Source of the DNA: Bdellovibrionales bacterium Ga0074139
GTDB lineage: Bacteria > Bdellovibrionota > Bdellovibrionia > Bdellovibrionales > Bdellovibrionaceae
Reading direction: 5' to 3'
Assembly (NCBI GenBank): GCA_001464795.1
Contig: LNEB01000007.1
Coordinates: forward strand, 62,001-126,000
DNA: 64,000 nt
In this document: piece by piece, positions 1 through 64,000 of the stretch
How positions within the stretch are numbered: the stretch's first letter is position 1
Layout: each line of letters begins with the position of its first letter
The notes under the pieces: generated by a model
Seen by the model: only the letters and a program-made list of their open reading frames with translations
The model's database searches: none
What the model was told of the DNA's origin: nothing
Program-made: the position numbers and the translations under genes

Positions 1-996
1 GGTCTAAAAAATTGGGCTGACTTTAGTTGGCCAAAAGGTAAATTAGAAAATTGTCTGCAAAAAGGCCGTGCTCGTTTTCGCAAACAAGTTCAAGACTACG
101 TTAAAGAATTAGAAAAAGTATTGCCGCAAAAAAATGCTCATGTCCTTTTCGCCCATTTGATGGCGGGTGGAGTTCCACGAGCCAAAATTGTCATGCCCTT
201 GATGAATCGTGTTTTTAAGGGCACCGGCGAGCGCTATATGGAAAGCCAAAGCTTTTGGAACTCAGCCATTGGTGAGCTTTGCAATCTCAATTTTAATGAA
301 GTGACTGCTTACACTTTGGATATTTTGCTTGAAGAAACCACAAAACTTCGTGATCGCATCCAACAATCTGGTGGACATGTGTCCTATGTGGCTTATGGGT
401 ATCATGGCACTGAAATTTGGATGAAAGATCATTTCCAGTGGCAAAGTTACTCTCCCTACTTGCAAGGTTGGGCTAAACTCGAGCTAGAAAAAGTTTCGCT
501 GAAGTGGAAGAATCAAAATATTCCTATCAGCACTTACAACTGTCCTGAAATTCTCACCAACTCCAGCTCTATTTTTCAAGGTGTTGAAGCGCCCCTGTAC
601 ACATTGCTTAAAACATTTCAAAAACTTTATCCTGATAATGGACGCACTCATCAACTTTTTAATGAATGCACATCCCTGCTTAAAAAGCCCCAAGCCATGG
701 AAGAAATTTTTTCGCATATCAATCATTATTATCAGGACCCAGAAGTTCTTCAGACGATTCAATTCTCTGATTGGCCCAGTCATAGCAACAAGGCTCAGCT
801 TGAAAAACTTTTACAGCTTTCTCATTTTGTTACCGAATCACATTTGGATTCCAAAAATCTGATGACAGCCATTCTTAGTGAAGTTGTTTTTCGCTCCTGT
901 GGTTGGGTCATGTTTCATGACTCCTATCAACCCCAACAAGCTGTTCAGTGGATTGGTCATGACATTGTAGCCTCTGCTGAAGTGGGAAGATCTTAA
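1..996 (+). CDS. Probable enoyl-ACP reductase, FabMG-like (5' partial)
   Basis: The reading frame is open from base 1, so the gene starts before the window; about 331 codons are visible. The block AHLMAGGVPRAKIVMPLMNR followed by FKGTGERYMES and later EEVTxxT-like text reminds me of the FabMG-type enoyl-ACP reductases, large SDR-like proteins that reduce trans-2-enoyl-ACP in fatty-acid elongation. The NAD(P)-binding N-terminus would lie upstream and cannot be checked here. The stop at 996 is 3 bases before the next ATG, so the two genes are probably co-transcribed. The family call is from memory of motif text and is moderate; coding status is not in doubt because the frame is long and has ordinary codon use. 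Confidence 0.5.
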   Translation, partial: GLKNWADFSWPKGKLENCLQKGRARFRKQVQDYVKELEKVLPQKNAHVLFAHLMAGGVPRAKIVMPLMNRVFKGTGERYMESQSFWNSAIGELCNLNFNEVTAYTLDILLEETTKLRDRIQQSGGHVSYVAYGYHGTEIWMKDHFQWQSYSPYLQGWAKLELEKVSLKWKNQNIPISTYNCPEILTNSSSIFQGVEAPLYTLLKTFQKLYPDNGRTHQLFNECTSLLKKPQAMEEIFSHINHYYQDPEVLQTIQFSDWPSHSNKAQLEKLLQLSHFVTESHLDSKNLMTAILSEVVFRSCGWVMFHDSYQPQQAVQWIGHDIVASAEVGRS

Positions 997-999
997 CCC

Positions 1000-1599
1000 A
1001 TGAGTCACAACGTTATTGTTATTACCGGTGGCCCTTCTGGGGGTAAAACCACTCTGATAGAAGCCATTAAACGTGAATTGGGATCAGAGGTTTCTACGGT
1101 GCCTGAAGCCGCCAGCATTCTTTACCGTGGAGGATTTCCCAGGGGCAAAACTCCTGGCAGTCAAATTCGCTCTCAAAAAGCCATTTATCATGTACAAAAA
1201 CAACTTGAAGGCCTTGCCCATGACTTACCCACAGCCTCGACCTTGGTCTGCGACCGGGGAAGCCTGGATGGACTGGCCTACTGGCCTGATAAAATTTCAG
1301 ACTTTTTTTTCGAATTGGATACCACAATTGATAAAGAAATCAGTCGCTATCATTGGGTTCTTCATTTGGATACAGCTCACCCTAATTCCTATGACATTAC
1401 AAATCCCATCCGGACAGAAAGTTTCGAAGAAGCGTGGCAACTCAATGAAAAAATAAAATCTGTGTGGTCCAAGCATCCACAGGTCCTAGTCGTCACTGCC
1501 AATATCGACTTTTTCTCAAAAATGGCTTTATGCCTGCACCTGATTAGGGGTATCATTGACGGAAGAGATTATGAATCACTTCGTCAAGATCTTATTTAA
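1000..1599 (+). CDS. P-loop ATPase/kinase, AAA_28 (NadR/Ttd14-like)
   Basis: A 199-residue soluble protein with a Walker A motif GGPSGGKTT at residues 10-18 right after a hydrophobic first strand (VIVITG). A Walker B/DRG-like element (LVCDRGSLDG) sits near residue 83. This arrangement fits the AAA_28 group of small P-loop NTPases related to NadR-type kinases, which phosphorylate small molecules or bind nucleotides; the substrate cannot be read from sequence. The ATG at 1000 follows the upstream stop by 3 bases, and the gene's 3' end overlaps the start of the next gene by 29 bases, indicating one transcript. Confidence 0.7.
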   Translation: MSHNVIVITGGPSGGKTTLIEAIKRELGSEVSTVPEAASILYRGGFPRGKTPGSQIRSQKAIYHVQKQLEGLAHDLPTASTLVCDRGSLDGLAYWPDKISDFFFELDTTIDKEISRYHWVLHLDTAHPNSYDITNPIRTESFEEAWQLNEKIKSVWSKHPQVLVVTANIDFFSKMALCLHLIRGIIDGRDYESLRQDLI

Positions 1600-3241
1600 T
1601 TTTATATTCTTATTTTGCTTCACTTCTGTGGCAAGAGTTCCCATGGATTTTCCAGCAGAAAAAAACAATATTCAGATTTTACCACAAAAGTTTGAATACA
1701 GCCTTCGTGACAATACCAAGCTTTTACTAGGCAATCGCATTATTGATACAAAACAATTCCAGTTCCAATTGTCTTTCGATAATGAAAAACCAAAAATTTA
1801 TTTTGCTTGGCCCTCTCAAGTTGTTCAAGAGGGACGTATTATTATTACAAATCCCTCTGGTGTCAGTATTTGGTCCCAAAATTTTACCAAATCTCAATCC
1901 GAATTTCAGATTCAAGATGCAACTCAATTAGTTCGTTCATTATCAGCTGTTTCTTTTTTTCGTTTTTGTGTCGGTTACTATGAAATCAACACAGGACTCG
2001 ATGTTTGCTCTCCGGAAATTATTTTAAAAGGGTCAGGTAATGATTTGACGGCTTTATTTAGAACAAAAAATCAAAAGGCCTTTGTGCAAATCAATGGCCG
2101 TAACGTCACCCATCACGGCATTGTGTTCTTAAATGACGAAAGAGAAAGTCTGTCCTTCCGTGCCGTTTCCAGCTCTGGTGCTGAATTTAAAATGGACACC
2201 AGAAGAATCCAAGTTGAGTATCCAGACGTACTTGATCTCGATGAAAAAGGTTTTATTTTAACTGCTAAAGGCCCCTATCCATTGGCGCCTACTAATTATA
2301 AAAAATTACCCGATGGAAGATGGTCTGTGCCTTTACTCAAACAGCGTGCACAAATTTATATTGAAGGCGAAGGCAAAGTCCCTCTCAGGCAAGAATTCAT
2401 TGTTCAAGGGCCTCTACCAACGGCTCAACATCGGGTTCATCTTTTTTCCAATTTAAGTCAAAAAACTTACCGCAATCAGATTAATATGACCGGAGAGCCT
2501 GGCCGACTGGGTACTCTTAAAACCCTAGATAATTCCTCTGAAATCACCAGCTCTGGAAAACAATTCCAGTGGTTTGTAAGAAATATTCCTTCGGGCATGG
2601 GGAAAACTTCTTATCTCGGTGTTGAAGATCAAGGTCAATTATTTCAGGCGGCCTACACCACATCAAGACAAGACTCTTCAAGAATCGAACTTGGTGCATT
2701 CATTAACAGCGATGAATTTCAGCCTGGCCTTTCTATCAATGCTCAGTTCTGGTTTGAAAATGCTTTTTTAAAATCTGCATTCACTTTTCAAAGGCTGGGA
2801 ATTAATCTTCAGTATCTGCAAGATTTTTCTGATAAAGATCCTGTCACATTGGCTGAATTGGATTTTCTTTATAGAAAAATTCAAGGCCTTCAATTTTGGG
2901 ACACTTCTATCATTTTTGGATTGGGGTTTCAAAATTGGAGTTTTGATTCCAACTCAGTATCAACTCTGACTCCTGTTGTAGGCTGGGTCGGTCCTGCTTT
3001 TCCTTGGACACGCTATTTTGACTGGCAAGAATTTCATTTCCGCTACTCTCTACCTGTTGAAAGTTCAAACTTTAAACTGACCCAAGCCGCAATCGCTAAT
3101 TTTAAGCTTTATAAAAGCTATGAAGAAAGCCGGAAAATTATGTTAGGGCTTGGCTTAAGATCTCTTGAAACATCGGTAGGAAATCAAAAATCACAATCAA
3201 CAGGTCTTATCCTTGAAGCAGGATGGGTCAGAACTTTTTAA
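1571..3241 (+). CDS. Exported outer-membrane beta-barrel protein, family member 1
   Basis: I place the start at the ATG at 1571, preceded by GGAAGAG; a TTG 15 bases earlier is also in frame. The protein is about 556 residues. It opens with a hydrophobic signal peptide (IFLFCFTSVA), continues with a periplasmic-looking beta-rich half, and ends in alternating aromatic strands with a C-terminal phenylalanine, typical of barrels inserted by the BAM complex. It has a paralogue at 40565-42529: both show a WP motif, an N..G...W segment, an FRFC motif, a CS pair and an ING...G segment in the same order. Function is unknown. It overlaps the ATPase gene by 29 bases. Confidence 0.7.
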   Translation: MNHFVKILFNFIFLFCFTSVARVPMDFPAEKNNIQILPQKFEYSLRDNTKLLLGNRIIDTKQFQFQLSFDNEKPKIYFAWPSQVVQEGRIIITNPSGVSIWSQNFTKSQSEFQIQDATQLVRSLSAVSFFRFCVGYYEINTGLDVCSPEIILKGSGNDLTALFRTKNQKAFVQINGRNVTHHGIVFLNDERESLSFRAVSSSGAEFKMDTRRIQVEYPDVLDLDEKGFILTAKGPYPLAPTNYKKLPDGRWSVPLLKQRAQIYIEGEGKVPLRQEFIVQGPLPTAQHRVHLFSNLSQKTYRNQINMTGEPGRLGTLKTLDNSSEITSSGKQFQWFVRNIPSGMGKTSYLGVEDQGQLFQAAYTTSRQDSSRIELGAFINSDEFQPGLSINAQFWFENAFLKSAFTFQRLGINLQYLQDFSDKDPVTLAELDFLYRKIQGLQFWDTSIIFGLGFQNWSFDSNSVSTLTPVVGWVGPAFPWTRYFDWQEFHFRYSLPVESSNFKLTQAAIANFKLYKSYEESRKIMLGLGLRSLETSVGNQKSQSTGLILEAGWVRTF

Positions 3242-3250
3242 GTTCTAACC
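3226..3250. terminator. Stop-spanning hairpin between convergent genes
   Basis: AGAACTT at 3230-3236 pairs with AAGTTCT at 3240-3246 across a 3-base loop, extended by GGT/ACC after one mismatch. The hairpin covers the stop codons of both convergent genes, which are only 3 bases apart. It is a plausible bidirectional terminator, although the T-tract after it is interrupted. Confidence 0.45.
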
Positions 3251-5176
3251 TGATTTCTTCTTAAAAAATCCGGCCACTACATCTTTCAAATCCATATTGA
3301 AAATATCTTGTTTAGGTTGCTCGATCACACTGTCCAGCATAGTAATTTCGCGCTTAGCGATCAAAAATGAAGGATTGATAGCCACTGATTTTTCAAAGGA
3401 TTTTTTTGCTGCTGACTTGTCACCTTTTGCTTTGTGATACAAGCCCATCACATAAAGATAAAAGGCGTCGTATCTTTCATCAGGAGGAATTTGCATCAGC
3501 TCAAGTTCAATTTCTTTAAGTTGTGCAACTTTTTTAGTCTGATCTAACGTACCAATTTGGATCCAAGACTTATAAAGCCTGCCACCAGGAATTTCTTCAA
3601 CGTTCTTAATAGACTTTATAAGTTCTTTGGCTTTTGTGAACTGATTTAACTGAAGTTGAGCCTTAACTTCATCTAACTTTTGCAAAGCCTGAAGTCTTAA
3701 ATTGTTTTTTTCTGTCGCTTTTATTTTTGTGACTTCATGACTGGATTGATCCCAATGAATTCGAATGGCTTTATCGAATCGCTCTCGCAAATTCTGCCAT
3801 ACTTTTAAAATTTCAGAGTCTTCAGGAGCAGGCCCCACGAAAATCATAAATTCATCTAACCAAGTGGAATCCGGTTTGCCTTGTAAAAGATCTTGGAACA
3901 ACTCTAAAACTTCACTGTTATCTTTTCCTTCAAGCTGTTGTTGAATTTTTTTGAGATGCTTTCTTTGGCTCACACTATCCAGTTTCACTTTTTCAGCAGA
4001 GAATATAATCACGCCTTTTAATAGCATCAGATGCAAGGCCTTATGAACAGATACAGAGTCATATCCATCAACACTTAAAAGTTCGTTCAGCGTGACTCCC
4101 GCTTCAATTCGGTCCGCTAACTTTCCTAAACGTGTGATAAAAGAAGTTTTAAAAACTGGATGGTCTAGTTTCCAAAGGGATGTCTTCAGAATTTTTTGCC
4201 CTGACCACATCATATAAAGTGATTCCAGCCATTGAATGGGAAGTTTTGAGGCGACCCAATCATGCATATAGGTTAGTAATTGTTCTTGATCAATTGCGGC
4301 TGGGACATTCTCAACTTCTGTTGCAACAAAATTAACTCTGACTTTGCCTTCGATGATAGTTCTTGTCAGTCTCACATTCATTTGCTCACCAAGGATAAGG
4401 TCAAATGCATGGGGACTTAACTTACAAGAATCAATCAGCTTCTGGCCAATTTTACGCGGGCTCTTGTCTTGTAAAACCTCTTGTAAATCCTGAGGCATTA
4501 AATAACCACTTTGAATGAGCATATGCCCTAACACCGTGGATTTGTCTTCGACATCGACACCCACAATTTGTCCCTGACAAAAGGAAACTCCTGATACTGC
4601 CCCGTCAGAATTAAAAATATTCAGGTGTCCTGAAGATTTGGTTTCAGCAAGAAGACTGTAGATAAATGGCAAATCAAAGCCATCCACTTCTTCCAATGAC
4701 TCGATCATTTTTCTTTTTTCACGAGGAGAAACTTTTTCTTTTTCAAAAATTTCATATAATTTTTTGCGTGGATGTTCTTCGACTTTTGGAGTCTGAGGCT
4801 TGAATGAAGAAATGTAAGTCTGAATTTCACTGATATCAAAAGGCTTCTTCAAAAATCCGTCAGCACCGGTTTCTTGAATGGATTCTTGCTGGAAGGATTT
4901 ATCCGTATAGATTCCACTCATCATTACGATTTTTGCAGTTTTTGAAAAATTAGTTTCGCTTTTAATTTTTTTGATTAAATCAGTGCCTGTCATATTGGGA
5001 AGCAAACAGTCGATTAAAAAAACATCAAAGCTTTGTCTTTGCACCAATTGTAGAGCTTCATCAGGTTTCGTCACATGAAATGGAAAATGACCCTGACGTG
5101 TTAATAAATCACGCAGGACACTGCCAAAGCTGGCATCATCTTCAACAATAAGTATTTTGAGTCCTATTTGAGCCAC
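3245..5176 (-). CDS. Response regulator with DUF4388 domain and TPR-like tail
   Basis: A 643-residue protein starting at a GTG. Residues 7-125 form a receiver domain: acidic pair E12-D13-D14, phospho-acceptor D56 in FLIDCLLP, and the KKPFD lysine loop. Around residues 185-260 a segment like HLNIFNSDG...GQIVGVDVED...LGHMLIQSGY matches DUF4388/PatA-type domains often fused to receivers in deltaproteobacteria and Bdellovibrio. The C-terminal third is helical and TPR-like (YVMGLYHKAKGDKSAAKKSF). There is no DNA-binding domain, so output is probably through protein contacts. It lies downstream of the STAS and phosphatase genes on the same strand, suggesting a shared signalling role. Confidence 0.8.
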   Translation of the reverse strand: MAQIGLKILIVEDDASFGSVLRDLLTRQGHFPFHVTKPDEALQLVQRQSFDVFLIDCLLPNMTGTDLIKKIKSETNFSKTAKIVMMSGIYTDKSFQQESIQETGADGFLKKPFDISEIQTYISSFKPQTPKVEEHPRKKLYEIFEKEKVSPREKRKMIESLEEVDGFDLPFIYSLLAETKSSGHLNIFNSDGAVSGVSFCQGQIVGVDVEDKSTVLGHMLIQSGYLMPQDLQEVLQDKSPRKIGQKLIDSCKLSPHAFDLILGEQMNVRLTRTIIEGKVRVNFVATEVENVPAAIDQEQLLTYMHDWVASKLPIQWLESLYMMWSGQKILKTSLWKLDHPVFKTSFITRLGKLADRIEAGVTLNELLSVDGYDSVSVHKALHLMLLKGVIIFSAEKVKLDSVSQRKHLKKIQQQLEGKDNSEVLELFQDLLQGKPDSTWLDEFMIFVGPAPEDSEILKVWQNLRERFDKAIRIHWDQSSHEVTKIKATEKNNLRLQALQKLDEVKAQLQLNQFTKAKELIKSIKNVEEIPGGRLYKSWIQIGTLDQTKKVAQLKEIELELMQIPPDERYDAFYLYVMGLYHKAKGDKSAAKKSFEKSVAINPSFLIAKREITMLDSVIEQPKQDIFNMDLKDVVAGFFKKKSG

Positions 5177-5236
5177 AATTTCTTATCGGCATTAGAGATG
5201 ACAATTTTAAAGAAATTGATCGCTTGAAAGAATCAA

Positions 5237-5713
5237 CTAGACTTTGGACGTGATGAACTTAAAGTATTTACTTTCAATGATGTCCATTTCCATCACTTGC
5301 CCCGATTCATCTTTAACGTCAGGCGGGGGCTGAACTTGACCTTCCCGGTACTCAACACCGTATCGAAATAGGATATTTTTTTCTGATCCAGAATCTTCAT
5401 TATAATAGGGAACATAAAAAGATTCCACTTTAGCAAATGATGGTAAAAAACCATCGACCATATTCATTTGATCAACAATCACTTTGGGACATTTTGAATA
5501 AACTACTTTTGATTTATCACCTTCAGAAATCCACTTGATCCACTCTCGAATTCCACAAGAATTAATACTTTTTATGGCATCCATATCAATTACAATTTCC
5601 TGCGCATCTTTAATCGCGAGCGCTGTGAAGTCAGCATCTTCATCAATAATTCCACCCAATTGAACACTGATTTTACTACCTTGACGGTCGACTTTAGCTT
5701 GGAATTTGCTCAT
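5237..5713 (-). CDS. STAS-domain protein, anti-sigma-factor-antagonist-like
   Basis: 158 residues. The first 100 look like a STAS fold: a beta strand (KISVQLGG), then EIVIDMDAIKSINSCGIREW. In SpoIIAA-type proteins the phosphorylated serine lies in a DSSG motif; here the equivalent is N-S-C-G with S52 in the serine position. The C-terminal tail (after about residue 115, with VQPPPDV) is an extension not usual in short STAS proteins. The gene is 11 bases downstream of the SpoIIE-type phosphatase, the classical enzyme that dephosphorylates such proteins, so the pair is very likely functional. No RsbW-like kinase is visible nearby. Confidence 0.7.
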   Translation of the reverse strand: MSKFQAKVDRQGSKISVQLGGIIDEDADFTALAIKDAQEIVIDMDAIKSINSCGIREWIKWISEGDKSKVVYSKCPKVIVDQMNMVDGFLPSFAKVESFYVPYYNEDSGSEKNILFRYGVEYREGQVQPPPDVKDESGQVMEMDIIESKYFKFITSKV

Positions 5714-5724
5714 TCAGTTTCTCC

Positions 5725-7635
5725 TTAAACGATCGTCTCTTTAGTTTTAACTATGAAAAATGTCAGGTCATCAGCTAATGAAGCTTCTTGACGATAGGCC
5801 TGAAAATGCTCAGTGAAAGCTGACATCACCTCGACTGGACTAGGTGAAGAATTCACTGATCCGATTAAAGTCTTAATAAATTCTCTTTCACCCCAAGCGT
5901 CCAAAGCACGGTTTCGAATATCGGGCACTCCATCCGTGTAAAAAAATAAAAGATCGCCAAGACCCAATTGAACTGTGGTTTCACTGTATTTTGAGTCTCG
6001 ACTTTGACCGAGTCTGGGATTATTCACTTCATTTAAAAATTCGATGTCCTTTTTCTTAAAGGGCTCTTCTTTTCGACGAAACAGGAAAGGCGCCTCATGG
6101 GAGGCATTACAATAAGTCATAAGCATCGTATTGAGATCTAGTTTGCCTAAGAAAAATGTCATCATAACTTTTCCACGGGAAACATCATAAATACTTTTAT
6201 TGAGAGCTTCTAAGGCTTGTGCCGGAGAAAAACCCAAAGCTTCGATGAGTCCCGCTGCTGATTTAGCGGCACTGGTAATAAGGGCTGCTCCAGCTCCGTG
6301 GCCTGTGGCATCCCCTATCCAAAAATAAACACTATTTCCAGTTTGTGTGTAGCTCCACCAATCTCCACCCACTTCACTGGCGGGTTCGTAGTACCCCACA
6401 ACTTCCACAGGCCCAAGATCGGCCCTTGGCGCTGGAAACAAAGTTTCTTGCACCATTCGCGCTGTTTGAAGCTCGTTCTCCATTCGGGCTTTTTCAGCCG
6501 TCTGCTGCATAAGTCTAGAAACTTCAGCTGCCATTCGGTTGAAATTTTCGGCCAGTGCACCCACTTCGTCCTGAGATTGAACTTGCACTTGGACATCGAA
6601 TTGACCATCAGAAATTTTACCTGTGGCCTCGTGAAGCTGAGTCAAAGCCTGAGTTACAGTGCTAGAAGCCAGCAAACTTAAAATAACAGTGACGGCCATT
6701 AAAATAATAAAAAACAAAAATGACTTTCTTTTCAAAACACTGATGGCCGATAAAGCCTTGGACTCAAGAACTGTGCTGACCACAAACAAATCACCCCAGC
6801 CCACGGCTGCAAATGAAGCAAGCTTTGTGGTGCCACTTTTATCAACAACTTTTTCAACACCAGAACCTGCCACTTGTTTATTTAATCCAAGAAAGCTTAA
6901 AGAAATTTGATCCTTAAGATTACTGCCCAGTTCATTCTTGGGACCCAATAATATTTTTCCGTCCCGCTGAACTAAATAAAAGTTTTGGGCCGACAGAGTT
7001 TGAAACTGCTCAGAAAATTCAGCCAGATCAAACAGTAAAATCACCAAATAGGGTCTTGCATCAGGACGATCAATTTTTTGAACAATGACAAAACGGCTGT
7101 CTAGAAACGGATTCGTAACAACAGTTTGATTCATCAAAATTTGCACAAAAGAGGGATTCCAAGACTGTCTCCAGGAAAGCCAAAATTTTTCAAAAGTGAA
7201 AGGTATCTTTTCTAGTACAGGGCCCACTTCATACTGTCCGGCCTTTTCATTCCAAGCCATAACGGCCATGGATTCCAAATTGGCATCAAACTGCAAAAAG
7301 GCCCTGGACAATCGACTAAAATCCTCTGACTGACTTAAGTCTAATAAAATGGGCTGAGTTAATTTTATAATATTATCAAGCTTGGTCTTAAGTTGGCCTG
7401 CAATTGAAATGGAGATTTGGCTGGTCGTATCAAAGACATAAGCCACTTTATCATCACGAAAAACCTGTAATGCGATTGTAAGGTAGACGAACAGGGCCAA
7501 GGCCGGAATTAAGGTCAGTGCCAATAAAATTTTATAACGTATGGACAAAGACTTCGTTTTCACAGCACTCAAGATCTCATACCTGATCAGACCAATATAG
7601 AACGTCAGGACCTCTCCTGGACCTTTTTTCGTCAA
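5725..7635 (-). CDS. Membrane SpoIIE-type PP2C phosphatase with HAMP domain
   Basis: 636 residues if the TTG at 7635 is used; the start is uncertain, and a GTG at the codons for VKTKSLS is an alternative. Order: transmembrane helix near residues 35-55 (ILLALTLIPALALFVYL), an extracytoplasmic sensor of about 240 residues, a second helix (FFIILMAVTVILSLLAS), a HAMP linker with a short coiled coil, then a PP2C/SpoIIE phosphatase domain with GGDWW, GDATGHGAGAAL and a terminal DDLTFF acidic pair that would bind Mn2+ or Mg2+. It should dephosphorylate a STAS-type phosphoprotein, most simply the product of the next gene. It is divergent from the FecR-like gene. Confidence 0.85.
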   Translation of the reverse strand: MTKKGPGEVLTFYIGLIRYEILSAVKTKSLSIRYKILLALTLIPALALFVYLTIALQVFRDDKVAYVFDTTSQISISIAGQLKTKLDNIIKLTQPILLDLSQSEDFSRLSRAFLQFDANLESMAVMAWNEKAGQYEVGPVLEKIPFTFEKFWLSWRQSWNPSFVQILMNQTVVTNPFLDSRFVIVQKIDRPDARPYLVILLFDLAEFSEQFQTLSAQNFYLVQRDGKILLGPKNELGSNLKDQISLSFLGLNKQVAGSGVEKVVDKSGTTKLASFAAVGWGDLFVVSTVLESKALSAISVLKRKSFLFFIILMAVTVILSLLASSTVTQALTQLHEATGKISDGQFDVQVQVQSQDEVGALAENFNRMAAEVSRLMQQTAEKARMENELQTARMVQETLFPAPRADLGPVEVVGYYEPASEVGGDWWSYTQTGNSVYFWIGDATGHGAGAALITSAAKSAAGLIEALGFSPAQALEALNKSIYDVSRGKVMMTFFLGKLDLNTMLMTYCNASHEAPFLFRRKEEPFKKKDIEFLNEVNNPRLGQSRDSKYSETTVQLGLGDLLFFYTDGVPDIRNRALDAWGEREFIKTLIGSVNSSPSPVEVMSAFTEHFQAYRQEASLADDLTFFIVKTKETIV

Positions 7636-7682
7636 CTTTTTTCACAATTTTCCCGAAACATAAACAGGTTATTAAAAGTTAA

Positions 7683-9416
7683 ATGAAACTAACAACAATC
7701 GAGAAGAGACTTCTCACTTTTTGCTGCCTGGTTATTATTATGTTTTCGTACTTACTGTACGATGACTCTCTATTTGTAGAATCAAGAAGCAATACCAATG
7801 AAAAAGTGGCAGAACTTGTTACTAAAAAGCAAGACGTGAGAGTTAAATCAAGTGATCAATTCAGCTGGATCAATGCTAGAGAGCAAGACGATCTTTTCGC
7901 CTATGATAGTTTGTTTACAGGAGAAAACTCGACAGCCATTCTAAAACTTAATGATGGAAGCCAATTGCAAATCGATGGTCAGACTTTAATTGTATTAGCT
8001 TTTGAAGACGGTCAACTTGTTCTAGATCTTAAATCAGGTTCACTCTCTGGTAACTTGAACTTGTCGTCAAAACTGCTAGTTCGAACAAAAGATGGACTCC
8101 AAAAACTAGATGGACGCATCAGGCTTGAGAAAAATTTTTCTGGAGTTAATCTACAAAAAATTGATCGTTTACCTGCAGGCCAGGATTCAACATTACTGGT
8201 TTGGAAAAGCCCACCCAGTTTTAAGATCAACAAACAAGATCCACGAACTTATACAGATTTAGCTTGGCAAAAAATTGGCCCTATTTCTGATACAGTTGTT
8301 GAAATTTCAACAAGTCCTGACTTTGTTATTTTAGACTCTGTATTGAAAACAAAAAAGACAGAATCTGGAATCCCCTTTTCTTTACCCACTGGGCAGTATT
8401 TTGTGAGACTCAAAGGGTACAATCAGGCCAAACAACAAACAGCCACTTCAATTGTTCATTCCTTTGAATTAACTGACATTGAAAGAAGCAGTTTGCCACC
8501 TCCAATATTGTTAACACAAAATATTCAACACTCCGACGATTTCCCCACTCCTCCGAAAGTAGAATGGCAACCCGTCAATAAAGCTGAGAAATATAAATTA
8601 GAACTTTCCAGGTCTCCCCGCTTTGAAAAAGTCACAAGCCTTGAGACTACTTCCAGTGATATCACTTGGAGTAATTATCAAGCAGGATCCTATTTCTTTA
8701 GACTTTACTCTTTAAATGCAGAGGAAATAAGTGGACCCAGTGAAATTGGAACGATCGAAATATCCTCAGTGGCTCCACGGCTTCAACCACTTAAACCAAT
8801 AACGGTACGCACTGAAAGTGGCCAAGTGGATCCGCAGAATGTAAATGTCATATGGTCTCATTCGAGTCGACTGCCCAGTCGCTATAAAGTGGAAGTTTCT
8901 AATGATGGCAGCTTTCGAGATGCAAAGGTCATTGCGACTCAAAGAGGTCCTGCTTCTTTGCAAGTCAAAAAACCAGGTCAGTACCACGTTCGTGTTTATG
9001 CAACAAACGAGCAAGGGGAACCCATTAGCCCTTCCTCAAACATTGAAAGTTTCAATTATCAAATTAAAAACTTAATTCCAGCACCACGATTGATTAGACC
9101 CTTTCATGACACCACAGTATTCCTGCAGCAAGATGACAATCCTTATCTTTGGCTCACTTGGAAACCCGTGGTCGATGCCGAACAGTTTTCTATTGAAGTG
9201 GCCAGGGACAAAGACTTTCAGCAAATAATTGATTCAGCCGTTGTTAATTCAACAAATGAAACCTTCTTAAGATATTTAATGGCTAAAAGAATTCCTTATG
9301 GAAAATATTACTGGCGTGTGAAATCTGTTTCACAAACAGAAAACACAGATTCTAATTGGTCAGAACCTAATATGTTTTATTTGTTTCATAAAAAGAAAGA
9401 AATATTCTTCGAATGA
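7683..9416 (+). CDS. FecR-domain protein with fibronectin-like repeats
   Basis: 577 residues with one N-terminal membrane helix (LLTFCCLVIIMFSYLLY), the rest extracytoplasmic. Residues about 45-125 form a FecR-like domain (ENSTAILKLNDGSQLQIDGQT...LVLDLKSGSLSG). Three or four later segments repeat a pattern of W/V...A..Y..E.S....F and ..Y..R........S.S, as in fibronectin III-like domains (for example KVEWQPVNKAEKYKLELS and WKPVVDAEQFSIEVA). The kinase gene behind it overlaps by 4 bases (ATGA), so both are translated from one message and may share a signal. It is not followed by a TonB receptor, so it is unlikely to be a classical iron-signalling FecR. Confidence 0.75.
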   Translation: MKLTTIEKRLLTFCCLVIIMFSYLLYDDSLFVESRSNTNEKVAELVTKKQDVRVKSSDQFSWINAREQDDLFAYDSLFTGENSTAILKLNDGSQLQIDGQTLIVLAFEDGQLVLDLKSGSLSGNLNLSSKLLVRTKDGLQKLDGRIRLEKNFSGVNLQKIDRLPAGQDSTLLVWKSPPSFKINKQDPRTYTDLAWQKIGPISDTVVEISTSPDFVILDSVLKTKKTESGIPFSLPTGQYFVRLKGYNQAKQQTATSIVHSFELTDIERSSLPPPILLTQNIQHSDDFPTPPKVEWQPVNKAEKYKLELSRSPRFEKVTSLETTSSDITWSNYQAGSYFFRLYSLNAEEISGPSEIGTIEISSVAPRLQPLKPITVRTESGQVDPQNVNVIWSHSSRLPSRYKVEVSNDGSFRDAKVIATQRGPASLQVKKPGQYHVRVYATNEQGEPISPSSNIESFNYQIKNLIPAPRLIRPFHDTTVFLQQDDNPYLWLTWKPVVDAEQFSIEVARDKDFQQIIDSAVVNSTNETFLRYLMAKRIPYGKYYWRVKSVSQTENTDSNWSEPNMFYLFHKKKEIFFE

Positions 9417-11341
9417 CAATTGAAAAACAGCTTTTCGATTCCTTACTAGAGCCTATATTTATCCTTAATAATAAGGGTCAGATCATTTATTGTAATGAAC
9501 CGGCGGCCCTGCTCAGCCAACAAAGCCAAAGAAAACTTGTTCGCTCGCAAAGTCAATTAACCGATATAATGAAGTTCAGTGAAAAAATTGAATATCTCAA
9601 TCAATTATCTACCGTCACTGAGCCCACACCTTATAAAGAATTAAGTTTCACAACTGTAGAAGGAACTGAAGGAAAAGCTCAGATCACAACCCAAAAGATG
9701 GGTAATAACGAAGAGTGGATCGTTTTTCTAAGGGATGTAACATTAGAAGAAAGATTACAAAAAAAATACCGAGCTGAACTTGATGCAAAAGAAGACGTGA
9801 TTGAAAAGCTTAAAAAAGCACAGATCGAACTTGAGAACTACTCTAAAAATCTAGAAAAAATGGTTGAAGAGCGAACTTTGGAAATTAGAGAACTCAATCA
9901 AAAATTAAAAGCCTTACTTGATAGTTTAAACCAGGGATTTTTAATTTTTGATTCCAGTGGATCTTGCTGGGAAGTTTCTTCAAAAGCTTGTCAAACAGTT
10001 ATCGAAACGGATCCTGCTGGAATGAAAATATGGGATGTTCTGAAAGTGGCTCCCGATAAGCAAGAGGGTTTCAGAAAGTGGATGATCACCTTATTTGGTG
10101 AGCTTCTACCCTTCAATGATATGGCAGATCTTGGCCCCAAAGAATTTTCTCACAGCCAGGGCAAGAATATTAAATTAGAATACTACCCGATCAGAGACTT
10201 TAAAAATGAAATCTCTGGAGTTGTACTTGTTGCCACAGATATTACAGAATTGATTCAAGCTCAAAAAGAAGCTGAAAAAGAAAAAGCCAATTCTCAGTTT
10301 ATTTTAAAAGTTGTAAAACAAAAAAAGTCATTTCAAACCTATTTCACAGAATCCAATCGTTTGTTTAAAGAGTTTTTAGAAGCCACAAAACTAGCACCTG
10401 GTTTCTGGAACTTGGATTTAGTATTTCGGTTATTGCACACACTGAAAGGTGGTGCTGCTAGTTTTTCAGTTAAAAATGTTGCAGAAGTTGCTCATCATCT
10501 TGAAAGTCAGGTTCTACAATTGCAAAATTCACCTGATGAATTCATCCGTGAAGACTGGGATATATTTGAGCAAAAATTTATTGATGAATTCAAAGAATTT
10601 CAAAACGAAGCTCAATCTTTATTAGGCTCAACTCCTGCACAACTGAATGTTGAAAAAGTAGAGATGCCAAAGCATCAGCTCACTCAAATTATTGATTTGC
10701 TTTCTATGTGGTCTAAAACAAAAGGATTTTCTGAGGACTTAAAATCAGAATATTTAACTGAATCACTACAAGACACATTTTCATCCTATGATTACTTAAT
10801 CCAAAGCACAGCTGAACAATTAGGTAAAAAAGTAGCTCCTATTCACTATGTCAATCCTACTTTCCGATGGTCCACGGAAGCTTATCGCCCGTTTCTTTCT
10901 ACATTGGTTCATGTTTTTCGAAACGCCATTGATCATGGACTTGAAAGTTCAGAGGAAAGACAAGCTTCTGGCAAACCAGAAGCAGGAAAAATAGAAATTA
11001 GTGCTCGTATTCAAGATCATGAAGTGGAGCTCATCATTACAGATGACGGCAAAGGAATATCAAAGGATGCCATCCTTCGAAAGATGCAGCAGAAAGGCCT
11101 CAATTGGGCCAATCTCACTGAGCAGGAAATACTGATGCAAATCTTTGAACCTCAGTTTAGTACAAAAGATCAAGTGACGGACTTGTCTGGCCGCGGAGTG
11201 GGTCTTGATGCTGTGAAAATAGAAATTGAAAAGTTAGGTGGTTACTTAAGTTTAAAAACCACTGAAGGTTTTGGCACAAGCTTTTATTTTTATCTACCAA
11301 CAAGTGCTGTCCAGATAGCACCGATCAAACAAGCCGCTTAG
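9413..11341 (+). CDS. CheA-like histidine kinase with PAS and Hpt domains, no CheW domain
   Basis: 642 residues. Order: a PAS-like domain (5-110), a coiled coil (about 115-168), a second PAS-like domain (168-285), an Hpt domain with phospho-acceptor H342 in LLHTLKGGAAS, and a CheA-type ATPase with the N box FRNAIDHGLES, a G1 box DDGKG and GRGVGLDAVK. The protein ends just after the ATPase at YFYLP, so it lacks the CheW-like (P5) domain that couples CheA to chemoreceptors. It is probably a soluble kinase sensing a cytoplasmic signal through PAS. The single-domain receiver gene converging on it (11342) is an obvious candidate phosphate acceptor. Confidence 0.85.
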   Translation: MTIEKQLFDSLLEPIFILNNKGQIIYCNEPAALLSQQSQRKLVRSQSQLTDIMKFSEKIEYLNQLSTVTEPTPYKELSFTTVEGTEGKAQITTQKMGNNEEWIVFLRDVTLEERLQKKYRAELDAKEDVIEKLKKAQIELENYSKNLEKMVEERTLEIRELNQKLKALLDSLNQGFLIFDSSGSCWEVSSKACQTVIETDPAGMKIWDVLKVAPDKQEGFRKWMITLFGELLPFNDMADLGPKEFSHSQGKNIKLEYYPIRDFKNEISGVVLVATDITELIQAQKEAEKEKANSQFILKVVKQKKSFQTYFTESNRLFKEFLEATKLAPGFWNLDLVFRLLHTLKGGAASFSVKNVAEVAHHLESQVLQLQNSPDEFIREDWDIFEQKFIDEFKEFQNEAQSLLGSTPAQLNVEKVEMPKHQLTQIIDLLSMWSKTKGFSEDLKSEYLTESLQDTFSSYDYLIQSTAEQLGKKVAPIHYVNPTFRWSTEAYRPFLSTLVHVFRNAIDHGLESSEERQASGKPEAGKIEISARIQDHEVELIITDDGKGISKDAILRKMQQKGLNWANLTEQEILMQIFEPQFSTKDQVTDLSGRGVGLDAVKIEIEKLGGYLSLKTTEGFGTSFYFYLPTSAVQIAPIKQAA

Positions 11342-11746
11342 TTATTTTTTATGCTTGTCCCAAACAGTTTTTAATTTATCTTCAAATATTTTAGCTGAAA
11401 AGGGTTTCACGATGTACTGAGACACTCCGGATAATACAGCTTCTGTGACTTGCTCTCGCTCGGCCTCTGAGGTCAGAAGCACAAAAGGGAGATCTTTGAA
11501 TTCGGCCGAAGCTCGAACTTTTTTTAGCAATTCGAGGCCTTTTAACTTAGGCATATTCCAATCGGATATAACTAATTGTATGGGTTCTCCGTCGGCTAGC
11601 ATTTTTTGCAAAAAGCTAAGTCCTTCTTCCCCGTCTTGGGCTTCAAAAATTGTAAGGTATCCCATCGTTTTAAGTTGGTTTTTCACCAGGTCTCTGATGG
11701 AAGGCATGTCATCTATGACTAAAATTCTAATATCTTTTGAAAACAT
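11342..11746 (-). CDS. Single-domain response regulator, CheY-like
   Basis: 134 residues, one receiver domain. The acidic pair is D12-D13 (LVIDDMPS), the phospho-acceptor is D62 in VISDWNMPK, the switch threonine lies in LLTSEAE, and the conserved lysine is K114 in YIVKPF; all key residues are present. There is no output domain, so it acts by binding another protein or as a relay. It converges on the CheA-like kinase with no base between the stop codons, which suggests but does not prove that they are partners. Confidence 0.9.
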   Translation of the reverse strand: MFSKDIRILVIDDMPSIRDLVKNQLKTMGYLTIFEAQDGEEGLSFLQKMLADGEPIQLVISDWNMPKLKGLELLKKVRASAEFKDLPFVLLTSEAEREQVTEAVLSGVSQYIVKPFSAKIFEDKLKTVWDKHKK

Positions 11747-11750
11747 GAAA

Positions 11751-12620
11751 TTATTCTACGGCAGGTGCGGCCCAAATCCAATCAGCCCTTGGTCCATATT
11801 CGGGGTGCGGCATAATCGCCTGAGCTTTTTGGCTTTCAGTAAGACCCTGAGTGTTCACCTGGGAAACTGAAACCACGTTCTGAACTCCACGGGCTTGCAA
11901 TCGGTCTTGCAGTCCCCCACCGTACTGGGTGTGAAACTCGCCCACGATCACAACAAGTATCTGCTGAGGGTGCTGCTGCTTAATCTTTTGAATGTTCCAA
12001 GCCATGGTATCATCCCACATCGATTGGGCTGCAAAATAACGCTCAATAAATTCAGGACCCGCACTGTGTCCCCCAATGGCTTCAATGAAGCGTTCTTTGT
12101 AAGCTTCACGACCTAATGCAAAATCTGGCGGCACAAGAGCAGATAATTCGGGCGTCAGTGAACCAAGTCCCCCTCTGGAAATTTGTCTAGTCAATGCCCT
12201 GGGTGCATTCAAAGCCCAAGTTTTTTCACCCAAGCTTAATTGAGGAAACAAAGCCTGATCGCGGTAATAATCAAACGAAGGAGATCCCCAAGTGATCTGT
12301 TTTAAAAAATCATCTTCTGTGATTTGTTGTAGGCGAAATTGATCCACCAAATTTTGATCTGGATAGTAGAAAAACTCAAACCCCACATGGATCGAAAGTC
12401 CGCGCTTACGAAGTTCATTCAAAATTTCCATGTGCTGGTCACGGTGGGTGCGAAAACCGTGATTTTCCCCGATTAACACCACAGATGATGAACTAAGTGA
12501 TTGAAACATCTGGTCTTTTTGAACTTCCCGAAGACCTTTATCCCACACCTGCGCGTTTGCACAAGCTGCGAGGAGAACAGACAGAGTTAAAATTCCTGAT
12601 AAGTAATTCAATTTTCTCAT
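11751..12620 (-). CDS. ChaN-family (haem-binding uptake) lipoprotein
   Basis: Start set at the ATG at 12620, with GAGGTGTC just before it; an in-frame ATG 18 bases upstream would place that ribosome site inside the gene. A lipoprotein signal ends in LLAAC (C20). The body carries ChaN-type motifs: VVLIGENHGFRTHRDQHMEIL near the N-terminus, FEFF, and a C-terminal VVIVGEFHTQYGGGL. Related ChaN proteins bind haem as dimers and belong to the EreA/ChaN fold. No haem-uptake genes surround it, so its ligand here is uncertain. It is divergent from rpmG. Confidence 0.75.
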   Translation of the reverse strand: MRKLNYLSGILTLSVLLAACANAQVWDKGLREVQKDQMFQSLSSSSVVLIGENHGFRTHRDQHMEILNELRKRGLSIHVGFEFFYYPDQNLVDQFRLQQITEDDFLKQITWGSPSFDYYRDQALFPQLSLGEKTWALNAPRALTRQISRGGLGSLTPELSALVPPDFALGREAYKERFIEAIGGHSAGPEFIERYFAAQSMWDDTMAWNIQKIKQQHPQQILVVIVGEFHTQYGGGLQDRLQARGVQNVVSVSQVNTQGLTESQKAQAIMPHPEYGPRADWIWAAPAVE

Positions 12621-12633
12621 TGAAGACACCTCT

Positions 12634-12662
12634 TGCATTTGCTAGAAACACACTTTGTTAAT
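12634..12662 (+). promoter_or_regulatory. Candidate sigma-70-type promoter for rpmG-dcd
   Basis: TTGCAT at 12634-12639 and TGTTAA at 12657-12662 are separated by 17 bases. This would start transcription near 12669, about 24 bases before the rpmG ATG. It is the best match in the divergent gap, though the -10 element is imperfect. Confidence 0.35.
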
Positions 12663-12692
12663 TGATTCCCCACGTTCGGAAAGGACACGCCC

Positions 12693-12872
12693 ATGGCAAA
12701 AAAATCAGGTCGTATTATCGTTACTCTCGAGTGTACCGAAGCTAAAGCCGCTGGTAAACCTGTATCACGCTACACAACGACAAAAAACAAAACTAAAACT
12801 CCAGGTCGCATGGAGAAAAAAAAGTACAATCCTAACCTCAAAAAACACACAGTTCACAGAGAAACTAAGTAG
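12693..12872 (+). CDS. rpmG: 50S ribosomal protein L33
   Basis: A 59-residue gene starting at the ATG at 12693 with AAGGA upstream. The product begins [16 protein letters not shown], contains the L33 hallmark [13 protein letters not shown], and ends [10 protein letters not shown], the standard L33 C-terminus. L33 binds 23S rRNA near the E site of the large subunit. Only one cysteine (residue 14) is present, so this is a form without the paired CxxC zinc ribbon. The stop is 3 bases before the dcd ATG. The longer open frame overlapping it (12655-12879) is a shadow. Confidence 0.95.
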
Positions 12873-12875
12873 TCT

Positions 12876-13412
12876 ATGATCCTGACCGATCACGAGATCC
12901 TACAAAATATGGAAAAAGGGCTTATCAAAGTTGAGCCCTTCAATCGTGACAGTTTAGGCTCTAATTCCTACGACGTTCATTTAGGATCCACTCTTGCTGT
13001 TTACAAAGACAGTGTGCTTGATGCAAAAAAACATAATCTGATCGAATCCTTTCAGATCCCCGAAGAGGGTTATGTTCTGACACCTGATAATTTTTATTTA
13101 GGTGTTACCATGGAATACACAGAAACCTTGGCCCATGTTCCTTTTCTAGAAGGAAAATCCAGTGTGGGTCGCCTAGGTATTGATATTCATGCTACGGCCG
13201 GAAAAGGCGATGTGGGCTTTTGCAATCACTGGACTCTGGAAATTTCAGTTAAAAAACCAGTCCGAGTCTATAACGGTATGCCTATTGGCCAATTGATCTA
13301 TTTCGAAACTAAGGGTGAAGTTATCACTCCTTACAATAAAAAGTCCTCTGCTAAATACAACCAAGTCCAACCGATTCCCATGGAATCCATGATGTGGAAA
13401 AATAGCTTCTAA
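12876..13412 (+). CDS. dcd: dCTP deaminase
   Basis: 178 residues, cytoplasmic. The dCTP deaminase/dUTPase-fold signature is clear: GKSSVGRLGIDIHATAGKGD (93-112) supplies phosphate and base contacts, and E122 in the WTLEIS strand corresponds to the catalytic glutamate. The N-terminus MILTDHEIL and the GSNSYDVHLG motif are standard for the family. It deaminates dCTP to dUTP for thymidylate supply; some relatives also hydrolyse dUTP, and I cannot exclude a bifunctional enzyme. It is co-transcribed with rpmG (3-base gap) and converges on the EF-hand-like gene. Confidence 0.9.
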   Translation: MILTDHEILQNMEKGLIKVEPFNRDSLGSNSYDVHLGSTLAVYKDSVLDAKKHNLIESFQIPEEGYVLTPDNFYLGVTMEYTETLAHVPFLEGKSSVGRLGIDIHATAGKGDVGFCNHWTLEISVKKPVRVYNGMPIGQLIYFETKGEVITPYNKKSSAKYNQVQPIPMESMMWKNSF

Positions 13413-13439
13413 ACTTTCTTATTTTCTGACACGACAGCT

Positions 13440-15410
13440 TTACTGACACTGTAAAAGATTACGCTTAGTCACTTTCTTAAGTGATGCCGTTTGATCCGCA
13501 ATATAGCCAAGAATCTGAGACATTTCGGCCCGAGTGACCCATAGATCCCAATTTTCAGGCTTGGACCGCCAACGCAACCAACGAGCAATACTAACAAGGC
13601 TAGAAGAACTGGGTTGCTCTTTGTATTTTAAAATATAAGTGAAAACTGCTAACAGGTCAGACTCTTTGATCGTTCCGGAATCAAGCTGTTCTTTTGCAAG
13701 ATCCTTCAAGAGCGGCTGAAACACGGGAAAAGCTTTTCTGGCTTCAAAGACTTGCAAGGCCCCATTTTTCGTCGAATCAAAGCGTGCAAAAACATACTCA
13801 AGATAATGAATCACAAACGGATAATAAAGAATATCCGAGAAATAAACAGATTCTTGATTGAATCCATCATAGCCATTATTAGGAATCCATCCTGTGGCCT
13901 TGAAAGCTGATCTGAAAATAATATTCCAGTCAGCAAAACCAGGACGACTGGCGACTTCAAAAAACTCGTCGTCGGTTTGTTTGTCTTTTGATGAAATGCG
14001 CTCGACGAAAGATTTAAACTCTGGCAACTGAGTCATAAATTTTCTGACAGCGACGTAATGATGCTCGCTGAGGCATAAGAATGTCACATATTCAAACCCT
14101 TGCTTATCTTTACGGATAGGGCACACCGTTCGTAGTGAAGCCTCTAGATTTGAATTCACTTTTAAGCCAGAAAAGATCACACCAATGAGTTCACTCAGTT
14201 CGAAGTAGTTCAGTAGCTTATTACCATCAGCACGGACCATAAAAATATTAGCTTCCAGAAATCTTGAACTGATAAAGGTTTCTGAAGGGTCAAAAATTTC
14301 CAGATCTCTAAAAATTCCCACCAAAAGCCCAAAACCCATTTGAGCATTACACTCGGTCACATTTGAAAGGCTAGGATCAGTCGAAAAAGATCTTAGTAAC
14401 ACCCGCGCTAAAACTCGGTTCAAATTAATTTGGAAAGTGGCATTTTTAAAATAAGTCCAATTGGTGCGGTTTGATATTTGTAATTGATTTTCTGTATCTA
14501 AGGTTTGAGTCACTAGGGAATCGATCACAGATTCCACTTCCGTCAATCCCTGAAGCAATTCTGGCTGAGAGCTTGCCAATGAAATTTGTTCTCGGATTTT
14601 AATTAACAGATCACCTGGTGCCAACGAGACCTTTGCATCATCATTAAAAATTTCATTCAGCTTAATTTGAGTCAGCAACCAACCCTTAAATTCACTTTTT
14701 AAAATTTCAATCTGTACCTTCGAAAAATGCCGGTTGGTTTCACCATTCAATCTTTTCGCTGGATCAAATAAAATATGTTGAAGAATGGCTTGGATTGCAT
14801 CTCGTACTGTTTTTTCTGATAGATTTTTAGGTAAAAATTCGGACTGAACCGCTGCCATAATTAAGGCTTGAAGTTCATCATCCGAGAATCTTTTATCCTC
14901 ACGGGGTTGAAAAGTGTCTTCAATTAATATTAAAGACTGATCCACAAGAGCACCCAGATCAAGCAAGGCTTGAATTTGATCAAATTTTTTATCAACTAAA
15001 AAATAATCAAAGTATTGGTAAATGGAATAATACCTGGCAATCATGGGAACAACAAATATCCAATTTTTTTCTTCGATCACCGTATCGTTTCGATTAAATA
15101 AAATCTGATTCGCTTGCTTGATAAAGGGCTCGTATTTGCGAAGTCCTTTTGAAAGACTGCCGACTTCAGTGGATAAATTCTTTTTCTTGGCTGAAAAAGT
15201 TCTAAAATTTTCTGAAGGGTATAAGCGCTCGTACTCTTCCACAAGTCGAATCAAATCTTCAAAACTATAAGAAGATTGAAGGAACCGGCTAATGTCTTGG
15301 CCCACGACGTACAATCGACTTCTGGCTTCTTCAAAAAGTTTTCGTGATCGATCCACACCGTCAGCTTCTGGGTCCCACTCGAAAGAATAAATACTGTAGT
15401 AGGATAAAAA
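13440..15410 (-). CDS. EF-hand-like lipoprotein, C-terminal fragment after frameshift
   Basis: The frame (first possible GTG at 15356) continues the product of the upstream fragment after an apparent one-base loss at the A-run 15406-15410. Reading the shifted frame upstream of the GTG gives sensible text (FLSYYSIYSFEWDPEADGVD) that joins smoothly to the N-terminal part. The fragment holds several degenerate EF-hand-like loops, for example FDSTKNGALQVFEARKAF, VRADGNKLLNYFELSEL and REDKRFSDDELQAL, each flanked by helical segments. No enzyme motif is visible. If the frame were restored the whole protein would be about 1025 residues. No good ribosome site precedes the GTG, which argues against this being an independent gene. 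Confidence 0.7.
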   Translation of the reverse strand, partial: FLSYYSIYSFEWDPEADGVDRSRKLFEEARSRLYVVGQDISRFLQSSYSFEDLIRLVEEYERLYPSENFRTFSAKKKNLSTEVGSLSKGLRKYEPFIKQANQILFNRNDTVIEEKNWIFVVPMIARYYSIYQYFDYFLVDKKFDQIQALLDLGALVDQSLILIEDTFQPREDKRFSDDELQALIMAAVQSEFLPKNLSEKTVRDAIQAILQHILFDPAKRLNGETNRHFSKVQIEILKSEFKGWLLTQIKLNEIFNDDAKVSLAPGDLLIKIREQISLASSQPELLQGLTEVESVIDSLVTQTLDTENQLQISNRTNWTYFKNATFQINLNRVLARVLLRSFSTDPSLSNVTECNAQMGFGLLVGIFRDLEIFDPSETFISSRFLEANIFMVRADGNKLLNYFELSELIGVIFSGLKVNSNLEASLRTVCPIRKDKQGFEYVTFLCLSEHHYVAVRKFMTQLPEFKSFVERISSKDKQTDDEFFEVASRPGFADWNIIFRSAFKATGWIPNNGYDGFNQESVYFSDILYYPFVIHYLEYVFARFDSTKNGALQVFEARKAFPVFQPLLKDLAKEQLDSGTIKESDLLAVFTYILKYKEQPSSSSLVSIARWLRWRSKPENWDLWVTRAEMSQILGYIADQTASLKKVTKRNLLQCQ

Positions 15411-16519
15411 GTTTCAAAATCTTTGGCCGTCCAAGCTTGTGCACCACCGCCCACAAGAACTTGCTTAATTTTCATAATCTCACTGAGCAAAAGTTCAGAC
15501 ACTTTAAGTTCAGGCCACGCCACCTCAAAAGCTTTTAAAATTTCAAAAAGTTCAGCCTGGGTGATGGCTCCACTTTCTTTTTCTAATAACAAATCCTGAA
15601 AAGTAGAAAAAATATCTTCCAAGGTGCGCGCCACATAGACAAGCCGGATGCCACCACCCGTTTCGTGCACGGATTTAATAAAATAAAAATACCTTAAATA
15701 TTGATAATAGCCTCTGACTCCTAAAGTAAGCACTGGCGGCCATTCTTGATTGTTGATGAGATTCTCGTCTCCGCCGGCTAAGGTTTTTTTAAGCTTTTGA
15801 GCGACGGGTACTAGGTCATCAAGATCATCCACCCAGGCCCAGTCTTCTTGGAAAAAACTTTCGAACTCTTTTACTAACTGAATGGCATCCGATATTTTGT
15901 ACTCGGATTGATTGCTTTTAATAATAGCCGCTAATTTTTTTGCAAATATTTGTGATGCCACATTTGATTTTTCAAAAAAAGCCAGATCAGCATCACGGCC
16001 TTGATTCAAATCAGGCTGCCAATTCATTACGATAATTTTCATGTAGGGGTTTAGCTCAACTGTCATTTGACTGATATTTTGAATGAAGACTTGGGATTTT
16101 TTTAATTCTTCGCGAGTCACAAAGTCGACACTTCCGCCTACGAAAATTTGTTTGAGCTTCATCAGTTCTTTTTGAAAGGCTGGCGATATCACCGAGCGAT
16201 TTTTATTTTCAAAAAAATTATTTTGCAAAAATTGTACAATTTCCTGGGAAGTATAGCGGTCTCGGTCTTGACCTACGACGTATTTATCAAATTGAAAAAA
16301 GGCCGCTTCCACACAGGTCCAAGCAGCTGCTAAATTTCGATCGCTCACCTCAGCGGTAAAAAAAGCTTTTAAATCATCTACTGATTTAGAAAGACACTTG
16401 GTCACACCAAGGCCGATTTCAGTGGGCTCGGGAGGTTTTTCACCGACCTTCACACTACAGCCTGTTAAAGAAACTCCCAAAGCCAAAGCTAAAAAGCCAT
16501 TCAGCCAATTAGAATACAT
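15251..16519 (-). CDS. EF-hand-like lipoprotein, N-terminal fragment before frameshift
   Basis: Start set at the ATG at 16519, where GGAG lies 6 bases upstream; it overlaps the end of the barrel gene by 11 bases, so the two are translationally coupled. A lipoprotein signal ends in SLTGC. Repeated units resemble degenerate EF-hand loops: VGQDRDRYTSQEIVQFL, VGGSVDFVTREELKK, EKESGAITQAELFEIL and VGGGAQAWTAKDFETF. The true sequence probably leaves this frame near 15410; the last residues (after TVFILSS) are out-of-frame text. The protein would be anchored in the outer membrane next to the co-expressed barrel. Confidence 0.7.
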   Translation of the reverse strand: MYSNWLNGFLALALGVSLTGCSVKVGEKPPEPTEIGLGVTKCLSKSVDDLKAFFTAEVSDRNLAAAWTCVEAAFFQFDKYVVGQDRDRYTSQEIVQFLQNNFFENKNRSVISPAFQKELMKLKQIFVGGSVDFVTREELKKSQVFIQNISQMTVELNPYMKIIVMNWQPDLNQGRDADLAFFEKSNVASQIFAKKLAAIIKSNQSEYKISDAIQLVKEFESFFQEDWAWVDDLDDLVPVAQKLKKTLAGGDENLINNQEWPPVLTLGVRGYYQYLRYFYFIKSVHETGGGIRLVYVARTLEDIFSTFQDLLLEKESGAITQAELFEILKAFEVAWPELKVSELLLSEIMKIKQVLVGGGAQAWTAKDFETFYPTTVFILSSGTQKLTVWIDHENFLKKPEVDCTSWAKTLAGSFNLLIVLKI

Positions 16520-17963
16520 AGGAAGCTCCGGCATAGACTCGATCGTTGGCTCGGTAGCTGTTAATGAAACCATCATCAGTGGATTGGTTATCATCGACGC
16601 TTAAAGCATCAAAGCCTGCTATGTAGGACCAATCCCGGTTCCATTGATACTGTAATTCAAGACCCATGATAGAACCCTCTTGTTCAAAATCACGAGTGAA
16701 ACCTATTTTTGTCATTACAGGACGAGAATAAATTGTTGTGAGTTCGCCTAGCACATTCAAGCGAAAGGCATCTGAGAATCGGTACCGAGTCGTAAACAAG
16801 GAAATTTCATCATCCCGGCCCTCACTGTCGATGTCTTGAATACTTCCACCAAAACTTTTTAAATAGGCCGTTTGAAAAAGAATCGTGCGGTTCAATAGAT
16901 TTTTTGCGTTGTATTCCAATTGAGTTGTGTAAATTCGAACTGGTTCTAGTTTTTGAACAGCGTAGTCAACAGGAGGTAGAACACTTTCTGGCTGATCTTC
17001 GAAATAGGAAATTGAGGCTTTGAAGTCTTCAAGCTGATAACCTAAGTCCGCAGAAAAAACTCGGTGATGGGTGACTCTGGGATTGACGATAAATTCTGCC
17101 TCACTATTGGAAGAAACCCCTCGGACAAGTCGCTGAAAGGAAATATCATTGATGGGTTTTCGACCAGCGGCCACAGCGGCCCAGGGGCCGTTTTCTTCGT
17201 GGCCCACTCGCATGTGAAGAGCATAGCTATCTTGGGTCACTAGATCCACGATGTTCCCGATTTCCAACTTGTAAGATAAACTGATGTTGTCAGCTTGGTT
17301 AGAAGGTGGGCGGTACCATCGGTTGTCGGAAACCAATTGGCCATCTTCCTCACGAATTTCAGGCCCCACTGAAGGAATAAATATTGTGGATCCGAAAGCC
17401 AGAAGTTGAAAGTTTTCAGAACGGTAATCAAAAAACAAACCCGTCAGACCGTTATCTTCAGGTCTTAAAGCATCTATGTTATACCGGGGCTGCCAAAGAC
17501 CAAATTCCCAGATGCGGTCGATCTCAGACCACTGATATTTTTTTCGTCCAAAAGAAATTTGAGCTTTTTCATCTAAATACGTTGAGGCATAGATTTCACG
17601 AACTGAATAGTAAGACTGTCTAAGTGAAAAAAAAGTGCCTGCGGAAATATCAAGTTCACCGTTGAAGGCCCCTGGATCACGAGAAAAGGAAGTGACAGAA
17701 ATTCTTCCGGATAAAAACTGGCTGTTGGTTAATTTTTTTGCATCTTCTAGGGTGGATAAATACTGCAACGATTCAAAGCGAAGTTCACCAAAAACAGAGG
17801 CTCGGTTGGCTGAAGGAAATTGAAAAACCTGGCGACCCGATGGGGGATCCTGAGGCTTGACCGAAGTCGAGTTACTTTGCGCAAAGCTTTGGGAAAAAAA
17901 GCTCATTAGAGGCAAGAGTAAAAGCTCTTTTTTGAAAGCTAACTTACTAAAACTTTTAGGCAA
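16509..17963 (-). CDS. Outer-membrane beta-barrel protein (porin-like)
   Basis: 484 residues from a TTG preceded by a GGGGG ribosome site. A signal peptide (LLLLPLMSFFSQSFAQ) is followed by strands of alternating hydrophobic and polar residues and a C-terminal phenylalanine in GASYVF, as required for barrel insertion. The text RISVTSFSRDPGAFNGELDIS and WEFGLWQPRYNIDALRPEDNGLTGLF resembles uncharacterised proteins of the alginate-export/porin type, but I do not recognise a named family with certainty. Its last codons overlap the EF-hand-like lipoprotein, suggesting a barrel-lipoprotein pair. Confidence 0.7.
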   Translation of the reverse strand: MPKSFSKLAFKKELLLLPLMSFFSQSFAQSNSTSVKPQDPPSGRQVFQFPSANRASVFGELRFESLQYLSTLEDAKKLTNSQFLSGRISVTSFSRDPGAFNGELDISAGTFFSLRQSYYSVREIYASTYLDEKAQISFGRKKYQWSEIDRIWEFGLWQPRYNIDALRPEDNGLTGLFFDYRSENFQLLAFGSTIFIPSVGPEIREEDGQLVSDNRWYRPPSNQADNISLSYKLEIGNIVDLVTQDSYALHMRVGHEENGPWAAVAAGRKPINDISFQRLVRGVSSNSEAEFIVNPRVTHHRVFSADLGYQLEDFKASISYFEDQPESVLPPVDYAVQKLEPVRIYTTQLEYNAKNLLNRTILFQTAYLKSFGGSIQDIDSEGRDDEISLFTTRYRFSDAFRLNVLGELTTIYSRPVMTKIGFTRDFEQEGSIMGLELQYQWNRDWSYIAGFDALSVDDNQSTDDGFINSYRANDRVYAGASYVF

Positions 17964-18033
17964 AAATTCCCCCTTTTACCAATAAACCCAAGAAGCCTTT
18001 AGAGGTCAATGGCATTAAGCGTTATTAGCGACT

Positions 18034-18783
18034 TTAGAGGAGGTTTTCAGTGATTTTAGCGAGGACCCACTGGGGTTCATCAAGACTTAAATCGTGCCCC
18101 CCCGAGGAATGCAAATGAGGAGTAATTCCCCAGGATTTTGCAATTTTTTCTGAGCAGGAATAGTGCACCAGTTGGTCTCCCTTAGAGGCCAGTATTTCCG
18201 TGGGCACCCCGGATTTTTCTGGAAACTGGGTTTTTGAGGCTATATGCAGCTGGTTCAGAAGATTTTGCCGTTCCACGGGTGCTTTTTTAAACTCTTCAAC
18301 AAATCGAGGGTAGTACTGATCCTTCACATGTTGATAATTGGAAACCGCCTTTAGCACTCCCATTTCGATTTTTTCAGCCACTGGGTGAGTAATATTAGAA
18401 AAAAGCAGCCCCCATTGTTGAACTCTAAACCTCAAGTAAAAGGGACTTTTTCGATCACTGGTATTAATTAAAAATTGTTGAGTGACCAGATGAGGAAATT
18501 GCGCCGAAAAATGCGAAGCCACCATCCCACCCAGTGAAAAAGCTAAAATGTGAAAAGGCCCAGGGTCATTTTTGATTTGAGCCTGAACATGCTGAAGCAT
18601 ACCCGCCATGGTCCTAGGACTTTTTAAGTGATGAAAATTTCCAAACCCTGGAAAATCAATCATGATCACTTCGTCATCTGGAAAAGTTTTTTTAAATTCA
18701 TCGTAAAAGTCACCCCAATGAACGTGCCACCGGATCAATCCTCTGAACCAAAGCCAACGCCTGACGGGTTTATTTTTTTTCAT
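18034..18783 (-). CDS. Alpha/beta hydrolase
   Basis: Start set at the ATG at 18783 with GGAG upstream; the longer frame runs into the previous gene. About 249 residues. The motif ILAFSLGGMVAS holds the nucleophile serine in an A-F-S-L-G elbow (the usual first glycine is alanine), VIMIDFPGFG gives the strand before it, and SSGGHDLSLDEP near the C-terminus gives the catalytic histidine. Substrate unknown. The start overlaps the end of the carboxypeptidase gene by 14 bases, so both come from one transcript. Confidence 0.8.
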   Translation of the reverse strand: MKKNKPVRRWLWFRGLIRWHVHWGDFYDEFKKTFPDDEVIMIDFPGFGNFHHLKSPRTMAGMLQHVQAQIKNDPGPFHILAFSLGGMVASHFSAQFPHLVTQQFLINTSDRKSPFYLRFRVQQWGLLFSNITHPVAEKIEMGVLKAVSNYQHVKDQYYPRFVEEFKKAPVERQNLLNQLHIASKTQFPEKSGVPTEILASKGDQLVHYSCSEKIAKSWGITPHLHSSGGHDLSLDEPQWVLAKITENLL

Positions 18784-19774
18784 ACCACAGCTCCATGGCA
18801 TGGGCTCTTGATAATTCCAGCTGATCCGCATCCAGATCGGCCCATTTTTCAAACGAGGCCGTCATACGAATCATGAAATCAAAAAGTGTCCAATGCCTTC
18901 TTAAAATTCTTTTTTGTCGGTGGGATTGAAAGGGATAAAAAAAGCCTTCTTTAGAAAAAACCTGTAAGGGATTTTTTTTCAACCAATTCCATGAACCCAG
19001 CTCTAACGTCAAAGGCATAAACCTTTGCTGTTTTTTTTGCATTTCTAAATAGAAATAATCCCAAACATCCCCGTGAGTTTGATAGCTTTGAGGTTCAATT
19101 TTATAAAAATGATAAGGGTGCGTGGCCTCATAAAAGGATTTGAATCGATGTAAGTAAGGAAGATCTGCAAAAGGTTCTTTTGAATAAGCAAACGGAAACC
19201 AGATTTGATCTTGCCAACCAAATCCTGAATGCACATCCACTGTCCAAGAAAATTTTGAGCCTAAGATTTGCTTTAGAATTCCTTGTAATAGAATTTGATT
19301 TTCCATTTGCATTTCATTGCCCCGAAACCACGGAAGCTTGTTGCTGTATCGATGCCCGCCCAGGAGATAAGGAATTTCTCCGATGCCGTCCACTGGGGAA
19401 TTACGCATCAAATCCACACCCGCTGCATTGGATCTTCGCTTATGATAAATTCCCCAAGGATTCACAGTGGGGATAAAAAACAAACGCACTTTTTTAAGTG
19501 TTTGCTGTAATGATTCATCCCACAACTGCATTTGTAAAACAGAGCGAAGAAGGGCTATCACAACTTGAGCCCCAATTCTTTCAAGCCCGTGCACTCCTCC
19601 GACCCAACCTAGAACAGGCGCCTGGGGATCTTGTGAGCCAATGGATAAACAGTAGGAAGGAAATTGTTGTTCCTGACTTCCCACATGCCCTAATAACTCA
19701 ACACGCATAACAGAGGGAAACTCGGCTATTAATTTTTCGATCTCCAAAGTTTCTGCTAATACGTTTTGTGACAT
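18770..19774 (-). CDS. M14-family zinc carboxypeptidase-like protein
   Basis: About 334 residues from the ATG at 19774; an in-frame ATG 15 bases upstream (19789) is equally possible. Zinc ligands fit M14 peptidases: GGVHGLERIG supplies H and E, and VDVHSGFG the second histidine; LTLELGSW supplies the catalytic glutamate. The segment GVDLMRNSPV carries the substrate-binding Asn-Arg text. There is no signal peptide, so it acts in the cytoplasm unless exported otherwise. Relatives include succinylglutamate desuccinylase/aspartoacylase-like and DUF2817 enzymes, so peptide specificity is not assured. It is operonic with the hydrolase and divergent from the DUF1338 gene. Confidence 0.75.
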   Translation of the reverse strand: MSQNVLAETLEIEKLIAEFPSVMRVELLGHVGSQEQQFPSYCLSIGSQDPQAPVLGWVGGVHGLERIGAQVVIALLRSVLQMQLWDESLQQTLKKVRLFFIPTVNPWGIYHKRRSNAAGVDLMRNSPVDGIGEIPYLLGGHRYSNKLPWFRGNEMQMENQILLQGILKQILGSKFSWTVDVHSGFGWQDQIWFPFAYSKEPFADLPYLHRFKSFYEATHPYHFYKIEPQSYQTHGDVWDYFYLEMQKKQQRFMPLTLELGSWNWLKKNPLQVFSKEGFFYPFQSHRQKRILRRHWTLFDFMIRMTASFEKWADLDADQLELSRAHAMELWYEKK

Positions 19775-19882
19775 GATGACACGTTCCATGAGCTTTTGAG
19801 GCTTGTCAGGACTTGACGCTTGTTGTTGGGGCCGTCATCTTAATACTTTAATGAAATCCTCAAACAATTTGGGAGATCCACT

Positions 19883-20698
19883 ATGCTTCAATCACAAAAT
19901 CCTCAACTTCAGCATCTACTAGAAAAAATGTGGCGTGACTATTCCACGCTGAATCCCAGCGCCCAAGCCATTCATGATTTATTTGTAGGCCAAGGTGAAA
20001 AAGTTCTGAATGATCATGTGGCCTACAGAACTTTTAATCATCCAAGACTTGGCATTCGCTCGTTGGCTCAACACATTGAAAAGTACGGCTACAAACCCAT
20101 GGGCGAGTATTTCTTTAAAGAGAAAAAACTTTATGCTCAGCATTTTGAATCAATGAATAAAGATCTACCAAAAATTTTCATCTCTGAACTGGAACTGGAA
20201 AAAATAGAAGGTTTTGTCGCCGAAGAAGTGGATAAAATGGTGGCACAGGTTCCTGATGCATTGATTCAATCCGAAGAGATTTTAATTTGTGGCAGGCCTT
20301 GGAAAATGAGCATCGAAGTTTATCAAAAACTAGCTTCAGTCAGTGAATATGCTTCCTGGGTGGCAGCCTTTGGTTTTCGCCCCAATCATTTCACAGTGAA
20401 TGTAAATGCATTGAAAAAGCTTCATTCCTTACCCTTGATCAACGAGTTTGTGAAAAAAAACGGCCACACTTTGAATTCCTCAGGCGGAGAAATTAAAGGC
20501 TCAGCGGCTGAGCTTCTGGAACAAAGCTCCACCATGGCCAAAGAAGTGGAAGTCAATTTTACCGATGGAAAATTGAAAGTGCCTGCTTGTTACTACGAAT
20601 TTGCAAAAAGATACCCACTGCCAAATGGTGAGCTTTATAATGGTTTTATTGCTAAATCGGCTGATAAAATTTTTGAAAGCACGAATCAAAAAAAATAA
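19883..20698 (+). CDS. DUF1338 protein, 2-oxoadipate dioxygenase/decarboxylase-like
   Basis: 271 residues. The DUF1338 hallmarks NDHVAYRTF (metal-ligand histidine H45) and YFFKEKKLYAQHFE (H87) are present, as is the FRPNHFTVNVN segment later. The family has a vicinal-oxygen-chelate fold; characterised members (HglS/YdcJ) convert 2-oxoadipate to 2-hydroxyglutarate in lysine breakdown with Fe(II). No other lysine-catabolism gene is nearby, so the substrate is inferred only from the family. GGGAG lies upstream of the ATG. It converges on the HD-GYP gene with a 4-base gap. Confidence 0.8.
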   Translation: MLQSQNPQLQHLLEKMWRDYSTLNPSAQAIHDLFVGQGEKVLNDHVAYRTFNHPRLGIRSLAQHIEKYGYKPMGEYFFKEKKLYAQHFESMNKDLPKIFISELELEKIEGFVAEEVDKMVAQVPDALIQSEEILICGRPWKMSIEVYQKLASVSEYASWVAAFGFRPNHFTVNVNALKKLHSLPLINEFVKKNGHTLNSSGGEIKGSAAELLEQSSTMAKEVEVNFTDGKLKVPACYYEFAKRYPLPNGELYNGFIAKSADKIFESTNQKK

Positions 20699-20702
20699 AT
20701 GA

Positions 20703-21374
20703 TTAGCCGACTTTTTTAAATCGGTTTTGATTAATATCCACAATTTTTTCCTGAGTCTCTTGGTCCATTTCGGTTGGTACATAGAACCTGTGGGCCTCTA
20801 AAAACACTCGGACCAATTGAGGATCAAACTGAGTACCAGCACAACGCTTCAATTCTGCATACACAATTTCGTTGGGTAAACCTTTACGGTAAGCTCGGTT
20901 CTGCGACATCGCATCATAGGTATCAACGACTAAAATCACGCGAGCGATCACAGAAATTTGATCACCAATGATTTTATCGGGATAGCCCTCACCGTCCACG
21001 CGCTCGTGATGACCACGAATAGGTGCTAACATATCTTGAAAAAATTGATGCTGCGATAAAGGTCTAATGATTTGTTCGCTAATCAAGGGATGGTTGTGCA
21101 TGATATCAAGCTCTTTGGCATCCAGCTTTCCTGGCTTTGCAATGATGTCTTGAGAAATTCCAATTTTACCAATGTCATGAAAAAAACCAGAGAACTCGGC
21201 TACTTTTTGTTCGTATTCGTTGAGCCCTGCAGATTTTGCTAAGAATTTAGAAAGCTGACCGACTCGCAAACAATGTTGATAGGTCATGGGATCAACGGCT
21301 TGAAGAGATTGTAGTAATGCTTGAGCTGTTTCATAAGCCCACTGTGGGATGTTTCCCCAATTATTTTGCGCCAC
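20703..21374 (-). CDS. HD-GYP domain protein, probable cyclic-di-GMP phosphodiesterase
   Basis: Start set at the GTG at 21374, because GGGGG lies 8 bases before it but only 2 before the upstream TTG. About 223 residues, one HD-GYP domain: HCLRVG, FFHDIGKIGI, HNHPLISEQI, the diagnostic HHERVDGEGYP, and DTYDAMSQNRAYRKG. All expected metal-binding residues are visible. No receiver or sensor domain is attached, so it is either constitutive or controlled by partners. Such enzymes hydrolyse c-di-GMP to GMP; several Bdellovibrio HD-GYP proteins affect lifestyle switching, which is family knowledge rather than evidence here. Confidence 0.88.
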   Translation of the reverse strand: MAQNNWGNIPQWAYETAQALLQSLQAVDPMTYQHCLRVGQLSKFLAKSAGLNEYEQKVAEFSGFFHDIGKIGISQDIIAKPGKLDAKELDIMHNHPLISEQIIRPLSQHQFFQDMLAPIRGHHERVDGEGYPDKIIGDQISVIARVILVVDTYDAMSQNRAYRKGLPNEIVYAELKRCAGTQFDPQLVRVFLEAHRFYVPTEMDQETQEKIVDINQNRFKKVG

Positions 21375-21450
21375 TGACAATTCCCCCTGATAGTCTATGA
21401 TCGGATTTTAAAAGGAATTTTTTAAGTCTCAGTCTCAAAATAGGACAAAA

Positions 21451-21478
21451 AAAAGCCCACTATTTTAAGTGGGCTTTT
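21451..21478. terminator. Strong intrinsic terminator
   Basis: AAAAGCCCACT (21451-21461) pairs perfectly with AGTGGGCTTTT (21468-21478) around a 6-base loop. The A/T ends give a T-tract on either strand. Its position just downstream of the glycine-rich lipoprotein gene shows it ends that minus-strand transcript, separating it from the HD-GYP gene. Confidence 0.9.
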
Positions 21479-21513
21479 TCAGATTCAATCTGTTGCAATT
21501 GAACTTTTAAGAA

Positions 21514-22443
21514 CTACCAGTTCACCATGTTAGAATCTACACCGTAGGAAGCGAGAGCCTTTTTATACATACCTTTGATAAACTTTTGTGCCTGGTGAGG
21601 CTTAAGTCCAAGAGCCGTTGCAGAACGTTCTGTTACGTCTTGCATTCCAGAAGGATCGTTTTTAACAACTAAATCCTGAACAGCTGATAAAGCTGTCGAG
21701 TAAGGAACACCGAAAACTTTTTTGAAAGTTGTATCGATATCACGAGTTGTTGTGTAACCACGACCTGATGATGAAACAGCCCAAGTGTTGAGTGCTGAAG
21801 CAATAGCCATCGCTTTAGGCTTAGATAAAGCATATTCTTTAACTAACTTGTCAGCTGCTTTTGCCACTAAACGCTTATTAGAATCAGAAGCTAAAGCGGC
21901 CACTGATGCATCAGAAGCTTGTCCTGCATTTTTATTGTTAATCGCTTCGCCGAAGTTAGACTCACCTAAGTTAGCATTATAAAGAACACCGTTCTTACCT
22001 AACCAGTAAGTTCCACCGGAAACGTTTTCCCAGAAAAGACCAGTGGTGCCAACGCCAATGACGTTACCGCCGACCCAGCCGCTGAATGAAGAAATGCTAC
22101 GTGTGCCTAAAAAAGTACCCGTTGCGCTGTACAAATCACCTGTACCATCAGAGTAAAATACTACGTAAGAAAGATCATCAGAACCAAAACCATATCGGTC
22201 ATAGTTAGGATCTGCAGAAACTGTAATTCTTTGTCCCGTAGTCGCTGAAAAAGTACAACCTGGAGTGGCTTCGAAAGTTGCGCATGTGTCACCGAAAACA
22301 GTTTCATATGGATAGGAAACGATTCCGCCTCCACCACCGCCAACGACAACGGATCCACCGCCACCGCCACCGCATGCAACAAAAGTTGTTGCAACAACTG
22401 CACTTGTTAATAGACCTAAAGTCCACTTCATTTGATTCTTCAT
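21514..22443 (-). CDS. Glycine-rich lipoprotein of unknown function
   Basis: 309 residues. Lipoprotein signal ending in TFVAC, followed directly by two polyglycine runs separated by SVVV, a flexible tether. The middle (residues about 50-160) is rich in Gly, Ser, Thr and Tyr and looks beta-structured; the C-terminal half (VAALASDSNKRLVAKAADKLV onwards) is helical. I recognise no family. GGGG lies upstream of the ATG. It follows the large subtilase gene by 27 bases on the same strand and is closed by the terminator at 21451-21478, so it is the last gene of the 29-21 kb minus-strand unit. Confidence 0.75.
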   Translation of the reverse strand: MKNQMKWTLGLLTSAVVATTFVACGGGGGGSVVVGGGGGGIVSYPYETVFGDTCATFEATPGCTFSATTGQRITVSADPNYDRYGFGSDDLSYVVFYSDGTGDLYSATGTFLGTRSISSFSGWVGGNVIGVGTTGLFWENVSGGTYWLGKNGVLYNANLGESNFGEAINNKNAGQASDASVAALASDSNKRLVAKAADKLVKEYALSKPKAMAIASALNTWAVSSSGRGYTTTRDIDTTFKKVFGVPYSTALSAVQDLVVKNDPSGMQDVTERSATALGLKPHQAQKFIKGMYKKALASYGVDSNMVNW

Positions 22444-22470
22444 TTAAAAACCCCCTATGGTTTTATTTTG

Positions 22471-25400
22471 TTAGTACTTTAAAAAAACTCTGACAAGCTC
22501 TTGCTCTACTAAAATCGGTTGAGGCCTTGGCCGTTCACCGGGTTTTAATGGTGGAGCTGGATTCTTTGACTGAGAAAGCTTCCTTTCGCAGAAAAAATCA
22601 AGAGCAGTTTCCCCCGTTGCGAGCTGGATCGGTGTTTTAAAAGGTTTGCATCCTGCCCCTGCCTTTAAATTCAGGGTGCCAGGTGACACCAGTTCGACAA
22701 CATCGCCATTCATTGCAAAAATCGGGACAACCAATTTGACACCACGTTCGAAGTCCACATTTTCCGTAGCAAAAAGTGCAGGGCGATATTTTGTTTTTAA
22801 GTTTTCACTTTCAATAACAAGGGGATAGGCCAAAAGAATTTGCAAACTGCTGGAAAAAAAAGAATAGCGATCCAAGCTTTTTCGCACAGCTTTTCCTGTT
22901 TTGAAGTCGTGATATTGAACTTCTGAATTTGTAACAGTGAACGCGCCTGTGTTTTGACCACCCGAGTAAACAGCCTGAGTCCACAAAGCAGAGTCAAATT
23001 GTAACCGCAGGGCATTCGCATCAAAGTTATCAAATTGTTCCGTCACGCTGTCCCAAGTCGTAATCTTTTGCGTGCCTAATTTTCCTTCAGAAAACCAAAA
23101 AAGTCCCCGTGAAAAAGGATCGGCTGCATCTAAATTAAAAAGTCCACCGCGCCTGGCTTCAAGTAAGGATCGGTACAAAGCTTGCGGATTTTCTTTTTTC
23201 GACTTTATTTTTCCTTCTGAAAAATTCACAAACAGAACATCTTGAATGTAATCCGGTTGCGAGCTAGGTCCCTGACTTTTTACGGTCAAAGCTGTGATCT
23301 CACCTTGGCTATCACCTGCACCTGGAACGAAATCTAAAAATCTTTTTCCATCCACATCGGTCATGGCTTGGGGTTTAAATTTTTCATCAAGCCAATAAAG
23401 CCTTTGCTCGACCCGTTCAGGTGTATTGCGGTTTTCCCATCGATCCTTAAGACTGACTTTTTTGTTAGGTAGTAATCCAGGCCCTATCCACGCGGGTCTA
23501 AAAACATTTTCCTTCACTTTTAACCAACGGACCTGGAAAGGAAGTCTTACAACTTTAGAGTCGTAAACCAATCGTTCACGAATTTTAAGATCCTGATCCA
23601 AATCAAAAAGGTGAACCATCGAGCTTTCTTCATCCACTTCTTCAATCACACCAAATACAGAGCCCTGACCTGTGGTGACTCCCCACATGACAGCAATTAA
23701 TTTTTTGCCTCGTGTATTGGGTATGACCATAGGACCTTTGATCTGCATCTTATTTTTATTGATATTGGCCGTAGCGACGCGAAACCCTTCAGCGGATTGT
23801 TCTGTGATGAGGTAGACTTCGCCGCGCTGAGCGCCGTCTAAACTTTCCAGCGGAGTCCAATCCCATGTGCTGAAGGGAAGACCTTCCACTTTCATGACAA
23901 TTTTTTGCTGACTTGAAATTTCAGCCAGTGGCATCGTCACTTCAGGCTCAATGATGCTGACTTGTTTATAACCGTTAGAAAACTCAGCTGTAACTTTGAG
24001 ATCTAAATCAGCTGGCATTTCCACATGAGTTTTTAAAACAACTCGGTATTTGCGAATTTCATTTTGTGACCAAATATTTTGTGGCTGCGATATTAAAGTG
24101 ATCGATTGCACCACGGGCCTTTTTGCCCCTTCAAGAACTTCAGAAATTTCAGTTGATATCTTCACATCTTTGGATTGAACACTGGCCCCTCGATTGATTA
24201 ATTCAAGATCAAAGGGAATTTCAGAGTCCTTTCCGTTCCACAACAGCTCGGGTCTTTCTCTTTGCACGGCTTGAATGACAGCACGAAAAGGAGTCTGGAT
24301 GGCACGGGCCACATCCAACTGACCCGAAAACACATACTTTTCCAGAGGATCCAAATCGGCTTTGAAAGTTTGCTGAACACCAGAGGCAAAAACTTGAAAT
24401 AAGGCCGTGGGTTTTTGCACTGGCCTTGCTGACAAAATGAGTTTTGCATAAATTTCGTTTTTAGCTACACCCCGAGATAAGAGCTCGGCTACAGCACCCG
24501 CAACTAAAGGTGTCGCTTGCGAAGTTCCAGACAAGTACTCATAACCTAAGAATGATCGAAACCGAGCAGGTCTTAAATCTTCTGGATAGGTACTCAGAAT
24601 GGAAAGTCCTGGGGCTGCGATATCAACACCACTTCCGTAATTGGAAAAATGCGACAAGGATCCATCAGGATTCAGAGAGCCCACACAAATCACAGAGCCA
24701 TAACTGCAAGGTCTGATCAAAGCTCTTGTGGAATCATTTCCAGCAGCAGCCACAACGATCACTCCTCGGCGGTTCGCTTCTTCAATTAATTTTCTGAGCA
24801 GCGGAGAATCCGCGACCTGAGGCCAACCCAAACTCATGGAAATGACTTCGGCCCCTTCATTCAGAGCGTATAAAAATCCACGAGCCACTCGGTCACTGAC
24901 CTCTTGATTGATACGGTAGCCTTGTTTTTCACGCACCATTTCTGAAGGATCTAAGCTCGGCGTGCTCATAGGCTTCAAAGGCTCATTGACCTGATCATCA
25001 ATCACTTGCACAGGTAAAATACGAATGTGCGGTGAAACGCCTGAAATTCCAATGGCATTACCAGATTCAGCTCCGATAATTCCTGCCACATGGGTACCGT
25101 GACCAATGTTATCAACAAAAAAAGGTGTTCCCACGATTCCTGTGGTTTCATTTTTTGCACCCATGGCACTCCAACCGTAACAATCCATGGGATAACCATT
25201 TTTATCGGTGTCGGCTTCAGGATTTTTGGGATCCATCCACTTTTCATCGCAAGCTTTTTGCTGACCATCACCCGCCAAACATGAAAGGTACTCGGCCAAT
25301 GCAGCACACTCGGATGGTTTTGTACGAATGATATTTTTCATATCCGGATGATTACGATCAATGCCTGTGTCAAGAACTGCCACTAAGATTTGTCTTGGTG

Positions 25401-25581
25401 ATTGCACTTGATTCTTAATATTTTTTACACCGATATCTTGATTGATTTTTCCAGAGACTCGGTAGTTTCGAACCGGATCCAAATCCACCACTTGAGCTTG
25501 GCCCTGATTATCAAGCGACCATTGAAATTTCAGCAAAGGATCTTGAGCCCAGCTCAGTGTAAGCAATAAAGATAAAATCAT
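22471..25581 (-). CDS. Exported S8 subtilisin-like serine protease with large C-terminal region
   Basis: 1036 residues. A short signal peptide (MILSLLLTLSWAQ) precedes the peptidase domain, with catalytic D71 (VAVLDTGID), H161 (NIGHGTHVAG), oxyanion N282 (AAAGND) and S354 (LSGTSQATP). There are six cysteines around the catalytic part. Beyond about residue 420 some 600 residues follow without motifs I recognise; they look beta-rich with one Ig-like stretch (LELINRGASVQSKDV) and probably bind substrate or the cell surface. The start overlaps the stop of the 1153-residue gene in an ATGA, so the two are tightly coupled. Confidence 0.9.
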   Translation of the reverse strand: MILSLLLTLSWAQDPLLKFQWSLDNQGQAQVVDLDPVRNYRVSGKINQDIGVKNIKNQVQSPRQILVAVLDTGIDRNHPDMKNIIRTKPSECAALAEYLSCLAGDGQQKACDEKWMDPKNPEADTDKNGYPMDCYGWSAMGAKNETTGIVGTPFFVDNIGHGTHVAGIIGAESGNAIGISGVSPHIRILPVQVIDDQVNEPLKPMSTPSLDPSEMVREKQGYRINQEVSDRVARGFLYALNEGAEVISMSLGWPQVADSPLLRKLIEEANRRGVIVVAAAGNDSTRALIRPCSYGSVICVGSLNPDGSLSHFSNYGSGVDIAAPGLSILSTYPEDLRPARFRSFLGYEYLSGTSQATPLVAGAVAELLSRGVAKNEIYAKLILSARPVQKPTALFQVFASGVQQTFKADLDPLEKYVFSGQLDVARAIQTPFRAVIQAVQRERPELLWNGKDSEIPFDLELINRGASVQSKDVKISTEISEVLEGAKRPVVQSITLISQPQNIWSQNEIRKYRVVLKTHVEMPADLDLKVTAEFSNGYKQVSIIEPEVTMPLAEISSQQKIVMKVEGLPFSTWDWTPLESLDGAQRGEVYLITEQSAEGFRVATANINKNKMQIKGPMVIPNTRGKKLIAVMWGVTTGQGSVFGVIEEVDEESSMVHLFDLDQDLKIRERLVYDSKVVRLPFQVRWLKVKENVFRPAWIGPGLLPNKKVSLKDRWENRNTPERVEQRLYWLDEKFKPQAMTDVDGKRFLDFVPGAGDSQGEITALTVKSQGPSSQPDYIQDVLFVNFSEGKIKSKKENPQALYRSLLEARRGGLFNLDAADPFSRGLFWFSEGKLGTQKITTWDSVTEQFDNFDANALRLQFDSALWTQAVYSGGQNTGAFTVTNSEVQYHDFKTGKAVRKSLDRYSFFSSSLQILLAYPLVIESENLKTKYRPALFATENVDFERGVKLVVPIFAMNGDVVELVSPGTLNLKAGAGCKPFKTPIQLATGETALDFFCERKLSQSKNPAPPLKPGERPRPQPILVEQELVRVFLKY

Positions 25582-28500
25582 CGGAAAGCTCCTTGAGTGC
25601 GGTCAATTTCAGTGGGAAGAACTCCGGTTTTTCTAGAGTACAATTGAAAAATTCCTCCGGCCTCGTCAAAGTCATCGGGAGGATTTCCCCAGGTGTTTGA
25701 GATATAAGTTAAATCTCCATCTTCATCACCCGATCGAAATCCATTCACAGTCACAAAGTAGACCACATTTTCTTGACCTAAATAAGTTAACAGCAGTGGC
25801 ATGGGAATTTGCTCTTCTAACACGTAAAGAACTTCCGTCATCCAACGTACCTGTTCTTGACGGTTATTTTTAGGATACTTAATCGATAGATTTAAAATCC
25901 TATCCATCCAAGGAGTTAAACAATCAAAGTAGGATCCATTCACCCAAGCTCCTGAATAGCTACCAGGTCCTGCCTTTGGATTGACCTTTCGCTTGTGCTC
26001 ATCACACATCTGGCTGTATTTCCACTTTCCTTGGTTCAAATCTCCGTTGCCTAAGATTTTTTGGATATCACTTAAGACCATGTGATCGGCACGGCTGGCT
26101 TTGGCCCCGTTCATTTTCTCACTTAGTTTTTGAAACAAGCGGCTTAAGAACTTCGCTTTTTCTCCTGGCTGATTTCTAAGCTCCGTTTGCAGAACCAGAT
26201 CTTTCACTTTATCAAGGCCTGAATAACGAACGGATAAGTTAGCCGTGATCTTATAAAAATCGACGGCTTTGACAGTCTGAAAACTTTCTTTATCGATCAA
26301 TTTGTATTTTGCATCCTTTGGCAGTCCCAACTGAGTGATGATTTGATCAATCAAACTTAAAAATTTATCTCTGGGTAGTTTCCATCCACCCCAACTGTGT
26401 TGAATCATGGCGACGTCTTTCACGTCCCCGTTCAAATCTCTTTCTGTAGTAACTTGTCTCCAGTAAGCTCGGCCGAAGGGAATGTTAGCAGGATTGGGAT
26501 CATTGGGCTGAGCCAAATTCCAAGTGACGTTGCTTGATTTTTTATTCAACCAAGATTCAATCAAAGCAATAGAAAATCCTAAAAGATCCATCCCTTTTAA
26601 TTGTCCACGGCGAGATCTAAACAAATGCACTTCTTCATCTTTAGGATCAAGCTCCGGGTTCTCTTCGGATCTGGGGTAACGAAGTTTCATGGAATGATCT
26701 TCAGATAAATCAATCATCTGAGCCATCATGAGCTTCGCTTTTGTTTCACGGGTTTTAAAAAGATGCTCGATCTCTAATTTTTGGTAAGGAAAAGAACTAT
26801 AAAGATGCTCGGTGCCGTGGGATCTCAATAATGAAGACACTGATTTTCTTAATTTTAACTCTTGTTCTTCTTTGATGGTTTTATCTTCCACACTTAAATC
26901 TTCTTCTAAATAATCTGGTGAATAATCAAGTAAGAAAGCATCCGTTTTAATTTCAGATTGCGAACCATCAGCACGAAGGCTAAGAATTTTAACGAAGTAG
27001 TCCACATCAAATTGTACACCGCGAGCTTTCGCTGTTTGATTACGAACAAAAATTTGTAAGCCCTGTGCTGTTCTGACTAAACTAGTTTGTCTGAGTACAA
27101 CCCGTGAAGAATCCACTCCGCCGCTAACAGAATTAATAAAATTAAGGGGCTCAATGCCAAGCAAAAAATCCAGAGGGCTTGCGATACGGCCCTGGAGTCC
27201 CACTTCAAGGGAATCTGTGATGGTGAAAACTTCACCTTCTTTGAGTTCTTTAATAAATTCTCTAAATTTTTTCAGATCTTTATTATCAATGGTTTTTGCT
27301 AAGCCATTCATGAGACTGGGTACAAATAAATCTTTCCATTTGGCCTTTGAAGCCTCTTGCATAGAAAAAAGTGGTTTCACATGAATATAAGATCGTCTAA
27401 GCGAAGCGTTCGCTCCCAGTTGCACGGCTGGAAATTGTCTTTGAAGACCTAGTCCTTGACCTGTGAAAACCAATTCTGGAAATTGCTCAAAATTATTTAA
27501 ATATCCAAGGCTGACTGATGCTGAAATCATATCCACCAACTGCACAGCTGCAGTGGATCCATAATAGGTGCCAGTGGACACATGCCTTGCCGCTTGTAAA
27601 TCAAAACCACCCACGGGTCCACCCCAGGACTGAATGCCTTTATCTAAAGGCTGACCTGGATTTTTTTGAAAGTGCTCTTGGATCTGACGAACCACATCTT
27701 GGCCAAAGGATTCCTGGGCTTTTTCTAAGGTGAAAACCTGTAGCTTTTCATTAAGTTTTGAGAGTGCCGTAGAAATCATGGCTGTTCTGGTACGAATGCC
27801 AGCGTATTTCCACCAGTCATCATCCTTAAACGGAGATTCTCGGTCCCCGTGGGAAAATCTTTGCGGATAACCAGGCACTTTTTCTTTCATGACTCGGCCC
27901 TTTTGAATCAAGCCATCAGCGGAAGTTAAATTCAGATCCACATTGGGAAAGTAAGCAGGTAGTGGAATTTGAAAAACTTCAAATAAATTTTTAACTCGCA
28001 AAATAAATTTTCTGTAAGCAAGCTCCTTGATGGAGTCTGGATAATTCACAAAACTAAATAGCTCGCGGTAATCTTGCTCAGTCCAAGAGGCCATTCTTTT
28101 TAAAATCCACTGAACGTCTTCTTTAGTGGTGGAAGCAAACCCACCGGCTAAGGGATGATACAAAATAGCATACTGATTAATAATAGAAGCTGATTGTACC
28201 GAATATCTGTTAAGGCTTTCAGGAATAAAAGCCAAAGTGAAGGGAACAATCAGGGCTCTGTAAGCACGAAATTTAGAAAAATACTCGATCCAAGCTAAAT
28301 TTCTTGAGCGCTCTTCAAAGGAAATCGAATTGGGGTTGGGAATAAATCCCCAGTGCCAATCTTGGCTTTCATTTCTTTGGGTTTCAATTAGGGCGTCATA
28401 CAATACAATCGATAAGGATTCTTTTTTGTTCTCGGCCAACCAGCCTCTGGATTGCAAATTCATATCTTTGAATTCTAAGTTTTCAATGAATTCATTTTTT

Positions 28501-29039
28501 TGCTCAAGGCTTGAAAAATTCACGCGAAGTTTTTTATACACTTTGGGCGTGACCACGTCATAACCCAATTTTCTTAAAAGGGCTGAACGTAAAGATGTGG
28601 ATTGGGAAATCAGACTTAAACTTAAACGAAAGTACTGGCGACCTGCTTGAACACGGTAGAAAGCAGTATAGGGATTTCCGTCGGCTTCCACGGATAAAAA
28701 CTGAACACCAGCAGCAGCCTCAGGATAAATGGCCGTGGTGTTTTCTAAAATGGAGTATTTTTTATTTTGCCAAATTTTATTTTCTTGTGGATTAAACTGA
28801 CTTAAATCTTCACCGTTTTTTGCTCTTTTAACAGCATCAAAAGGATCCATGACTTGACCGTTTCGGTCCACCAAATCAGAAGCTGGTTTTTTAATGGAAA
28901 TCAACGGAATGGAAACACTGCCTGTACGTATATCAAGAAAACTTCCATCACTTGAAGCCACTGAGTCTTGGGCTTGAGCCGTCGCCACTGATAATGCAAT
29001 CAGCATCAGTGCACAAATAAAGACGATTCTTAATGACAT
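25578..29039 (-). CDS. Large exported protein of unknown function
   Basis: Start set at the ATG at 29039; AGGGGG lies 7 bases before it, inside the longer TTG-initiated frame. About 1153 residues with a clean signal peptide (FICALMLIALSVATAQAQ). The rest is soluble-looking, rich in aromatic and charged residues, with no transmembrane helices. I see no catalytic signature. Notable text: SHGDRESPFKDDDWWKYAGIRTRTAM in the middle and NGFRSGDEDGD near the C-terminus, an acidic loop that could bind calcium. The ATGA overlap with the subtilase suggests that both act together, for example as substrate, inhibitor or chaperone, but that is inference. Confidence 0.7.
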   Translation of the reverse strand: MSLRIVFICALMLIALSVATAQAQDSVASSDGSFLDIRTGSVSIPLISIKKPASDLVDRNGQVMDPFDAVKRAKNGEDLSQFNPQENKIWQNKKYSILENTTAIYPEAAAGVQFLSVEADGNPYTAFYRVQAGRQYFRLSLSLISQSTSLRSALLRKLGYDVVTPKVYKKLRVNFSSLEQKNEFIENLEFKDMNLQSRGWLAENKKESLSIVLYDALIETQRNESQDWHWGFIPNPNSISFEERSRNLAWIEYFSKFRAYRALIVPFTLAFIPESLNRYSVQSASIINQYAILYHPLAGGFASTTKEDVQWILKRMASWTEQDYRELFSFVNYPDSIKELAYRKFILRVKNLFEVFQIPLPAYFPNVDLNLTSADGLIQKGRVMKEKVPGYPQRFSHGDRESPFKDDDWWKYAGIRTRTAMISTALSKLNEKLQVFTLEKAQESFGQDVVRQIQEHFQKNPGQPLDKGIQSWGGPVGGFDLQAARHVSTGTYYGSTAAVQLVDMISASVSLGYLNNFEQFPELVFTGQGLGLQRQFPAVQLGANASLRRSYIHVKPLFSMQEASKAKWKDLFVPSLMNGLAKTIDNKDLKKFREFIKELKEGEVFTITDSLEVGLQGRIASPLDFLLGIEPLNFINSVSGGVDSSRVVLRQTSLVRTAQGLQIFVRNQTAKARGVQFDVDYFVKILSLRADGSQSEIKTDAFLLDYSPDYLEEDLSVEDKTIKEEQELKLRKSVSSLLRSHGTEHLYSSFPYQKLEIEHLFKTRETKAKLMMAQMIDLSEDHSMKLRYPRSEENPELDPKDEEVHLFRSRRGQLKGMDLLGFSIALIESWLNKKSSNVTWNLAQPNDPNPANIPFGRAYWRQVTTERDLNGDVKDVAMIQHSWGGWKLPRDKFLSLIDQIITQLGLPKDAKYKLIDKESFQTVKAVDFYKITANLSVRYSGLDKVKDLVLQTELRNQPGEKAKFLSRLFQKLSEKMNGAKASRADHMVLSDIQKILGNGDLNQGKWKYSQMCDEHKRKVNPKAGPGSYSGAWVNGSYFDCLTPWMDRILNLSIKYPKNNRQEQVRWMTEVLYVLEEQIPMPLLLTYLGQENVVYFVTVNGFRSGDEDGDLTYISNTWGNPPDDFDEAGGIFQLYSRKTGVLPTEIDRTQGAFR

Positions 29040-29150
29040 GCCAAACCCCCTGGTCAAAAAAGACTTATAGCGGAGTTCTTGGGCAATTCCTACGCAGTGA
29101 ATTTTCTACAGGCAAGGATTTCAATTCTGTCACAAAGTTCAACGTAAAAT

Positions 29151-29172
29151 AATTCCCCATCCATGGGGAATT
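29151..29172. promoter_or_regulatory. 22-bp palindrome in divergent promoter region
   Basis: AATTCCCCAT (29151-29160) is perfectly inverted as ATGGGGAATT (29163-29172) with a 2-base centre. It lies in the 240-base gap between the divergent genes at 29039 and 29280, the place expected for an operator controlling one or both. The short centre makes an RNA hairpin terminator unlikely because no T-tract follows. The remainder of the gap shows nothing I can name. Confidence 0.4.
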
Positions 29173-29279
29173 CCTGACCCCATAAATCACCTAATTCTAA
29201 TTATATTGATCACTTAGCCTGTGGCTTTGCATTTGCTTCATGAGCCTCAAACAACACATCCTAATGGAGGGTATGAATT

Positions 29280-29978
29280 ATGATCTATTCAAAAGCCGCA
29301 ATGACAATCACAACCTGTTTACTACTCGGAGCTTGCGCAAAAAGTAGTGATAATAATGAATCTGTAGGTTCAGCCCCCATTCAGCCCTCTGAAGTGGCTT
29401 CCACTGAAATTACAGCTTCAGGAGTTTCTGTTTCAGAATTTACAACAACAAGTTATTTAGTCACAGCAGGACCACAATCAGTTGGTGAACTGGCTGTTAC
29501 AAACGAAGAAATTTATGTGGCCTATCCCATGCTTCGTGAACGTGCGACTTTTCTTTCAACAATCACAAGAGCAGTTGAAACGGATGCAGGAACTTTGGAT
29601 TTGTATGCAGGCGATGTGTTGATGATGACTTTAGTTTGGAACGCGGAAACCAGTCTTTATACAGTTCGAGGACCTAACACTTTTGTAGCCGATTCCATTG
29701 TTAGACGTATGAGTGCCGTCACAGCCACTGAAGTCAGCTTTATGGATCGATTGACATTTGTTATCTCCAGTTGCCGCACGGAAGTAGAGCAAGAAGAAGA
29801 TGTTGATCAAGAACAAAAGCAAGAAAGCAAAGAAGAGCCTAAAGAAGTTGAATACTGTTCAGCTTTAGCTGTTAAGCTGGGTTTTGACGTGATCGAGCAA
29901 GAACAGGAACAAGAGCAAGAGGAAAAAGAAGATAAAGCAGTCATTGAAGAAAAAGACGAAAAACAAACTCAAGAATAA
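29280..29978 (+). CDS. Lipoprotein with Glu/Gln-rich C-terminal tail
   Basis: 232 residues, GGAGGG upstream of the ATG. Lipobox LLGAC after a hydrophobic signal. Residues about 45-165 look like a small beta domain (ITASGVSVSEF, EIYVAYPML, VLMMTLVWN, LTFVISSC), with two cysteines at CRT and YCS. The final 50 residues are almost entirely E, Q, K and D, interrupted by one short hydrophobic stretch (ALAVKLGFDVIE). No family recognised. It is the first gene of a plus-strand unit of lipoproteins ending in a subtilase and is followed by its own terminator. Confidence 0.7.
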   Translation: MIYSKAAMTITTCLLLGACAKSSDNNESVGSAPIQPSEVASTEITASGVSVSEFTTTSYLVTAGPQSVGELAVTNEEIYVAYPMLRERATFLSTITRAVETDAGTLDLYAGDVLMMTLVWNAETSLYTVRGPNTFVADSIVRRMSAVTATEVSFMDRLTFVISSCRTEVEQEEDVDQEQKQESKEEPKEVEYCSALAVKLGFDVIEQEQEQEQEEKEDKAVIEEKDEKQTQE

Positions 29979-29999
29979 ATAATGAATTTATTTTGAGGC

Positions 30000-30036
30000 A
30001 AAAAGGCGATTCTTTGAACAAGAGTCGCCTTTTTTA
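30000..30036 (+). terminator. Intrinsic terminator after the Glu/Gln-rich lipoprotein
   Basis: AAAAAGGCGA at about 30000-30009 pairs with TCGCC followed by T6 at 30024-30036, extended inward by TCTT/AAGA after a mismatch. The T-run on the plus strand fits termination downstream of the gene ending at 29978; read-through would reach the next lipoprotein gene at 30056. Confidence 0.75.
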
Positions 30037-30055
30037 TTCTTTTTATGGGGGAACT

Positions 30056-30706
30056 ATGAAGCAAATCCTTTGGCTTTTCATTTTACTGATAGCAGCCTGT
30101 CACTCGTCTGATTCTGATTCCGTTAGAAATCCGCCAACTTTAAGTGATGCAAAAGTGATCAAAGCAGGATGTTTGAATTTAGAACTGATCAAACAAGAAC
30201 TTTCACAAAATTACCCAAGCCAAGAGATCACCATCAATTATCAGCCCGATGCCCAGCTTGAGAATGAAAGTCAAAATTTTCATCTTCTAGCCTCTCATGA
30301 TGAAAGAACTATTCAGTCCTCTGAAATCATTGATTTCTATAAAGTCCAACAAAACGATTGTAGAACAGTGACCATTGAATCCAGAAATCAAGATATTTAC
30401 AAATTTGACATTATGGAAGCGACAGCAAATCAACTCAAATTAAAAATTTCTGAATCTTCAAAAAAACTAATTGTCAGTGAACTGGATTTAACCCGCCTGA
30501 GTGAAACTGAAATGCTGATTAAAAAAACCTATCTCAGTTTTAATGCTCACTGCAGAAGTCAGAAATTTGTAAAACCCAAAGTGACCACCTACTACTCTTT
30601 TGGCCGCAATGATCAACCCGCTGAATTAGACCCAGAATTTCAGAAGTCCTACTTGGCTTCCCTTGAGGACTACAGGCTGAACGGACATGCTCCATGTACA
30701 AATTAG
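30056..30706 (+). CDS. Small lipoprotein of unknown function
   Basis: Start set at the ATG at 30056, with GGGGG 4 bases before it; the frame is open further upstream but that part overlaps the terminator. About 216 residues. Signal with lipobox LIAAC. The mature part contains LNLELIKQELSQNYPSQEI, DFYKVQQNDCRTVTIESRN and two further cysteines, but no domain I recognise. Its last 13 bases overlap the start of the subtilase gene behind it, so the two lipoproteins are probably made together; it could be a partner or inhibitor of that protease. Confidence 0.7.
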   Translation: MKQILWLFILLIAACHSSDSDSVRNPPTLSDAKVIKAGCLNLELIKQELSQNYPSQEITINYQPDAQLENESQNFHLLASHDERTIQSSEIIDFYKVQQNDCRTVTIESRNQDIYKFDIMEATANQLKLKISESSKKLIVSELDLTRLSETEMLIKKTYLSFNAHCRSQKFVKPKVTTYYSFGRNDQPAELDPEFQKSYLASLEDYRLNGHAPCTN

Positions 30707-31800
30707 TCCTGATCTTTTTTTTACTTTCCGCCTGTGAAAAAAAAACGGATCAGTATCAAGAAAATAATCATTTAAGCTGCCGAGATCACAAAATTGAAAA
30801 TGAATACATTATTCATTGGACCGATTCTGAACCTACTAAGTCAAAAATCATTAATTTAAAGGATTTTTTAGATACCCGACCTGACAATTTGGATTTTATT
30901 GAACCCAATTACAAAATTCAACACAACCAACTACAGTCAAGTTCGGATTCTCCATTAAGCTCGCTTTTTGAAGACATTGGTGTGATCCAAGCCTGGAGCC
31001 TAGGATATTTTGGACAAAATATTATTATTGCCGTGATCGATTCGGGTGTGGATTTGACTTTACCCAATTTAAAATTCAATTTGCTGATCAATGGAAATGA
31101 TAATTCTTTAGATGGAATCGATAATGATCAAAATGGTTATGTGGATGATCGAAATGGCTGGAATTTTAGTAATAACTCAAGATTGATCATCGATGAAGTA
31201 GGTCACGGAACAACAATGGCCAGTCTGATAACAGGTACATCAGGAATTGCCAGAAGCTCTCGGTTTTTACCCGTTGATATTATGAGTGATGATACGGGTT
31301 CAGAATTTGATGCTAAAAAAGCCGTGGATTATGCCATCCAAATGAAGGCCCAAATTATTAACAATAGCTGGAGCATTTCCTGCTCAAGGTATTTAGCCAC
31401 TTCATTTCTTGATTATGGATCCAGCAACGTGATTTTTATCAATGCAGCTGGTAACAGCTTTGTTGATGTTTATAAAAATCAAGTGATGCTATCTTCACTT
31501 AATTTACCTAATTTTATTAATGTGGGATCTCTTTCTATCGATTCAACACCTTCTTATTTCAGTGGTTTTGGATCGACAATTAACATGTGGACACTAGGAG
31601 AAAATATTTCAGTGATTCATAACTCGGAAGTGATGGCCTCATCAGGAACCAGTTTATCAGCTGCCATTGTTTCTGGGGCCGTGGCTGTACTATGGAGCGC
31701 TTACCCTAAGGACACAGCGGTACAAATTATTAACCGCCTGAAAGCAAGCTCTGATAATATTGGTGGAATCAATCAGCTCTCGATCAAAAAAGCGTTTTAA
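30694..31800 (+). CDS. Lipoprotein S8 subtilisin-like serine protease
   Basis: 368 residues. The signal is short with lipobox LLSAC (C14), so the protease is membrane-anchored. The first 100 residues include a likely inhibitory prodomain (EYIIHWTDSEP...LDFIEPNYKIQ, typical I9-like text). Catalytic residues: D116 (IAVIDSGVD), H171 (EVGHGTTMAS), oxyanion N254 (NAAGNS) and S320 (SSGTSLSAA). A DGIDNDQNGYVDD loop at 140-152 may bind calcium. There is no long C-terminal region, unlike the subtilase at 22471. It overlaps the convergent transglutaminase-like gene by 4 bases. Confidence 0.9.
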   Translation: MYKLVLIFFLLSACEKKTDQYQENNHLSCRDHKIENEYIIHWTDSEPTKSKIINLKDFLDTRPDNLDFIEPNYKIQHNQLQSSSDSPLSSLFEDIGVIQAWSLGYFGQNIIIAVIDSGVDLTLPNLKFNLLINGNDNSLDGIDNDQNGYVDDRNGWNFSNNSRLIIDEVGHGTTMASLITGTSGIARSSRFLPVDIMSDDTGSEFDAKKAVDYAIQMKAQIINNSWSISCSRYLATSFLDYGSSNVIFINAAGNSFVDVYKNQVMLSSLNLPNFINVGSLSIDSTPSYFSGFGSTINMWTLGENISVIHNSEVMASSGTSLSAAIVSGAVAVLWSAYPKDTAVQIINRLKASSDNIGGINQLSIKKAF

Positions 31801-33149
31801 TCCTCTTCAATTTCCTCTTCCTCAGCTACAATTTCTTCTGGCAATGGTTCACCTTTTTTACTGCTTGCCGTTAACAAAGCGGAGCTGATAATATTCAGCA
31901 CCCGTCCTCGGCGACTGGATTCTTTAGCAAGTTCTGCTAAAGATACAGGCAAAGTGGATTGATCCACAGACCAAGCGGCTAATTCTGGGGACAAGTTGGA
32001 TTCCTCAAAACTCACGGCTCGGCTGCTGGCTGGATAGCTCCAAATAAAATCAGGATTGGCTTTAGAAAACCACTCACCGCCCACGATGTTTCGATTTTCA
32101 TCCAGTTCCAAGTCATAAATAAAAGTCATTTTTTTAGTGGTGTTTCGGCTTGTGATTCCCACAGTAGGGATTGTCAGGGCTGGGTGAGTGATTTCCATAA
32201 TAATTCCCACAATAAAAAAAGTTCTGGGACTTCGAAAAATAGAATAGCGATCCAAAGGCATTTCTGATTTTCCACGGATCGCTTTATTTAAAGACTCTGT
32301 GGGAATAAAAGTTTTGGGATCAAAGTAGTGATAACTGTAACTAGTGATCGGATAATTCCACACCTCAGTGCCCCTGGAGGAATCCATCACCAAACTTTTT
32401 TGCTGAAGTCCGACTTTGTTAATAATCGCTAAATGCCAGGTCATGGGGTTGGAATCTAAACAACTGGCTTCAAGGGGCCGAAGTGTGGGATCCACTTTCA
32501 CAACGGATTGCCGGCATCTGTCCCCCGCTCGGTAAGAAGTGGGCGGAGCTGACGCCCACACCCAGGAAATCAAACCTTTGATATCATTGGCGTGAAAGGT
32601 GATCGCATATTTGTCTGTTACATCATTCAAGGTCACTGGATAATAGGGGGACTCTGGAAGCAAATGACTGGCAGCCGCCCAACCATGACAGATGCCCGTC
32701 CATCCGGCTACAAAGCCGTCCCGCTCAAATTGATCACGGCCCTTTTTCCACATCAGCTTGGTCAGCGACCATTCAGGATCACCAATCAGCAAATCATATT
32801 TTTCAGACGGAGATAATTCATTGAGTCTTCCACTGGCAACAATGGACTCTGCTGATTCTGATAAAAACCGCTCGTAATTCGTTTCAAAAGAAGAGGATCT
32901 GGGAAATTTTTTATTCACATACCTGGCGCCAATGATCCCTTTGTGGATGGGCCAATAAGATCCCGACCAAGGTTCTAATTTTGAACGTCCCATGGTCAAA
33001 CCCTGAGCCTCCATCATTTGAATATTGGTGATGGATGTTAGCTCTTCCACAAACTTCAAAAAGTTGTCACCTGCCAATGGCTCTGAAGCCGTATGAATTA
33101 AATTAGCAAAACCAGAATAAGCCATGAACATTGAAAATAGAAAAACCAT
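31797..33149 (-). CDS. Transglutaminase-elicitor-like exported enzyme
   Basis: Start set at the ATG at 33149, with GGGGGG 4 bases upstream; the frame extends to 33356 but would overlap the divergent gene. About 450 residues with a signal peptide (VFLFSMFMAYSGFA). Catalytic triad candidates fit the transglutaminase-elicitor family (the Phytophthora GP42/TGM13 type): C154 in GWTGICHGWAAAS, H239 in MTWHLAI and D256 in VMDSSRGTEVWNYP. The family cross-links proteins through glutamine-lysine bonds. The last 15 residues are a strongly acidic tail (EEEEIEED). As an exported enzyme it could cross-link or remodel host, prey or own envelope proteins. Confidence 0.7.
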   Translation of the reverse strand: MVFLFSMFMAYSGFANLIHTASEPLAGDNFLKFVEELTSITNIQMMEAQGLTMGRSKLEPWSGSYWPIHKGIIGARYVNKKFPRSSSFETNYERFLSESAESIVASGRLNELSPSEKYDLLIGDPEWSLTKLMWKKGRDQFERDGFVAGWTGICHGWAAASHLLPESPYYPVTLNDVTDKYAITFHANDIKGLISWVWASAPPTSYRAGDRCRQSVVKVDPTLRPLEASCLDSNPMTWHLAIINKVGLQQKSLVMDSSRGTEVWNYPITSYSYHYFDPKTFIPTESLNKAIRGKSEMPLDRYSIFRSPRTFFIVGIIMEITHPALTIPTVGITSRNTTKKMTFIYDLELDENRNIVGGEWFSKANPDFIWSYPASSRAVSFEESNLSPELAAWSVDQSTLPVSLAELAKESSRRGRVLNIISSALLTASSKKGEPLPEEIVAEEEEIEED

Positions 33150-33206
33150 GATCCCCCCAAAAGATAATGAAAGCACTTGCAAGAATGAATCCCGGATGAC
33201 TATAAA

Positions 33207-34082
33207 ATGAGAATGAAAAAAACATTGATCATTGGTGCGGGCCTCACAGGACTTACCATCGCAAACTCTATCCCCAATTGCACGGTGGTTGAAAAATCCA
33301 AAGGTGTGGGGGGACGACTGGCCACCCGGCGCTGGAACGAACAAAAATTTGATCACGGGGCCCAGTTTTATAAGCTAAGTGAAACCAGTGAAGCTTTTCA
33401 CGATCTTGTTAAAAGTGCAGACTTGGTAAAACCTCTGATGGATCCCAAGTGGTGTGCAAAAAATGGAATGTCATCCTTAGCGAAGAAATTAGCTGAAAAT
33501 GTAAGTCTACAATTAGAAAAACATGTAACAAAAATTTCTGGAAAAACCGAAGTGCATTTTCTGAATGGTGAAGTGGAAAATTATGACCAGATCATTTTCA
33601 CCTGCCCCTTGCCACAAACTTTAAAAATATTAAAGGATTCTGAAATTTCCTATCCCGAAAGCCTTGATAAAATTTTGTATGCAAAAGCTTTGGTTTTTTT
33701 AGTGAGCTCGAAGGAATCGATCTCTGCTATGTTTTCACCGCATTATGTTGAAAATCCGACAGCAGAAATCTTTTCCTTCACTGATCAGAACTGGAAAACT
33801 TCAGCTTCGGGCACAGCTTGGACCATCACCATGAATCCCACGTTTAGTGAAAAACACTTCGAGCTAACTGACGAGCAAATTATTGCTGAGTTTAAAAAAG
33901 TTGTGACTATTGATCAGATGGAGATTCAATTAAAAAAATGGCGCTATTCCCATCCGTTGACTCAAGATACAGAACTATTTTTAAAATTGGACAATGTTTA
34001 TTTAGCTGGTGATGCTTTTGGTGGGGGTAGTATTAATGGAGCACTGAGGTCAGCAGCGGGGGTTTTGAAAAGCTTGTCATAA
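33207..34082 (+). CDS. FAD-dependent amine-oxidase/renalase-like oxidoreductase
   Basis: 291 residues, cytoplasmic. A dinucleotide-binding GAGLTG motif follows the first strand (TLIIGAG), then EKSKGVGGRLATRR and FDHGAQFY, both typical of renalase-like NAD(P)/FAD oxidoreductases; near the C-terminus KKWRYSHP and LAGDAFGGGSINGALRSA bind FAD. The family oxidises amines or dihydro-nicotinamide isomers. An ATG 6 bases downstream is an alternative start. It is divergent from the transglutaminase-like gene, and its 3' end overlaps the small membrane protein gene by 6 bases on the opposite strand. Confidence 0.85.
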   Translation: MRMKKTLIIGAGLTGLTIANSIPNCTVVEKSKGVGGRLATRRWNEQKFDHGAQFYKLSETSEAFHDLVKSADLVKPLMDPKWCAKNGMSSLAKKLAENVSLQLEKHVTKISGKTEVHFLNGEVENYDQIIFTCPLPQTLKILKDSEISYPESLDKILYAKALVFLVSSKESISAMFSPHYVENPTAEIFSFTDQNWKTSASGTAWTITMNPTFSEKHFELTDEQIIAEFKKVVTIDQMEIQLKKWRYSHPLTQDTELFLKLDNVYLAGDAFGGGSINGALRSAAGVLKSLS

Positions 34083-34370
34083 ATTTCGGCGAAGTTGGTT
34101 ACGCAAACCCTCGAAGGCCTTTTTGAAGAACCCCTTTTTAAATAGCCAATAGATAAGGGCTAGCAAAGCAATATCAATGGGAATGAATAAGAATGGGTTG
34201 TCTGCAGTTCCATCGACAGCCCAGAATAAGATCATAATAATCACGGAGACTAGAATCATGAGTGCTACTGCAAGAGTTGAGTAAAGGATTACCAAGGTAA
34301 CTCCTAAAAGAAACAATTCTGCGGTTTTTTTAATTAATTGCTTCATATGGGATTCATAGCTTTCTTCCAA
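34077..34370 (-). CDS. Small membrane protein of unknown function
   Basis: 97 residues (89 if the ATG at 34346 is used). Two long hydrophobic helices (LFLLGVTLVILYSTLAVALM and the IDIALLALIYWLF region), with a positively charged C-terminus (KKAFEGLRNQLRRNL). It is the last gene of the minus-strand island downstream of the RHS gene and directly follows an Imm32-like gene, which makes it a possible accessory or membrane-type immunity protein; no homology is claimed. Confidence 0.6.
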   Translation of the reverse strand: MEESYESHMKQLIKKTAELFLLGVTLVILYSTLAVALMILVSVIIMILFWAVDGTADNPFLFIPIDIALLALIYWLFKKGFFKKAFEGLRNQLRRNL

Positions 34371-34388
34371 AATCTGCTAGCAATGATC

Positions 34389-34685
34389 CTAACTTTTTAC
34401 ATAAAAACTAACAGCAATTTCTTCATCTTTATTTGCATCTGCTAAACTATTCATTTTATGCAAATGGAATGTTGGATCCTTCTCAGAGCAGTAAGCCATT
34501 TCAAAGCAAACTTTTGCCAAATAGATCCATCCTTTACGATTGGCCATTATTGAAATTCCGCCTACAGATTCATCTTTTCCAATTTCAATTTTCTCGCTTT
34601 GATCAGGATTCCGAACTGAACAAAAATTCTCTTTAATTTCATAAATATCTTTACTTTTTTCATCTATTTCATATTCAAATTTCAT
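34389..34685 (-). CDS. Imm32-like immunity protein, copy 2
   Basis: 98 residues, AGGGGG upstream of the ATG. The core GWIYLAKVCFEMAYCSEKDPTFHLHKM resembles the Imm32 immunity family (G-W..LA....EMA...... H.H). It is a paralogue of the gene at 36375: both begin M.F.YEI, share the same spacing around GW.YLAKVC.EM..C...DPTFH.H, and end in a V.F/FF strand. Copy 1 sits directly behind the RHS toxin gene, copy 2 about 2 kb further on, where it would protect against a related toxin or be a relic of an earlier toxin-immunity pair. Confidence 0.65.
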   Translation of the reverse strand: MKFEYEIDEKSKDIYEIKENFCSVRNPDQSEKIEIGKDESVGGISIMANRKGWIYLAKVCFEMAYCSEKDPTFHLHKMNSLADANKDEEIAVSFYVKS

Positions 34686-34793
34686 TCTTGCCCCCTCTGG
34701 GTTGATTTAATTTTTTTATTTTTTGCTTTACAAGGATATGACCGACTCTTTAAAATAATAAAAAAATTAGACCTTTTCGCCTTTAAGTCGTTT

Positions 34794-35162
34794 TTAATGT
34801 TCATGAAATTCGTCACATATCAAAATAATCTGCGCACCTACACTCGCACGAATATCAATAAAATGTCCCTCACGGATTTCTTCGATAATAGTTACTTTGT
34901 AATTCATATCAATCCCTGCACTCGCAATGGCCTTGGCTAGCTGCCCCGGGATCATTTCAGATACATCAAGAATGTGAACCTCAGAAATCACATTTTGCCA
35001 GCTAAAATTGGAACAATCCAAAAAAGATACGTTGTTGAAGTTAATTATTTTTATAACATCACTTTCACTCTTGAGCTTGAGCGCGAGTCCTTTAGACCAG
35101 CCAGTTCCAAGAAGCTCTAAGCCTAAAATTTCATAGTCATGTAGTTGAAGTTTTTTATTCAT
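34794..35162 (-). CDS. Hypothetical protein in the RHS immunity island
   Basis: 122 residues, no signal peptide or membrane helix. Beta-rich text (YEILGLELLGTGWSKGLALKLKS, KIINFNNVSFLDCSNFSW) in the first half, IIEEIREGHFIDIRAS in the second. I recognise no family. Size, solubility and place between Sel1 and Imm32-like genes downstream of an RHS toxin fit an immunity protein, but that is inferred from context only. The flanking DNA is visibly AT-rich compared with the rest of the window. The 108-base gap after it holds nothing I can name. Confidence 0.6.
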   Translation of the reverse strand: MNKKLQLHDYEILGLELLGTGWSKGLALKLKSESDVIKIINFNNVSFLDCSNFSWQNVISEVHILDVSEMIPGQLAKAIASAGIDMNYKVTIIEEIREGHFIDIRASVGAQIILICDEFHEH

Positions 35163-35220
35163 TGAGTCCTTTCAAGTCTAGGTGCTGTTGGAGCTAAAAT
35201 TTATTAAATATTCTAAGGGT

Positions 35221-35844
35221 TTAATTCAAATTTTTTAAGAACTCATTCGCATCTTCGTAATGATGATCGTCTGCCCATTTAATTAATTTGAGGCCTTTCT
35301 TCGAATTTGGTTTTCTTTTGTCTTCAAACCCCAAAATAATTCGGCCTAAATAATAGGCAGCACCAGGATGCTTGAGTTTGTATGCTTTCAGAAAATATCT
35401 TTCAGCGACTTTAGTTGATTTTCGAACACCAGCACCGTCTAAGTAACATAGCCCTAAGTTGAGAAAAGCTCTTGGAATTTTAGCTTTCACTGCCTTCTTG
35501 TAATACATTACTGCTTTCTTAAAGTTTTGATTAACACCGAACCCATTCATATAGCACCACCCTAAATCAGCTGCAGCCTCAACATAACCAAGATCATCAC
35601 TTTTAGAAAAGTGGTTAGCAGATTTTTTTGAGTTTTTAGCTACTCCGAGGCCATCCCGATGCAGAATTCCGAGATTGTAATTTGCGGCAGCTGATCCTTT
35701 ATCAGCAGCTAATTTATAAAAGTGAGCTGCTTTTTTAGGATTTCGCCGCACACCCTTACCATAATCATATCGGTATCCGAGCTCTAGAGTAGCAGCTCTG
35801 TCACCTAATTTAACATTTTCTAATAAATCTAAAATTTTTGACAT
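35221..35844 (-). CDS. Sel1-repeat protein
   Basis: 207 residues made almost entirely of Sel1-like repeats of about 36 residues: AATLELGYRYDYGKGVRRNPKKA, AANYNLGILHRDGLGVAKNSKKS, AAADLGWCYMNGFGVNQNFKKA, AFLNLGLCYLDGAGVRKSTKVA and AAYYLGRIILG. Five units are clear (each shown here as one repeat core). There is no signal peptide, so it is cytoplasmic. Sel1 proteins are protein-binding scaffolds; in some toxin loci they act as immunity proteins, and its position in this island makes that plausible. Confidence 0.85.
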   Translation of the reverse strand: MSKILDLLENVKLGDRAATLELGYRYDYGKGVRRNPKKAAHFYKLAADKGSAAANYNLGILHRDGLGVAKNSKKSANHFSKSDDLGYVEAAADLGWCYMNGFGVNQNFKKAVMYYKKAVKAKIPRAFLNLGLCYLDGAGVRKSTKVAERYFLKAYKLKHPGAAYYLGRIILGFEDKRKPNSKKGLKLIKWADDHHYEDANEFLKNLN

Positions 35845-35853
35845 GTGTTACCT

Positions 35854-35867
35854 CACTTTATTTATTC
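35854..35867. repeat. 14-bp direct repeat, copy 2 (near Sel1 gene)
   Basis: CACTTTATTTATTC here is identical to 36708-36721, which spans the stop codon of the RHS gene. On the minus strand this copy follows a short open frame ending in E-stop in the same reading frame relative to the repeat as the RHS end. It may mark the end of a displaced toxin tip. Nothing else is recognisable in the 152-base gap 35845-35996. Confidence 0.6.
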
Positions 35868-35996
35868 GGACTCCAACCAGGGATCGACCTGAGACCCGGA
35901 TTTAGTACCACTATCACAAGAATCATTTTCTTAAGCATTTGAAGATATCTCACTCAGGCAATAAGGGGAAGAAGATCCTCAACATAATAGGTACGA

Positions 35997-36371
35997 CTAA
36001 TAAAACAATGATAAAAATGAGATATTTAATTTGCTAAGCCTACTTTTGCAAAACCTGAAGAGCGAGTATAACAATAAGATAAAAACTAGGATGTACACCT
36101 CAATTACATTGGCTAGGCTTTGGGGGCCTACTTGCGTGAAAAGTAAATAATTCCATATCAAAATTGGTAAAAATAAGATCGCATATTCAATCAGAAACGC
36201 ATGACCCTTCTTTGCTGCTTTAATCATAAGAAAGCTGCCTATTACAACTGTAATTAAGATTGGTATCAGAAGTGTATAAATTAACAATTTATTGCCCTCG
36301 TTTAAACTAAAGTATTTCGATATTTTTACTTTTTGTGTCTGGAACCCATCAGTTAAGAGATCTTGACTCAA
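35997..36371 (-). CDS. Membrane protein in the RHS immunity island
   Basis: 124 residues. After a polar N-terminus of about 25 residues come three hydrophobic helices (LLIYTLLIPILITVVIGSFL, EYAILFLPILIWNYLLF and NVIEVYILVFILLLYSLF), then a short basic end. No recognisable family. It starts 3 bases after the stop of Imm32-like copy 1, so it is co-translated with it. Possible roles are a second immunity protein against a membrane-acting toxin or an unrelated passenger; neither is shown by the sequence. Confidence 0.6.
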   Translation of the reverse strand: MSQDLLTDGFQTQKVKISKYFSLNEGNKLLIYTLLIPILITVVIGSFLMIKAAKKGHAFLIEYAILFLPILIWNYLLFTQVGPQSLANVIEVYILVFILLLYSLFRFCKSRLSKLNISFLSLFY

Positions 36372-36374
36372 AAA

Positions 36375-36695
36375 TTACAAATTTTTCTTTTCCTCAATAA
36401 AAAAACTCACAACATCTTGATCTGCACTATCACTAAAACTCATATCTGCTTTTCTGTGGATATGAAAAGTGGGATCGTGATCAGCACAAAATGACATCTC
36501 TACACAAACTTTTGCAAGATATTCCCACCCAGCTTTATTACCTACAACAGAAACCGTCTTCGATGTCTCATCGATTTCAAATTTAATCTGTTCTTCTTGA
36601 ATTGGCTCTGTCGCACAAACGAATTCATCAGAAATATCCCAAAGATCATTCGTTTCGTTATTTTTATTGGTTTTTATCTCATACTTAAAAATCAT
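36375..36695 (-). CDS. Imm32-like immunity protein, copy 1 (cognate candidate)
   Basis: Start set at the ATG at 36695 with GGGAG upstream, which also matches the start of copy 2; a GTG 15 bases earlier is in frame but lies on the ribosome site. About 106 residues. The core GWEYLAKVCVEMSFCADHDPTFHIH matches the Imm32-type pattern and copy 2 at 34389. The gene begins 20 bases after the RHS stop, the normal place for the immunity partner of the RHS C-terminal toxin. Confidence 0.7.
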   Translation of the reverse strand: MIFKYEIKTNKNNETNDLWDISDEFVCATEPIQEEQIKFEIDETSKTVSVVGNKAGWEYLAKVCVEMSFCADHDPTFHIHRKADMSFSDSADQDVVSFFIEEKKNL

Positions 36696-36707
36696 TCTTT
36701 TAGCTCC

Positions 36708-36721
36708 CACTTTATTTATTC
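36708..36721. repeat. 14-bp direct repeat, copy 1 (RHS stop region)
   Basis: CACTTTATTTATTC, identical to 35854-35867. It covers the last codon and stop of the RHS gene and the ribosome-site region of Imm32-like copy 1. Confidence 0.6.
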
Positions 36722-39700
36722 TATTGGTACATGCTTGACTGGCCCAAGATGTAAGTGCGGAAAATTAGTTTCCCTTCCTGGATGTCCTGGATCGATACGT
36801 GAATTCGGCACTTTGTATTCATTCCCCCATTTTACAAGTTGCTCAGCTTCACACCTGTTAATGCTACCTTTACGCTGTGCTTGTTTTGCTAAGCTGATAG
36901 CAGCTCTTTGATTAGCATTGAACGGCTTTCCGCCACCTCCACCACCACGTCCAGGCAACCCACCATCAATGCTAGGCATTGACCGACTATTGCCAACTCG
37001 TGACTCACCACTAGGATCAATCCAATTCACTGGGTCATTTTCGACATACCCATATAAATTCGTGTCACCACCTTCAAACAAGATCGGATCCTTCGTCGTC
37101 CATCGCCCAATCGAAGCATCGTAGTATCTCGCCCCAAACTTAACTAACTTATCTTCTGCTAAATATATTCCCCCGGCAAATCCATATTTCTGAAATCCAG
37201 GATTTGTATCCGAAGTGACCTGACCGAATTCATCATAGTCCATTCGCTGCATCACAACACCATCAGTCACCCGGACCACTAATCTTGGTGAACCAAGATG
37301 ATCCATAATCACTCGGTGAGTGTTCCCACCCGTTAGAATCTGATCCGGAGTATTGATCCTAGTGCCATGACGATATTCCAGTGGGAAAGTTCCACTACTT
37401 GTTAGGTGTGCTGCTATTTTGTAATCATCTTCATAAATATATAAACCACTTAGCACTCCTCCCACGCGGAAAGCTGCAAACTGCCCCATACCGTTGTAGT
37501 AGTAATTAACCAGTGTCGAGCTAGGAAGAGTGACTGCGAGTAACTTACCCATAGCATTGTAAGTGTAATTTGTGGTCCCAGATCCATCGACCTTTTGAGT
37601 GCGATCCCCATTTTCATTATACGAGTAAGTTGTTGTATTGTAAGTCAGCTGTCGGTCTTGATTATCAAACGTCGCTGTGAACGCAACCCCTGCCCGTGTT
37701 CCACTGACGCGGTTTCCGTTGCTGTCATAAACATAATTACTATGAGCTAAACCATTTTTTAGAACTGTGATCAGTCTGCCTGTAGAATCATAAGTGTAAT
37801 TATAAGTGGTTGTAACACCTTGAATGGTTTCTGTTTTAGCTGTGATTCGGTGAAGTGTATCTCGTGTTAAATCAAAAGAGTAAAGGCTTGTGACAGGCCC
37901 ACCGGTTGGATTATAAGTAGCTTCATACTGGTCTAAATTTCCGTAAGTATCGTAAACTCGGGAGTCTGATATTTTATCCAACGTTGTTGTCGATAATCTT
38001 CCTGAAGGATAGCTATACGTAAGATTCATACTACCAATTTGAGTGGGCGCATCGTCATTGTTATATGTTATTGAAGTTGTCGAGGTGGGTGTCGTTGCAT
38101 TTCCTCGAAGAACTCTTGAACTGCGTCGATGGTCGGAATCGAAAGTATAACCAAAGCGACCAAACAAATAAGTATTTGAACTTAAACGAAGCTCTTGACC
38201 TAAGATTCGACTGTTATCACCGTAGTAAGCAAAATAATTTGTAAATCCGCTTTGGCCTGATGCTATTCGGTAAATTTGATCAGTACTATTATAATAGAAG
38301 TAACTATCAGTGCCTGAAGCTTGAACCACTGATGATAGTAATCCCGTTGTTGAATTATAATTAAAAGTGGCCGTTTGCCCCGTGGGTCTTGTGATTTGTG
38401 TCAGCTGCTTATCCATATTGTAGCTGTACTGAGTGTTCACATTCAGAACCCCCGATAAGGTCGGCGGCTGATACTCGGATGTTAATTCAAAAGCATTGAA
38501 TGTAAAATTATGAATGGGTCTGGTAGGAGGAGTCACACCCACTAAATTTCCGTTATCATCATAGGCATATTGAATTACGCGTAGGTCCGGTAAAGTGATC
38601 GCAGTCACTCGTCCGGCTAGATCATAAACATAGGATGTCACTTCGCTAAGTGCGTTGGTCACCGACTGCAAAAATCCTGAAGTATTATAAGCATAGGTCT
38701 TTTGATTATTCGTGCCTTGGATGGTCGAGCTCAGTCTTCCGTTCGCATCATAGGTTAATGTGGTCGGAGTATCAGAGCCCACTTGCATCGCAACCGGTTG
38801 CTCGTTGGTGTTAATGGTCACAGAGGATGTAGCCCCTTCCGGAGTTGTCATCAATTTTACTTTTGTAATATTATTAAAAACTTCGGTAGTGATTCTTCCA
38901 CTGGTGTTTGCAGTATTTGTTAACGTATTAAAGTTAAAAAGTGTGGGAGTTATTCCTGATGGGTACACAACACTTTGTCCAAAGGTGGTGGTACTAGTCA
39001 CGTTCGGGGTGCCGTTAATGGTTTCTGCTGCAGTTGTGGTTCTTTGTGCTAAATAACCAAAGCGCTCGTCATCACCTGATGTAGAGACTGTGTTCTTTTG
39101 TGGTTCATAAAGTGATGTCGCATTGCCTTCACTTTCAATGCTTGTTGTGTTGTAGCCATAAGGTGTTGTTTCAACACGAATGTAATTGCCAAAGGAATCA
39201 TAGGAATTCGTAAAGCTGGTGCTTCTGTTCATTTGCGATGATTTTGTTATGGCACCACCAGAACCTGCCACCAGCTGCCAAAAGTTTCCGCCAAATCCAA
39301 GATCTTTTGTCAGCTTTCCGTTGCTGTCACAGGTGAAAGTGGACACCTGACCGCCGGGCTTTGTGAAAGTTTCAAGTAACCCTGTGCCTGTTTTATAAGT
39401 CATTTGATAGGTTTCAGAATTGGGATTTGTAATGGATAATAATCTTCCATTGGCATCCACAGTCATCGTTGTCACTTGACCGTAGGGGGCTGTGATACTT
39501 GTTAATTGTCCTGATGAATTTCGATTAAATGTTGTGGTGTTTGAAAAGTTATCCGTGATTTGCGTCAGCCTATCATTAGAATCATAGGTGAAGCTGTATT
39601 TTAAAACTCCTGTTAGTGCCGTTCTTGTTTCTAAATGCTTTCCTTTTGAGTTAAAAATATAAACTTCACTTCTATCACTAGATATTACCAAGTAATCGCC

Positions 39701-40162
39701 GTTGGGTTGTAGGCTTCCTTTACGCTGCTGAACCGTACCTGAGCCTAAATAAAGTCTGCTTTGTCCTGGAATATACTGATGCTGCAAACTATTGGTCCAA
39801 GCTTCATTATTAAACGAAAAAGCTGGCACAAGAGCGGACTGAGTCGAGACGTACTGAGGTGCAAAAGTGCTTGAGTAATAAAGACTTAAATCAGTGCCCA
39901 CCACTGGAACCATTTCGCTTAATGATTGTCCGTCCACACCGATGATCGAGCCCGTGGCTTTAGATTCACAAAGTGGGGGCCTATCAAAACCAGAGCCAAA
40001 TGCTTTAATCGTGACTGAACCGTTTTGACTTCCCGTTGACCAAGTTTGCACGTAATTAGCCACCACATCAGCTGTTAAGTAAGCTTTTGTAGTAGGTGCA
40101 AAAAGAATTTCAAAATTACAAGTGGCAGTATCGCTGAAGTACTCTTCCAGAACACTGATCAT
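36716..40162 (-). CDS. RHS/YD-repeat polymorphic toxin (main reading frame)
   Basis: 1148 residues from the ATG at 40162, which is not the natural start (see the 5' fragment entry). The N-terminal 60 residues read as the end of a choice-of-anchor-type domain (TATCNFEILFAPTT). Then dozens of YD repeats form the shell (for example YDANGRL, YNTSGFL, YDLAGRVTAI, YDDNGNLVGV). The RHS core ends with the hallmark RYYDASIGRWTTKDP, NLYGYVENDPVNWIDPSG. After it come a glycine-rich linker (GRGGGGGGK) and about 70 residues of tip ending GHPGRETNFPHLHLGPVKHV plus three residues, with clustered D, H and R residues suggesting a nuclease or related toxin. I do not recognise the toxin family. Confidence 0.85.
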   Translation of the reverse strand: MISVLEEYFSDTATCNFEILFAPTTKAYLTADVVANYVQTWSTGSQNGSVTIKAFGSGFDRPPLCESKATGSIIGVDGQSLSEMVPVVGTDLSLYYSSTFAPQYVSTQSALVPAFSFNNEAWTNSLQHQYIPGQSRLYLGSGTVQQRKGSLQPNGDYLVISSDRSEVYIFNSKGKHLETRTALTGVLKYSFTYDSNDRLTQITDNFSNTTTFNRNSSGQLTSITAPYGQVTTMTVDANGRLLSITNPNSETYQMTYKTGTGLLETFTKPGGQVSTFTCDSNGKLTKDLGFGGNFWQLVAGSGGAITKSSQMNRSTSFTNSYDSFGNYIRVETTPYGYNTTSIESEGNATSLYEPQKNTVSTSGDDERFGYLAQRTTTAAETINGTPNVTSTTTFGQSVVYPSGITPTLFNFNTLTNTANTSGRITTEVFNNITKVKLMTTPEGATSSVTINTNEQPVAMQVGSDTPTTLTYDANGRLSSTIQGTNNQKTYAYNTSGFLQSVTNALSEVTSYVYDLAGRVTAITLPDLRVIQYAYDDNGNLVGVTPPTRPIHNFTFNAFELTSEYQPPTLSGVLNVNTQYSYNMDKQLTQITRPTGQTATFNYNSTTGLLSSVVQASGTDSYFYYNSTDQIYRIASGQSGFTNYFAYYGDNSRILGQELRLSSNTYLFGRFGYTFDSDHRRSSRVLRGNATTPTSTTSITYNNDDAPTQIGSMNLTYSYPSGRLSTTTLDKISDSRVYDTYGNLDQYEATYNPTGGPVTSLYSFDLTRDTLHRITAKTETIQGVTTTYNYTYDSTGRLITVLKNGLAHSNYVYDSNGNRVSGTRAGVAFTATFDNQDRQLTYNTTTYSYNENGDRTQKVDGSGTTNYTYNAMGKLLAVTLPSSTLVNYYYNGMGQFAAFRVGGVLSGLYIYEDDYKIAAHLTSSGTFPLEYRHGTRINTPDQILTGGNTHRVIMDHLGSPRLVVRVTDGVVMQRMDYDEFGQVTSDTNPGFQKYGFAGGIYLAEDKLVKFGARYYDASIGRWTTKDPILFEGGDTNLYGYVENDPVNWIDPSGESRVGNSRSMPSIDGGLPGRGGGGGGKPFNANQRAAISLAKQAQRKGSINRCEAEQLVKWGNEYKVPNSRIDPGHPGRETNFPHLHLGPVKHVPIE

Positions 40163-40451
40163 TGATCAAAGAAAAATCACTAGAGCCTGTTTTTATCAGT
40201 GGCGAAATAGACATCTCAATTGAGTAATTGGATGGCCCTTGATACATTGTATAAACAACAGAGAAATACTGCCCAATGGTGTAATTACCAAAATTAGAAT
40301 CAAAAACTTGATTCAGTGTTCGCGAATCAACACCCGGACTGAGTAAACTTATTTTTTACGTTTTAAATTCAGCTTCAGGTTGAACGACAAATACTGGTTG
40401 AGCCAATGCTATTACACAAAGTGAAACCAAACTTAAAGCTTTGAAAATCAT
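40116..40451 (-). pseudogene. Broken 5' end of the RHS gene (signal peptide and N-terminal domain)
   Basis: An ATG at 40451 with GTGGGG upstream encodes a clear signal peptide (MIFKALSLVSLCVIALAQ) but meets an in-frame TAA at 40356-40358 after 31 codons. The same frame then stays open for about 80 codons, with text (SNYSIEMSISPLI, SDFSLINDQCSG) that fits a choice-of-anchor domain and joins the RHS frame near 40130 if one base is restored. So the intact gene would need both a stop reversal and a frameshift correction. Either the gene is decaying or the sequence has errors here. Confidence 0.6.
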
Positions 40452-40473
40452 ATCAACTACCCCACTTAAATAA

Positions 40474-40488
40474 GTTTAATACTTAAAC
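40474..40488. promoter_or_regulatory. Palindromic operator candidate upstream of the RHS gene
   Basis: GTTTAATACTTAAAC is a perfect 6-3-6 inverted repeat, 23 bases upstream of the 40451 ATG. Two CTTNTTTAAG-like direct copies overlap it on the minus strand. It is well placed for a repressor site; no regulator is identified. The rest of the gap 40452-40564 is AT-rich without a convincing promoter. Confidence 0.35.
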
Positions 40489-40564
40489 AAGTACCAAGCT
40501 TAATGAGGTTGATTTTGTTGGGTCAATAAAATTATTTACTATACTAGACTTTGAGCATCATAGC

Positions 40565-42529
40565 TTAAAACTTAAATCCCAAACCCACAGTTCCATAAAG
40601 TGTGGTCAATTGATAACCAATATTTCGTTGAAAGGAATTGGTGGTATCAATGAAGGCGTAGCGCTTAACTCCGAATCCAGCTTCACCGAAAAAATTCTTT
40701 TTCCATAAAACTTGGCCGTGAAAATTAAGTGCAAAATTCGTTTCTAATTTTTGAGTGGCATCTAAACTGTTCATGAAATAAATAAATTCCATATCCACCC
40801 ACTTGGGATATCTAAATATAGGAATGTAGTTAAATAAATTATCAAACACTTGCGGCATAGACCGGGCCCAGAACCAACCCACACCAACCATGGGAACTTT
40901 AAAATCTGTGATATCCTGATTCACTTCCACATCCTGGTAGGAAAGCATGGCCCCGTGGGTTTCATCCCGTGTCCACAAACCTGGTGTGAAGCGATATTTT
41001 AAATCCAAGCTGGTGTTTTTAATTTGGGCATTACCAAAGTCTCCCACTTTAAATTTTGTAAAGCTTTGAAAATACCGAGTGCTGATTCCCCATCTTTGTT
41101 TTGTTAAATGATACTGATCATAACCTAGAATATCTTCAAACCATAAATTGTAAGCCAGTTCCCCCATGATGATCAGACCTGCATCTGATAGCACCAAAGA
41201 AGACCTTGCTGAAAGTTCGTTTGAATAGCCTTTATAAAGTTCAAAATAAGATTTATAAACTTTGTCGCCCTCTTTGATTAACAGTGATGAGCGATTGATT
41301 TCGGCATTATTTTTAGCTTGAAAGGACCACTCAAAACTATTGGGGCCCGTGACATTGGTTTTCTTCTGAGTGGATTCAAGTTCTGTTGAGGCTTGTTTTC
41401 TTCCTTTTAAAATCACACCGTCGCGGTATGTGCCCTTGGGTGTATCTTTATGTAGATGCAACCGAAGGCTTGAGTTCGGTGCAAGATTTAGCGGCAAAGG
41501 ATGTTTAAAAACTCCGCCCTTGGCACCAGGAAAATAAATCCACGGTTGTGATATCGGTCTTGCCAGTGCCCAAAAAATTCTTTCATCTTTAATGGTGGAT
41601 TGAAATCCCAACATCTGAGTCAGCTGAGAATCTTGGCTTTGATTTAAAATCGTGTACTTGCCTACCGGCGGAGTGGCATAACCCACCACACGAACAAAAT
41701 CTCGGCCTTCCATTTTCGTAAAATCAGACCACACCACTTTTGTAGGTTCAGAGCTGAACTCTAAGGTTTCACCAGAAGAGAGTTCGGCAAATAACCGAAT
41801 GGGCATCTCATTGATGATTTCCATTTGCCCCTTCATATTCGAGGGTTCGCCGTTAATGATCAGTCTGGCAGGATTGATCGTTTTCAATCGTCCAAGTAAT
41901 GTTTGGTTGCCCATTTGACGAACAACATATTTTTGTGAGCACAAGCGCTCGGTGGCATTCAAATCTGACCTTAAAAGACAAAAGCGGAATCCATCGGCTA
42001 AATTTTTAAGTGGAATTCCCAAAGTGTCTAATTCGGCTCCCCAAGAGAACTGGGTCAGTGGACTGTTTTTTAAATTTTTTGAATTTTCACTAACAACTTT
42101 TTTCCAACTTTCAAAATCACTTTTTTCTAAGGTCTTTCCCCAAGTGACTTTCCCGTCCCGATTAAGAAGTTCAATACGAGCATTAGGAAATAAAAAGTCA
42201 GGCCATTTTACTGTGAAGTACTGGGCATCAAAGGTTCCGGGCTGATCGGGTCTTGAGGCCTGAAGTTTTCTAAAGCCAAAAGCCAATGTGCTTTCATTGA
42301 TTGTGACATTACCTAGCAACAAGGATTGGCCATTTTGCTGGGACAAGTCCCATTCAAATAGAGGATTGGGTAGGCTTTCACTTTGACCAAGAACATCAAA
42401 ATACATGGGTTGAGAGAAGCGCTTAGTGCGGGTCGATGCAAGAGATTGAGCCCAAGTCGATTGAGCTAAAAACAAAGTTGCAAAACAGACTAAGACCGTG
42501 GAATATCGGTTGAATTGAAAATTTATCAC
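40565..42529 (-). CDS. Exported outer-membrane beta-barrel protein, family member 2
   Basis: 654 residues with a signal peptide (VLVCFATLFLAQSTWAQ) and C-terminal phenylalanine (LGFKF). It is a longer paralogue of the protein at 1571-3241: shared landmarks in order are GN..I, KWP, N.DGK..W, FRFC, CS, ING and a barrel half with repeated aromatic strands (GELAYNLWFED, WGISTRYFQSF, LDLKYRFTPGLWT). The N-terminal half has no recognised enzyme motif. Lone minus-strand gene between the RHS gene and a divergent flavin reductase. Confidence 0.75.
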   Translation of the reverse strand: MINFQFNRYSTVLVCFATLFLAQSTWAQSLASTRTKRFSQPMYFDVLGQSESLPNPLFEWDLSQQNGQSLLLGNVTINESTLAFGFRKLQASRPDQPGTFDAQYFTVKWPDFLFPNARIELLNRDGKVTWGKTLEKSDFESWKKVVSENSKNLKNSPLTQFSWGAELDTLGIPLKNLADGFRFCLLRSDLNATERLCSQKYVVRQMGNQTLLGRLKTINPARLIINGEPSNMKGQMEIINEMPIRLFAELSSGETLEFSSEPTKVVWSDFTKMEGRDFVRVVGYATPPVGKYTILNQSQDSQLTQMLGFQSTIKDERIFWALARPISQPWIYFPGAKGGVFKHPLPLNLAPNSSLRLHLHKDTPKGTYRDGVILKGRKQASTELESTQKKTNVTGPNSFEWSFQAKNNAEINRSSLLIKEGDKVYKSYFELYKGYSNELSARSSLVLSDAGLIIMGELAYNLWFEDILGYDQYHLTKQRWGISTRYFQSFTKFKVGDFGNAQIKNTSLDLKYRFTPGLWTRDETHGAMLSYQDVEVNQDITDFKVPMVGVGWFWARSMPQVFDNLFNYIPIFRYPKWVDMEFIYFMNSLDATQKLETNFALNFHGQVLWKKNFFGEAGFGVKRYAFIDTTNSFQRNIGYQLTTLYGTVGLGFKF

Positions 42530-42561
42530 CTAATGATACTAGCGTATATGAGGCCAACAAG

Positions 42562-43278
42562 ATGTCAACTCGAGTGATCTACAATATGAAAGTCCAATCC
42601 ATCATTGACCACACCTCCAGTGTTCGTGAACTTGTTTTGAAAGCCGATTCACCTGCACAGTTTCAATTCAAAGCCGGTCAATTTGTTATGCTTCATGTGC
42701 CGCAACCAGAAGGTAAACCTGCACTAAGGGCTTATTCTATTGCCAGTGACGAGCGTGATCACAGTGGCTACAAACTTTTATTTAAATACGTGGATAACGG
42801 CAAAGCCTCTGAGTTTGTATGGAAATTAAAAGGTGATGAAACATTACAGATGACTGGACCTTTTGGAAAAGTTTTTTTCCAAGAACCACCCACCGAACAA
42901 ATTGTTTTTTTAAACACAGGCACAGGTCTGTCCCAGCATTTAAGTTATTTATTATCTAAAAAAGAACAATTCCCCCATTTGAAATATAGACTTCTGTTTG
43001 GGATGAGAACCGAACAGGACTGTTATTACACCCAAGAACTCGATGCTTTAAAAAAACAGCTGCCAGATTTTCAGTGGGAATTTGTACTCAGCCGTCCTTC
43101 AGAAAATTGGACAGGAAAAAAAGGTTACGTACAAAATTTCATTGAAGAGTATGATTATATGAATGTGCCCACCACTTTTTATCTTTGTGGTAACGGCGGC
43201 ATGATCAAAGCCACCAAAGAAATTTTATTAGCAAAAAACTTTGATCCAAAAAAGATTTGGGTCGAGGCCTTTGATTGA
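42562..43278 (+). CDS. FAD-binding ferredoxin/flavodoxin--NAD(P)H reductase-like protein
   Basis: 238 residues with the two-domain FNR layout. The FAD domain has the FKAGQFVMLHVP strand and the RAYSIAS motif (flavin contact); the NAD(P) domain shows FLNTGTGLSQHLSY (nucleotide-binding loop) and FYLCGNGGMIKATKE (CGxxxM motif). It lacks the iron-sulfur domain of oxygenase reductases, so it should pass electrons between NAD(P)H and a separate carrier. The stop overlaps the TTG start of the EamA gene by 4 bases. Confidence 0.8.
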   Translation: MSTRVIYNMKVQSIIDHTSSVRELVLKADSPAQFQFKAGQFVMLHVPQPEGKPALRAYSIASDERDHSGYKLLFKYVDNGKASEFVWKLKGDETLQMTGPFGKVFFQEPPTEQIVFLNTGTGLSQHLSYLLSKKEQFPHLKYRLLFGMRTEQDCYYTQELDALKKQLPDFQWEFVLSRPSENWTGKKGYVQNFIEEYDYMNVPTTFYLCGNGGMIKATKEILLAKNFDPKKIWVEAFD

Positions 43279-44204
43279 ATTTAAATCCAAAGCAAACGGC
43301 CATCGCTGAGCTTCTGCTCGCCTCAGTTCTTTGGGGCTTTGGCTTTGTGGCGACCATTTGGGCCCTCGAACAATTCTCGCCCACGGGCTTCATGACGTTA
43401 AGATTTTTAGCGGCTTGGTTGATTGGTGAAATGATTAGATTTTTATTTTTTACAAAAAATAAAAATTTTTGGGATTTAGAAGATTTTAAATTATCCGTGG
43501 CCGCCGGGCTTTTGATGGCCTCTTTTTTACTGCCACAAACCATAGGTTTGATGTTCACAACAGCGACTAACTCGGGGTTTTTAACTATTTTGTACGTGAT
43601 TTTAGTGCCGCTACTAAGCCTGCTTTTTTACCGAACAAAACATCCTTTCAGTGTTTACTTACTTGCAGCTGTGGCTTTCATCGGAGCCTTTTTAATGATG
43701 GGGGCACAATTTCAAGGCTTTAATGCTGGGGATTTATGGACTTTGCTTTGTGCATTCACCGCCGCCTGCCATATTCTTTACATTGGAAAAGTATCAGCAA
43801 AAATTAAAAATTCCTTTCGCTTTAATAACTACCAATCCTTCTGGTGCTTTTTAGTGATGCTGCCTTTGATTCCCTTTGATGCTGAATTTTCCATATGGGC
43901 CACGGATCTGAAACCTTGGTTGGGAATATTAGCGACTATTTTTGGCTCAAGCCTTTTAGGTTTCATGATTCAAATTCGTGCACAAAAAGTTCTTTCTGAT
44001 TCCACGGCGGCCCAGTTGTTTTTACTGGAATCCCCTTTTGCATTACTTTTTGGGCTTATGATTTTAAATGAAACTCTGACTTTACAAAAAGCTTTTGGTG
44101 CTTTTTTAATTTTATTTTCAAGTTTTATGACTTTAAAGCTCGAGCGTGACGCTGACTTGACCAAATTGAAAAAGCAAGAATTAAAACCCCAACAAAGCCT
44201 GTGA
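43275..44204 (+). CDS. EamA-type (DMT superfamily) transporter
   Basis: 309 residues, ten hydrophobic helices in two repeated halves as in the drug/metabolite transporter superfamily. The first half opens with LLLASVLWGFGFVATIWAL and the second ends with LLESPFALLFGLMILNETL, both typical EamA text. Start is a TTG overlapping the previous stop (TTGA). Substrate unknown; family members move amino acids, nucleosides or other small metabolites. The last 80 bases overlap the convergent DUF475 gene on the other strand. Confidence 0.85.
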   Translation: MNLNPKQTAIAELLLASVLWGFGFVATIWALEQFSPTGFMTLRFLAAWLIGEMIRFLFFTKNKNFWDLEDFKLSVAAGLLMASFLLPQTIGLMFTTATNSGFLTILYVILVPLLSLLFYRTKHPFSVYLLAAVAFIGAFLMMGAQFQGFNAGDLWTLLCAFTAACHILYIGKVSAKIKNSFRFNNYQSFWCFLVMLPLIPFDAEFSIWATDLKPWLGILATIFGSSLLGFMIQIRAQKVLSDSTAAQLFLLESPFALLFGLMILNETLTLQKAFGAFLILFSSFMTLKLERDADLTKLKKQELKPQQSL

Positions 44205-45177
44205 TCCATTCAGAAATATGCATAAAGGGGTTGATGATCATGATCAGACCCAATGCTCCGATGGCATAAAAAGCACCATGCTCAAGAAATTCAAACTGGT
44301 GTAAAGTTTTTTTCTCGACCAGATAAATGGTCATGCTTCGAACAAAAAAAGCACCAGCACCAAGACCTAACATAATGATAAATAAGTTTTGAGTGATGGC
44401 AAAGGCTCCCACCACACCGTCAAAACTAAAGGAAGCATCAAGAACTTCTAAGTATAAAAATAATCCGAGTCCTGAAGAAGCCACGACTTTTGTGGCCCCA
44501 CCACTGACTTCTTCATCAGAGTTTTCAAAAAGAGCGGCTAAACCGTCAACGATAACGAAGGTGACGATTCCCCAAAGAGCAGCAAACAAATATTCCATTT
44601 GCTGATTCGCTGGTAACAACTTGGATAAGTAAATAAACAAAACGACGACCATACCTAATTCAATGGCTTGCATTTTTCCCATGCGAACTAAAACTTTCTC
44701 AAAGCCTGAAAACCAATGGGTCTTTTTTGTTTCATCAAAAAAGTAACGAAGACAAACAAGTAATAGGAAAGCACCCCCAAAGGCCGACACCATATGATAG
44801 GTGGAAAGCATGATCTCGGAATATTTTTGGGGATTGAACACACTGAGCTTCAGAGCCTCGACGGGTCCAATGCCTGCAATCACAGCCACTATGGCCAGTG
44901 GGAAAATAAGGCGCATTCCAAAGACAGCGATTAAGATTCCCCAGGTCAAAAACCTTCGCTGCCACAAAGCATTCATTTTTTGAAGAATACTGGCATTGAC
45001 AACAGCGTTATCAAAGGAAAGTGAGATTTCAAGTACTGTTAAAACAAAAGCAATAAACAAAGCTTTCAGACCTAAAGCCATGGAAGGCTCGACTGAAGTC
45101 CTGTCGTAGAAGCCGACAAAAAAAGCCGCAATAAGTGCTAAAACAGTGAAAACAAGAGATGATTTAAAGATCTTCAT
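44125..45177 (-). CDS. DUF475/TerC-like integral membrane protein
   Basis: Start set at the ATG at 45177 (MKIFKSSLVF); the frame is open a further 31 codons upstream but without membrane-like text. About 350 residues with many helices. Diagnostic text: LEISLSFDNAVVNASIL in the first half and LEVLDASFSFDGVVGAFAIT in the second, acidic residues inside helices as in TerC/DUF475 proteins, which have been linked to metal export and tellurite resistance. No yybP-ykoY Mn riboswitch is visible upstream. Its 3' end overlaps the EamA gene by 80 bases. Confidence 0.8.
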   Translation of the reverse strand: MKIFKSSLVFTVLALIAAFFVGFYDRTSVEPSMALGLKALFIAFVLTVLEISLSFDNAVVNASILQKMNALWQRRFLTWGILIAVFGMRLIFPLAIVAVIAGIGPVEALKLSVFNPQKYSEIMLSTYHMVSAFGGAFLLLVCLRYFFDETKKTHWFSGFEKVLVRMGKMQAIELGMVVVLFIYLSKLLPANQQMEYLFAALWGIVTFVIVDGLAALFENSDEEVSGGATKVVASSGLGLFLYLEVLDASFSFDGVVGAFAITQNLFIIMLGLGAGAFFVRSMTIYLVEKKTLHQFEFLEHGAFYAIGALGLIMIINPFMHISEWITGFVGVLILAFSIWSSQRHARALKS

Positions 45178-45354
45178 GGGCTGAAACCTCGAAACTTTCG
45201 ATTTGAATTTTCTTAAAACTGTTATCTCATTCGACACTCTCAAAGTCTTGACAATAAAATTTAAAATCAAGGTCCTGTTTCATTATGAACTTCGTGATCA
45301 GTTGCTGATACTTACACAAATTCCTTAAAGCCTATTTTTTAGGCACATGAATTG

Positions 45355-45378
45355 AAGACACCAGACTTTGGGGGTCTT
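45355..45378 (+). promoter_or_regulatory. Hairpin covering a ribosome-binding site
   Basis: AAGAC (45355-45359) pairs with GTCTT (45374-45378), extended by CC/GG after a mismatch, so the GGGGG ribosome site for the ATG at 45380 lies in the 3' arm. If formed in mRNA it would reduce translation of the lipoprotein. A second small hairpin, GCCTA/TAGGC with a T-rich loop, lies at about 45330-45343. Confidence 0.3.
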
Positions 45379-45379
45379 T

Positions 45380-45664
45380 ATGTTTACAAAAGTCGGGGCG
45401 TTTTTAATTTTGACTGGAATAGTGACTATGGGTTGTTCGAATCAGGTCAACTTTGCTGGAGAAAGAAATTCAGATTCCCTGCCCGGAATTGAAATTCCAA
45501 GTGTAACTCCTGTTACACCTGTGGCTCCCCCGGTTGAACCTCCCAGTGTTCTTCCACAACCTGACTTAATTATGAAAACAGGTACTTGTTCTGTGGCGGG
45601 TGCCAGTCTTCGCCTGATATCCCAGCACCTCCAATTCTATCTAGAAAAGCCCAGGAACTTTTAG
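45380..45664 (+). CDS. Proline-rich lipoprotein, N-terminal fragment before frameshift
   Basis: ATG at 45380 with GGGGG upstream. Lipobox TMGC, then a proline-valine linker (residues about 40-65, PVTPVAPPVEPP and similar), then KTGTCSVAG. The frame ends at 45664 after text that looks out of frame (LRLISQHLQF). The next fragment, in another frame, begins with CGGCQSSPDIPAPP and continues as a normal protein. The two overlap between 45586 and 45664, and one extra base near 45600 (for example restoring GGT-TGC) would join them into one lipoprotein of about 313 residues. Confidence 0.6.
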   Translation: MFTKVGAFLILTGIVTMGCSNQVNFAGERNSDSLPGIEIPSVTPVTPVAPPVEPPSVLPQPDLIMKTGTCSVAGASLRLISQHLQFYLEKPRNF

Positions 45665-46320
45665 ATATTATGACAGCGGCTTGTTCTGTGCCTAACAAAA
45701 GCGATCCTGTGGGTTATACAGCTCCTACAAAAGAGCAACTACTAAACCGTTTGATTCAATGCTCACCCACAGCCTACCCTGATACCGCTTTCGTGAACAC
45801 TCAAAGAATGACTATTCAAGCACTGCTGACAAATCCCACGGCACAAAAAGCAGCTTTTGGTGGTTTGTATTACAATGCCGCATCCACGGATTTCGAAACT
45901 TATTTTGGTCTTGATATTGGAGAAGCCCGATACACTTATTGCCGAGGCCGTGCCGCCATCAACATGGGCGGAGTTTATCCAAAAGAGTATTACGATTCTT
46001 TTTATGATGGCACTTACTATCAACTTCCTAATTATTGGGTGAAAGCACAAAAGATCCGTGAAGATTTGCGCGGTTGTATGGCGAAATCTTTATCAGATCC
46101 CAATGTGAACAGACCTCCAGCCACCCCTGGAAAAACTTGTCGCTATGAAACAGCCGAAGGCGAGATGAGCTCATTGATTGTGGATCAAGCTCAAAAATGG
46201 ATCGACAAAAATCAAAAAGTTTATTTTGAAGGCTTTAATCTTTGCGGCGAAATGGAGCAACCAGGAAACCTACTTGATCAAAGAGGTTTTGTGAAAATCG
46301 CCACCAAGATCTGTGAATAG
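45586..46320 (+). CDS. Lipoprotein body, C-terminal fragment after frameshift
   Basis: 244 codons from a TTG, but without a ribosome site or signal of its own, so it is probably the continuation of the gene that starts at 45380. Contains LSRKAQELLDIMTAACSVPNKSD, AYPDTAFVNTQRMTIQALL and a C-terminal half rich in Cys, Tyr and Asp (six or more cysteines, compatible with disulfides in the periplasm). No family recognised. It ends 1 base before the convergent uvrA stop. Confidence 0.6.
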   Translation: MFCGGCQSSPDIPAPPILSRKAQELLDIMTAACSVPNKSDPVGYTAPTKEQLLNRLIQCSPTAYPDTAFVNTQRMTIQALLTNPTAQKAAFGGLYYNAASTDFETYFGLDIGEARYTYCRGRAAINMGGVYPKEYYDSFYDGTYYQLPNYWVKAQKIREDLRGCMAKSLSDPNVNRPPATPGKTCRYETAEGEMSSLIVDQAQKWIDKNQKVYFEGFNLCGEMEQPGNLLDQRGFVKIATKICE

Positions 46321-46321
46321 A

Positions 46322-48928
46322 TTAGTGTTTATCTAAAACCAGTTTTAAAAAATGGCCTGTTTCAGAATCCTCGACACGGGCCACATTTTCAGGAGTGCCT
46401 TCGGCTACGATTCTTCCGCCCGCATTTCCCCCGTCAGGTCCTAGATCAATCACGTGATCTGCACATTTAACGACTTCCATATTGTGCTCGATCACAAGCA
46501 AAGTATTTCCCTGATCTGTCAGTTCTGATAACAATTCCACTAATTTTTTAATATCATCAAAGTGCAAGCCCGTTGTGGGTTCATCTAAAATGTAGAGTGT
46601 TTTTCCCGTTCCACGCTTCGATAATTCCTTTGATAACTTAATTCTTTGCGCTTCACCGCCTGATAATGTGATCGAGCTTTGTCCCAAGGTCATATAATCA
46701 AGACCCACTTTATCAAGGGTTTCTAATTTTCTGCGAATCTGCGGCACCGCCGAGAAAAAAGGCAAAGCTTCTGCTACGGACATTTCTAAAATGTCTGCGA
46801 TGTTTTTCGCTTTATATTGAATGTTTAAAGTTTCTCGGTTGTAACGTCTGCCATTACAGGAATCACAGGTCACATACACATCACTTAAAAAATGCATCTC
46901 CACTTTGATCTGTCCATGCCCCATGCAAGTTTCGCAGCGCCCGCCCTTGACATTAAAGGAAAATCTTCCAGGCTCATAGCCACGAAGCCTAGAATCAGGA
47001 AGCCCTGCAAATAAATCTCGGATCAATGGTAAAAGTCCCACATAGGTCGCGGGCGTTGACCGGGGTGTTCGACCGATGGGTTTTTGATTGATTTCAATAA
47101 CCTTATCAATGTGTTCAAGGCCTTCAATTTTTTTGTAAGGTGAGGGGTTGGTTAAAGCGCGGTAGAATTTTTGTGCTAAAATTTTATATAAAGTATCAAT
47201 GATCAAAGTGGATTTTCCACTTCCCGATACTCCGGTCACAGCGGTCATGGTTCCCAAAGGAATTCTTAAGTCCACATTTTTTAAATTATTTCCTGAGGCC
47301 CCAAATAATTTAATACTTTTCCCACTGCCTTCACGGCGTTTTTTAGGCATGGGGATTTGTAATTTTCCAGACAAGTACTGGCCGGTAATACTGTTTTGAT
47401 TTTTTTCAATTTGCTGAGGTGTACCCTGAGCAATCAAGTCCCCGCCTAATTTTCCAGCCCGCGGTCCCATGTCGACGACAAAATCAGCAAAGCGAATGGT
47501 GTCTTCGTCGTGCTCGACCAGCACCACGGTGTTTCCACGGTCTTTCAATTCTCCGATGATTTTAAGCAGCCTGTGATGATCCCTAGGATGCAGTCCGATG
47601 GAAGGTTCATCCATCACGTACAGCACACCGATTAAACTGGATCCTACTTGGGTGGCAAGCCTTAAGCGCTGAGCCTCACCACCTGAAAGTGTGTGAGTGC
47701 TGCGGTCTAAACTTAAATAACCCGTACCCACGCGAATCATATACTCAAGTCTTGAAAGAATTTGCTTCTGAATTTTTTCAGCGACCAATTTGTCCTTGGT
47801 GCCCCACTGCAAACCTTCCATCCACTTTTTAAAATCCCAGCAGGACATATGAGAGACTTCAGCAATGTTTTTATCAAAAAGTTTTACATTCAAAGCTTCT
47901 GGTCTAAGCCTGGCCCCGCCACAATCCGCACACGACGTCAGTTCGGGTTCAAATTCGATGGTATCATCTTGTTCTTTATTTAAAGTCGCATTTTTAAAAG
48001 TGTACTTCACTTTATCTAATTTTTTACTGCCCACTTCCCCTTCGGAGTAGACCTCTTCTTCAATGAGGTCCGTGGTACCTAAACCATTACATGTTTGGCA
48101 AGCTCCGCGTGGATTATTAAATGAAAAAAGTCGGGGCTCAAGGTCAGGAAAACTAAACCCGCAAGCAGGACAGCTGGAATGCAGGGAATAGGCTTTACGG
48201 TTTCCCTTTTGATCTTCAACTACCACTCGGCCGTTCGCTTGACTGAAAGCTGTATTAAGACTTTCTGCTAATCTTTTCATCAGTGAATCTTTTAAAACCA
48301 ACTGATCCACAACTAGGTCAATGTCGTGAGCTTTTGTTTTTTGCAGTTTTTTCGCATCCGCTAAGTCAATAAACTGACCATCCACTTTAGCTTTTATAAA
48401 TCCTGATTTCGCCCACTTTTGAAACTCAGCTAAGAATTCCCCTTTTTTTCCCTGGGCCATGGGGGCCAGAATATAAAATTTGGAACCTTCACCTAGTTTT
48501 TTGACTTCCTCTAAAACTTGCGAAGGTGTGGTGCTGGAAAGTGGGATGTGATGAGTGGGACATTCGGCCACACCTAATTTGGCGTACATCAATCTTAGAT
48601 AATCATAAACTTCAGTGACGGTTCCCACTGTGGATCTGGGATTAGAGGAAACAGATTTCTGATCGATGGCGATGGCTGGACTTAATCCTGTGACCGATTC
48701 CACATCTGGTTTTTTTAATTGTTCAAGAAAATTTCTGGCATAGGCCGATAAAGATTCCACGTAGCGACGTTGGCCTTCGGCGTAAATGGTATCAAAAGCC
48801 AGCGATGATTTTCCACTTCCACTGAGTCCTGTAAACACAGTGATTTGATTGCGTGGAATTTTAACATCCACACCTTTCAAGTTGTGCTCTTTGGCGCCCT
48901 TAACAATGATGCCTTCAAAATCTTTCAT
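46322..48928 (-). CDS. uvrA: Excinuclease ABC subunit A
   Basis: 868 residues. Two ABC ATPase modules: Walker A GLSGSGKSS (34-42) and GVSGSGKST (566-574), signature LSGGEAQ in both halves, Walker B VMDEPSIGLHP and ILDEPTTGLHF. Zinc sites: C253/C256/C277/C280 and, in the second half, CETC...CDSC. UvrA recognises bulky DNA lesions with UvrB in nucleotide-excision repair. E. coli UvrA is about 940 residues; the shortfall lies between residues 281 and 333, where only about 50 residues separate the first zinc module from CADC. All catalytic motifs are intact. Confidence 0.97.
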   Translation of the reverse strand: MKDFEGIIVKGAKEHNLKGVDVKIPRNQITVFTGLSGSGKSSLAFDTIYAEGQRRYVESLSAYARNFLEQLKKPDVESVTGLSPAIAIDQKSVSSNPRSTVGTVTEVYDYLRLMYAKLGVAECPTHHIPLSSTTPSQVLEEVKKLGEGSKFYILAPMAQGKKGEFLAEFQKWAKSGFIKAKVDGQFIDLADAKKLQKTKAHDIDLVVDQLVLKDSLMKRLAESLNTAFSQANGRVVVEDQKGNRKAYSLHSSCPACGFSFPDLEPRLFSFNNPRGACQTCNGLGTTDLIEEEVYSEGEVGSKKLDKVKYTFKNATLNKEQDDTIEFEPELTSCADCGGARLRPEALNVKLFDKNIAEVSHMSCWDFKKWMEGLQWGTKDKLVAEKIQKQILSRLEYMIRVGTGYLSLDRSTHTLSGGEAQRLRLATQVGSSLIGVLYVMDEPSIGLHPRDHHRLLKIIGELKDRGNTVVLVEHDEDTIRFADFVVDMGPRAGKLGGDLIAQGTPQQIEKNQNSITGQYLSGKLQIPMPKKRREGSGKSIKLFGASGNNLKNVDLRIPLGTMTAVTGVSGSGKSTLIIDTLYKILAQKFYRALTNPSPYKKIEGLEHIDKVIEINQKPIGRTPRSTPATYVGLLPLIRDLFAGLPDSRLRGYEPGRFSFNVKGGRCETCMGHGQIKVEMHFLSDVYVTCDSCNGRRYNRETLNIQYKAKNIADILEMSVAEALPFFSAVPQIRRKLETLDKVGLDYMTLGQSSITLSGGEAQRIKLSKELSKRGTGKTLYILDEPTTGLHFDDIKKLVELLSELTDQGNTLLVIEHNMEVVKCADHVIDLGPDGGNAGGRIVAEGTPENVARVEDSETGHFLKLVLDKH

Positions 48929-48961
48929 GGGATTGAAGATGACACAGTTAAGGTCTTTTTA

Positions 48962-49462
48962 TCAATTTTTTAAATGTTTTGCTGACTGACACTTAGGACA
49001 TAATCCATAAAGTTCCAGCAAATGATTGGTCAGTAAAAAACCAAATTGTTGAGCCACTTTTTCTTGCAAGTTTTCGATGGTTTTATTTTCAAATTCAACA
49101 ATGACGCCGCACTCAACGCAAGTCAGGTGATCATGATGCTTCTGAGGTGTCAGTTCATAACGGGCGGGCATGCCACCCATGCGAACTTCAGTCACAAGCT
49201 TTTGGTCATTCATATTGCGTAAAAAACGGTAAACAGTGGCAAAGCCAATGGAGGGATCTTTTTTCACTACTTTTTCGAAAAGTTCCTGGGCTGTGACATG
49301 TCTTCGACCATCATGAAAGGCCTTTAAAATCAGCAGCCTTTGCTGGGTGACTTTCAGGTTCATTTTTCGAATGATCGCTTTTAACTGATCTTCGCTGAAA
49401 TCATCTTGGTAAAGAATGATTTCGTCATCATTTTGTCTTGGAAGAACTCGGAAATCAGCCAT
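48962..49462 (-). CDS. Fur-family transcriptional regulator
   Basis: 166 residues. Winged-helix domain with KVTQQRLLILKAF and IGFATVYRFLRNM (DNA recognition helix), then the metal-binding domain with HHDHLTCVECG (109-119) and CPKC (155-158), giving two CxxC pairs for structural zinc. It has about 25 extra N-terminal residues (ending DDFSEDQLKAIIRKM). The family includes Fur, Zur and PerR; the neighbouring folE2 gene, often Zur-controlled in other bacteria, leaves Zur open. A Fur-box-like palindrome lies 38 bases upstream, consistent with autoregulation. Confidence 0.88.
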   Translation of the reverse strand: MADFRVLPRQNDDEIILYQDDFSEDQLKAIIRKMNLKVTQQRLLILKAFHDGRRHVTAQELFEKVVKKDPSIGFATVYRFLRNMNDQKLVTEVRMGGMPARYELTPQKHHDHLTCVECGVIVEFENKTIENLQEKVAQQFGFLLTNHLLELYGLCPKCQSAKHLKN

Positions 49463-49499
49463 AGGGACTCAACTTAATCAAAGAGTGGCTAGAAGTAAA

Positions 49500-49514
49500 T
49501 AAGAATCATTCTCA
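49500..49514. promoter_or_regulatory. Fur-box-like palindrome upstream of the Fur-family gene
   Basis: TAAGAAT-C-ATTCTCA matches the 7-1-7 layout TGATAATnATTATCA with 6 of 7 symmetric positions. It overlaps the stop codon of folE2 and ends 38 bases before the regulator's ATG, a usual place for autoregulation by a Fur-family repressor. Confidence 0.55.
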
Positions 49515-50375
49515 GCTAGAAATTTTTGCCACCGCATTGTGGGGGTGAAGACTTTCCTGGTGCTCAAAGCTTCCCGTATAATGAAGAACCTTCGGATCCC
49601 GATCCAGCCACTGCTGAATGCGCCTGGCCGCGTCCTCGCAGAACAAGGGGTTTTCCCCGTTCAGCCTGGCGAACTCTTGCTCGTCCACCCGTTTCACCAA
49701 GGTTTGCACAGGAGTTTGTAATACATCTTCTGATTTTTTAATCCAGTATTCCAAATCCAAAGCCTGATCACTGGCCAATTCCACTTGAAGCTTCGCCACA
49801 GATCTTTGAGCGTGCGGAGTGGCTGGCATTTTTTCTAAAGTTTCCAACCATTCTAGGGCTGATAAATTTGTAATTTTAGCGGACTCTTTCCAGAGCTCTA
49901 AACTTAAAGCTGTTGAGGCTGGGCAAGTGGATGAGTATTGAATTTCCCACGCTAACCGGATTTGACACTGATTATTTTTAAGCTCTGCTGAAATTTGAAA
50001 AGGATAAAGTCTTTGACCCAGTTGTTCACTTTTTAATGATTTTCTTTTTAATGGAAGTTCAAAATGAATTTCTATTTTAGCTGAGTCAGATATTCCTTTT
50101 TGTGATTCCTTAAGATTGAAAACAAGCTGAGATAAAGAAATCGTGGTCAGATCTTTTTCGGAAAATTCTGCGGTGACGATTTGATAAAGCCTGGACATAT
50201 GAATGCCTCGGTGGGATCCCGCTTTAAGATCCACAAACACGGCCATACGACTTGATAAGGTTTGGCTTTGATAACGAAGGGGCATTTGAATATGATTCAT
50301 GCCCACCCAACTGAGGGCTGAGAAATTTTTTGTTTTTTCAGGTGTGGCCACGTCGGGAAGTGTTTTCATTTCCAT
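49512..50375 (-). CDS. folE2: GTP cyclohydrolase, FolE2 type (GCYH-IB)
   Basis: 287 residues, cytoplasmic. FolE2 landmarks in order: WVGMNHIQMPL, HRGIHMSRLY (histidine ligand near 59), SSTCPASTALSLE with the metal-binding cysteine C151, TPHAQRS and HPHNAVAKI. The usual CPCS is CPAS here; the first cysteine is the one expected to bind metal. It converts GTP to dihydroneopterin triphosphate for folate and queuosine. The upstream gap has TTGGTG and TATAAA with a 16-base spacer only 9 bases before the ATG and no ribosome site, suggesting a leaderless or near-leaderless message. Confidence 0.9.
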   Translation of the reverse strand: MEMKTLPDVATPEKTKNFSALSWVGMNHIQMPLRYQSQTLSSRMAVFVDLKAGSHRGIHMSRLYQIVTAEFSEKDLTTISLSQLVFNLKESQKGISDSAKIEIHFELPLKRKSLKSEQLGQRLYPFQISAELKNNQCQIRLAWEIQYSSTCPASTALSLELWKESAKITNLSALEWLETLEKMPATPHAQRSVAKLQVELASDQALDLEYWIKKSEDVLQTPVQTLVKRVDEQEFARLNGENPLFCEDAARRIQQWLDRDPKVLHYTGSFEHQESLHPHNAVAKISS

Positions 50376-50428
50376 TGTTTGGGTTTATAACACCTCTTGA
50401 CCCCACACCAATGGGGGAAAAGGAAATT

Positions 50429-51007
50429 ATGCATCGCATTGTCTTGGCCAGCGAATCTGTTTATAGAAAGGCTCAGCTTTTAAGCCTAGGCCTGAGCTTT
50501 GACACAAAAAAACCATTGATCGACGAGGAGTTGGAAAAACTGAAATTTCATTCTCCCCTGGCCATGGCTACGGGACTGGCAAAATTAAAAGCCTTAAGCC
50601 TCAAGCGTGAAGACTGGGTCGTGATTGGAGGCGATCAGCTGATCAGCTTTGAAGGAAAAATTTTAGGCAAACCTAAGACTTTTGAAAAAGCAGTGGAACA
50701 ACTTCTAAGTTTACAAAACAAGACCCACGAAATACTGACTGCCATCGCAGTTGTGGGTGACGGACAAATTTTTGAACATGTGGACCAAACAAAATTGACA
50801 ATGAAAGCTTTTTCTAAAAAAGAAATCGAAGACTACGTAAGCCTTGATCAACCTTTAGATTGTGCGGGCGCTTACAAATTTGAAAAAAACGGCCACGCTT
50901 TATTTTCACATGTTGAGTCAGAGGATTTATCAAGCATCGTTGGATTACCCTTGATTAAGTTGTCGAGGATCCTTCAAAATTTAGGATATGACTGCAAAAA
51001 AAATTAA
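50429..51007 (+). CDS. maf: Maf/YceF-like nucleotide pyrophosphatase
   Basis: Start set at the ATG at 50429 with AAGGA upstream; upstream codons of the open frame overlap folE2. About 192 residues. Maf motifs: IVLASESVYRKAQLL (the usual ASxSPRR is changed to ASESVYRK), IGGDQLISFEGKILGKP, THEILTAIAVV, and DQPLDCAGAYKFE. The family hydrolyses non-canonical or modified nucleoside triphosphates and was first linked to septum inhibition. Its end overlaps the cytidine deaminase start by 20 bases. Confidence 0.88.
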   Translation: MHRIVLASESVYRKAQLLSLGLSFDTKKPLIDEELEKLKFHSPLAMATGLAKLKALSLKREDWVVIGGDQLISFEGKILGKPKTFEKAVEQLLSLQNKTHEILTAIAVVGDGQIFEHVDQTKLTMKAFSKKEIEDYVSLDQPLDCAGAYKFEKNGHALFSHVESEDLSSIVGLPLIKLSRILQNLGYDCKKN

Positions 51008-51422
51008 AGCTTTATCTCCCACCGTTTTTAAAAAACTAAAAAAATCAGCCTTCGCTGTTCGAAAAAAAGCCTACGCCCCCTATTCAGGATTTCAGGTTGG
51101 GGCAGCTATTTTGACACAGGACGATCAAATTGTATCAGGCTGTAATGTGGAAAATGCCAGTTACGGAGGCACCATTTGCGCTGAAAGAGGAGCTGTACTA
51201 AAGGCCGTAAGCAATGGTGCAAAAATGCCGCTGAAGGCTGTGTATGTAGTGAGTTCCAGCGCAAAGGCTTGGCCACCCTGTGGTCTGTGCTTACAGGTTT
51301 TATCTGAATTTTGTCTTTCCACAACACTGGTCACGATCTCCAATAAAGAAGGCCAAGAAAAGATGTATCGATTCTCTGATTTACTTCCCGAGAGTTTCGA
51401 TCCACAATTTTTGAAATCTTAA
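50988..51422 (+). CDS. cdd: Cytidine deaminase
   Basis: 144 residues. The zinc site is complete: CAERGAV gives the first cysteine ligand and the catalytic glutamate, and PCGLC the other two cysteines. AYAPYSGFQVGAAI and SGCNVENASYGGT bind the nucleoside. It deaminates cytidine and deoxycytidine to uridines for pyrimidine salvage. Overlaps maf by 20 bases; the next gene starts 15 bases later with a strong AAAAGGAG ribosome site. Confidence 0.95.
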   Translation: MTAKKIKALSPTVFKKLKKSAFAVRKKAYAPYSGFQVGAAILTQDDQIVSGCNVENASYGGTICAERGAVLKAVSNGAKMPLKAVYVVSSSAKAWPPCGLCLQVLSEFCLSTTLVTISNKEGQEKMYRFSDLLPESFDPQFLKS

Positions 51423-51437
51423 AAGGAGACCCCTGCT

Positions 51438-52070
51438 ATGAAAATGAACGTATTCACGAATGCATTGATCGTTTGCTCTTTGCTAAGCCCCGTGGCTTTC
51501 GCACAAAAAGACAACAAAGCCGCTAAATCAAAAGCTGAGACTTACAAAATCGACTCGAGTGCTAGCTCTGTTAAATGGAAAGCCTCTAAAGTCACTGGTG
51601 ATTCCCATGACGGAAATATTTCCGTAAAAGAAGGCACTGTGGAAGTGGCCGATGGATCCATCAAATCTGGAAACATCGTGGTCGATATGAATTCAATGAC
51701 CAATCTTGATTTGGCTAGCAGCCCTGATTACCAAAAGAAATTAATGGAGCACTTAAAAAGCGAAGACTTTTTTGCTGTGACTAAAAAAGGCAACGAGACT
51801 TCCACTTTCAAGTTCACATCTGTTGAAAAAAAATCAGACACTGAGCTTTTAGTTAAAGGCACTTTGACTATGATCGGTCAAACTCAGCCCATCGAATTTC
51901 CTGCCACTGTGAAAATGGACAAAGGAATGATCACTGGAACTGCTAATCTAAAATTGGACCGCACAAAATGGGGTCTTAAGTACGGATCAGGCAAGTTCTT
52001 TAAGAACTTGGGCGATAAAATGATCAACGATGAATTCGAACTGACTTTAAACTTAGTTGCCAAAAAGTAA
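51438..52070 (+). CDS. YceI-family exported protein
   Basis: 210 residues with a signal peptide (NALIVCSLLSPVAFAQ), hence periplasmic. YceI text is clear: YKIDSSASSVKWKASKV, HDGNISVKEGTVEVADGSI, DLASSPDYQKKLMEHLKSEDFF and LKLDRTKWGLKYGSGKFF. The fold is a lipocalin-like barrel that binds polyisoprenoids or other amphiphiles; its exact role is unknown. It ends 1 base before the stop of the opposite-strand pterin-synthase-like gene. Confidence 0.92.
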   Translation: MKMNVFTNALIVCSLLSPVAFAQKDNKAAKSKAETYKIDSSASSVKWKASKVTGDSHDGNISVKEGTVEVADGSIKSGNIVVDMNSMTNLDLASSPDYQKKLMEHLKSEDFFAVTKKGNETSTFKFTSVEKKSDTELLVKGTLTMIGQTQPIEFPATVKMDKGMITGTANLKLDRTKWGLKYGSGKFFKNLGDKMINDEFELTLNLVAKK

Positions 52071-52442
52071 TTAAAGAATTCTATGGCCACCCAATTCTGG
52101 GTGGCTAATTCTTGTCTCAAAAATCTTCTTATTTCTAAACTTCACAAGCACTTCTCGCTTCACAAAACCATCAGCTTCTTGAAAATACCTTTGAGTTTTT
52201 AAAGTATTATAGGACTGTGTTTTACTTTTATAAAAGCTTCTTTGATCCCATGACAATTCCAGTGAATAAAAATAATCACCCAATAAGTTTTGCAACTGAT
52301 TATATAGTTTTGCAAAAGCCACTTTTTTAGATGGTTGCACAGAGAAGTTTTTTTTAACGGCATCAAGTGCGAAATCGAGGTCCTTAAGATTTAAAATCAT
52401 TCCCGATTCAGAATGAATAGAACCTTGGATAGTCACTTTCAA
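52071..52442 (-). CDS. Possible QueD/PTPS-like fragment
   Basis: About 123 codons from a TTG at 52442; the open frame reaches 52523, but its first codons encode the terminator hairpin and cannot be the true start. The segment KVTIQGSIHSESGMILNLKDLDFAL matches the second strand and following motif of 6-carboxy/pyruvoyl-tetrahydropterin synthases (for example G.VDP.TGM..NL.DLK), and the following PSKKVAFAKLYNQLQNLL resembles PT.E.LA.W.. text. The first-strand histidines needed for zinc are absent, so it is either a degenerate remnant or a diverged homologue. Confidence 0.4.
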   Translation of the reverse strand: MKVTIQGSIHSESGMILNLKDLDFALDAVKKNFSVQPSKKVAFAKLYNQLQNLLGDYFYSLELSWDQRSFYKSKTQSYNTLKTQRYFQEADGFVKREVLVKFRNKKIFETRISHPELGGHRIL

Positions 52443-52448
52443 TTTAAT

Positions 52449-52484
52449 AAAAATCCCCAAAATGTTTTCATTTTGGGGATTTTT
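52449..52484. terminator. Strong intrinsic terminator, 16-bp perfect stem
   Basis: AAAAATCCCCAAAATG (52449-52464) pairs perfectly with its inverse at 52469-52484 around a TTTT loop. It lies 47 bases past the stop of the PpiD-like gene and gives a T-run on the minus strand. Confidence 0.92.
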
Positions 52485-52530
52485 AATTTTAAGAAAAAAA
52501 ACTGTTTCTCTGAAAAAAAACAATGGCTAT

Positions 52531-54024
52531 TTACTGGAAGACAACAGGGTTGATTTCCACTTTCACTGACTGACGGTAGGCTTGCAGCCACTCGCTGAAA
52601 GCTTCATTGGCCCGAACACGAGTTTCAGTGTCACCTGATAATTCTTTTGTTGCCACTTTGTTGTTTTTAATTTCTTTGAGCTTCACGATCAATGTTTTGT
52701 CACCGTCTTGAATCACTTTGCTGATGTTAGGATTCGACATAATTTCCAACAAATGCTCCATCACTTTATCTGACAAATCAGGAACCCGGTCATCAGACAA
52801 ATCAAAAGCCGCCGAATCTTTCCATGACAGATTCAATGATTTCATAAAGTTTGCCACGTCCTGGCCTTTTTCAAATACATCTTTGATCTGCGATTTTTTT
52901 TGATTGATCAAATCCCTAGCTAATAACTGGGAAGCCAGTTCATTTTTGTGATCATTGAGATCCGCCGTTTTAGCTGCTTTTTTATCATTCACTTTAATCA
53001 GATGATAACCAAATTGAGTTTTTACAGGCTCTGAAACTTGACCGGGTTTTAGTTCAAAGGCCACTTTTTCAAATTCTGGAACCATTTGTCCGCGACCAAA
53101 AAATCCCAAATCCCCTTTTTTAATTTTAGAACCGGGATCATCACTGTTTTTTTCAGCCAAAGTTCCAAAGTCAGACTTTTCACTTTGAATTTTCAAGGAT
53201 TGAATTTTTTCAAGAGCTGCTTTTTCACTGATCACATCACCAGGTACAGTTTTGATCAAAATATGCTGAGCTTTCACTTGCTCGGCTTGATCAAACTGAT
53301 TTTTCCGAGCTTTAAATTCGTCTTCAACACGAGTCATAAAAGCTTTGTCTTCCATAGCTTTGCTGATTTCTGAAGGAGTGGTCTTGACCTGAGATTCTAG
53401 GGCTTTGGGGTCTACTTCTACATAAGATAAAACAACTTGTGTTTCTTTCAATTTTCTTTGCTGTTCGACTTCCAATTGATTGGGCGCACTACCAAGTTCA
53501 AAAATTTGCCGGCTGCGCTGAGATTCGATTTCTTTACGGATTAAAGATTCAAATTCCGTGGGAGTAAAGCCATTGCCTTCAAGGAATTGAAAATAAAGAT
53601 TTCTTTGGAAGACTCCGTTCACTTGAAAAATGGTGTAGTCTTTCACGATAAACTGAGCAATTTCCTCATTGGTGGCTGCTAGACCTTCCTTTTGTGCCGC
53701 TTGCGATACCAACTCAGAATTCACCAAACTTTGTACGGCCTCTTGGATCATGTTTTGACGCTGAGAGCTAAAATCCATGGAGCTGCCAAAAATTCGCTGA
53801 TACATCTGCTCGATTCGGCGCTGCTCACGCTTGAGATCGTTTTGAGTCAGAACATGGCGATTGACGACGGCCACATGTCCGTCACTAACACCCTGAGTGG
53901 CAAATCCGTAAAAAACGAAAACCATAACGATGGCACCAAAAAGGATGCTGGCCACAATTTTTTTGACGGAAAACTTTTTGCTGGAAACCGCTTTTTTCAT
54001 TTGATCTGAGAAATTATCATTCAT
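52531..54024 (-). CDS. PpiD/SurA-like peptidyl-prolyl isomerase
   Basis: 497 residues. One N-terminal membrane helix (IVASILFGAIVMVFVFYGFA) anchors it with the rest in the periplasm. A SurA_N-type chaperone region follows (VNRHVLTQNDLKREQRRIEQM...MIQEAVQSLVNSELVSQAA), then a parvulin domain at about 247-350 with VKAQHILIKTV, SDDPGSKIKKGDLGFFGRGQM and QFGYHLIKV. Such proteins help fold outer-membrane proteins leaving the Sec channel. AGGAG lies before the ATG. It is divergent from mreC. Confidence 0.88.
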   Translation of the reverse strand: MNDNFSDQMKKAVSSKKFSVKKIVASILFGAIVMVFVFYGFATQGVSDGHVAVVNRHVLTQNDLKREQRRIEQMYQRIFGSSMDFSSQRQNMIQEAVQSLVNSELVSQAAQKEGLAATNEEIAQFIVKDYTIFQVNGVFQRNLYFQFLEGNGFTPTEFESLIRKEIESQRSRQIFELGSAPNQLEVEQQRKLKETQVVLSYVEVDPKALESQVKTTPSEISKAMEDKAFMTRVEDEFKARKNQFDQAEQVKAQHILIKTVPGDVISEKAALEKIQSLKIQSEKSDFGTLAEKNSDDPGSKIKKGDLGFFGRGQMVPEFEKVAFELKPGQVSEPVKTQFGYHLIKVNDKKAAKTADLNDHKNELASQLLARDLINQKKSQIKDVFEKGQDVANFMKSLNLSWKDSAAFDLSDDRVPDLSDKVMEHLLEIMSNPNISKVIQDGDKTLIVKLKEIKNNKVATKELSGDTETRVRANEAFSEWLQAYRQSVKVEINPVVFQ

Positions 54025-54105
54025 CTTGAGTCACTCCTTAAAAGTTCTAAGAAAACTGCAAGGGCTCATGACACGACAAACACCCATTAATTTCAAGAGA
54101 AAAAG

Positions 54106-54133
54106 TTGAATTCTCTGGTTCATTTGCTAGCAT
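54106..54133 (+). promoter_or_regulatory. Candidate promoter for the mreC operon
   Basis: TTGAAT (54106-54111) and TAGCAT (54128-54133) with a 16-base spacer would start transcription near 54140, about 13 bases before the mreC TTG. Match is moderate. Confidence 0.3.
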
Positions 54134-54152
54134 GAGAGTCTCGAGGTGAAGT

Positions 54153-55034
54153 TTGATATTTTTGAATTTAAATTGGCGCAAGGTAGCACTTGTTATTATC
54201 GCGGGCTTACTTCCCCTGCTCTCTATCAATATGGAGCAAAAAGGCCGCGAAACGGATTGGATTAAACAACCCTTCCAGCTTGTGTCCGGACTGGCTCAAG
54301 ATTTATTTTTTAATTTTAGTTACGGTGTTCGCTCGACAACAGCCCATTATCTTAATTTGATCAATATTAAATCTGTGAACGAACAGCTCAGTGAATCCAA
54401 TGATCGACTCAAAACAGAACTCATGCTGCTTCGCGAGCTGGAGCTTGAAAACAATCGATTGCGAGATCTTTTACAGTTTAAACAAAAAACAAAAATGGAA
54501 ATGGTTACAGCCCGTGTTGTCGGCCGAGATTTAGTTCCCGATTACAATACCCTGACTTTGAATAAAGGCTCTGATCATGGACTCAAGCGCGGGCAAGCTG
54601 TCATCACATTAAAAGGTGCTTTAGGAACTTTACTAGAGGTAGAGCCTCAACGTTCCCATGTGATGCTGATCACAGATCGCTACTCTGTCATTGACGGACT
54701 GGTCGAAAAAACCCGAGCTCAAGGTTATGTGGAAGGCAACGGCGGTTCCGATTGTTCTTTGAAATACACGGACCGAAATATTGAACTGAATCCCGGTGAT
54801 TTAATTGTGACCGGTGGTTTAGATAATGTTTTTCCAAAGGGATTTCCGCTGGCAGTGGTTGAAAAAGTGGAAAATAAAGCCTACAGCGTGGCATTAAAAA
54901 TTGAACTCAAACCCATTGTTGAACCCAACGAAGTGGAAGAGGTTTTTGTTGTCGTGAATTCCTTGGGTGAAGATCTAAGCCCCCCGGTGACGTCAGTGAC
55001 CACAGCCACTGATCAGCCACCAAGGACCGAGTAA
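54153..55034 (+). CDS. mreC: Rod shape-determining protein MreC
   Basis: 293 residues from a TTG with GAGGTG upstream. One N-terminal helix (VALVIIAGLLPLLSI), a coiled coil (about 75-110, QLSESNDRLKTELMLLRELELENNRLRDLL), then the MreC beta-barrel core with TARVVGRD, NTLTLNKGSDHGLKRGQAVI and TGGLDNVFPKGFPLAVVEKV. It links MreB filaments to the elongation synthases. It overlaps the mreD start by 1 base; mreB is not in the window. Confidence 0.92.
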   Translation: MIFLNLNWRKVALVIIAGLLPLLSINMEQKGRETDWIKQPFQLVSGLAQDLFFNFSYGVRSTTAHYLNLINIKSVNEQLSESNDRLKTELMLLRELELENNRLRDLLQFKQKTKMEMVTARVVGRDLVPDYNTLTLNKGSDHGLKRGQAVITLKGALGTLLEVEPQRSHVMLITDRYSVIDGLVEKTRAQGYVEGNGGSDCSLKYTDRNIELNPGDLIVTGGLDNVFPKGFPLAVVEKVENKAYSVALKIELKPIVEPNEVEEVFVVVNSLGEDLSPPVTSVTTATDQPPRTE

Positions 55035-55573
55035 TGTTCATAGGACGAAAACTGGTTTATTTGTTTGGCCTGGTCTTAATCATTATTTTTCTATCCGCCT
55101 TTCAAACTGTTTTTTGGTTTCAACTTTTGGGTCAGCTCGCTCCACCTTTGTTGTGGTTATGCGTAATTAATTACGTCATTCTTGCCAGGCGTGAGCCCCA
55201 GTCACTGGTTTTGGTTTATTTGCTAGCCATCGCCGCTAGCAGTTTAAGCTCTATTAGTATCGGGGTTTTTCTGACTGTCATTTTCATTTATTTTTGGATC
55301 GTAGTTCTGTTCAAAGATAATTTTTATATTGAAAGCCTCAGTTATTTTATTTTACTCAATCTTGGTGGATCCTTTTTGTTTCATGTTTTATTTTACTGCA
55401 CATCTCGATTGCTCGAATCGAACCCTACACAAATTTTATTCTTTGATCGATTGACTCAAGTTTTATTAACACCTCTTTTTTCCATTCCCCTTTATTGGCT
55501 ACTGAAAAAATGGGAAAAGTACACGAAAGCCCCTGAAATCTATATGGATACAGCACGCTATGAATATGAATGA
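55034..55573 (+). CDS. mreD: Rod shape-determining protein MreD
   Basis: 179 residues with five or six hydrophobic helices (YLFGLVLIIIFLSAF, APPLLWLCVINYVIL, VLVYLLAIAASSL, IFIYFWIVVLF). Sequence conservation of MreD is low everywhere, so the call rests on size, topology and position between mreC and the class B PBP, the standard order of the elongasome operon. It overlaps the next gene by 14 bases. Confidence 0.85.
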   Translation: MFIGRKLVYLFGLVLIIIFLSAFQTVFWFQLLGQLAPPLLWLCVINYVILARREPQSLVLVYLLAIAASSLSSISIGVFLTVIFIYFWIVVLFKDNFYIESLSYFILLNLGGSFLFHVLFYCTSRLLESNPTQILFFDRLTQVLLTPLFSIPLYWLLKKWEKYTKAPEIYMDTARYEYE

Positions 55574-57551
55574 GTACGTTAACAATCCTGATGAAGCCAA
55601 AGAGTACTGGGATCGGTACAGGCTTTTTTATTTATTGCTTGTTATTTCCATTTCCTTATTTTCTGTCAGGCTTTGGTATTTACAAATCTTTAATGGTGCC
55701 GAGCTCAGAGACTTCTCTGATAAAAACCGTCTTAAAGAAATGAAAATTAAAGCTCCTCGCGGTCTTATGTTGGACCGTAATGGGGAAATCTTAGTGCAAA
55801 ATCTTTTGGGTTTTGAAGCTGTGATTTTGCCTCAGTACATTGATGATATCGAAAAGCTCAGCCAGGTGGTGGGACCCATTCTTAACCTAGAGCCTCAACG
55901 GGTGATTGAGCGAATCAAAAGAAGCCGCCGCGTGAATGGAGCGTTTGCAGCTGTAAAATTAAAAGAAGATTTATCTCGTGAAGAAGTGATTCGGTTGAAA
56001 AAAATCAGACTGGAAGTTTCAGGTCTTGAAATTCGAGAAACCATTTTAAGAAATTATCCCCTAGGTGAAAACGGGGCCCAGTTGTTTGGTTACGTCGGTG
56101 AAATATCAAAAAAACAACTTCCTAAGCTTAATAAGGATTTCGATGGGAAAATTCGCTTCGAGCAAGGTGATATCATTGGTAAAAATGGCCTTGAAGAAAC
56201 CTTGGAGCTGACGATTCGTGGTCGAGACGGTGTGAGACTTGTGCAAGTGGACGCCCATGGCCGTGAAACGGTTTCTTCAGCTTCTCCCAATTTGTATTCG
56301 GAATCTTTAAAGAACCAAGAGCCCATCAGCGGTCAGCATGCCGTTTTGACTTTAGATAAAACAGTCCAAGAAGCCGCTTGGAAAACCATGCAAACCAATC
56401 AAAGAATTGGCGGCATTGTAGCTATGAAAACCAACGGTGAAATTTTAGCTTGGGTCAGCGGTCCCTCTTTTAATCCCAATGAACTTTCCACAAGCATCAG
56501 CTCGGCCACTTGGACAAAATTGATCAGTGATCCTTTTAAGCCATTAAGAAATAAAGTCATCCAAGATCACGCATCCCCTGGTTCGACTTTTAAACCCCTG
56601 ATTGCACTAGCGGCACTGCAGGAAAATGAAATCTCTGATAGCACCATCGTCAGCGCACCTGGCGTTTTTTATTTTGGCCGAAGACCTTATCATGATCACA
56701 ATAAAGGTGGCCATGGTAACATCACCGTTTACGAAGCCATCGAAAAAAGTTCCAATGTTTTTTTCTACAAAATGGGAATCGCACTGGGTGTGGATAAAAT
56801 GTTTAATTATATGTCATCTCTAGGAATCGGCTCAAGAACCGGAGTGGAACTCAAACTTGAGGTTCCGGGACTGATGCCAAGTTCAAAGTGGAAAAAGGAT
56901 AATATCGGTGAAGATTGGCAACCTGGAGAAAACCTATCCACGGCCATCGGGCAAGGATTTGTGGCGTCTTCACTTATGCAGTTAGCCGTTTCTTACAATG
57001 CCATCGCCACAGAAGGTTTAGTGGTTAAACCTTACGTTATTCAAAAGATTTTAGACATGGACGGTAAAACAATTAAAGAGCACTACCCACAAATTCTTAG
57101 AAATCTTCAAGAGCGCCAAGCCAACGGCGTGCAAATTTCCAAGAAAAACTTTCAGATCGTCAAAGAAGGTATGCGCCGAGTGGCCAATGGCAATGCTGGT
57201 ACGGCACGGTTTTGGAAAATTCCAGGAGTTCCCTTTGCTGGTAAAACAGGAACAGCACAAGTGATGAGCTTTTCGGCTGATCAAATTTATTCCAATTGCA
57301 CTTCTCGTCCTATGCAACAAAGACATCATGGATGGTTCATTGGTTATGCACCCGCCGACAACCCTGAAATCACTGTGGCCGTTCTTGCTGAACACTCTTG
57401 CCATGGAAACACCGGAGCTGTTCCTTTATTCCGCGATGTGGTTCAAGCCTACTTTCAAAAGTATCATCCAGAGGTCATTGAAGAAGGTAAAAAAATAGCA
57501 AAAGTGAAAGCACCGTCTGTGGAAAAACCAACAGCTTCAGAGGACGATTAA
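55560..57551 (+). CDS. mrdA: Penicillin-binding protein 2 (elongasome transpeptidase)
   Basis: 663 residues. Short cytoplasmic start, membrane helix (about 22-40), dimerisation domain with RGLMLDRNGEIL and GKNGLEETLE, then the transpeptidase domain with S342-T-F-K345, SSN at 397-399 and KTGTAQ. The transpeptidase motifs are complete. It cross-links peptidoglycan during side-wall growth with RodA, encoded next (1-base gap). It may start at either of two ATGs 6 bases apart. Confidence 0.95.
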   Translation: MNMNEYVNNPDEAKEYWDRYRLFYLLLVISISLFSVRLWYLQIFNGAELRDFSDKNRLKEMKIKAPRGLMLDRNGEILVQNLLGFEAVILPQYIDDIEKLSQVVGPILNLEPQRVIERIKRSRRVNGAFAAVKLKEDLSREEVIRLKKIRLEVSGLEIRETILRNYPLGENGAQLFGYVGEISKKQLPKLNKDFDGKIRFEQGDIIGKNGLEETLELTIRGRDGVRLVQVDAHGRETVSSASPNLYSESLKNQEPISGQHAVLTLDKTVQEAAWKTMQTNQRIGGIVAMKTNGEILAWVSGPSFNPNELSTSISSATWTKLISDPFKPLRNKVIQDHASPGSTFKPLIALAALQENEISDSTIVSAPGVFYFGRRPYHDHNKGGHGNITVYEAIEKSSNVFFYKMGIALGVDKMFNYMSSLGIGSRTGVELKLEVPGLMPSSKWKKDNIGEDWQPGENLSTAIGQGFVASSLMQLAVSYNAIATEGLVVKPYVIQKILDMDGKTIKEHYPQILRNLQERQANGVQISKKNFQIVKEGMRRVANGNAGTARFWKIPGVPFAGKTGTAQVMSFSADQIYSNCTSRPMQQRHHGWFIGYAPADNPEITVAVLAEHSCHGNTGAVPLFRDVVQAYFQKYHPEVIEEGKKIAKVKAPSVEKPTASEDD

Positions 57552-57552
57552 T

Positions 57553-58677
57553 ATGGATATTTCTTTAGTCACAGGAGAAAAAAGTTTTTTCCATAAAGTG
57601 GATTGGACTCTTGTTGTTTTAATTCTTGGACTGCACGGTTTAGGCCTTATCAATCTTTACAGCGCGACCCACGGACCTTTAGATCAAAATGTGGCGGGCT
57701 TATTTATTAATCAAGGAATTTGGCTAGGCATTGGTTGGACTGTTTTTTTTACGATGACTTTAATGGACTACAGTTTACTGAACCGGATCGCTTACGTGGT
57801 TTATTTTTTAAATTTGGGTGCTTTACTGTATGTGACTTTATTTGGAAAAGTGGCTTTGGGTGCACAAAGATGGATTGACCTGGGACCCTTTCATTATCAG
57901 CCTTCAGAAACAATGAAGCTGGCTATGATTGTGGTTCTTGCTAAAGGTTTATCTCGCTATAGTGTTCACGGTAAGGGTCTTGGTTTTCAAGAGCTCGCAC
58001 TGCCTTTATTTCTTCTGGCCCTTCCCTTTGGCCTTGTCGTCGAACAACCCGATCTGGGAACTTCCATGATGATTACTGCTGTCTCTGTTTCCATGATTAT
58101 TTTTTGTAAAGTCAGAAGATCTATTATTATGGGAGCTGCGCTATTCTTAGCCATCGCCATCCCAGTTGCATGGAAGTACGGCCTTCATGACTATCAAAGA
58201 AACCGAGTTCTGACTTTTTTATCACCTAATAATGATCCCAGGGGAACAGGCTACAATAGCATTCAATCCCGTATTGCTGTTGGTAGTGGTCAATTTTTTG
58301 GTAAAGGTTACCGCAATGGAACGCAATCTCAGCTGGAGTTTTTACCCGAACGACACACGGATTTTATTTTCAGCGTTTTAAGTGAAGAGTGGGGTTTTGT
58401 CGGAAGCCTTTTAACATTAGGATTATTCGCTGGCCTTTTTTATACACTCGTCAGAATTGCATCCGGAGCTCGTGATAAATTTGGAGCCCTATTATGCGTG
58501 GGAATTTTGTTCTACGTGTTCTGGCATATGTTCGTAAATATCGGCATGGTCATAGGACTTCTTCCCATTGTGGGAATTCCTTTACCGCTTGTTTCCTACG
58601 GGGGATCTAGCATGTTGACCACAATGACAGGTTTGGGACTGGCTTCCAGCGTGGCTTTCAGGCGATACATCTTTTAG
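57553..58677 (+). CDS. rodA: Peptidoglycan glycosyltransferase RodA
   Basis: 374 residues, SEDS family with about ten membrane helices. Typical text: KVALGAQRWIDLGPFHYQPSE, VEQPDLGTSMMITAV, LPERHTDFIFSVLSEEWGFVG and GIPLPLVSYGGSSMLTTM. It polymerises lipid II into glycan strands in the elongasome with PBP2. It is the last gene of the mreC-mreD-mrdA-rodA operon. Confidence 0.95.
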   Translation: MDISLVTGEKSFFHKVDWTLVVLILGLHGLGLINLYSATHGPLDQNVAGLFINQGIWLGIGWTVFFTMTLMDYSLLNRIAYVVYFLNLGALLYVTLFGKVALGAQRWIDLGPFHYQPSETMKLAMIVVLAKGLSRYSVHGKGLGFQELALPLFLLALPFGLVVEQPDLGTSMMITAVSVSMIIFCKVRRSIIMGAALFLAIAIPVAWKYGLHDYQRNRVLTFLSPNNDPRGTGYNSIQSRIAVGSGQFFGKGYRNGTQSQLEFLPERHTDFIFSVLSEEWGFVGSLLTLGLFAGLFYTLVRIASGARDKFGALLCVGILFYVFWHMFVNIGMVIGLLPIVGIPLPLVSYGGSSMLTTMTGLGLASSVAFRRYIF

Positions 58678-58748
58678 TCTCACTTTGAATCACTGTCTAG
58701 AAAACCGACTGCTGTCAGTGTTTCCATGAACACCCGCTACCATTGCTT

Positions 58749-58754
58749 TATAAT
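58749..58754 (+). promoter_or_regulatory. Perfect -10 hexamer upstream of the lytic transglycosylase
   Basis: TATAAT lies about 100 bases before the transglycosylase ATG in the 178-base gap after rodA. I see no good -35 at the right distance, so a promoter is possible but unproven. Nothing else recognised in this gap. Confidence 0.3.
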
Positions 58755-58855
58755 ACCCTCTTACCAATTGTTTTTTTTTGAGAATCTGTGTGCTTTCAAG
58801 AGCTTAGCTAATGGCACACCAACTGCATCGATAGATTGTACGTTGGGAGACTCAA

Positions 58856-59599
58856 ATGGATACAAAGCAAATGAAAGCCTTCATGATCACAGGCTTAACG
58901 GTATTGGTGGTCGGATTTCAAAATTTTCAATTCATGCCAGAGGATCTTATGGGTTTAAAACCTGTGGATGAGTCGCAAAGGGTGAAACATGCCCGGGAAC
59001 TTCTAGGCTCTAAACAATATAAGAAAAGTGCAGCTTCAAATAAAGAACAACTTTCCAATATGCATTTTAAACTTTATCAAGAAGTACTGAAGCAATTGCC
59101 AAAAAATCACAAAGCTCATGCCTACAGAATTACTCGCACCATTTTGAATGAAAGTTCAAAGTATAATTTTGATCCTATATTTGTAGCCGCCATTATTAAG
59201 ACGGAATCTTCTTACAACCCTCTTGCCTTGGGTGGAGTGGGCGAAATTGGCTTGATGCAAATTCGTCCTGAAACTGCAAAATGGATGGCAAAAAAAGTAA
59301 AGATTCCTTATCACAGTGCGAGTGATCTCAAAGATCCTGTGAAAAATATCGTAATCGGTGTGGCTTATATGGATTATTTACGAGCTAAATTTGAATCCAA
59401 ATCTTACCGCTACATTGCTGCTTATAACATGGGACCCAAGAACGTCAGAAGATTGATTTCTCAACAGAAAAAGCCTGTGGAGTATTCCAGTAAGATTTTT
59501 ACGAATTATCACGCCACTTACAAAAGATTGGTCGAGCAAGGTATTAAGACTGACAACATGATGTCAGTCTTGGCAGAAACTAGCTCAAATGTTTATTAA
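58856..59599 (+). CDS. Lytic transglycosylase (SLT domain)
   Basis: 247 residues with an N-terminal hydrophobic signal or anchor (AFMITGLTVLVVGFQ). Residues about 95-215 form a Slt70-like domain: FVAAIIKTESSYNP with catalytic E117, GVGEIGLMQIRPETA, and AAYNMGPKNVRRLI. It cleaves glycan strands with 1,6-anhydro ends in the periplasm, which fits its position behind the elongasome genes. GGGAG lies before the ATG. It overlaps the convergent thioredoxin gene by 20 bases. Confidence 0.9.
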   Translation: MDTKQMKAFMITGLTVLVVGFQNFQFMPEDLMGLKPVDESQRVKHARELLGSKQYKKSAASNKEQLSNMHFKLYQEVLKQLPKNHKAHAYRITRTILNESSKYNFDPIFVAAIIKTESSYNPLALGGVGEIGLMQIRPETAKWMAKKVKIPYHSASDLKDPVKNIVIGVAYMDYLRAKFESKSYRYIAAYNMGPKNVRRLISQQKKPVEYSSKIFTNYHATYKRLVEQGIKTDNMMSVLAETSSNVY

Positions 59600-59909
59600 T
59601 AAAATCGACAATGGTGTCCTTCGGATGGTTTCCAACAAGCTGTCCGACTTCTTGACCACCTTTAAATAAAATCATAGCAGGAATTCCACGAACGCCGTAC
59701 TTCATCGGCGTTTCTTGATTTTGATCCACATTGATTTTAACAACTTGAACTTTTTCACCCATCTCAGAGGCAATTTCTTCAAGCTTAGGTCCAAGAGCTC
59801 GACAAGGTCCACACCACTCGGCCCAGAAATCAACTAAAACTGGTTTAGATGAATTGAGTACGTCTTTATCAAAGCTTGTATCAGTTACTGGTTGTGTTCC
59901 GGTTCCCAT
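59580..59909 (-). CDS. trxA: Thioredoxin
   Basis: Start set at the ATG at 59909, with AAGGA upstream; the longer frame lacks a ribosome site. 109 residues. Active site W32-C33-G-P-C36 in FWAEWCGPCRAL, then KINVDQNQETPMKYGVRGIPAM with the cis-proline, and FKGGQEVGQLVG. Cytoplasmic disulfide reductant. It starts 36 bases after the stop of the receiver-like gene on the same strand. Confidence 0.95.
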   Translation of the reverse strand: MGTGTQPVTDTSFDKDVLNSSKPVLVDFWAEWCGPCRALGPKLEEIASEMGEKVQVVKINVDQNQETPMKYGVRGIPAMILFKGGQEVGQLVGNHPKDTIVDFINKHLS

Positions 59910-59944
59910 GGCAAAATTCCTTTCGCTTAAAAAGCCACTGTAGA

Positions 59945-60772
59945 TCAAGTCCCTCTTTTGAACAAAGCCTTCACAAAATCTCGACGCAAATCGTCCTGAT
60001 TCTTAAGTTCTTCTTTCAATAAAGGGTCAACGAGATCCCTGAGGCGTGATTTAGCCTCTCGTTTGGTAAAACTTCCGCCTTCTAAGGGGGGTTGATTCTT
60101 TAAAATATTAGCATAAACCTGAGCTCTTTTCGAATCTTGCAAAAGAGGAGCTTCTGCCGCCTTTGGCTTGCCAGTTAACATATCTTCTAATTCCTGAAGC
60201 AAAGGATCCTGAATAGGTGTAACAGGAAATGAGTTTTCTTTATTGGAAATAACCTGAGCTTTTTCGGCAGGTGGCATTCCCGATGATCCACTGACAAAAA
60301 CTGAGTCTGAACCTGATTGAGTTGTTGAACCTTCCCTGCTGCTATCAGGTTCACGAATGGATCCATCCGCATTCATGGACTTAATTAATTTATCAAGCAA
60401 TTGATTGGAATCCAATCCTGCTAACTGAGAAATCACCTGCACCAGTTGAGTGGGAGCCACAGGGTGCTCGAGCCCCACATCCATTCGCATTTTTAAAATC
60501 TCTGTGGGTTGAGGCTTTGCATCGGCAAAGAATATAAGAATGCTTTGTCCGTCCCACCTTTGAGACTCACGAAGTCTTCGCCCCACTCCTGAAGTGCTAA
60601 TTTTAGGACTTCGACCTTGTCCGATGACGATTTGAGGATTGAAAGCTAGCAGCTGTTCAGGAAGTGAAAACTCACTTGTAATACCAAGCACATCAAAGCC
60701 GATTTTTTTCAGCATCAGCTCGACGGCCGTCAGCTCTTGGAAGTTATCATAGACGAGAAGAATTCGCAGCAT
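59945..60772 (-). CDS. Receiver-like protein lacking the phospho-acceptor
   Basis: 275 residues. Residues 1-120 have the shape of a receiver domain (LRILLVYDNFQELTAVELMLKKIGFDVLG...), but the first acidic pair is reduced to YD, and the position of the phosphorylated aspartate is IVIGQGRS, without aspartate. The lysine loop is replaced by VGLEHPVAP. It is therefore a pseudo-receiver that probably works without phosphorylation. A serine/proline-rich linker (about 145-190) leads to a helical C-terminal 80 residues. The gene is divergent from lptF with 7 bases between starts. Confidence 0.65.
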   Translation of the reverse strand: MLRILLVYDNFQELTAVELMLKKIGFDVLGITSEFSLPEQLLAFNPQIVIGQGRSPKISTSGVGRRLRESQRWDGQSILIFFADAKPQPTEILKMRMDVGLEHPVAPTQLVQVISQLAGLDSNQLLDKLIKSMNADGSIREPDSSREGSTTQSGSDSVFVSGSSGMPPAEKAQVISNKENSFPVTPIQDPLLQELEDMLTGKPKAAEAPLLQDSKRAQVYANILKNQPPLEGGSFTKREAKSRLRDLVDPLLKEELKNQDDLRRDFVKALFKRGT

Positions 60773-60779
60773 ACGATCA

Positions 60780-61934
60780 TTGTCGGGGAGGTTGAAAAAG
60801 AGGTCAACGACAGCCTTGAATCAGGTTAAACTTTCGTTAGAGATGCGAAATTTTCGAATACAACTAGCCCTTTTTCTAGAAATGCTTCCCGGATTTTTTC
60901 TGGGTTTATCCGTTTTTCTTTTGATTATTCTGATGTTTCAGGTCTTGAGGCTGACGGAATTCGCTTTGATTCACGGCGTAGATGTGGCCACTTTAGCAGA
61001 AATCATCTTGTTTATTTGCATCTCACTTCTGCCCGCTTTATTTCCCATGAGTCTTTTGTTTTCCATTCTGTGGACTTACAATCGGTTGAGTTATGACTCT
61101 GAAATTTTAGCTCTAAGGGCCTGTGGACTTTCTTTATGGCCCATCATGACCCCTGCCCTTGTTCTGAGTTTGATGATCGGACTTTTTTCCGCACAGACAT
61201 CCTTTGAGATGGCTCCCTGGGGAAACAGGCAATTTGAAGTTTTATTTAGTAATTTGAAACAAACAAAAGCTGCTGCCACCATTAAACAAGGGACTTTTTC
61301 TGAAGGACTTTTTGATCTTGTCGTTTACGCTAACCGCATTGATTCCAACACAGATAAAATGGAAGACGTTTTTATTTATGACGAAAGAGATCCTGATCAA
61401 CCACTCACGATTATTGCTAAGACAGGAGTCTTACAAAGAGATGAAAAACTTCCTGGCCACAAAGCCACTCTGATTCTAGAAAATGGCTCCATACACAGGA
61501 AAGCCGAGAGTCATACGAAAATTAATTTCGAAACTTTTGATGTGAGACTGAATGACCCCCTTGAAATTCGCGAGCGTGAAAAATCAGCTCCCTCGTGGAC
61601 TCTGAGTGATATTTTAACAAAACTCAATGAGCCCCTTCCACCAAAAGAAATGATCAAAGTTCAAATTGAGTGGCACAAAAGAATGGCCATTGCTGTTTTA
61701 TGCCTTATTTTTGGCCTGATGGGCGTGGGTCTTGGAATTCAAACAAATAAAAGAACCGCCAAGTCGTCGGGTTTTGTTTTGTGTTTAATTGTGATTGTAC
61801 TTTACTGGGTGCTTTACATTTCAGCCGAAGGCTTTGCAAGAAGTGGTCAATTGCCAGCAGCCCTTGCCATTTGGAGTCCTAATTTTCTTTTTGGTAGTTA
61901 TGCTTTGTATTCGATTAAAAAGATTTGGAATTGA
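60780..61934 (+). CDS. LPS export permease LptF/LptG family
   Basis: 384 residues from the TTG at 60780; a TTG at 60816 or the ATG at 60843 are also possible starts, and none has a perfect ribosome site. Three N-terminal helices (FLGLSVFLLIILMFQVL onwards), a periplasmic beta-jellyroll (about 140-270, IKQGTFSEGLFDLVVYA, TLILENGSIHRK), and three C-terminal helices (AIAVLCLIFGLMGVGLGI onwards) are the LptF/G layout. It moves LPS from the inner membrane into the Lpt bridge. The text RLSYDSEILALRACG is typical of LptF/G. No second permease gene is adjacent. Confidence 0.88.
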   Translation: MSGRLKKRSTTALNQVKLSLEMRNFRIQLALFLEMLPGFFLGLSVFLLIILMFQVLRLTEFALIHGVDVATLAEIILFICISLLPALFPMSLLFSILWTYNRLSYDSEILALRACGLSLWPIMTPALVLSLMIGLFSAQTSFEMAPWGNRQFEVLFSNLKQTKAAATIKQGTFSEGLFDLVVYANRIDSNTDKMEDVFIYDERDPDQPLTIIAKTGVLQRDEKLPGHKATLILENGSIHRKAESHTKINFETFDVRLNDPLEIREREKSAPSWTLSDILTKLNEPLPPKEMIKVQIEWHKRMAIAVLCLIFGLMGVGLGIQTNKRTAKSSGFVLCLIVIVLYWVLYISAEGFARSGQLPAALAIWSPNFLFGSYALYSIKKIWN

Positions 61935-61945
61935 TAAAAAACAGA

Positions 61946-62005
61946 GCGATGTCGTAGCGTCCGTACCACAGCGGTCATCCTTGACCACATCGCCCCTCCC
62001 TACGG
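61946..62005 (+). ncRNA. Nested hairpin structure downstream of lptF
   Basis: GCGATGT (61946-61952) pairs with ACATCGC (61987-61993), enclosing GGTCA-TCCT-TGACC (61973-61986) directly against the 3' arm. CCGTA in the 20-base bulge (61961-61965) can pair with TACGG beyond the stem (62001-62005), a possible pseudoknot. No T-tract follows, so it is not a simple terminator. It may be a 3'-UTR element or small RNA; nothing else is recognised in the gap 61935-62167. Confidence 0.3.
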
Positions 62006-62167
62006 AAATGATACTCAGGTCTTGAGGCATTTCACAATTCTTTTTTTCATTGTTTTTCATTTTTTTTAAATATTCTGTTTAAACTTTAAGCCTAACTACC
62101 CATAGACATGAAGTTAAAATCATATATCTAGAGGCAGATAGGATGAAATTAGTAAAATTTAAGATTC

Positions 62168-63040
62168 TTAAAATTGACTCTCTAGGTCTTCTTTATGACG
62201 AACAACTTTACCTCCCAGTGCCAAAAGTTCCAATGATCCTGCAAAACCCATTTGCAAGGGATGGGCTGGAAGCACCAGAAGTTGACGATTTTCAATCAGT
62301 GCACGGTGAGCTGTGATCAATGTTCCACTTTTGACGTTGGCTTCCATGATCAGCAGTGAAGGCGAAAGGGCTGCAATGATTCGATTTCGACAGGCAAAGT
62401 TTTGCTTGGCCACTTTGGCTGAAAGGCGCATTTCAGATAAAAAGATAAGATTTTTTTGCTCATGATCTCGAGTTTGGTTCCAATGATCAGGATATTTAAA
62501 AATCAGCCCTGAAGGAAGCACCACGGCCGTGGGTTTATTTAAAAAAAGTGATAGTTGATGAACAAGCCCGTCCACTCCGCGCGCTCCTCCACTTATGGTC
62601 ACCACATCTTGAGTTTTTAAAAATTGATAAAGCTCTTGCCGCATCCACTGCTTGGTCAATTCATGGGGTTCCCTGGCACCCACCACACTGAGGCATTTTT
62701 TTTGATTCAATATTTCAATGGGTCCCTGATAGCTGATAATAAGCGGAGGATCTGAAATCTGCATCAGTAGCTTTGGATAATGAGCATCACCCAAAAGTGC
62801 ATAATGAATATCTTGGCCCTCAGCCATTTTTTTTTCACTGACTAACAACGCATAGGAATCTAATACCAAAGACTCCCACCAAAGTTGCGTCTCCGATGAG
62901 TCTTTAAAAAAAAGAGCTTTAAGATCATCAACTGTATTAAGGGGTGAAAGGCGATTTTTTAAAACCTCAATCATCCGTGAAAGATAAAAATATTTAACTT
63001 TTGAAGCCTGAAAAGTATGAAGAAAACACCAAAGTTCCAT
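62168..63040 (-). CDS. DprA-like DNA-processing protein
   Basis: 290 residues. The Rossmann-like DprA core is visible: CLSVVGAREP, ISGGARGVDGLVHQL, VLPSGL, FACRNRIIAALSPSLLIMEA, SGTLITAHRALIENRQLL and PAHPLQMGFAGSLELLALGG. DprA loads RecA on incoming single-stranded DNA during transformation. The protein lacks the C-terminal winged helix often seen in longer DprA proteins and has a modest N-terminal helical part. It starts 27 bases after the stop of the upstream partial gene. Confidence 0.88.
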   Translation of the reverse strand: MELWCFLHTFQASKVKYFYLSRMIEVLKNRLSPLNTVDDLKALFFKDSSETQLWWESLVLDSYALLVSEKKMAEGQDIHYALLGDAHYPKLLMQISDPPLIISYQGPIEILNQKKCLSVVGAREPHELTKQWMRQELYQFLKTQDVVTISGGARGVDGLVHQLSLFLNKPTAVVLPSGLIFKYPDHWNQTRDHEQKNLIFLSEMRLSAKVAKQNFACRNRIIAALSPSLLIMEANVKSGTLITAHRALIENRQLLVLPAHPLQMGFAGSLELLALGGKVVRHKEDLESQF

Positions 63041-63067
63041 AGGTCACTTGCATTGCAAATGTCCTGA

Positions 63068-64000
63068 CTATTCTAGAGTTAAGTCATCCGCATCACTGCC
63101 AGCATTGACTCCGGAATTCGAATCATCCATCAAATATCCAGCAAAATCTCCTGAACGTAGCTCAGTGCTCGAATCCTGAACATAGGCTGTCGCAGCATTG
63201 GATTGAGTTCTCAAGATTTTTAAAGTTCCTACATTACGAAATGCTTTTTTAATTTTCGTATTATTTGTTCTTAATTTTGGATCTTGGTAAATCTTCAATG
63301 TATCCCCGGGTCTGAGTCCTTGAGAGATTCCTCCATTTAAAAAGACAATGGAATAGGCAGAGTAAACAGAATCCGTAGGAGATCTATAGCCACCAATAAT
63401 TTTCACAAGCGGAGCTTCTTTAGAAACATCAGAAACTGAAATATCGGCCATGGGAATGGGTCCTGGAATCACAAGATCGTTGAGCTCCGCCACATTGATC
63501 ATCTTATTCACCCGGGCTCGGTAGATATTTTCTGCATCATTGATTTTTTGCTTCACTTCAATTTCAGCACCATAAACAACTACAAATCCAAAGTTTGATC
63601 TTTCAATTCTTTTAACTGTGGTATAAATCCCAGGCCCTAAATCATTATTTAATTTTACATACAAATCATGAGTCACTGAAGCCACTCGAGCTTCATCTTC
63701 AAATTCCACAATTTCACCGCTGACACTGGGTTGATTTTCAAAAATTTCAACCGGCAACGGAAGAGGGGGAATTTTGCTGATTTCATTGGTTTGATTTTTT
63801 ACAATCTGCACTTTTGTCGCCTTGGGCTCTACAAAAACATAATTCGGTAGACTCGGAGGAATATCAGCCAAAGGAGGATAGTTAATTCTCGGTGGCATTT
63901 TCAAATCAGCAAACTCATCAACTAATATTTCAGAACTTTCCTCTGGAGCTGCACCCGGCTCGACACCTAAATCAGGAGCATTCAGCAAAGTGCCTGCACG
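63068..64000 (-). CDS. Unidentified envelope protein (5' end beyond window)
   Basis: The frame stays open to the window edge, so the start lies beyond 64000; about 310 codons are visible. A proline-rich segment (PPRINYPPLADIPPSLPN, PPLPLPVEIFENQP) is followed by beta-rich text with SGEIVEFEDEARVASVTHDLYVKL and LRPGDTLKIYQDPKLR, similar to the C-terminal parts of large LysM-containing proteins, but no LysM repeat is in view. The tail is acidic and serine-rich. It is the upstream neighbour of the DprA-like gene on the same strand. Confidence 0.6.
   Translation of the reverse strand, partial: RAGTLLNAPDLGVEPGAAPEESSEILVDEFADLKMPPRINYPPLADIPPSLPNYVFVEPKATKVQIVKNQTNEISKIPPLPLPVEIFENQPSVSGEIVEFEDEARVASVTHDLYVKLNNDLGPGIYTTVKRIERSNFGFVVVYGAEIEVKQKINDAENIYRARVNKMINVAELNDLVIPGPIPMADISVSDVSKEAPLVKIIGGYRSPTDSVYSAYSIVFLNGGISQGLRPGDTLKIYQDPKLRTNNTKIKKAFRNVGTLKILRTQSNAATAYVQDSSTELRSGDFAGYLMDDSNSGVNAGSDADDLTLE

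Follow-up and report, generated by a model that had tools for sequence, protein, structure and literature searches.

A nearly obligatory pairing of a secreted subtilisin-type protease with an unrecognised exported partner across Bdellovibrionota

Two large genes for exported proteins lie in tandem on the reverse strand of the window, that is, the whole stretch of 64,000 nucleotides analysed from contig LNEB01000007.1 of Bdellovibrionales bacterium Ga0074139. The first encodes a protein of unknown family (UNK), the second an S8 subtilase (SUB), and a gene for a glycine-rich lipoprotein (LIPO) follows. The features of the unit are listed below.

25578..29039, reverse strand: UNK, exported protein of 1153 amino acids, unknown family (open reading frame from the ATG at 29039)
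22471..25581, reverse strand: SUB, S8 subtilase of 1036 amino acids (open reading frame)
25578..25581, reverse strand: ATGA overlap of the UNK stop and the SUB start (sequence)
21514..22443, reverse strand: LIPO, glycine-rich lipoprotein of 309 amino acids, after SUB (open reading frame)
21447..21479, reverse strand: intrinsic terminator, a AAAAAGCCCAC-loop-GTGGGCTTTTTTTT stem-loop with a U8 tract, which closes the unit (sequence)

The two open reading frames, their sizes and the ATGA overlap were confirmed on the window sequence, as the original prediction had described them. The ATG of UNK at 29039 is preceded by AGGGGG; a start at an upstream TTG would give 1159 residues. The overlap suggests that translation of the two genes is likely to be coupled. 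The signal peptides claimed for both products were also seen, by eye and without a predictor: that of UNK is clear (MSLRIVFICALMLIALSVATAQA/QD), and that of SUB has only about 12 residues in the window, while most homologues have ordinary ones. All but one of 69 UNKs, and 66 of the 71 SUBs, have a hydrophobic N-terminal stretch; the test is weak, as 344 of 526 other ORFs scored alike. LIPO and the terminator, with which the original prediction had closed the unit, are both present; they lie outside positions 22471-29039, which that prediction had given. In a search of the source genome, UNK gave a single match and the S8 family 14, two of which are apparently pieces of one ORF.

SUB matched PF00082 of Pfam with an E-value of 2.5e-41. 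The triad D71, H161 and S354 and the oxyanion Asn, N282, are invariant in 50 sequences. In the AlphaFold model (mean pLDDT 82.2, pTM 0.81), the S8 domain comprises residues 11-432 and is superimposed on 3vv3 with a Z-score of 40.8 and an rmsd of 2.3 for 310 aligned residues. SUB is a complete S8 protease and, from these residues and this model, would be an active one of subtilisin type. The C-terminal part of about 600 residues is all-beta and has no Pfam match; in Foldseek and VIA, the S8 domain took up the results for SUB, which bear on the S8 part.

No match over the cut-off was found for UNK in Pfam or NCBIfam (RAP reached 15.4 bits against a cut-off of 24.2), in agreement with the earlier statement that the protein has no recognised motif, and no sequence relative was found in the PDB (best E-value 0.12).

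The distribution of the two genes was followed in two draws of genomes that share members, one of 147 relatives and the other of 290 genomes of the phylum. Among the relatives, UNK was found in 77 genomes by a single-sequence search and in 86 by profile A1. Six of the 86 (G028, G031, G052, G054, G102 and G116) match only weakly, in the manner of the stand-alone paralogues described below; the matches of all but G052 were fetched, and dropping these six left 80. The profile of the SUB C-terminal part (A6) matched 78 relatives, and UNK and SUB occur together in 76 of the 147. Four relatives have UNK alone (G013, G017, G048 and G136) and two have SUB alone (G001 and G015), and in every one of the six the gene is at a contig end; in G013 (L049), a truncated catalytic part of SUB is visible adjoining UNK.

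In the phylum draw, UNK was found by profile in 170 genomes, SUB in 158 and both in 157; the A1 and A6 searches here start from a loose first look, and absences are softer than presences. Eight of the 170 (G028, G031, G116, G170, G265, G274, G277 and G335) have paralogue-type matches only, a call for which four of the last five were fetched, and dropping them left 162. SUB is also present in 161 of the 162, by profile in 157 and by inspection in four (G013, G314, G261 and G264); in the remaining one, G017, the locus is cut by a contig end. By profile, SUB without UNK was seen in one genome, G289, which is 72% complete; this counts against the main reading given below. The pairing of UNK with SUB is close to obligatory in the phylum. 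What the original prediction had named as speaking against it, homologues of UNK that commonly occur without the protease and match a known unrelated family, was not what these genomes and the Pfam and NCBIfam searches gave. Its reading of UNK as a substrate, activator or partner of the protease stands as far as a functional partnership goes, given this co-occurrence, which singles out no one of those roles.

Adjacency was counted in 81 unique loci, after removal of 14 loci reached by two routes. In 74 of them, SUB is the next gene downstream of UNK, so that the pair is kept together across the phylum, a point which the original prediction had proposed to check; six others end within 300 bp, and in one (L129) the genes are unlinked. 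This adjacency cannot be ascribed to chance, because 74 of the 81 loci show it and six of the remainder are contig ends. The gap between the two genes was measurable in 55 of 61 loci and is between -28 and +11 in 53 of these, most commonly -4; the outliers are L052 (137) and L067 (742).

Outside the relatives, 98 UNK places were taken among the matches listed, and 78 of them have SUB downstream by coordinates. The sequences of the other 20 revealed 15 adjacent pairs in the usual order, one reversed pair (L181), one locus cut by the contig (L182), and three places with no adjoining SUB: G322, G323 and an extra copy in G221. Both genes are present, apart from each other, in G322 and G323; the extra copy of UNK in G221 (L184) counts against the main reading. 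Conversely, 17 SUB places had no UNK upstream among the matches listed. Most of these did have UNK upstream; L189 and L199 are reversed like L181, and L193 and L196 are at a contig edge. In B. bacteriovorus kdesi, SUB is intact and the adjoining UNK is broken, which also counts against the main reading and may be a sequence error.

The reversed loci (L181, L189 and L199) and the unlinked ones (G322 and G323) keep both genes. This means that linkage can be broken while co-occurrence holds, which we regard as the best indication that UNK and SUB are functionally bound to each other, and a functional partnership is given a probability of about 0.9. The pairwise distances of the two proteins are correlated with an r of 0.97 over 48 loci, a value which shared descent alone could give. 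The two proteins might instead serve one process, such as the breakdown of prey protein, with no contact between them, the overlap of the genes only fixing their ratio. Both look exported by the weak test mentioned above, and UNK paralogues standing alone exist, as such an arrangement would allow; retention of both genes after reversal or unlinking, together with near-perfect co-occurrence, would be unusual for loosely related genes and makes it rather improbable.

Beyond the two draws, a single-protein scan of a genome-contig collection with UNK confirmed none of 15 candidates. A motif scan of the genome-contig collection (alignment A3) confirmed 36 of 121 stretches, in 35 loci; only two peptide motifs were used, and members in other phyla are possible. 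The titles of the 35 loci are Bdellovibrio, Bdellovibrionaceae, Bacteriovoracaceae, Oligoflexia, unspecific names and, in one case, Streptomyces griseus (L116), which is probably a mislabelled bin. A phylum-wide two-gene module of a secreted protease and an unrecognised partner is real and nearly obligatory.

An N-terminal propeptide is usual in secreted members of the S8 family. In the window SUB, there is no room for such a prodomain: the Pfam S8 match starts from residue 64, whereas it starts at 103-226 in eight further S8 proteins that this genome encodes, and W21 of the QW motif has just 20 residues before it. The number of residues ahead of the catalytic core has a bimodal distribution in 50 SUBs, with 64 or fewer in 30 of them, including that of the window, and at least 112 in the other 20. 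On the SUB tree, a quick one under the LG model with some long branches, the short or long state changes ten times, and at least six of the changes are forced by starred branches; the trees and alignments A1 and A2 retain some near-identical strains. None of five long SUBs that were scanned (L125, L064, L046, L061 and L080) had an I9 or fervidolysin-prodomain match over the cut-off, and therefore the term "prodomain" for the long SUBs rests on length and place. The fervidolysin prodomain was matched by two other S8 proteins of the source genome (L001 and L005). Since 20 of the 50 SUBs keep an N-terminal extension of prodomain size, UNK is not simply a substitute for the prodomain.

Structure prediction of the 1153-residue protein, which the original prediction had suggested, yielded an AlphaFold model confident over almost the whole length (mean pLDDT 86.2, pTM 0.81), consisting of a kinase-like N-terminal domain and a beta-barrel-like domain. 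The former, with a protein-kinase-like fold, comprises residues of about 71-360 (48-337 in the model, whose numbering is that of the protein minus 23), and the latter, which is large and antiparallel, residues of about 417-1107. The GFRxGDExGD motif is conserved near the C-terminus. It should be mentioned that UNK equals the protease in size, which is beyond the need of a folding helper and counts against the main reading.

In the VIA comparison, the region 48-337 of the model resembles the Golgi casein kinase Fam20C (4kqb; Z-score 8.0, rmsd 4.8, 241 aligned residues) and CtkA (3akk; Z-score 7.8, rmsd 4.3, 188 aligned residues). The Z-scores to the two kinase families are 7.6-8.0, with Foldseek E-values of at least 0.05, and a Z-score near 8 can reflect a common arrangement. 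R258, N277, D308 and W311 are invariant in 54 of 54 homologues, and D308 and W311 presumably recall helix F of kinases; kinase residues were matched here by the order of elements, not by residue-level structural alignment. The candidate position of the catalytic Asp is Asp in 42 of the 54 homologues and is occupied by F271 in the window. Unlike Fam20C and CtkA, UNK has no conserved DFG-type Asp, as judged at residues 284-300 of the 54 homologues. An HH comparison of the domain with 24 HipA and five CotH proteins gave nothing (probability of about 0.4%). As modelled, the N-terminal domain is probably kinase-like in fold and not a kinase.

The C-terminal part of the model resembles outer-membrane barrels. 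CymA was matched with a Z-score of 13.7 (rmsd 6.1, 242 aligned residues; VIA) and OccK, EspP and NalP with about 10-11; the NalP barrel 1uyn gave 9.9 (rmsd 5.0, 205 aligned residues). A viral fold library listed kinases and barrels, one of them at an E-value below 0.001, and its best match was a TonB-dependent receptor (3.6e-4). NalP is a subtilase autotransporter, and SphB1 is another, named in PMC8167434; in these, an exported S8 protease is joined with a beta-barrel of similar shape. UNK might then be the outer-membrane translocator of SUB, the barrel and the protease of a split subtilase autotransporter being on separate genes. Amphipathic dyads are carried by 48% of the predicted UNK strands, as compared with 20% and 29% for background segments, which is consistent with this. 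However, an autotransporter is one polypeptide, whereas the genes here are separate in 74 adjacent unique loci and the membrane barrel of UNK is putative. Moreover, both faces are polar in several of the long strands, and the per-strand alternation (p 0.066) is not significant. The dyad score of the C-terminal part of the window UNK, 0.70 segments per 100 residues, is the lowest of the proteins tried, in a scan (homologue mean 1.63, E. coli barrels 1.4-3.1, soluble controls 1.1-2.4) that did not separate barrels from controls. D503 (52/54), H553 (53/54) and D609 (44/54) are conserved in or beside predicted strands, long helices lie between the late strands in the model, and the Foldseek search of UNK against the PDB was weak, with a best E-value of only 0.043. 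This translocator role is considered unlikely.

The dentilisin system of Treponema denticola, PrcB-PrcA-PrtP, is similar to the UNK-SUB pair in that an S8 protease and exported partners are encoded in one operon. As described in passages of PMC8167434, PrtP protein was undetected without PrcB; processing of PrcA depends on PrtP, and its cleavage was subtilase-dependent in several mutants. A table of the same paper, in an entry marked there as unpublished, has the subtilase left unprocessed by a non-polar prcA deletion (PMC8167434), which counts in favour of the main reading given below. The systems differ in several respects: PrcA and PrcB are lipoproteins, whereas the signal peptide of UNK ends in AQA-QD without a lipobox Cys (by eye); the PrtP equivalog has a cut-off of 300 bits, and SUB scores 88.1; and PrtP keeps its propeptide. 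By analogy with PrcA, UNK could be a substrate or co-zymogen whose cleavage by SUB frees the active form, and its constant place near SUB, usually first in the operon, would suit this. On the other hand, PrcA was still cleaved in an active-site Ser mutant (PMC8167434), and the predicted structure of UNK is of high confidence along nearly all of the chain; there seems to be little likelihood of such a role.

UNK belongs to a larger unnamed protein group of the phylum. Its paralogues are of about 520-760 and 1140-1330 amino acids and have the D308/W311 region in common. Those that stand alone score far below the paired family, and none of the eight scanned had a Pfam or NCBIfam match over the cut-off. 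No same-strand subtilase was found within three genes of the paralogues in the loci inspected; in L141, a subtilase-like gene adjoins on the opposite strand. The stand-alone paralogues mean that the fold has uses without the protease, which counts against the main reading. A member of the LIPO family lies no more than two genes away from the pair, upstream or downstream, in 51 of 71 unique loci showing both UNK and SUB, and 61 of 64 LIPO-family ORFs are on the UNK strand. This bias is hard to obtain by chance, though glycine-rich proteins can inflate such a family.

The best reading is that UNK is a dedicated folding, latency or delivery partner of SUB. The two would be obligate halves of one secreted protease module, in which UNK would be made first and translation of SUB would be coupled to it. 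UNK might bind to SUB, in the periplasm or extracellularly, and take the role of the propeptide by helping SUB to fold and holding it latent; it would probably also help to place or deliver the protease. The covalent prodomain would have been lost in the window lineage and in others, where UNK alone would act, and LIPO would probably tether or assist the unit. For the mechanism itself, a trans propeptide or latency partner with delivery, the chances seem to be a little under even. A more specific form is a long shot: UNK as a pseudokinase-like and beta-barrel envelope protein that serves as the trans propeptide, safety catch and delivery port of a protease released into prey. If true, this would be a split secretion-activation system, absent from the papers found, spread over a predator phylum.

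Several proteases are in the mix of proteins that Bdellovibrio secretes to kill. In G036, which we take to be B. bacteriovorus HD100, the order of the genes in locus L095 is rhomboid, LIPO, SUB and UNK. Bd2426 is a rhomboid-like protein in a table of PMC3818213, and a passage of PMC11003981 lists Bd2428 as one of the S8 proteases in the "kiss of death" secretome, found in empty killed prey. Because of this gene order and these two descriptions, we infer that LIPO is Bd2427, SUB is Bd2428 and UNK is Bd2429. According to a passage of PMC2797640, Bd2428 is up-regulated early in predatory growth and is one of the protease genes from an earlier transposon screen. The main text of Tudor 2008 (PMC2277423) gave no match to the terms searched, and thus the transposon link rests on the sentence in PMC2797640. 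In a whole-word search, Bd2427 and Bd2429 were named nowhere in the literature searched. The string Bd2428 occurs there in two papers on Bdellovibrio and also in three on yeast.

Bd2269, a prey-lytic, secreted S8 protease of the predator (PMC12546842), was considered as a UNK-SUB module and rejected. The gene downstream of bd2269 is read in the direction away from it, complementation was made with bd2269 and 196 bp upstream, and the excerpted text of that paper mentions no UNK partner (PMC12546842). The Bd2209-2212 and Bd2723-2726 complexes were likewise considered and rejected.

In Bdellovibrio, the protease of the module would be released into prey, and the pair perhaps acts in attacking prey. 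Bd2428, the putative SUB, is reported in killed prey and is now linked to its neighbour, the presumed Bd2429. The repeated change of the prodomain in a protease with such a partner amounts to a natural experiment on how propeptides act in trans. For the way in which Bdellovibrio spares its own envelope from its proteases and sends them into prey, a phylum-wide, near-inseparable partner of one of these proteases is a concrete candidate.

The genes of UNK (the 1153-residue exported protein of an unnamed family) and its paired S8 subtilase, SUB, have the following neighbours in the window:

29280-29978, (+), divergent lipoprotein-like frame; its C-terminus is of low complexity and rich in Glu, Gln and Lys
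30694-31797, (+), small lipoprotein-like subtilase, adjoining the next frame
31800-33356, (-), 519-residue frame with a transglutaminase elicitor domain (PF16683, E 9.4e-33)

Other subtilases are encoded elsewhere in the same genome:

contig C7, 171801-172577 (892-2676, (-), in the fetched locus L005), subtilase-PilZ fusion (PF07238, E 2.5e-17)
contig C1, 80037-86087, two more very large subtilases, close to each other, in frames of 858 and 1043 residues

The fusion is possibly a cyclic-di-GMP-sensing protease.

Distant relatives of UNK also stand alone: at L136 (4454-11420), two such paralogues of 1149 and 1139 residues lie in tandem, and a subtilase was not found within three genes of them. 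In B. bacteriovorus kdesi (L112, 7001-9966), UNK is split into two ORFs, with stops within the match; the adjoining SUB and lipoprotein genes are both intact. This break is either a sequence error or decay.

Both UNK and SUB are present on L116, a contig titled Streptomyces griseus; it appears to come from a metagenome bin of Bdellovibrionota that was given the wrong label. In profile searches, both were absent from G004, a complete genome (2.7 Mb, one contig) from the same family as the source organism. Its size suggests that G004 may be a non-invading predator, so possession of UNK and SUB might be tied to a lifestyle within prey.
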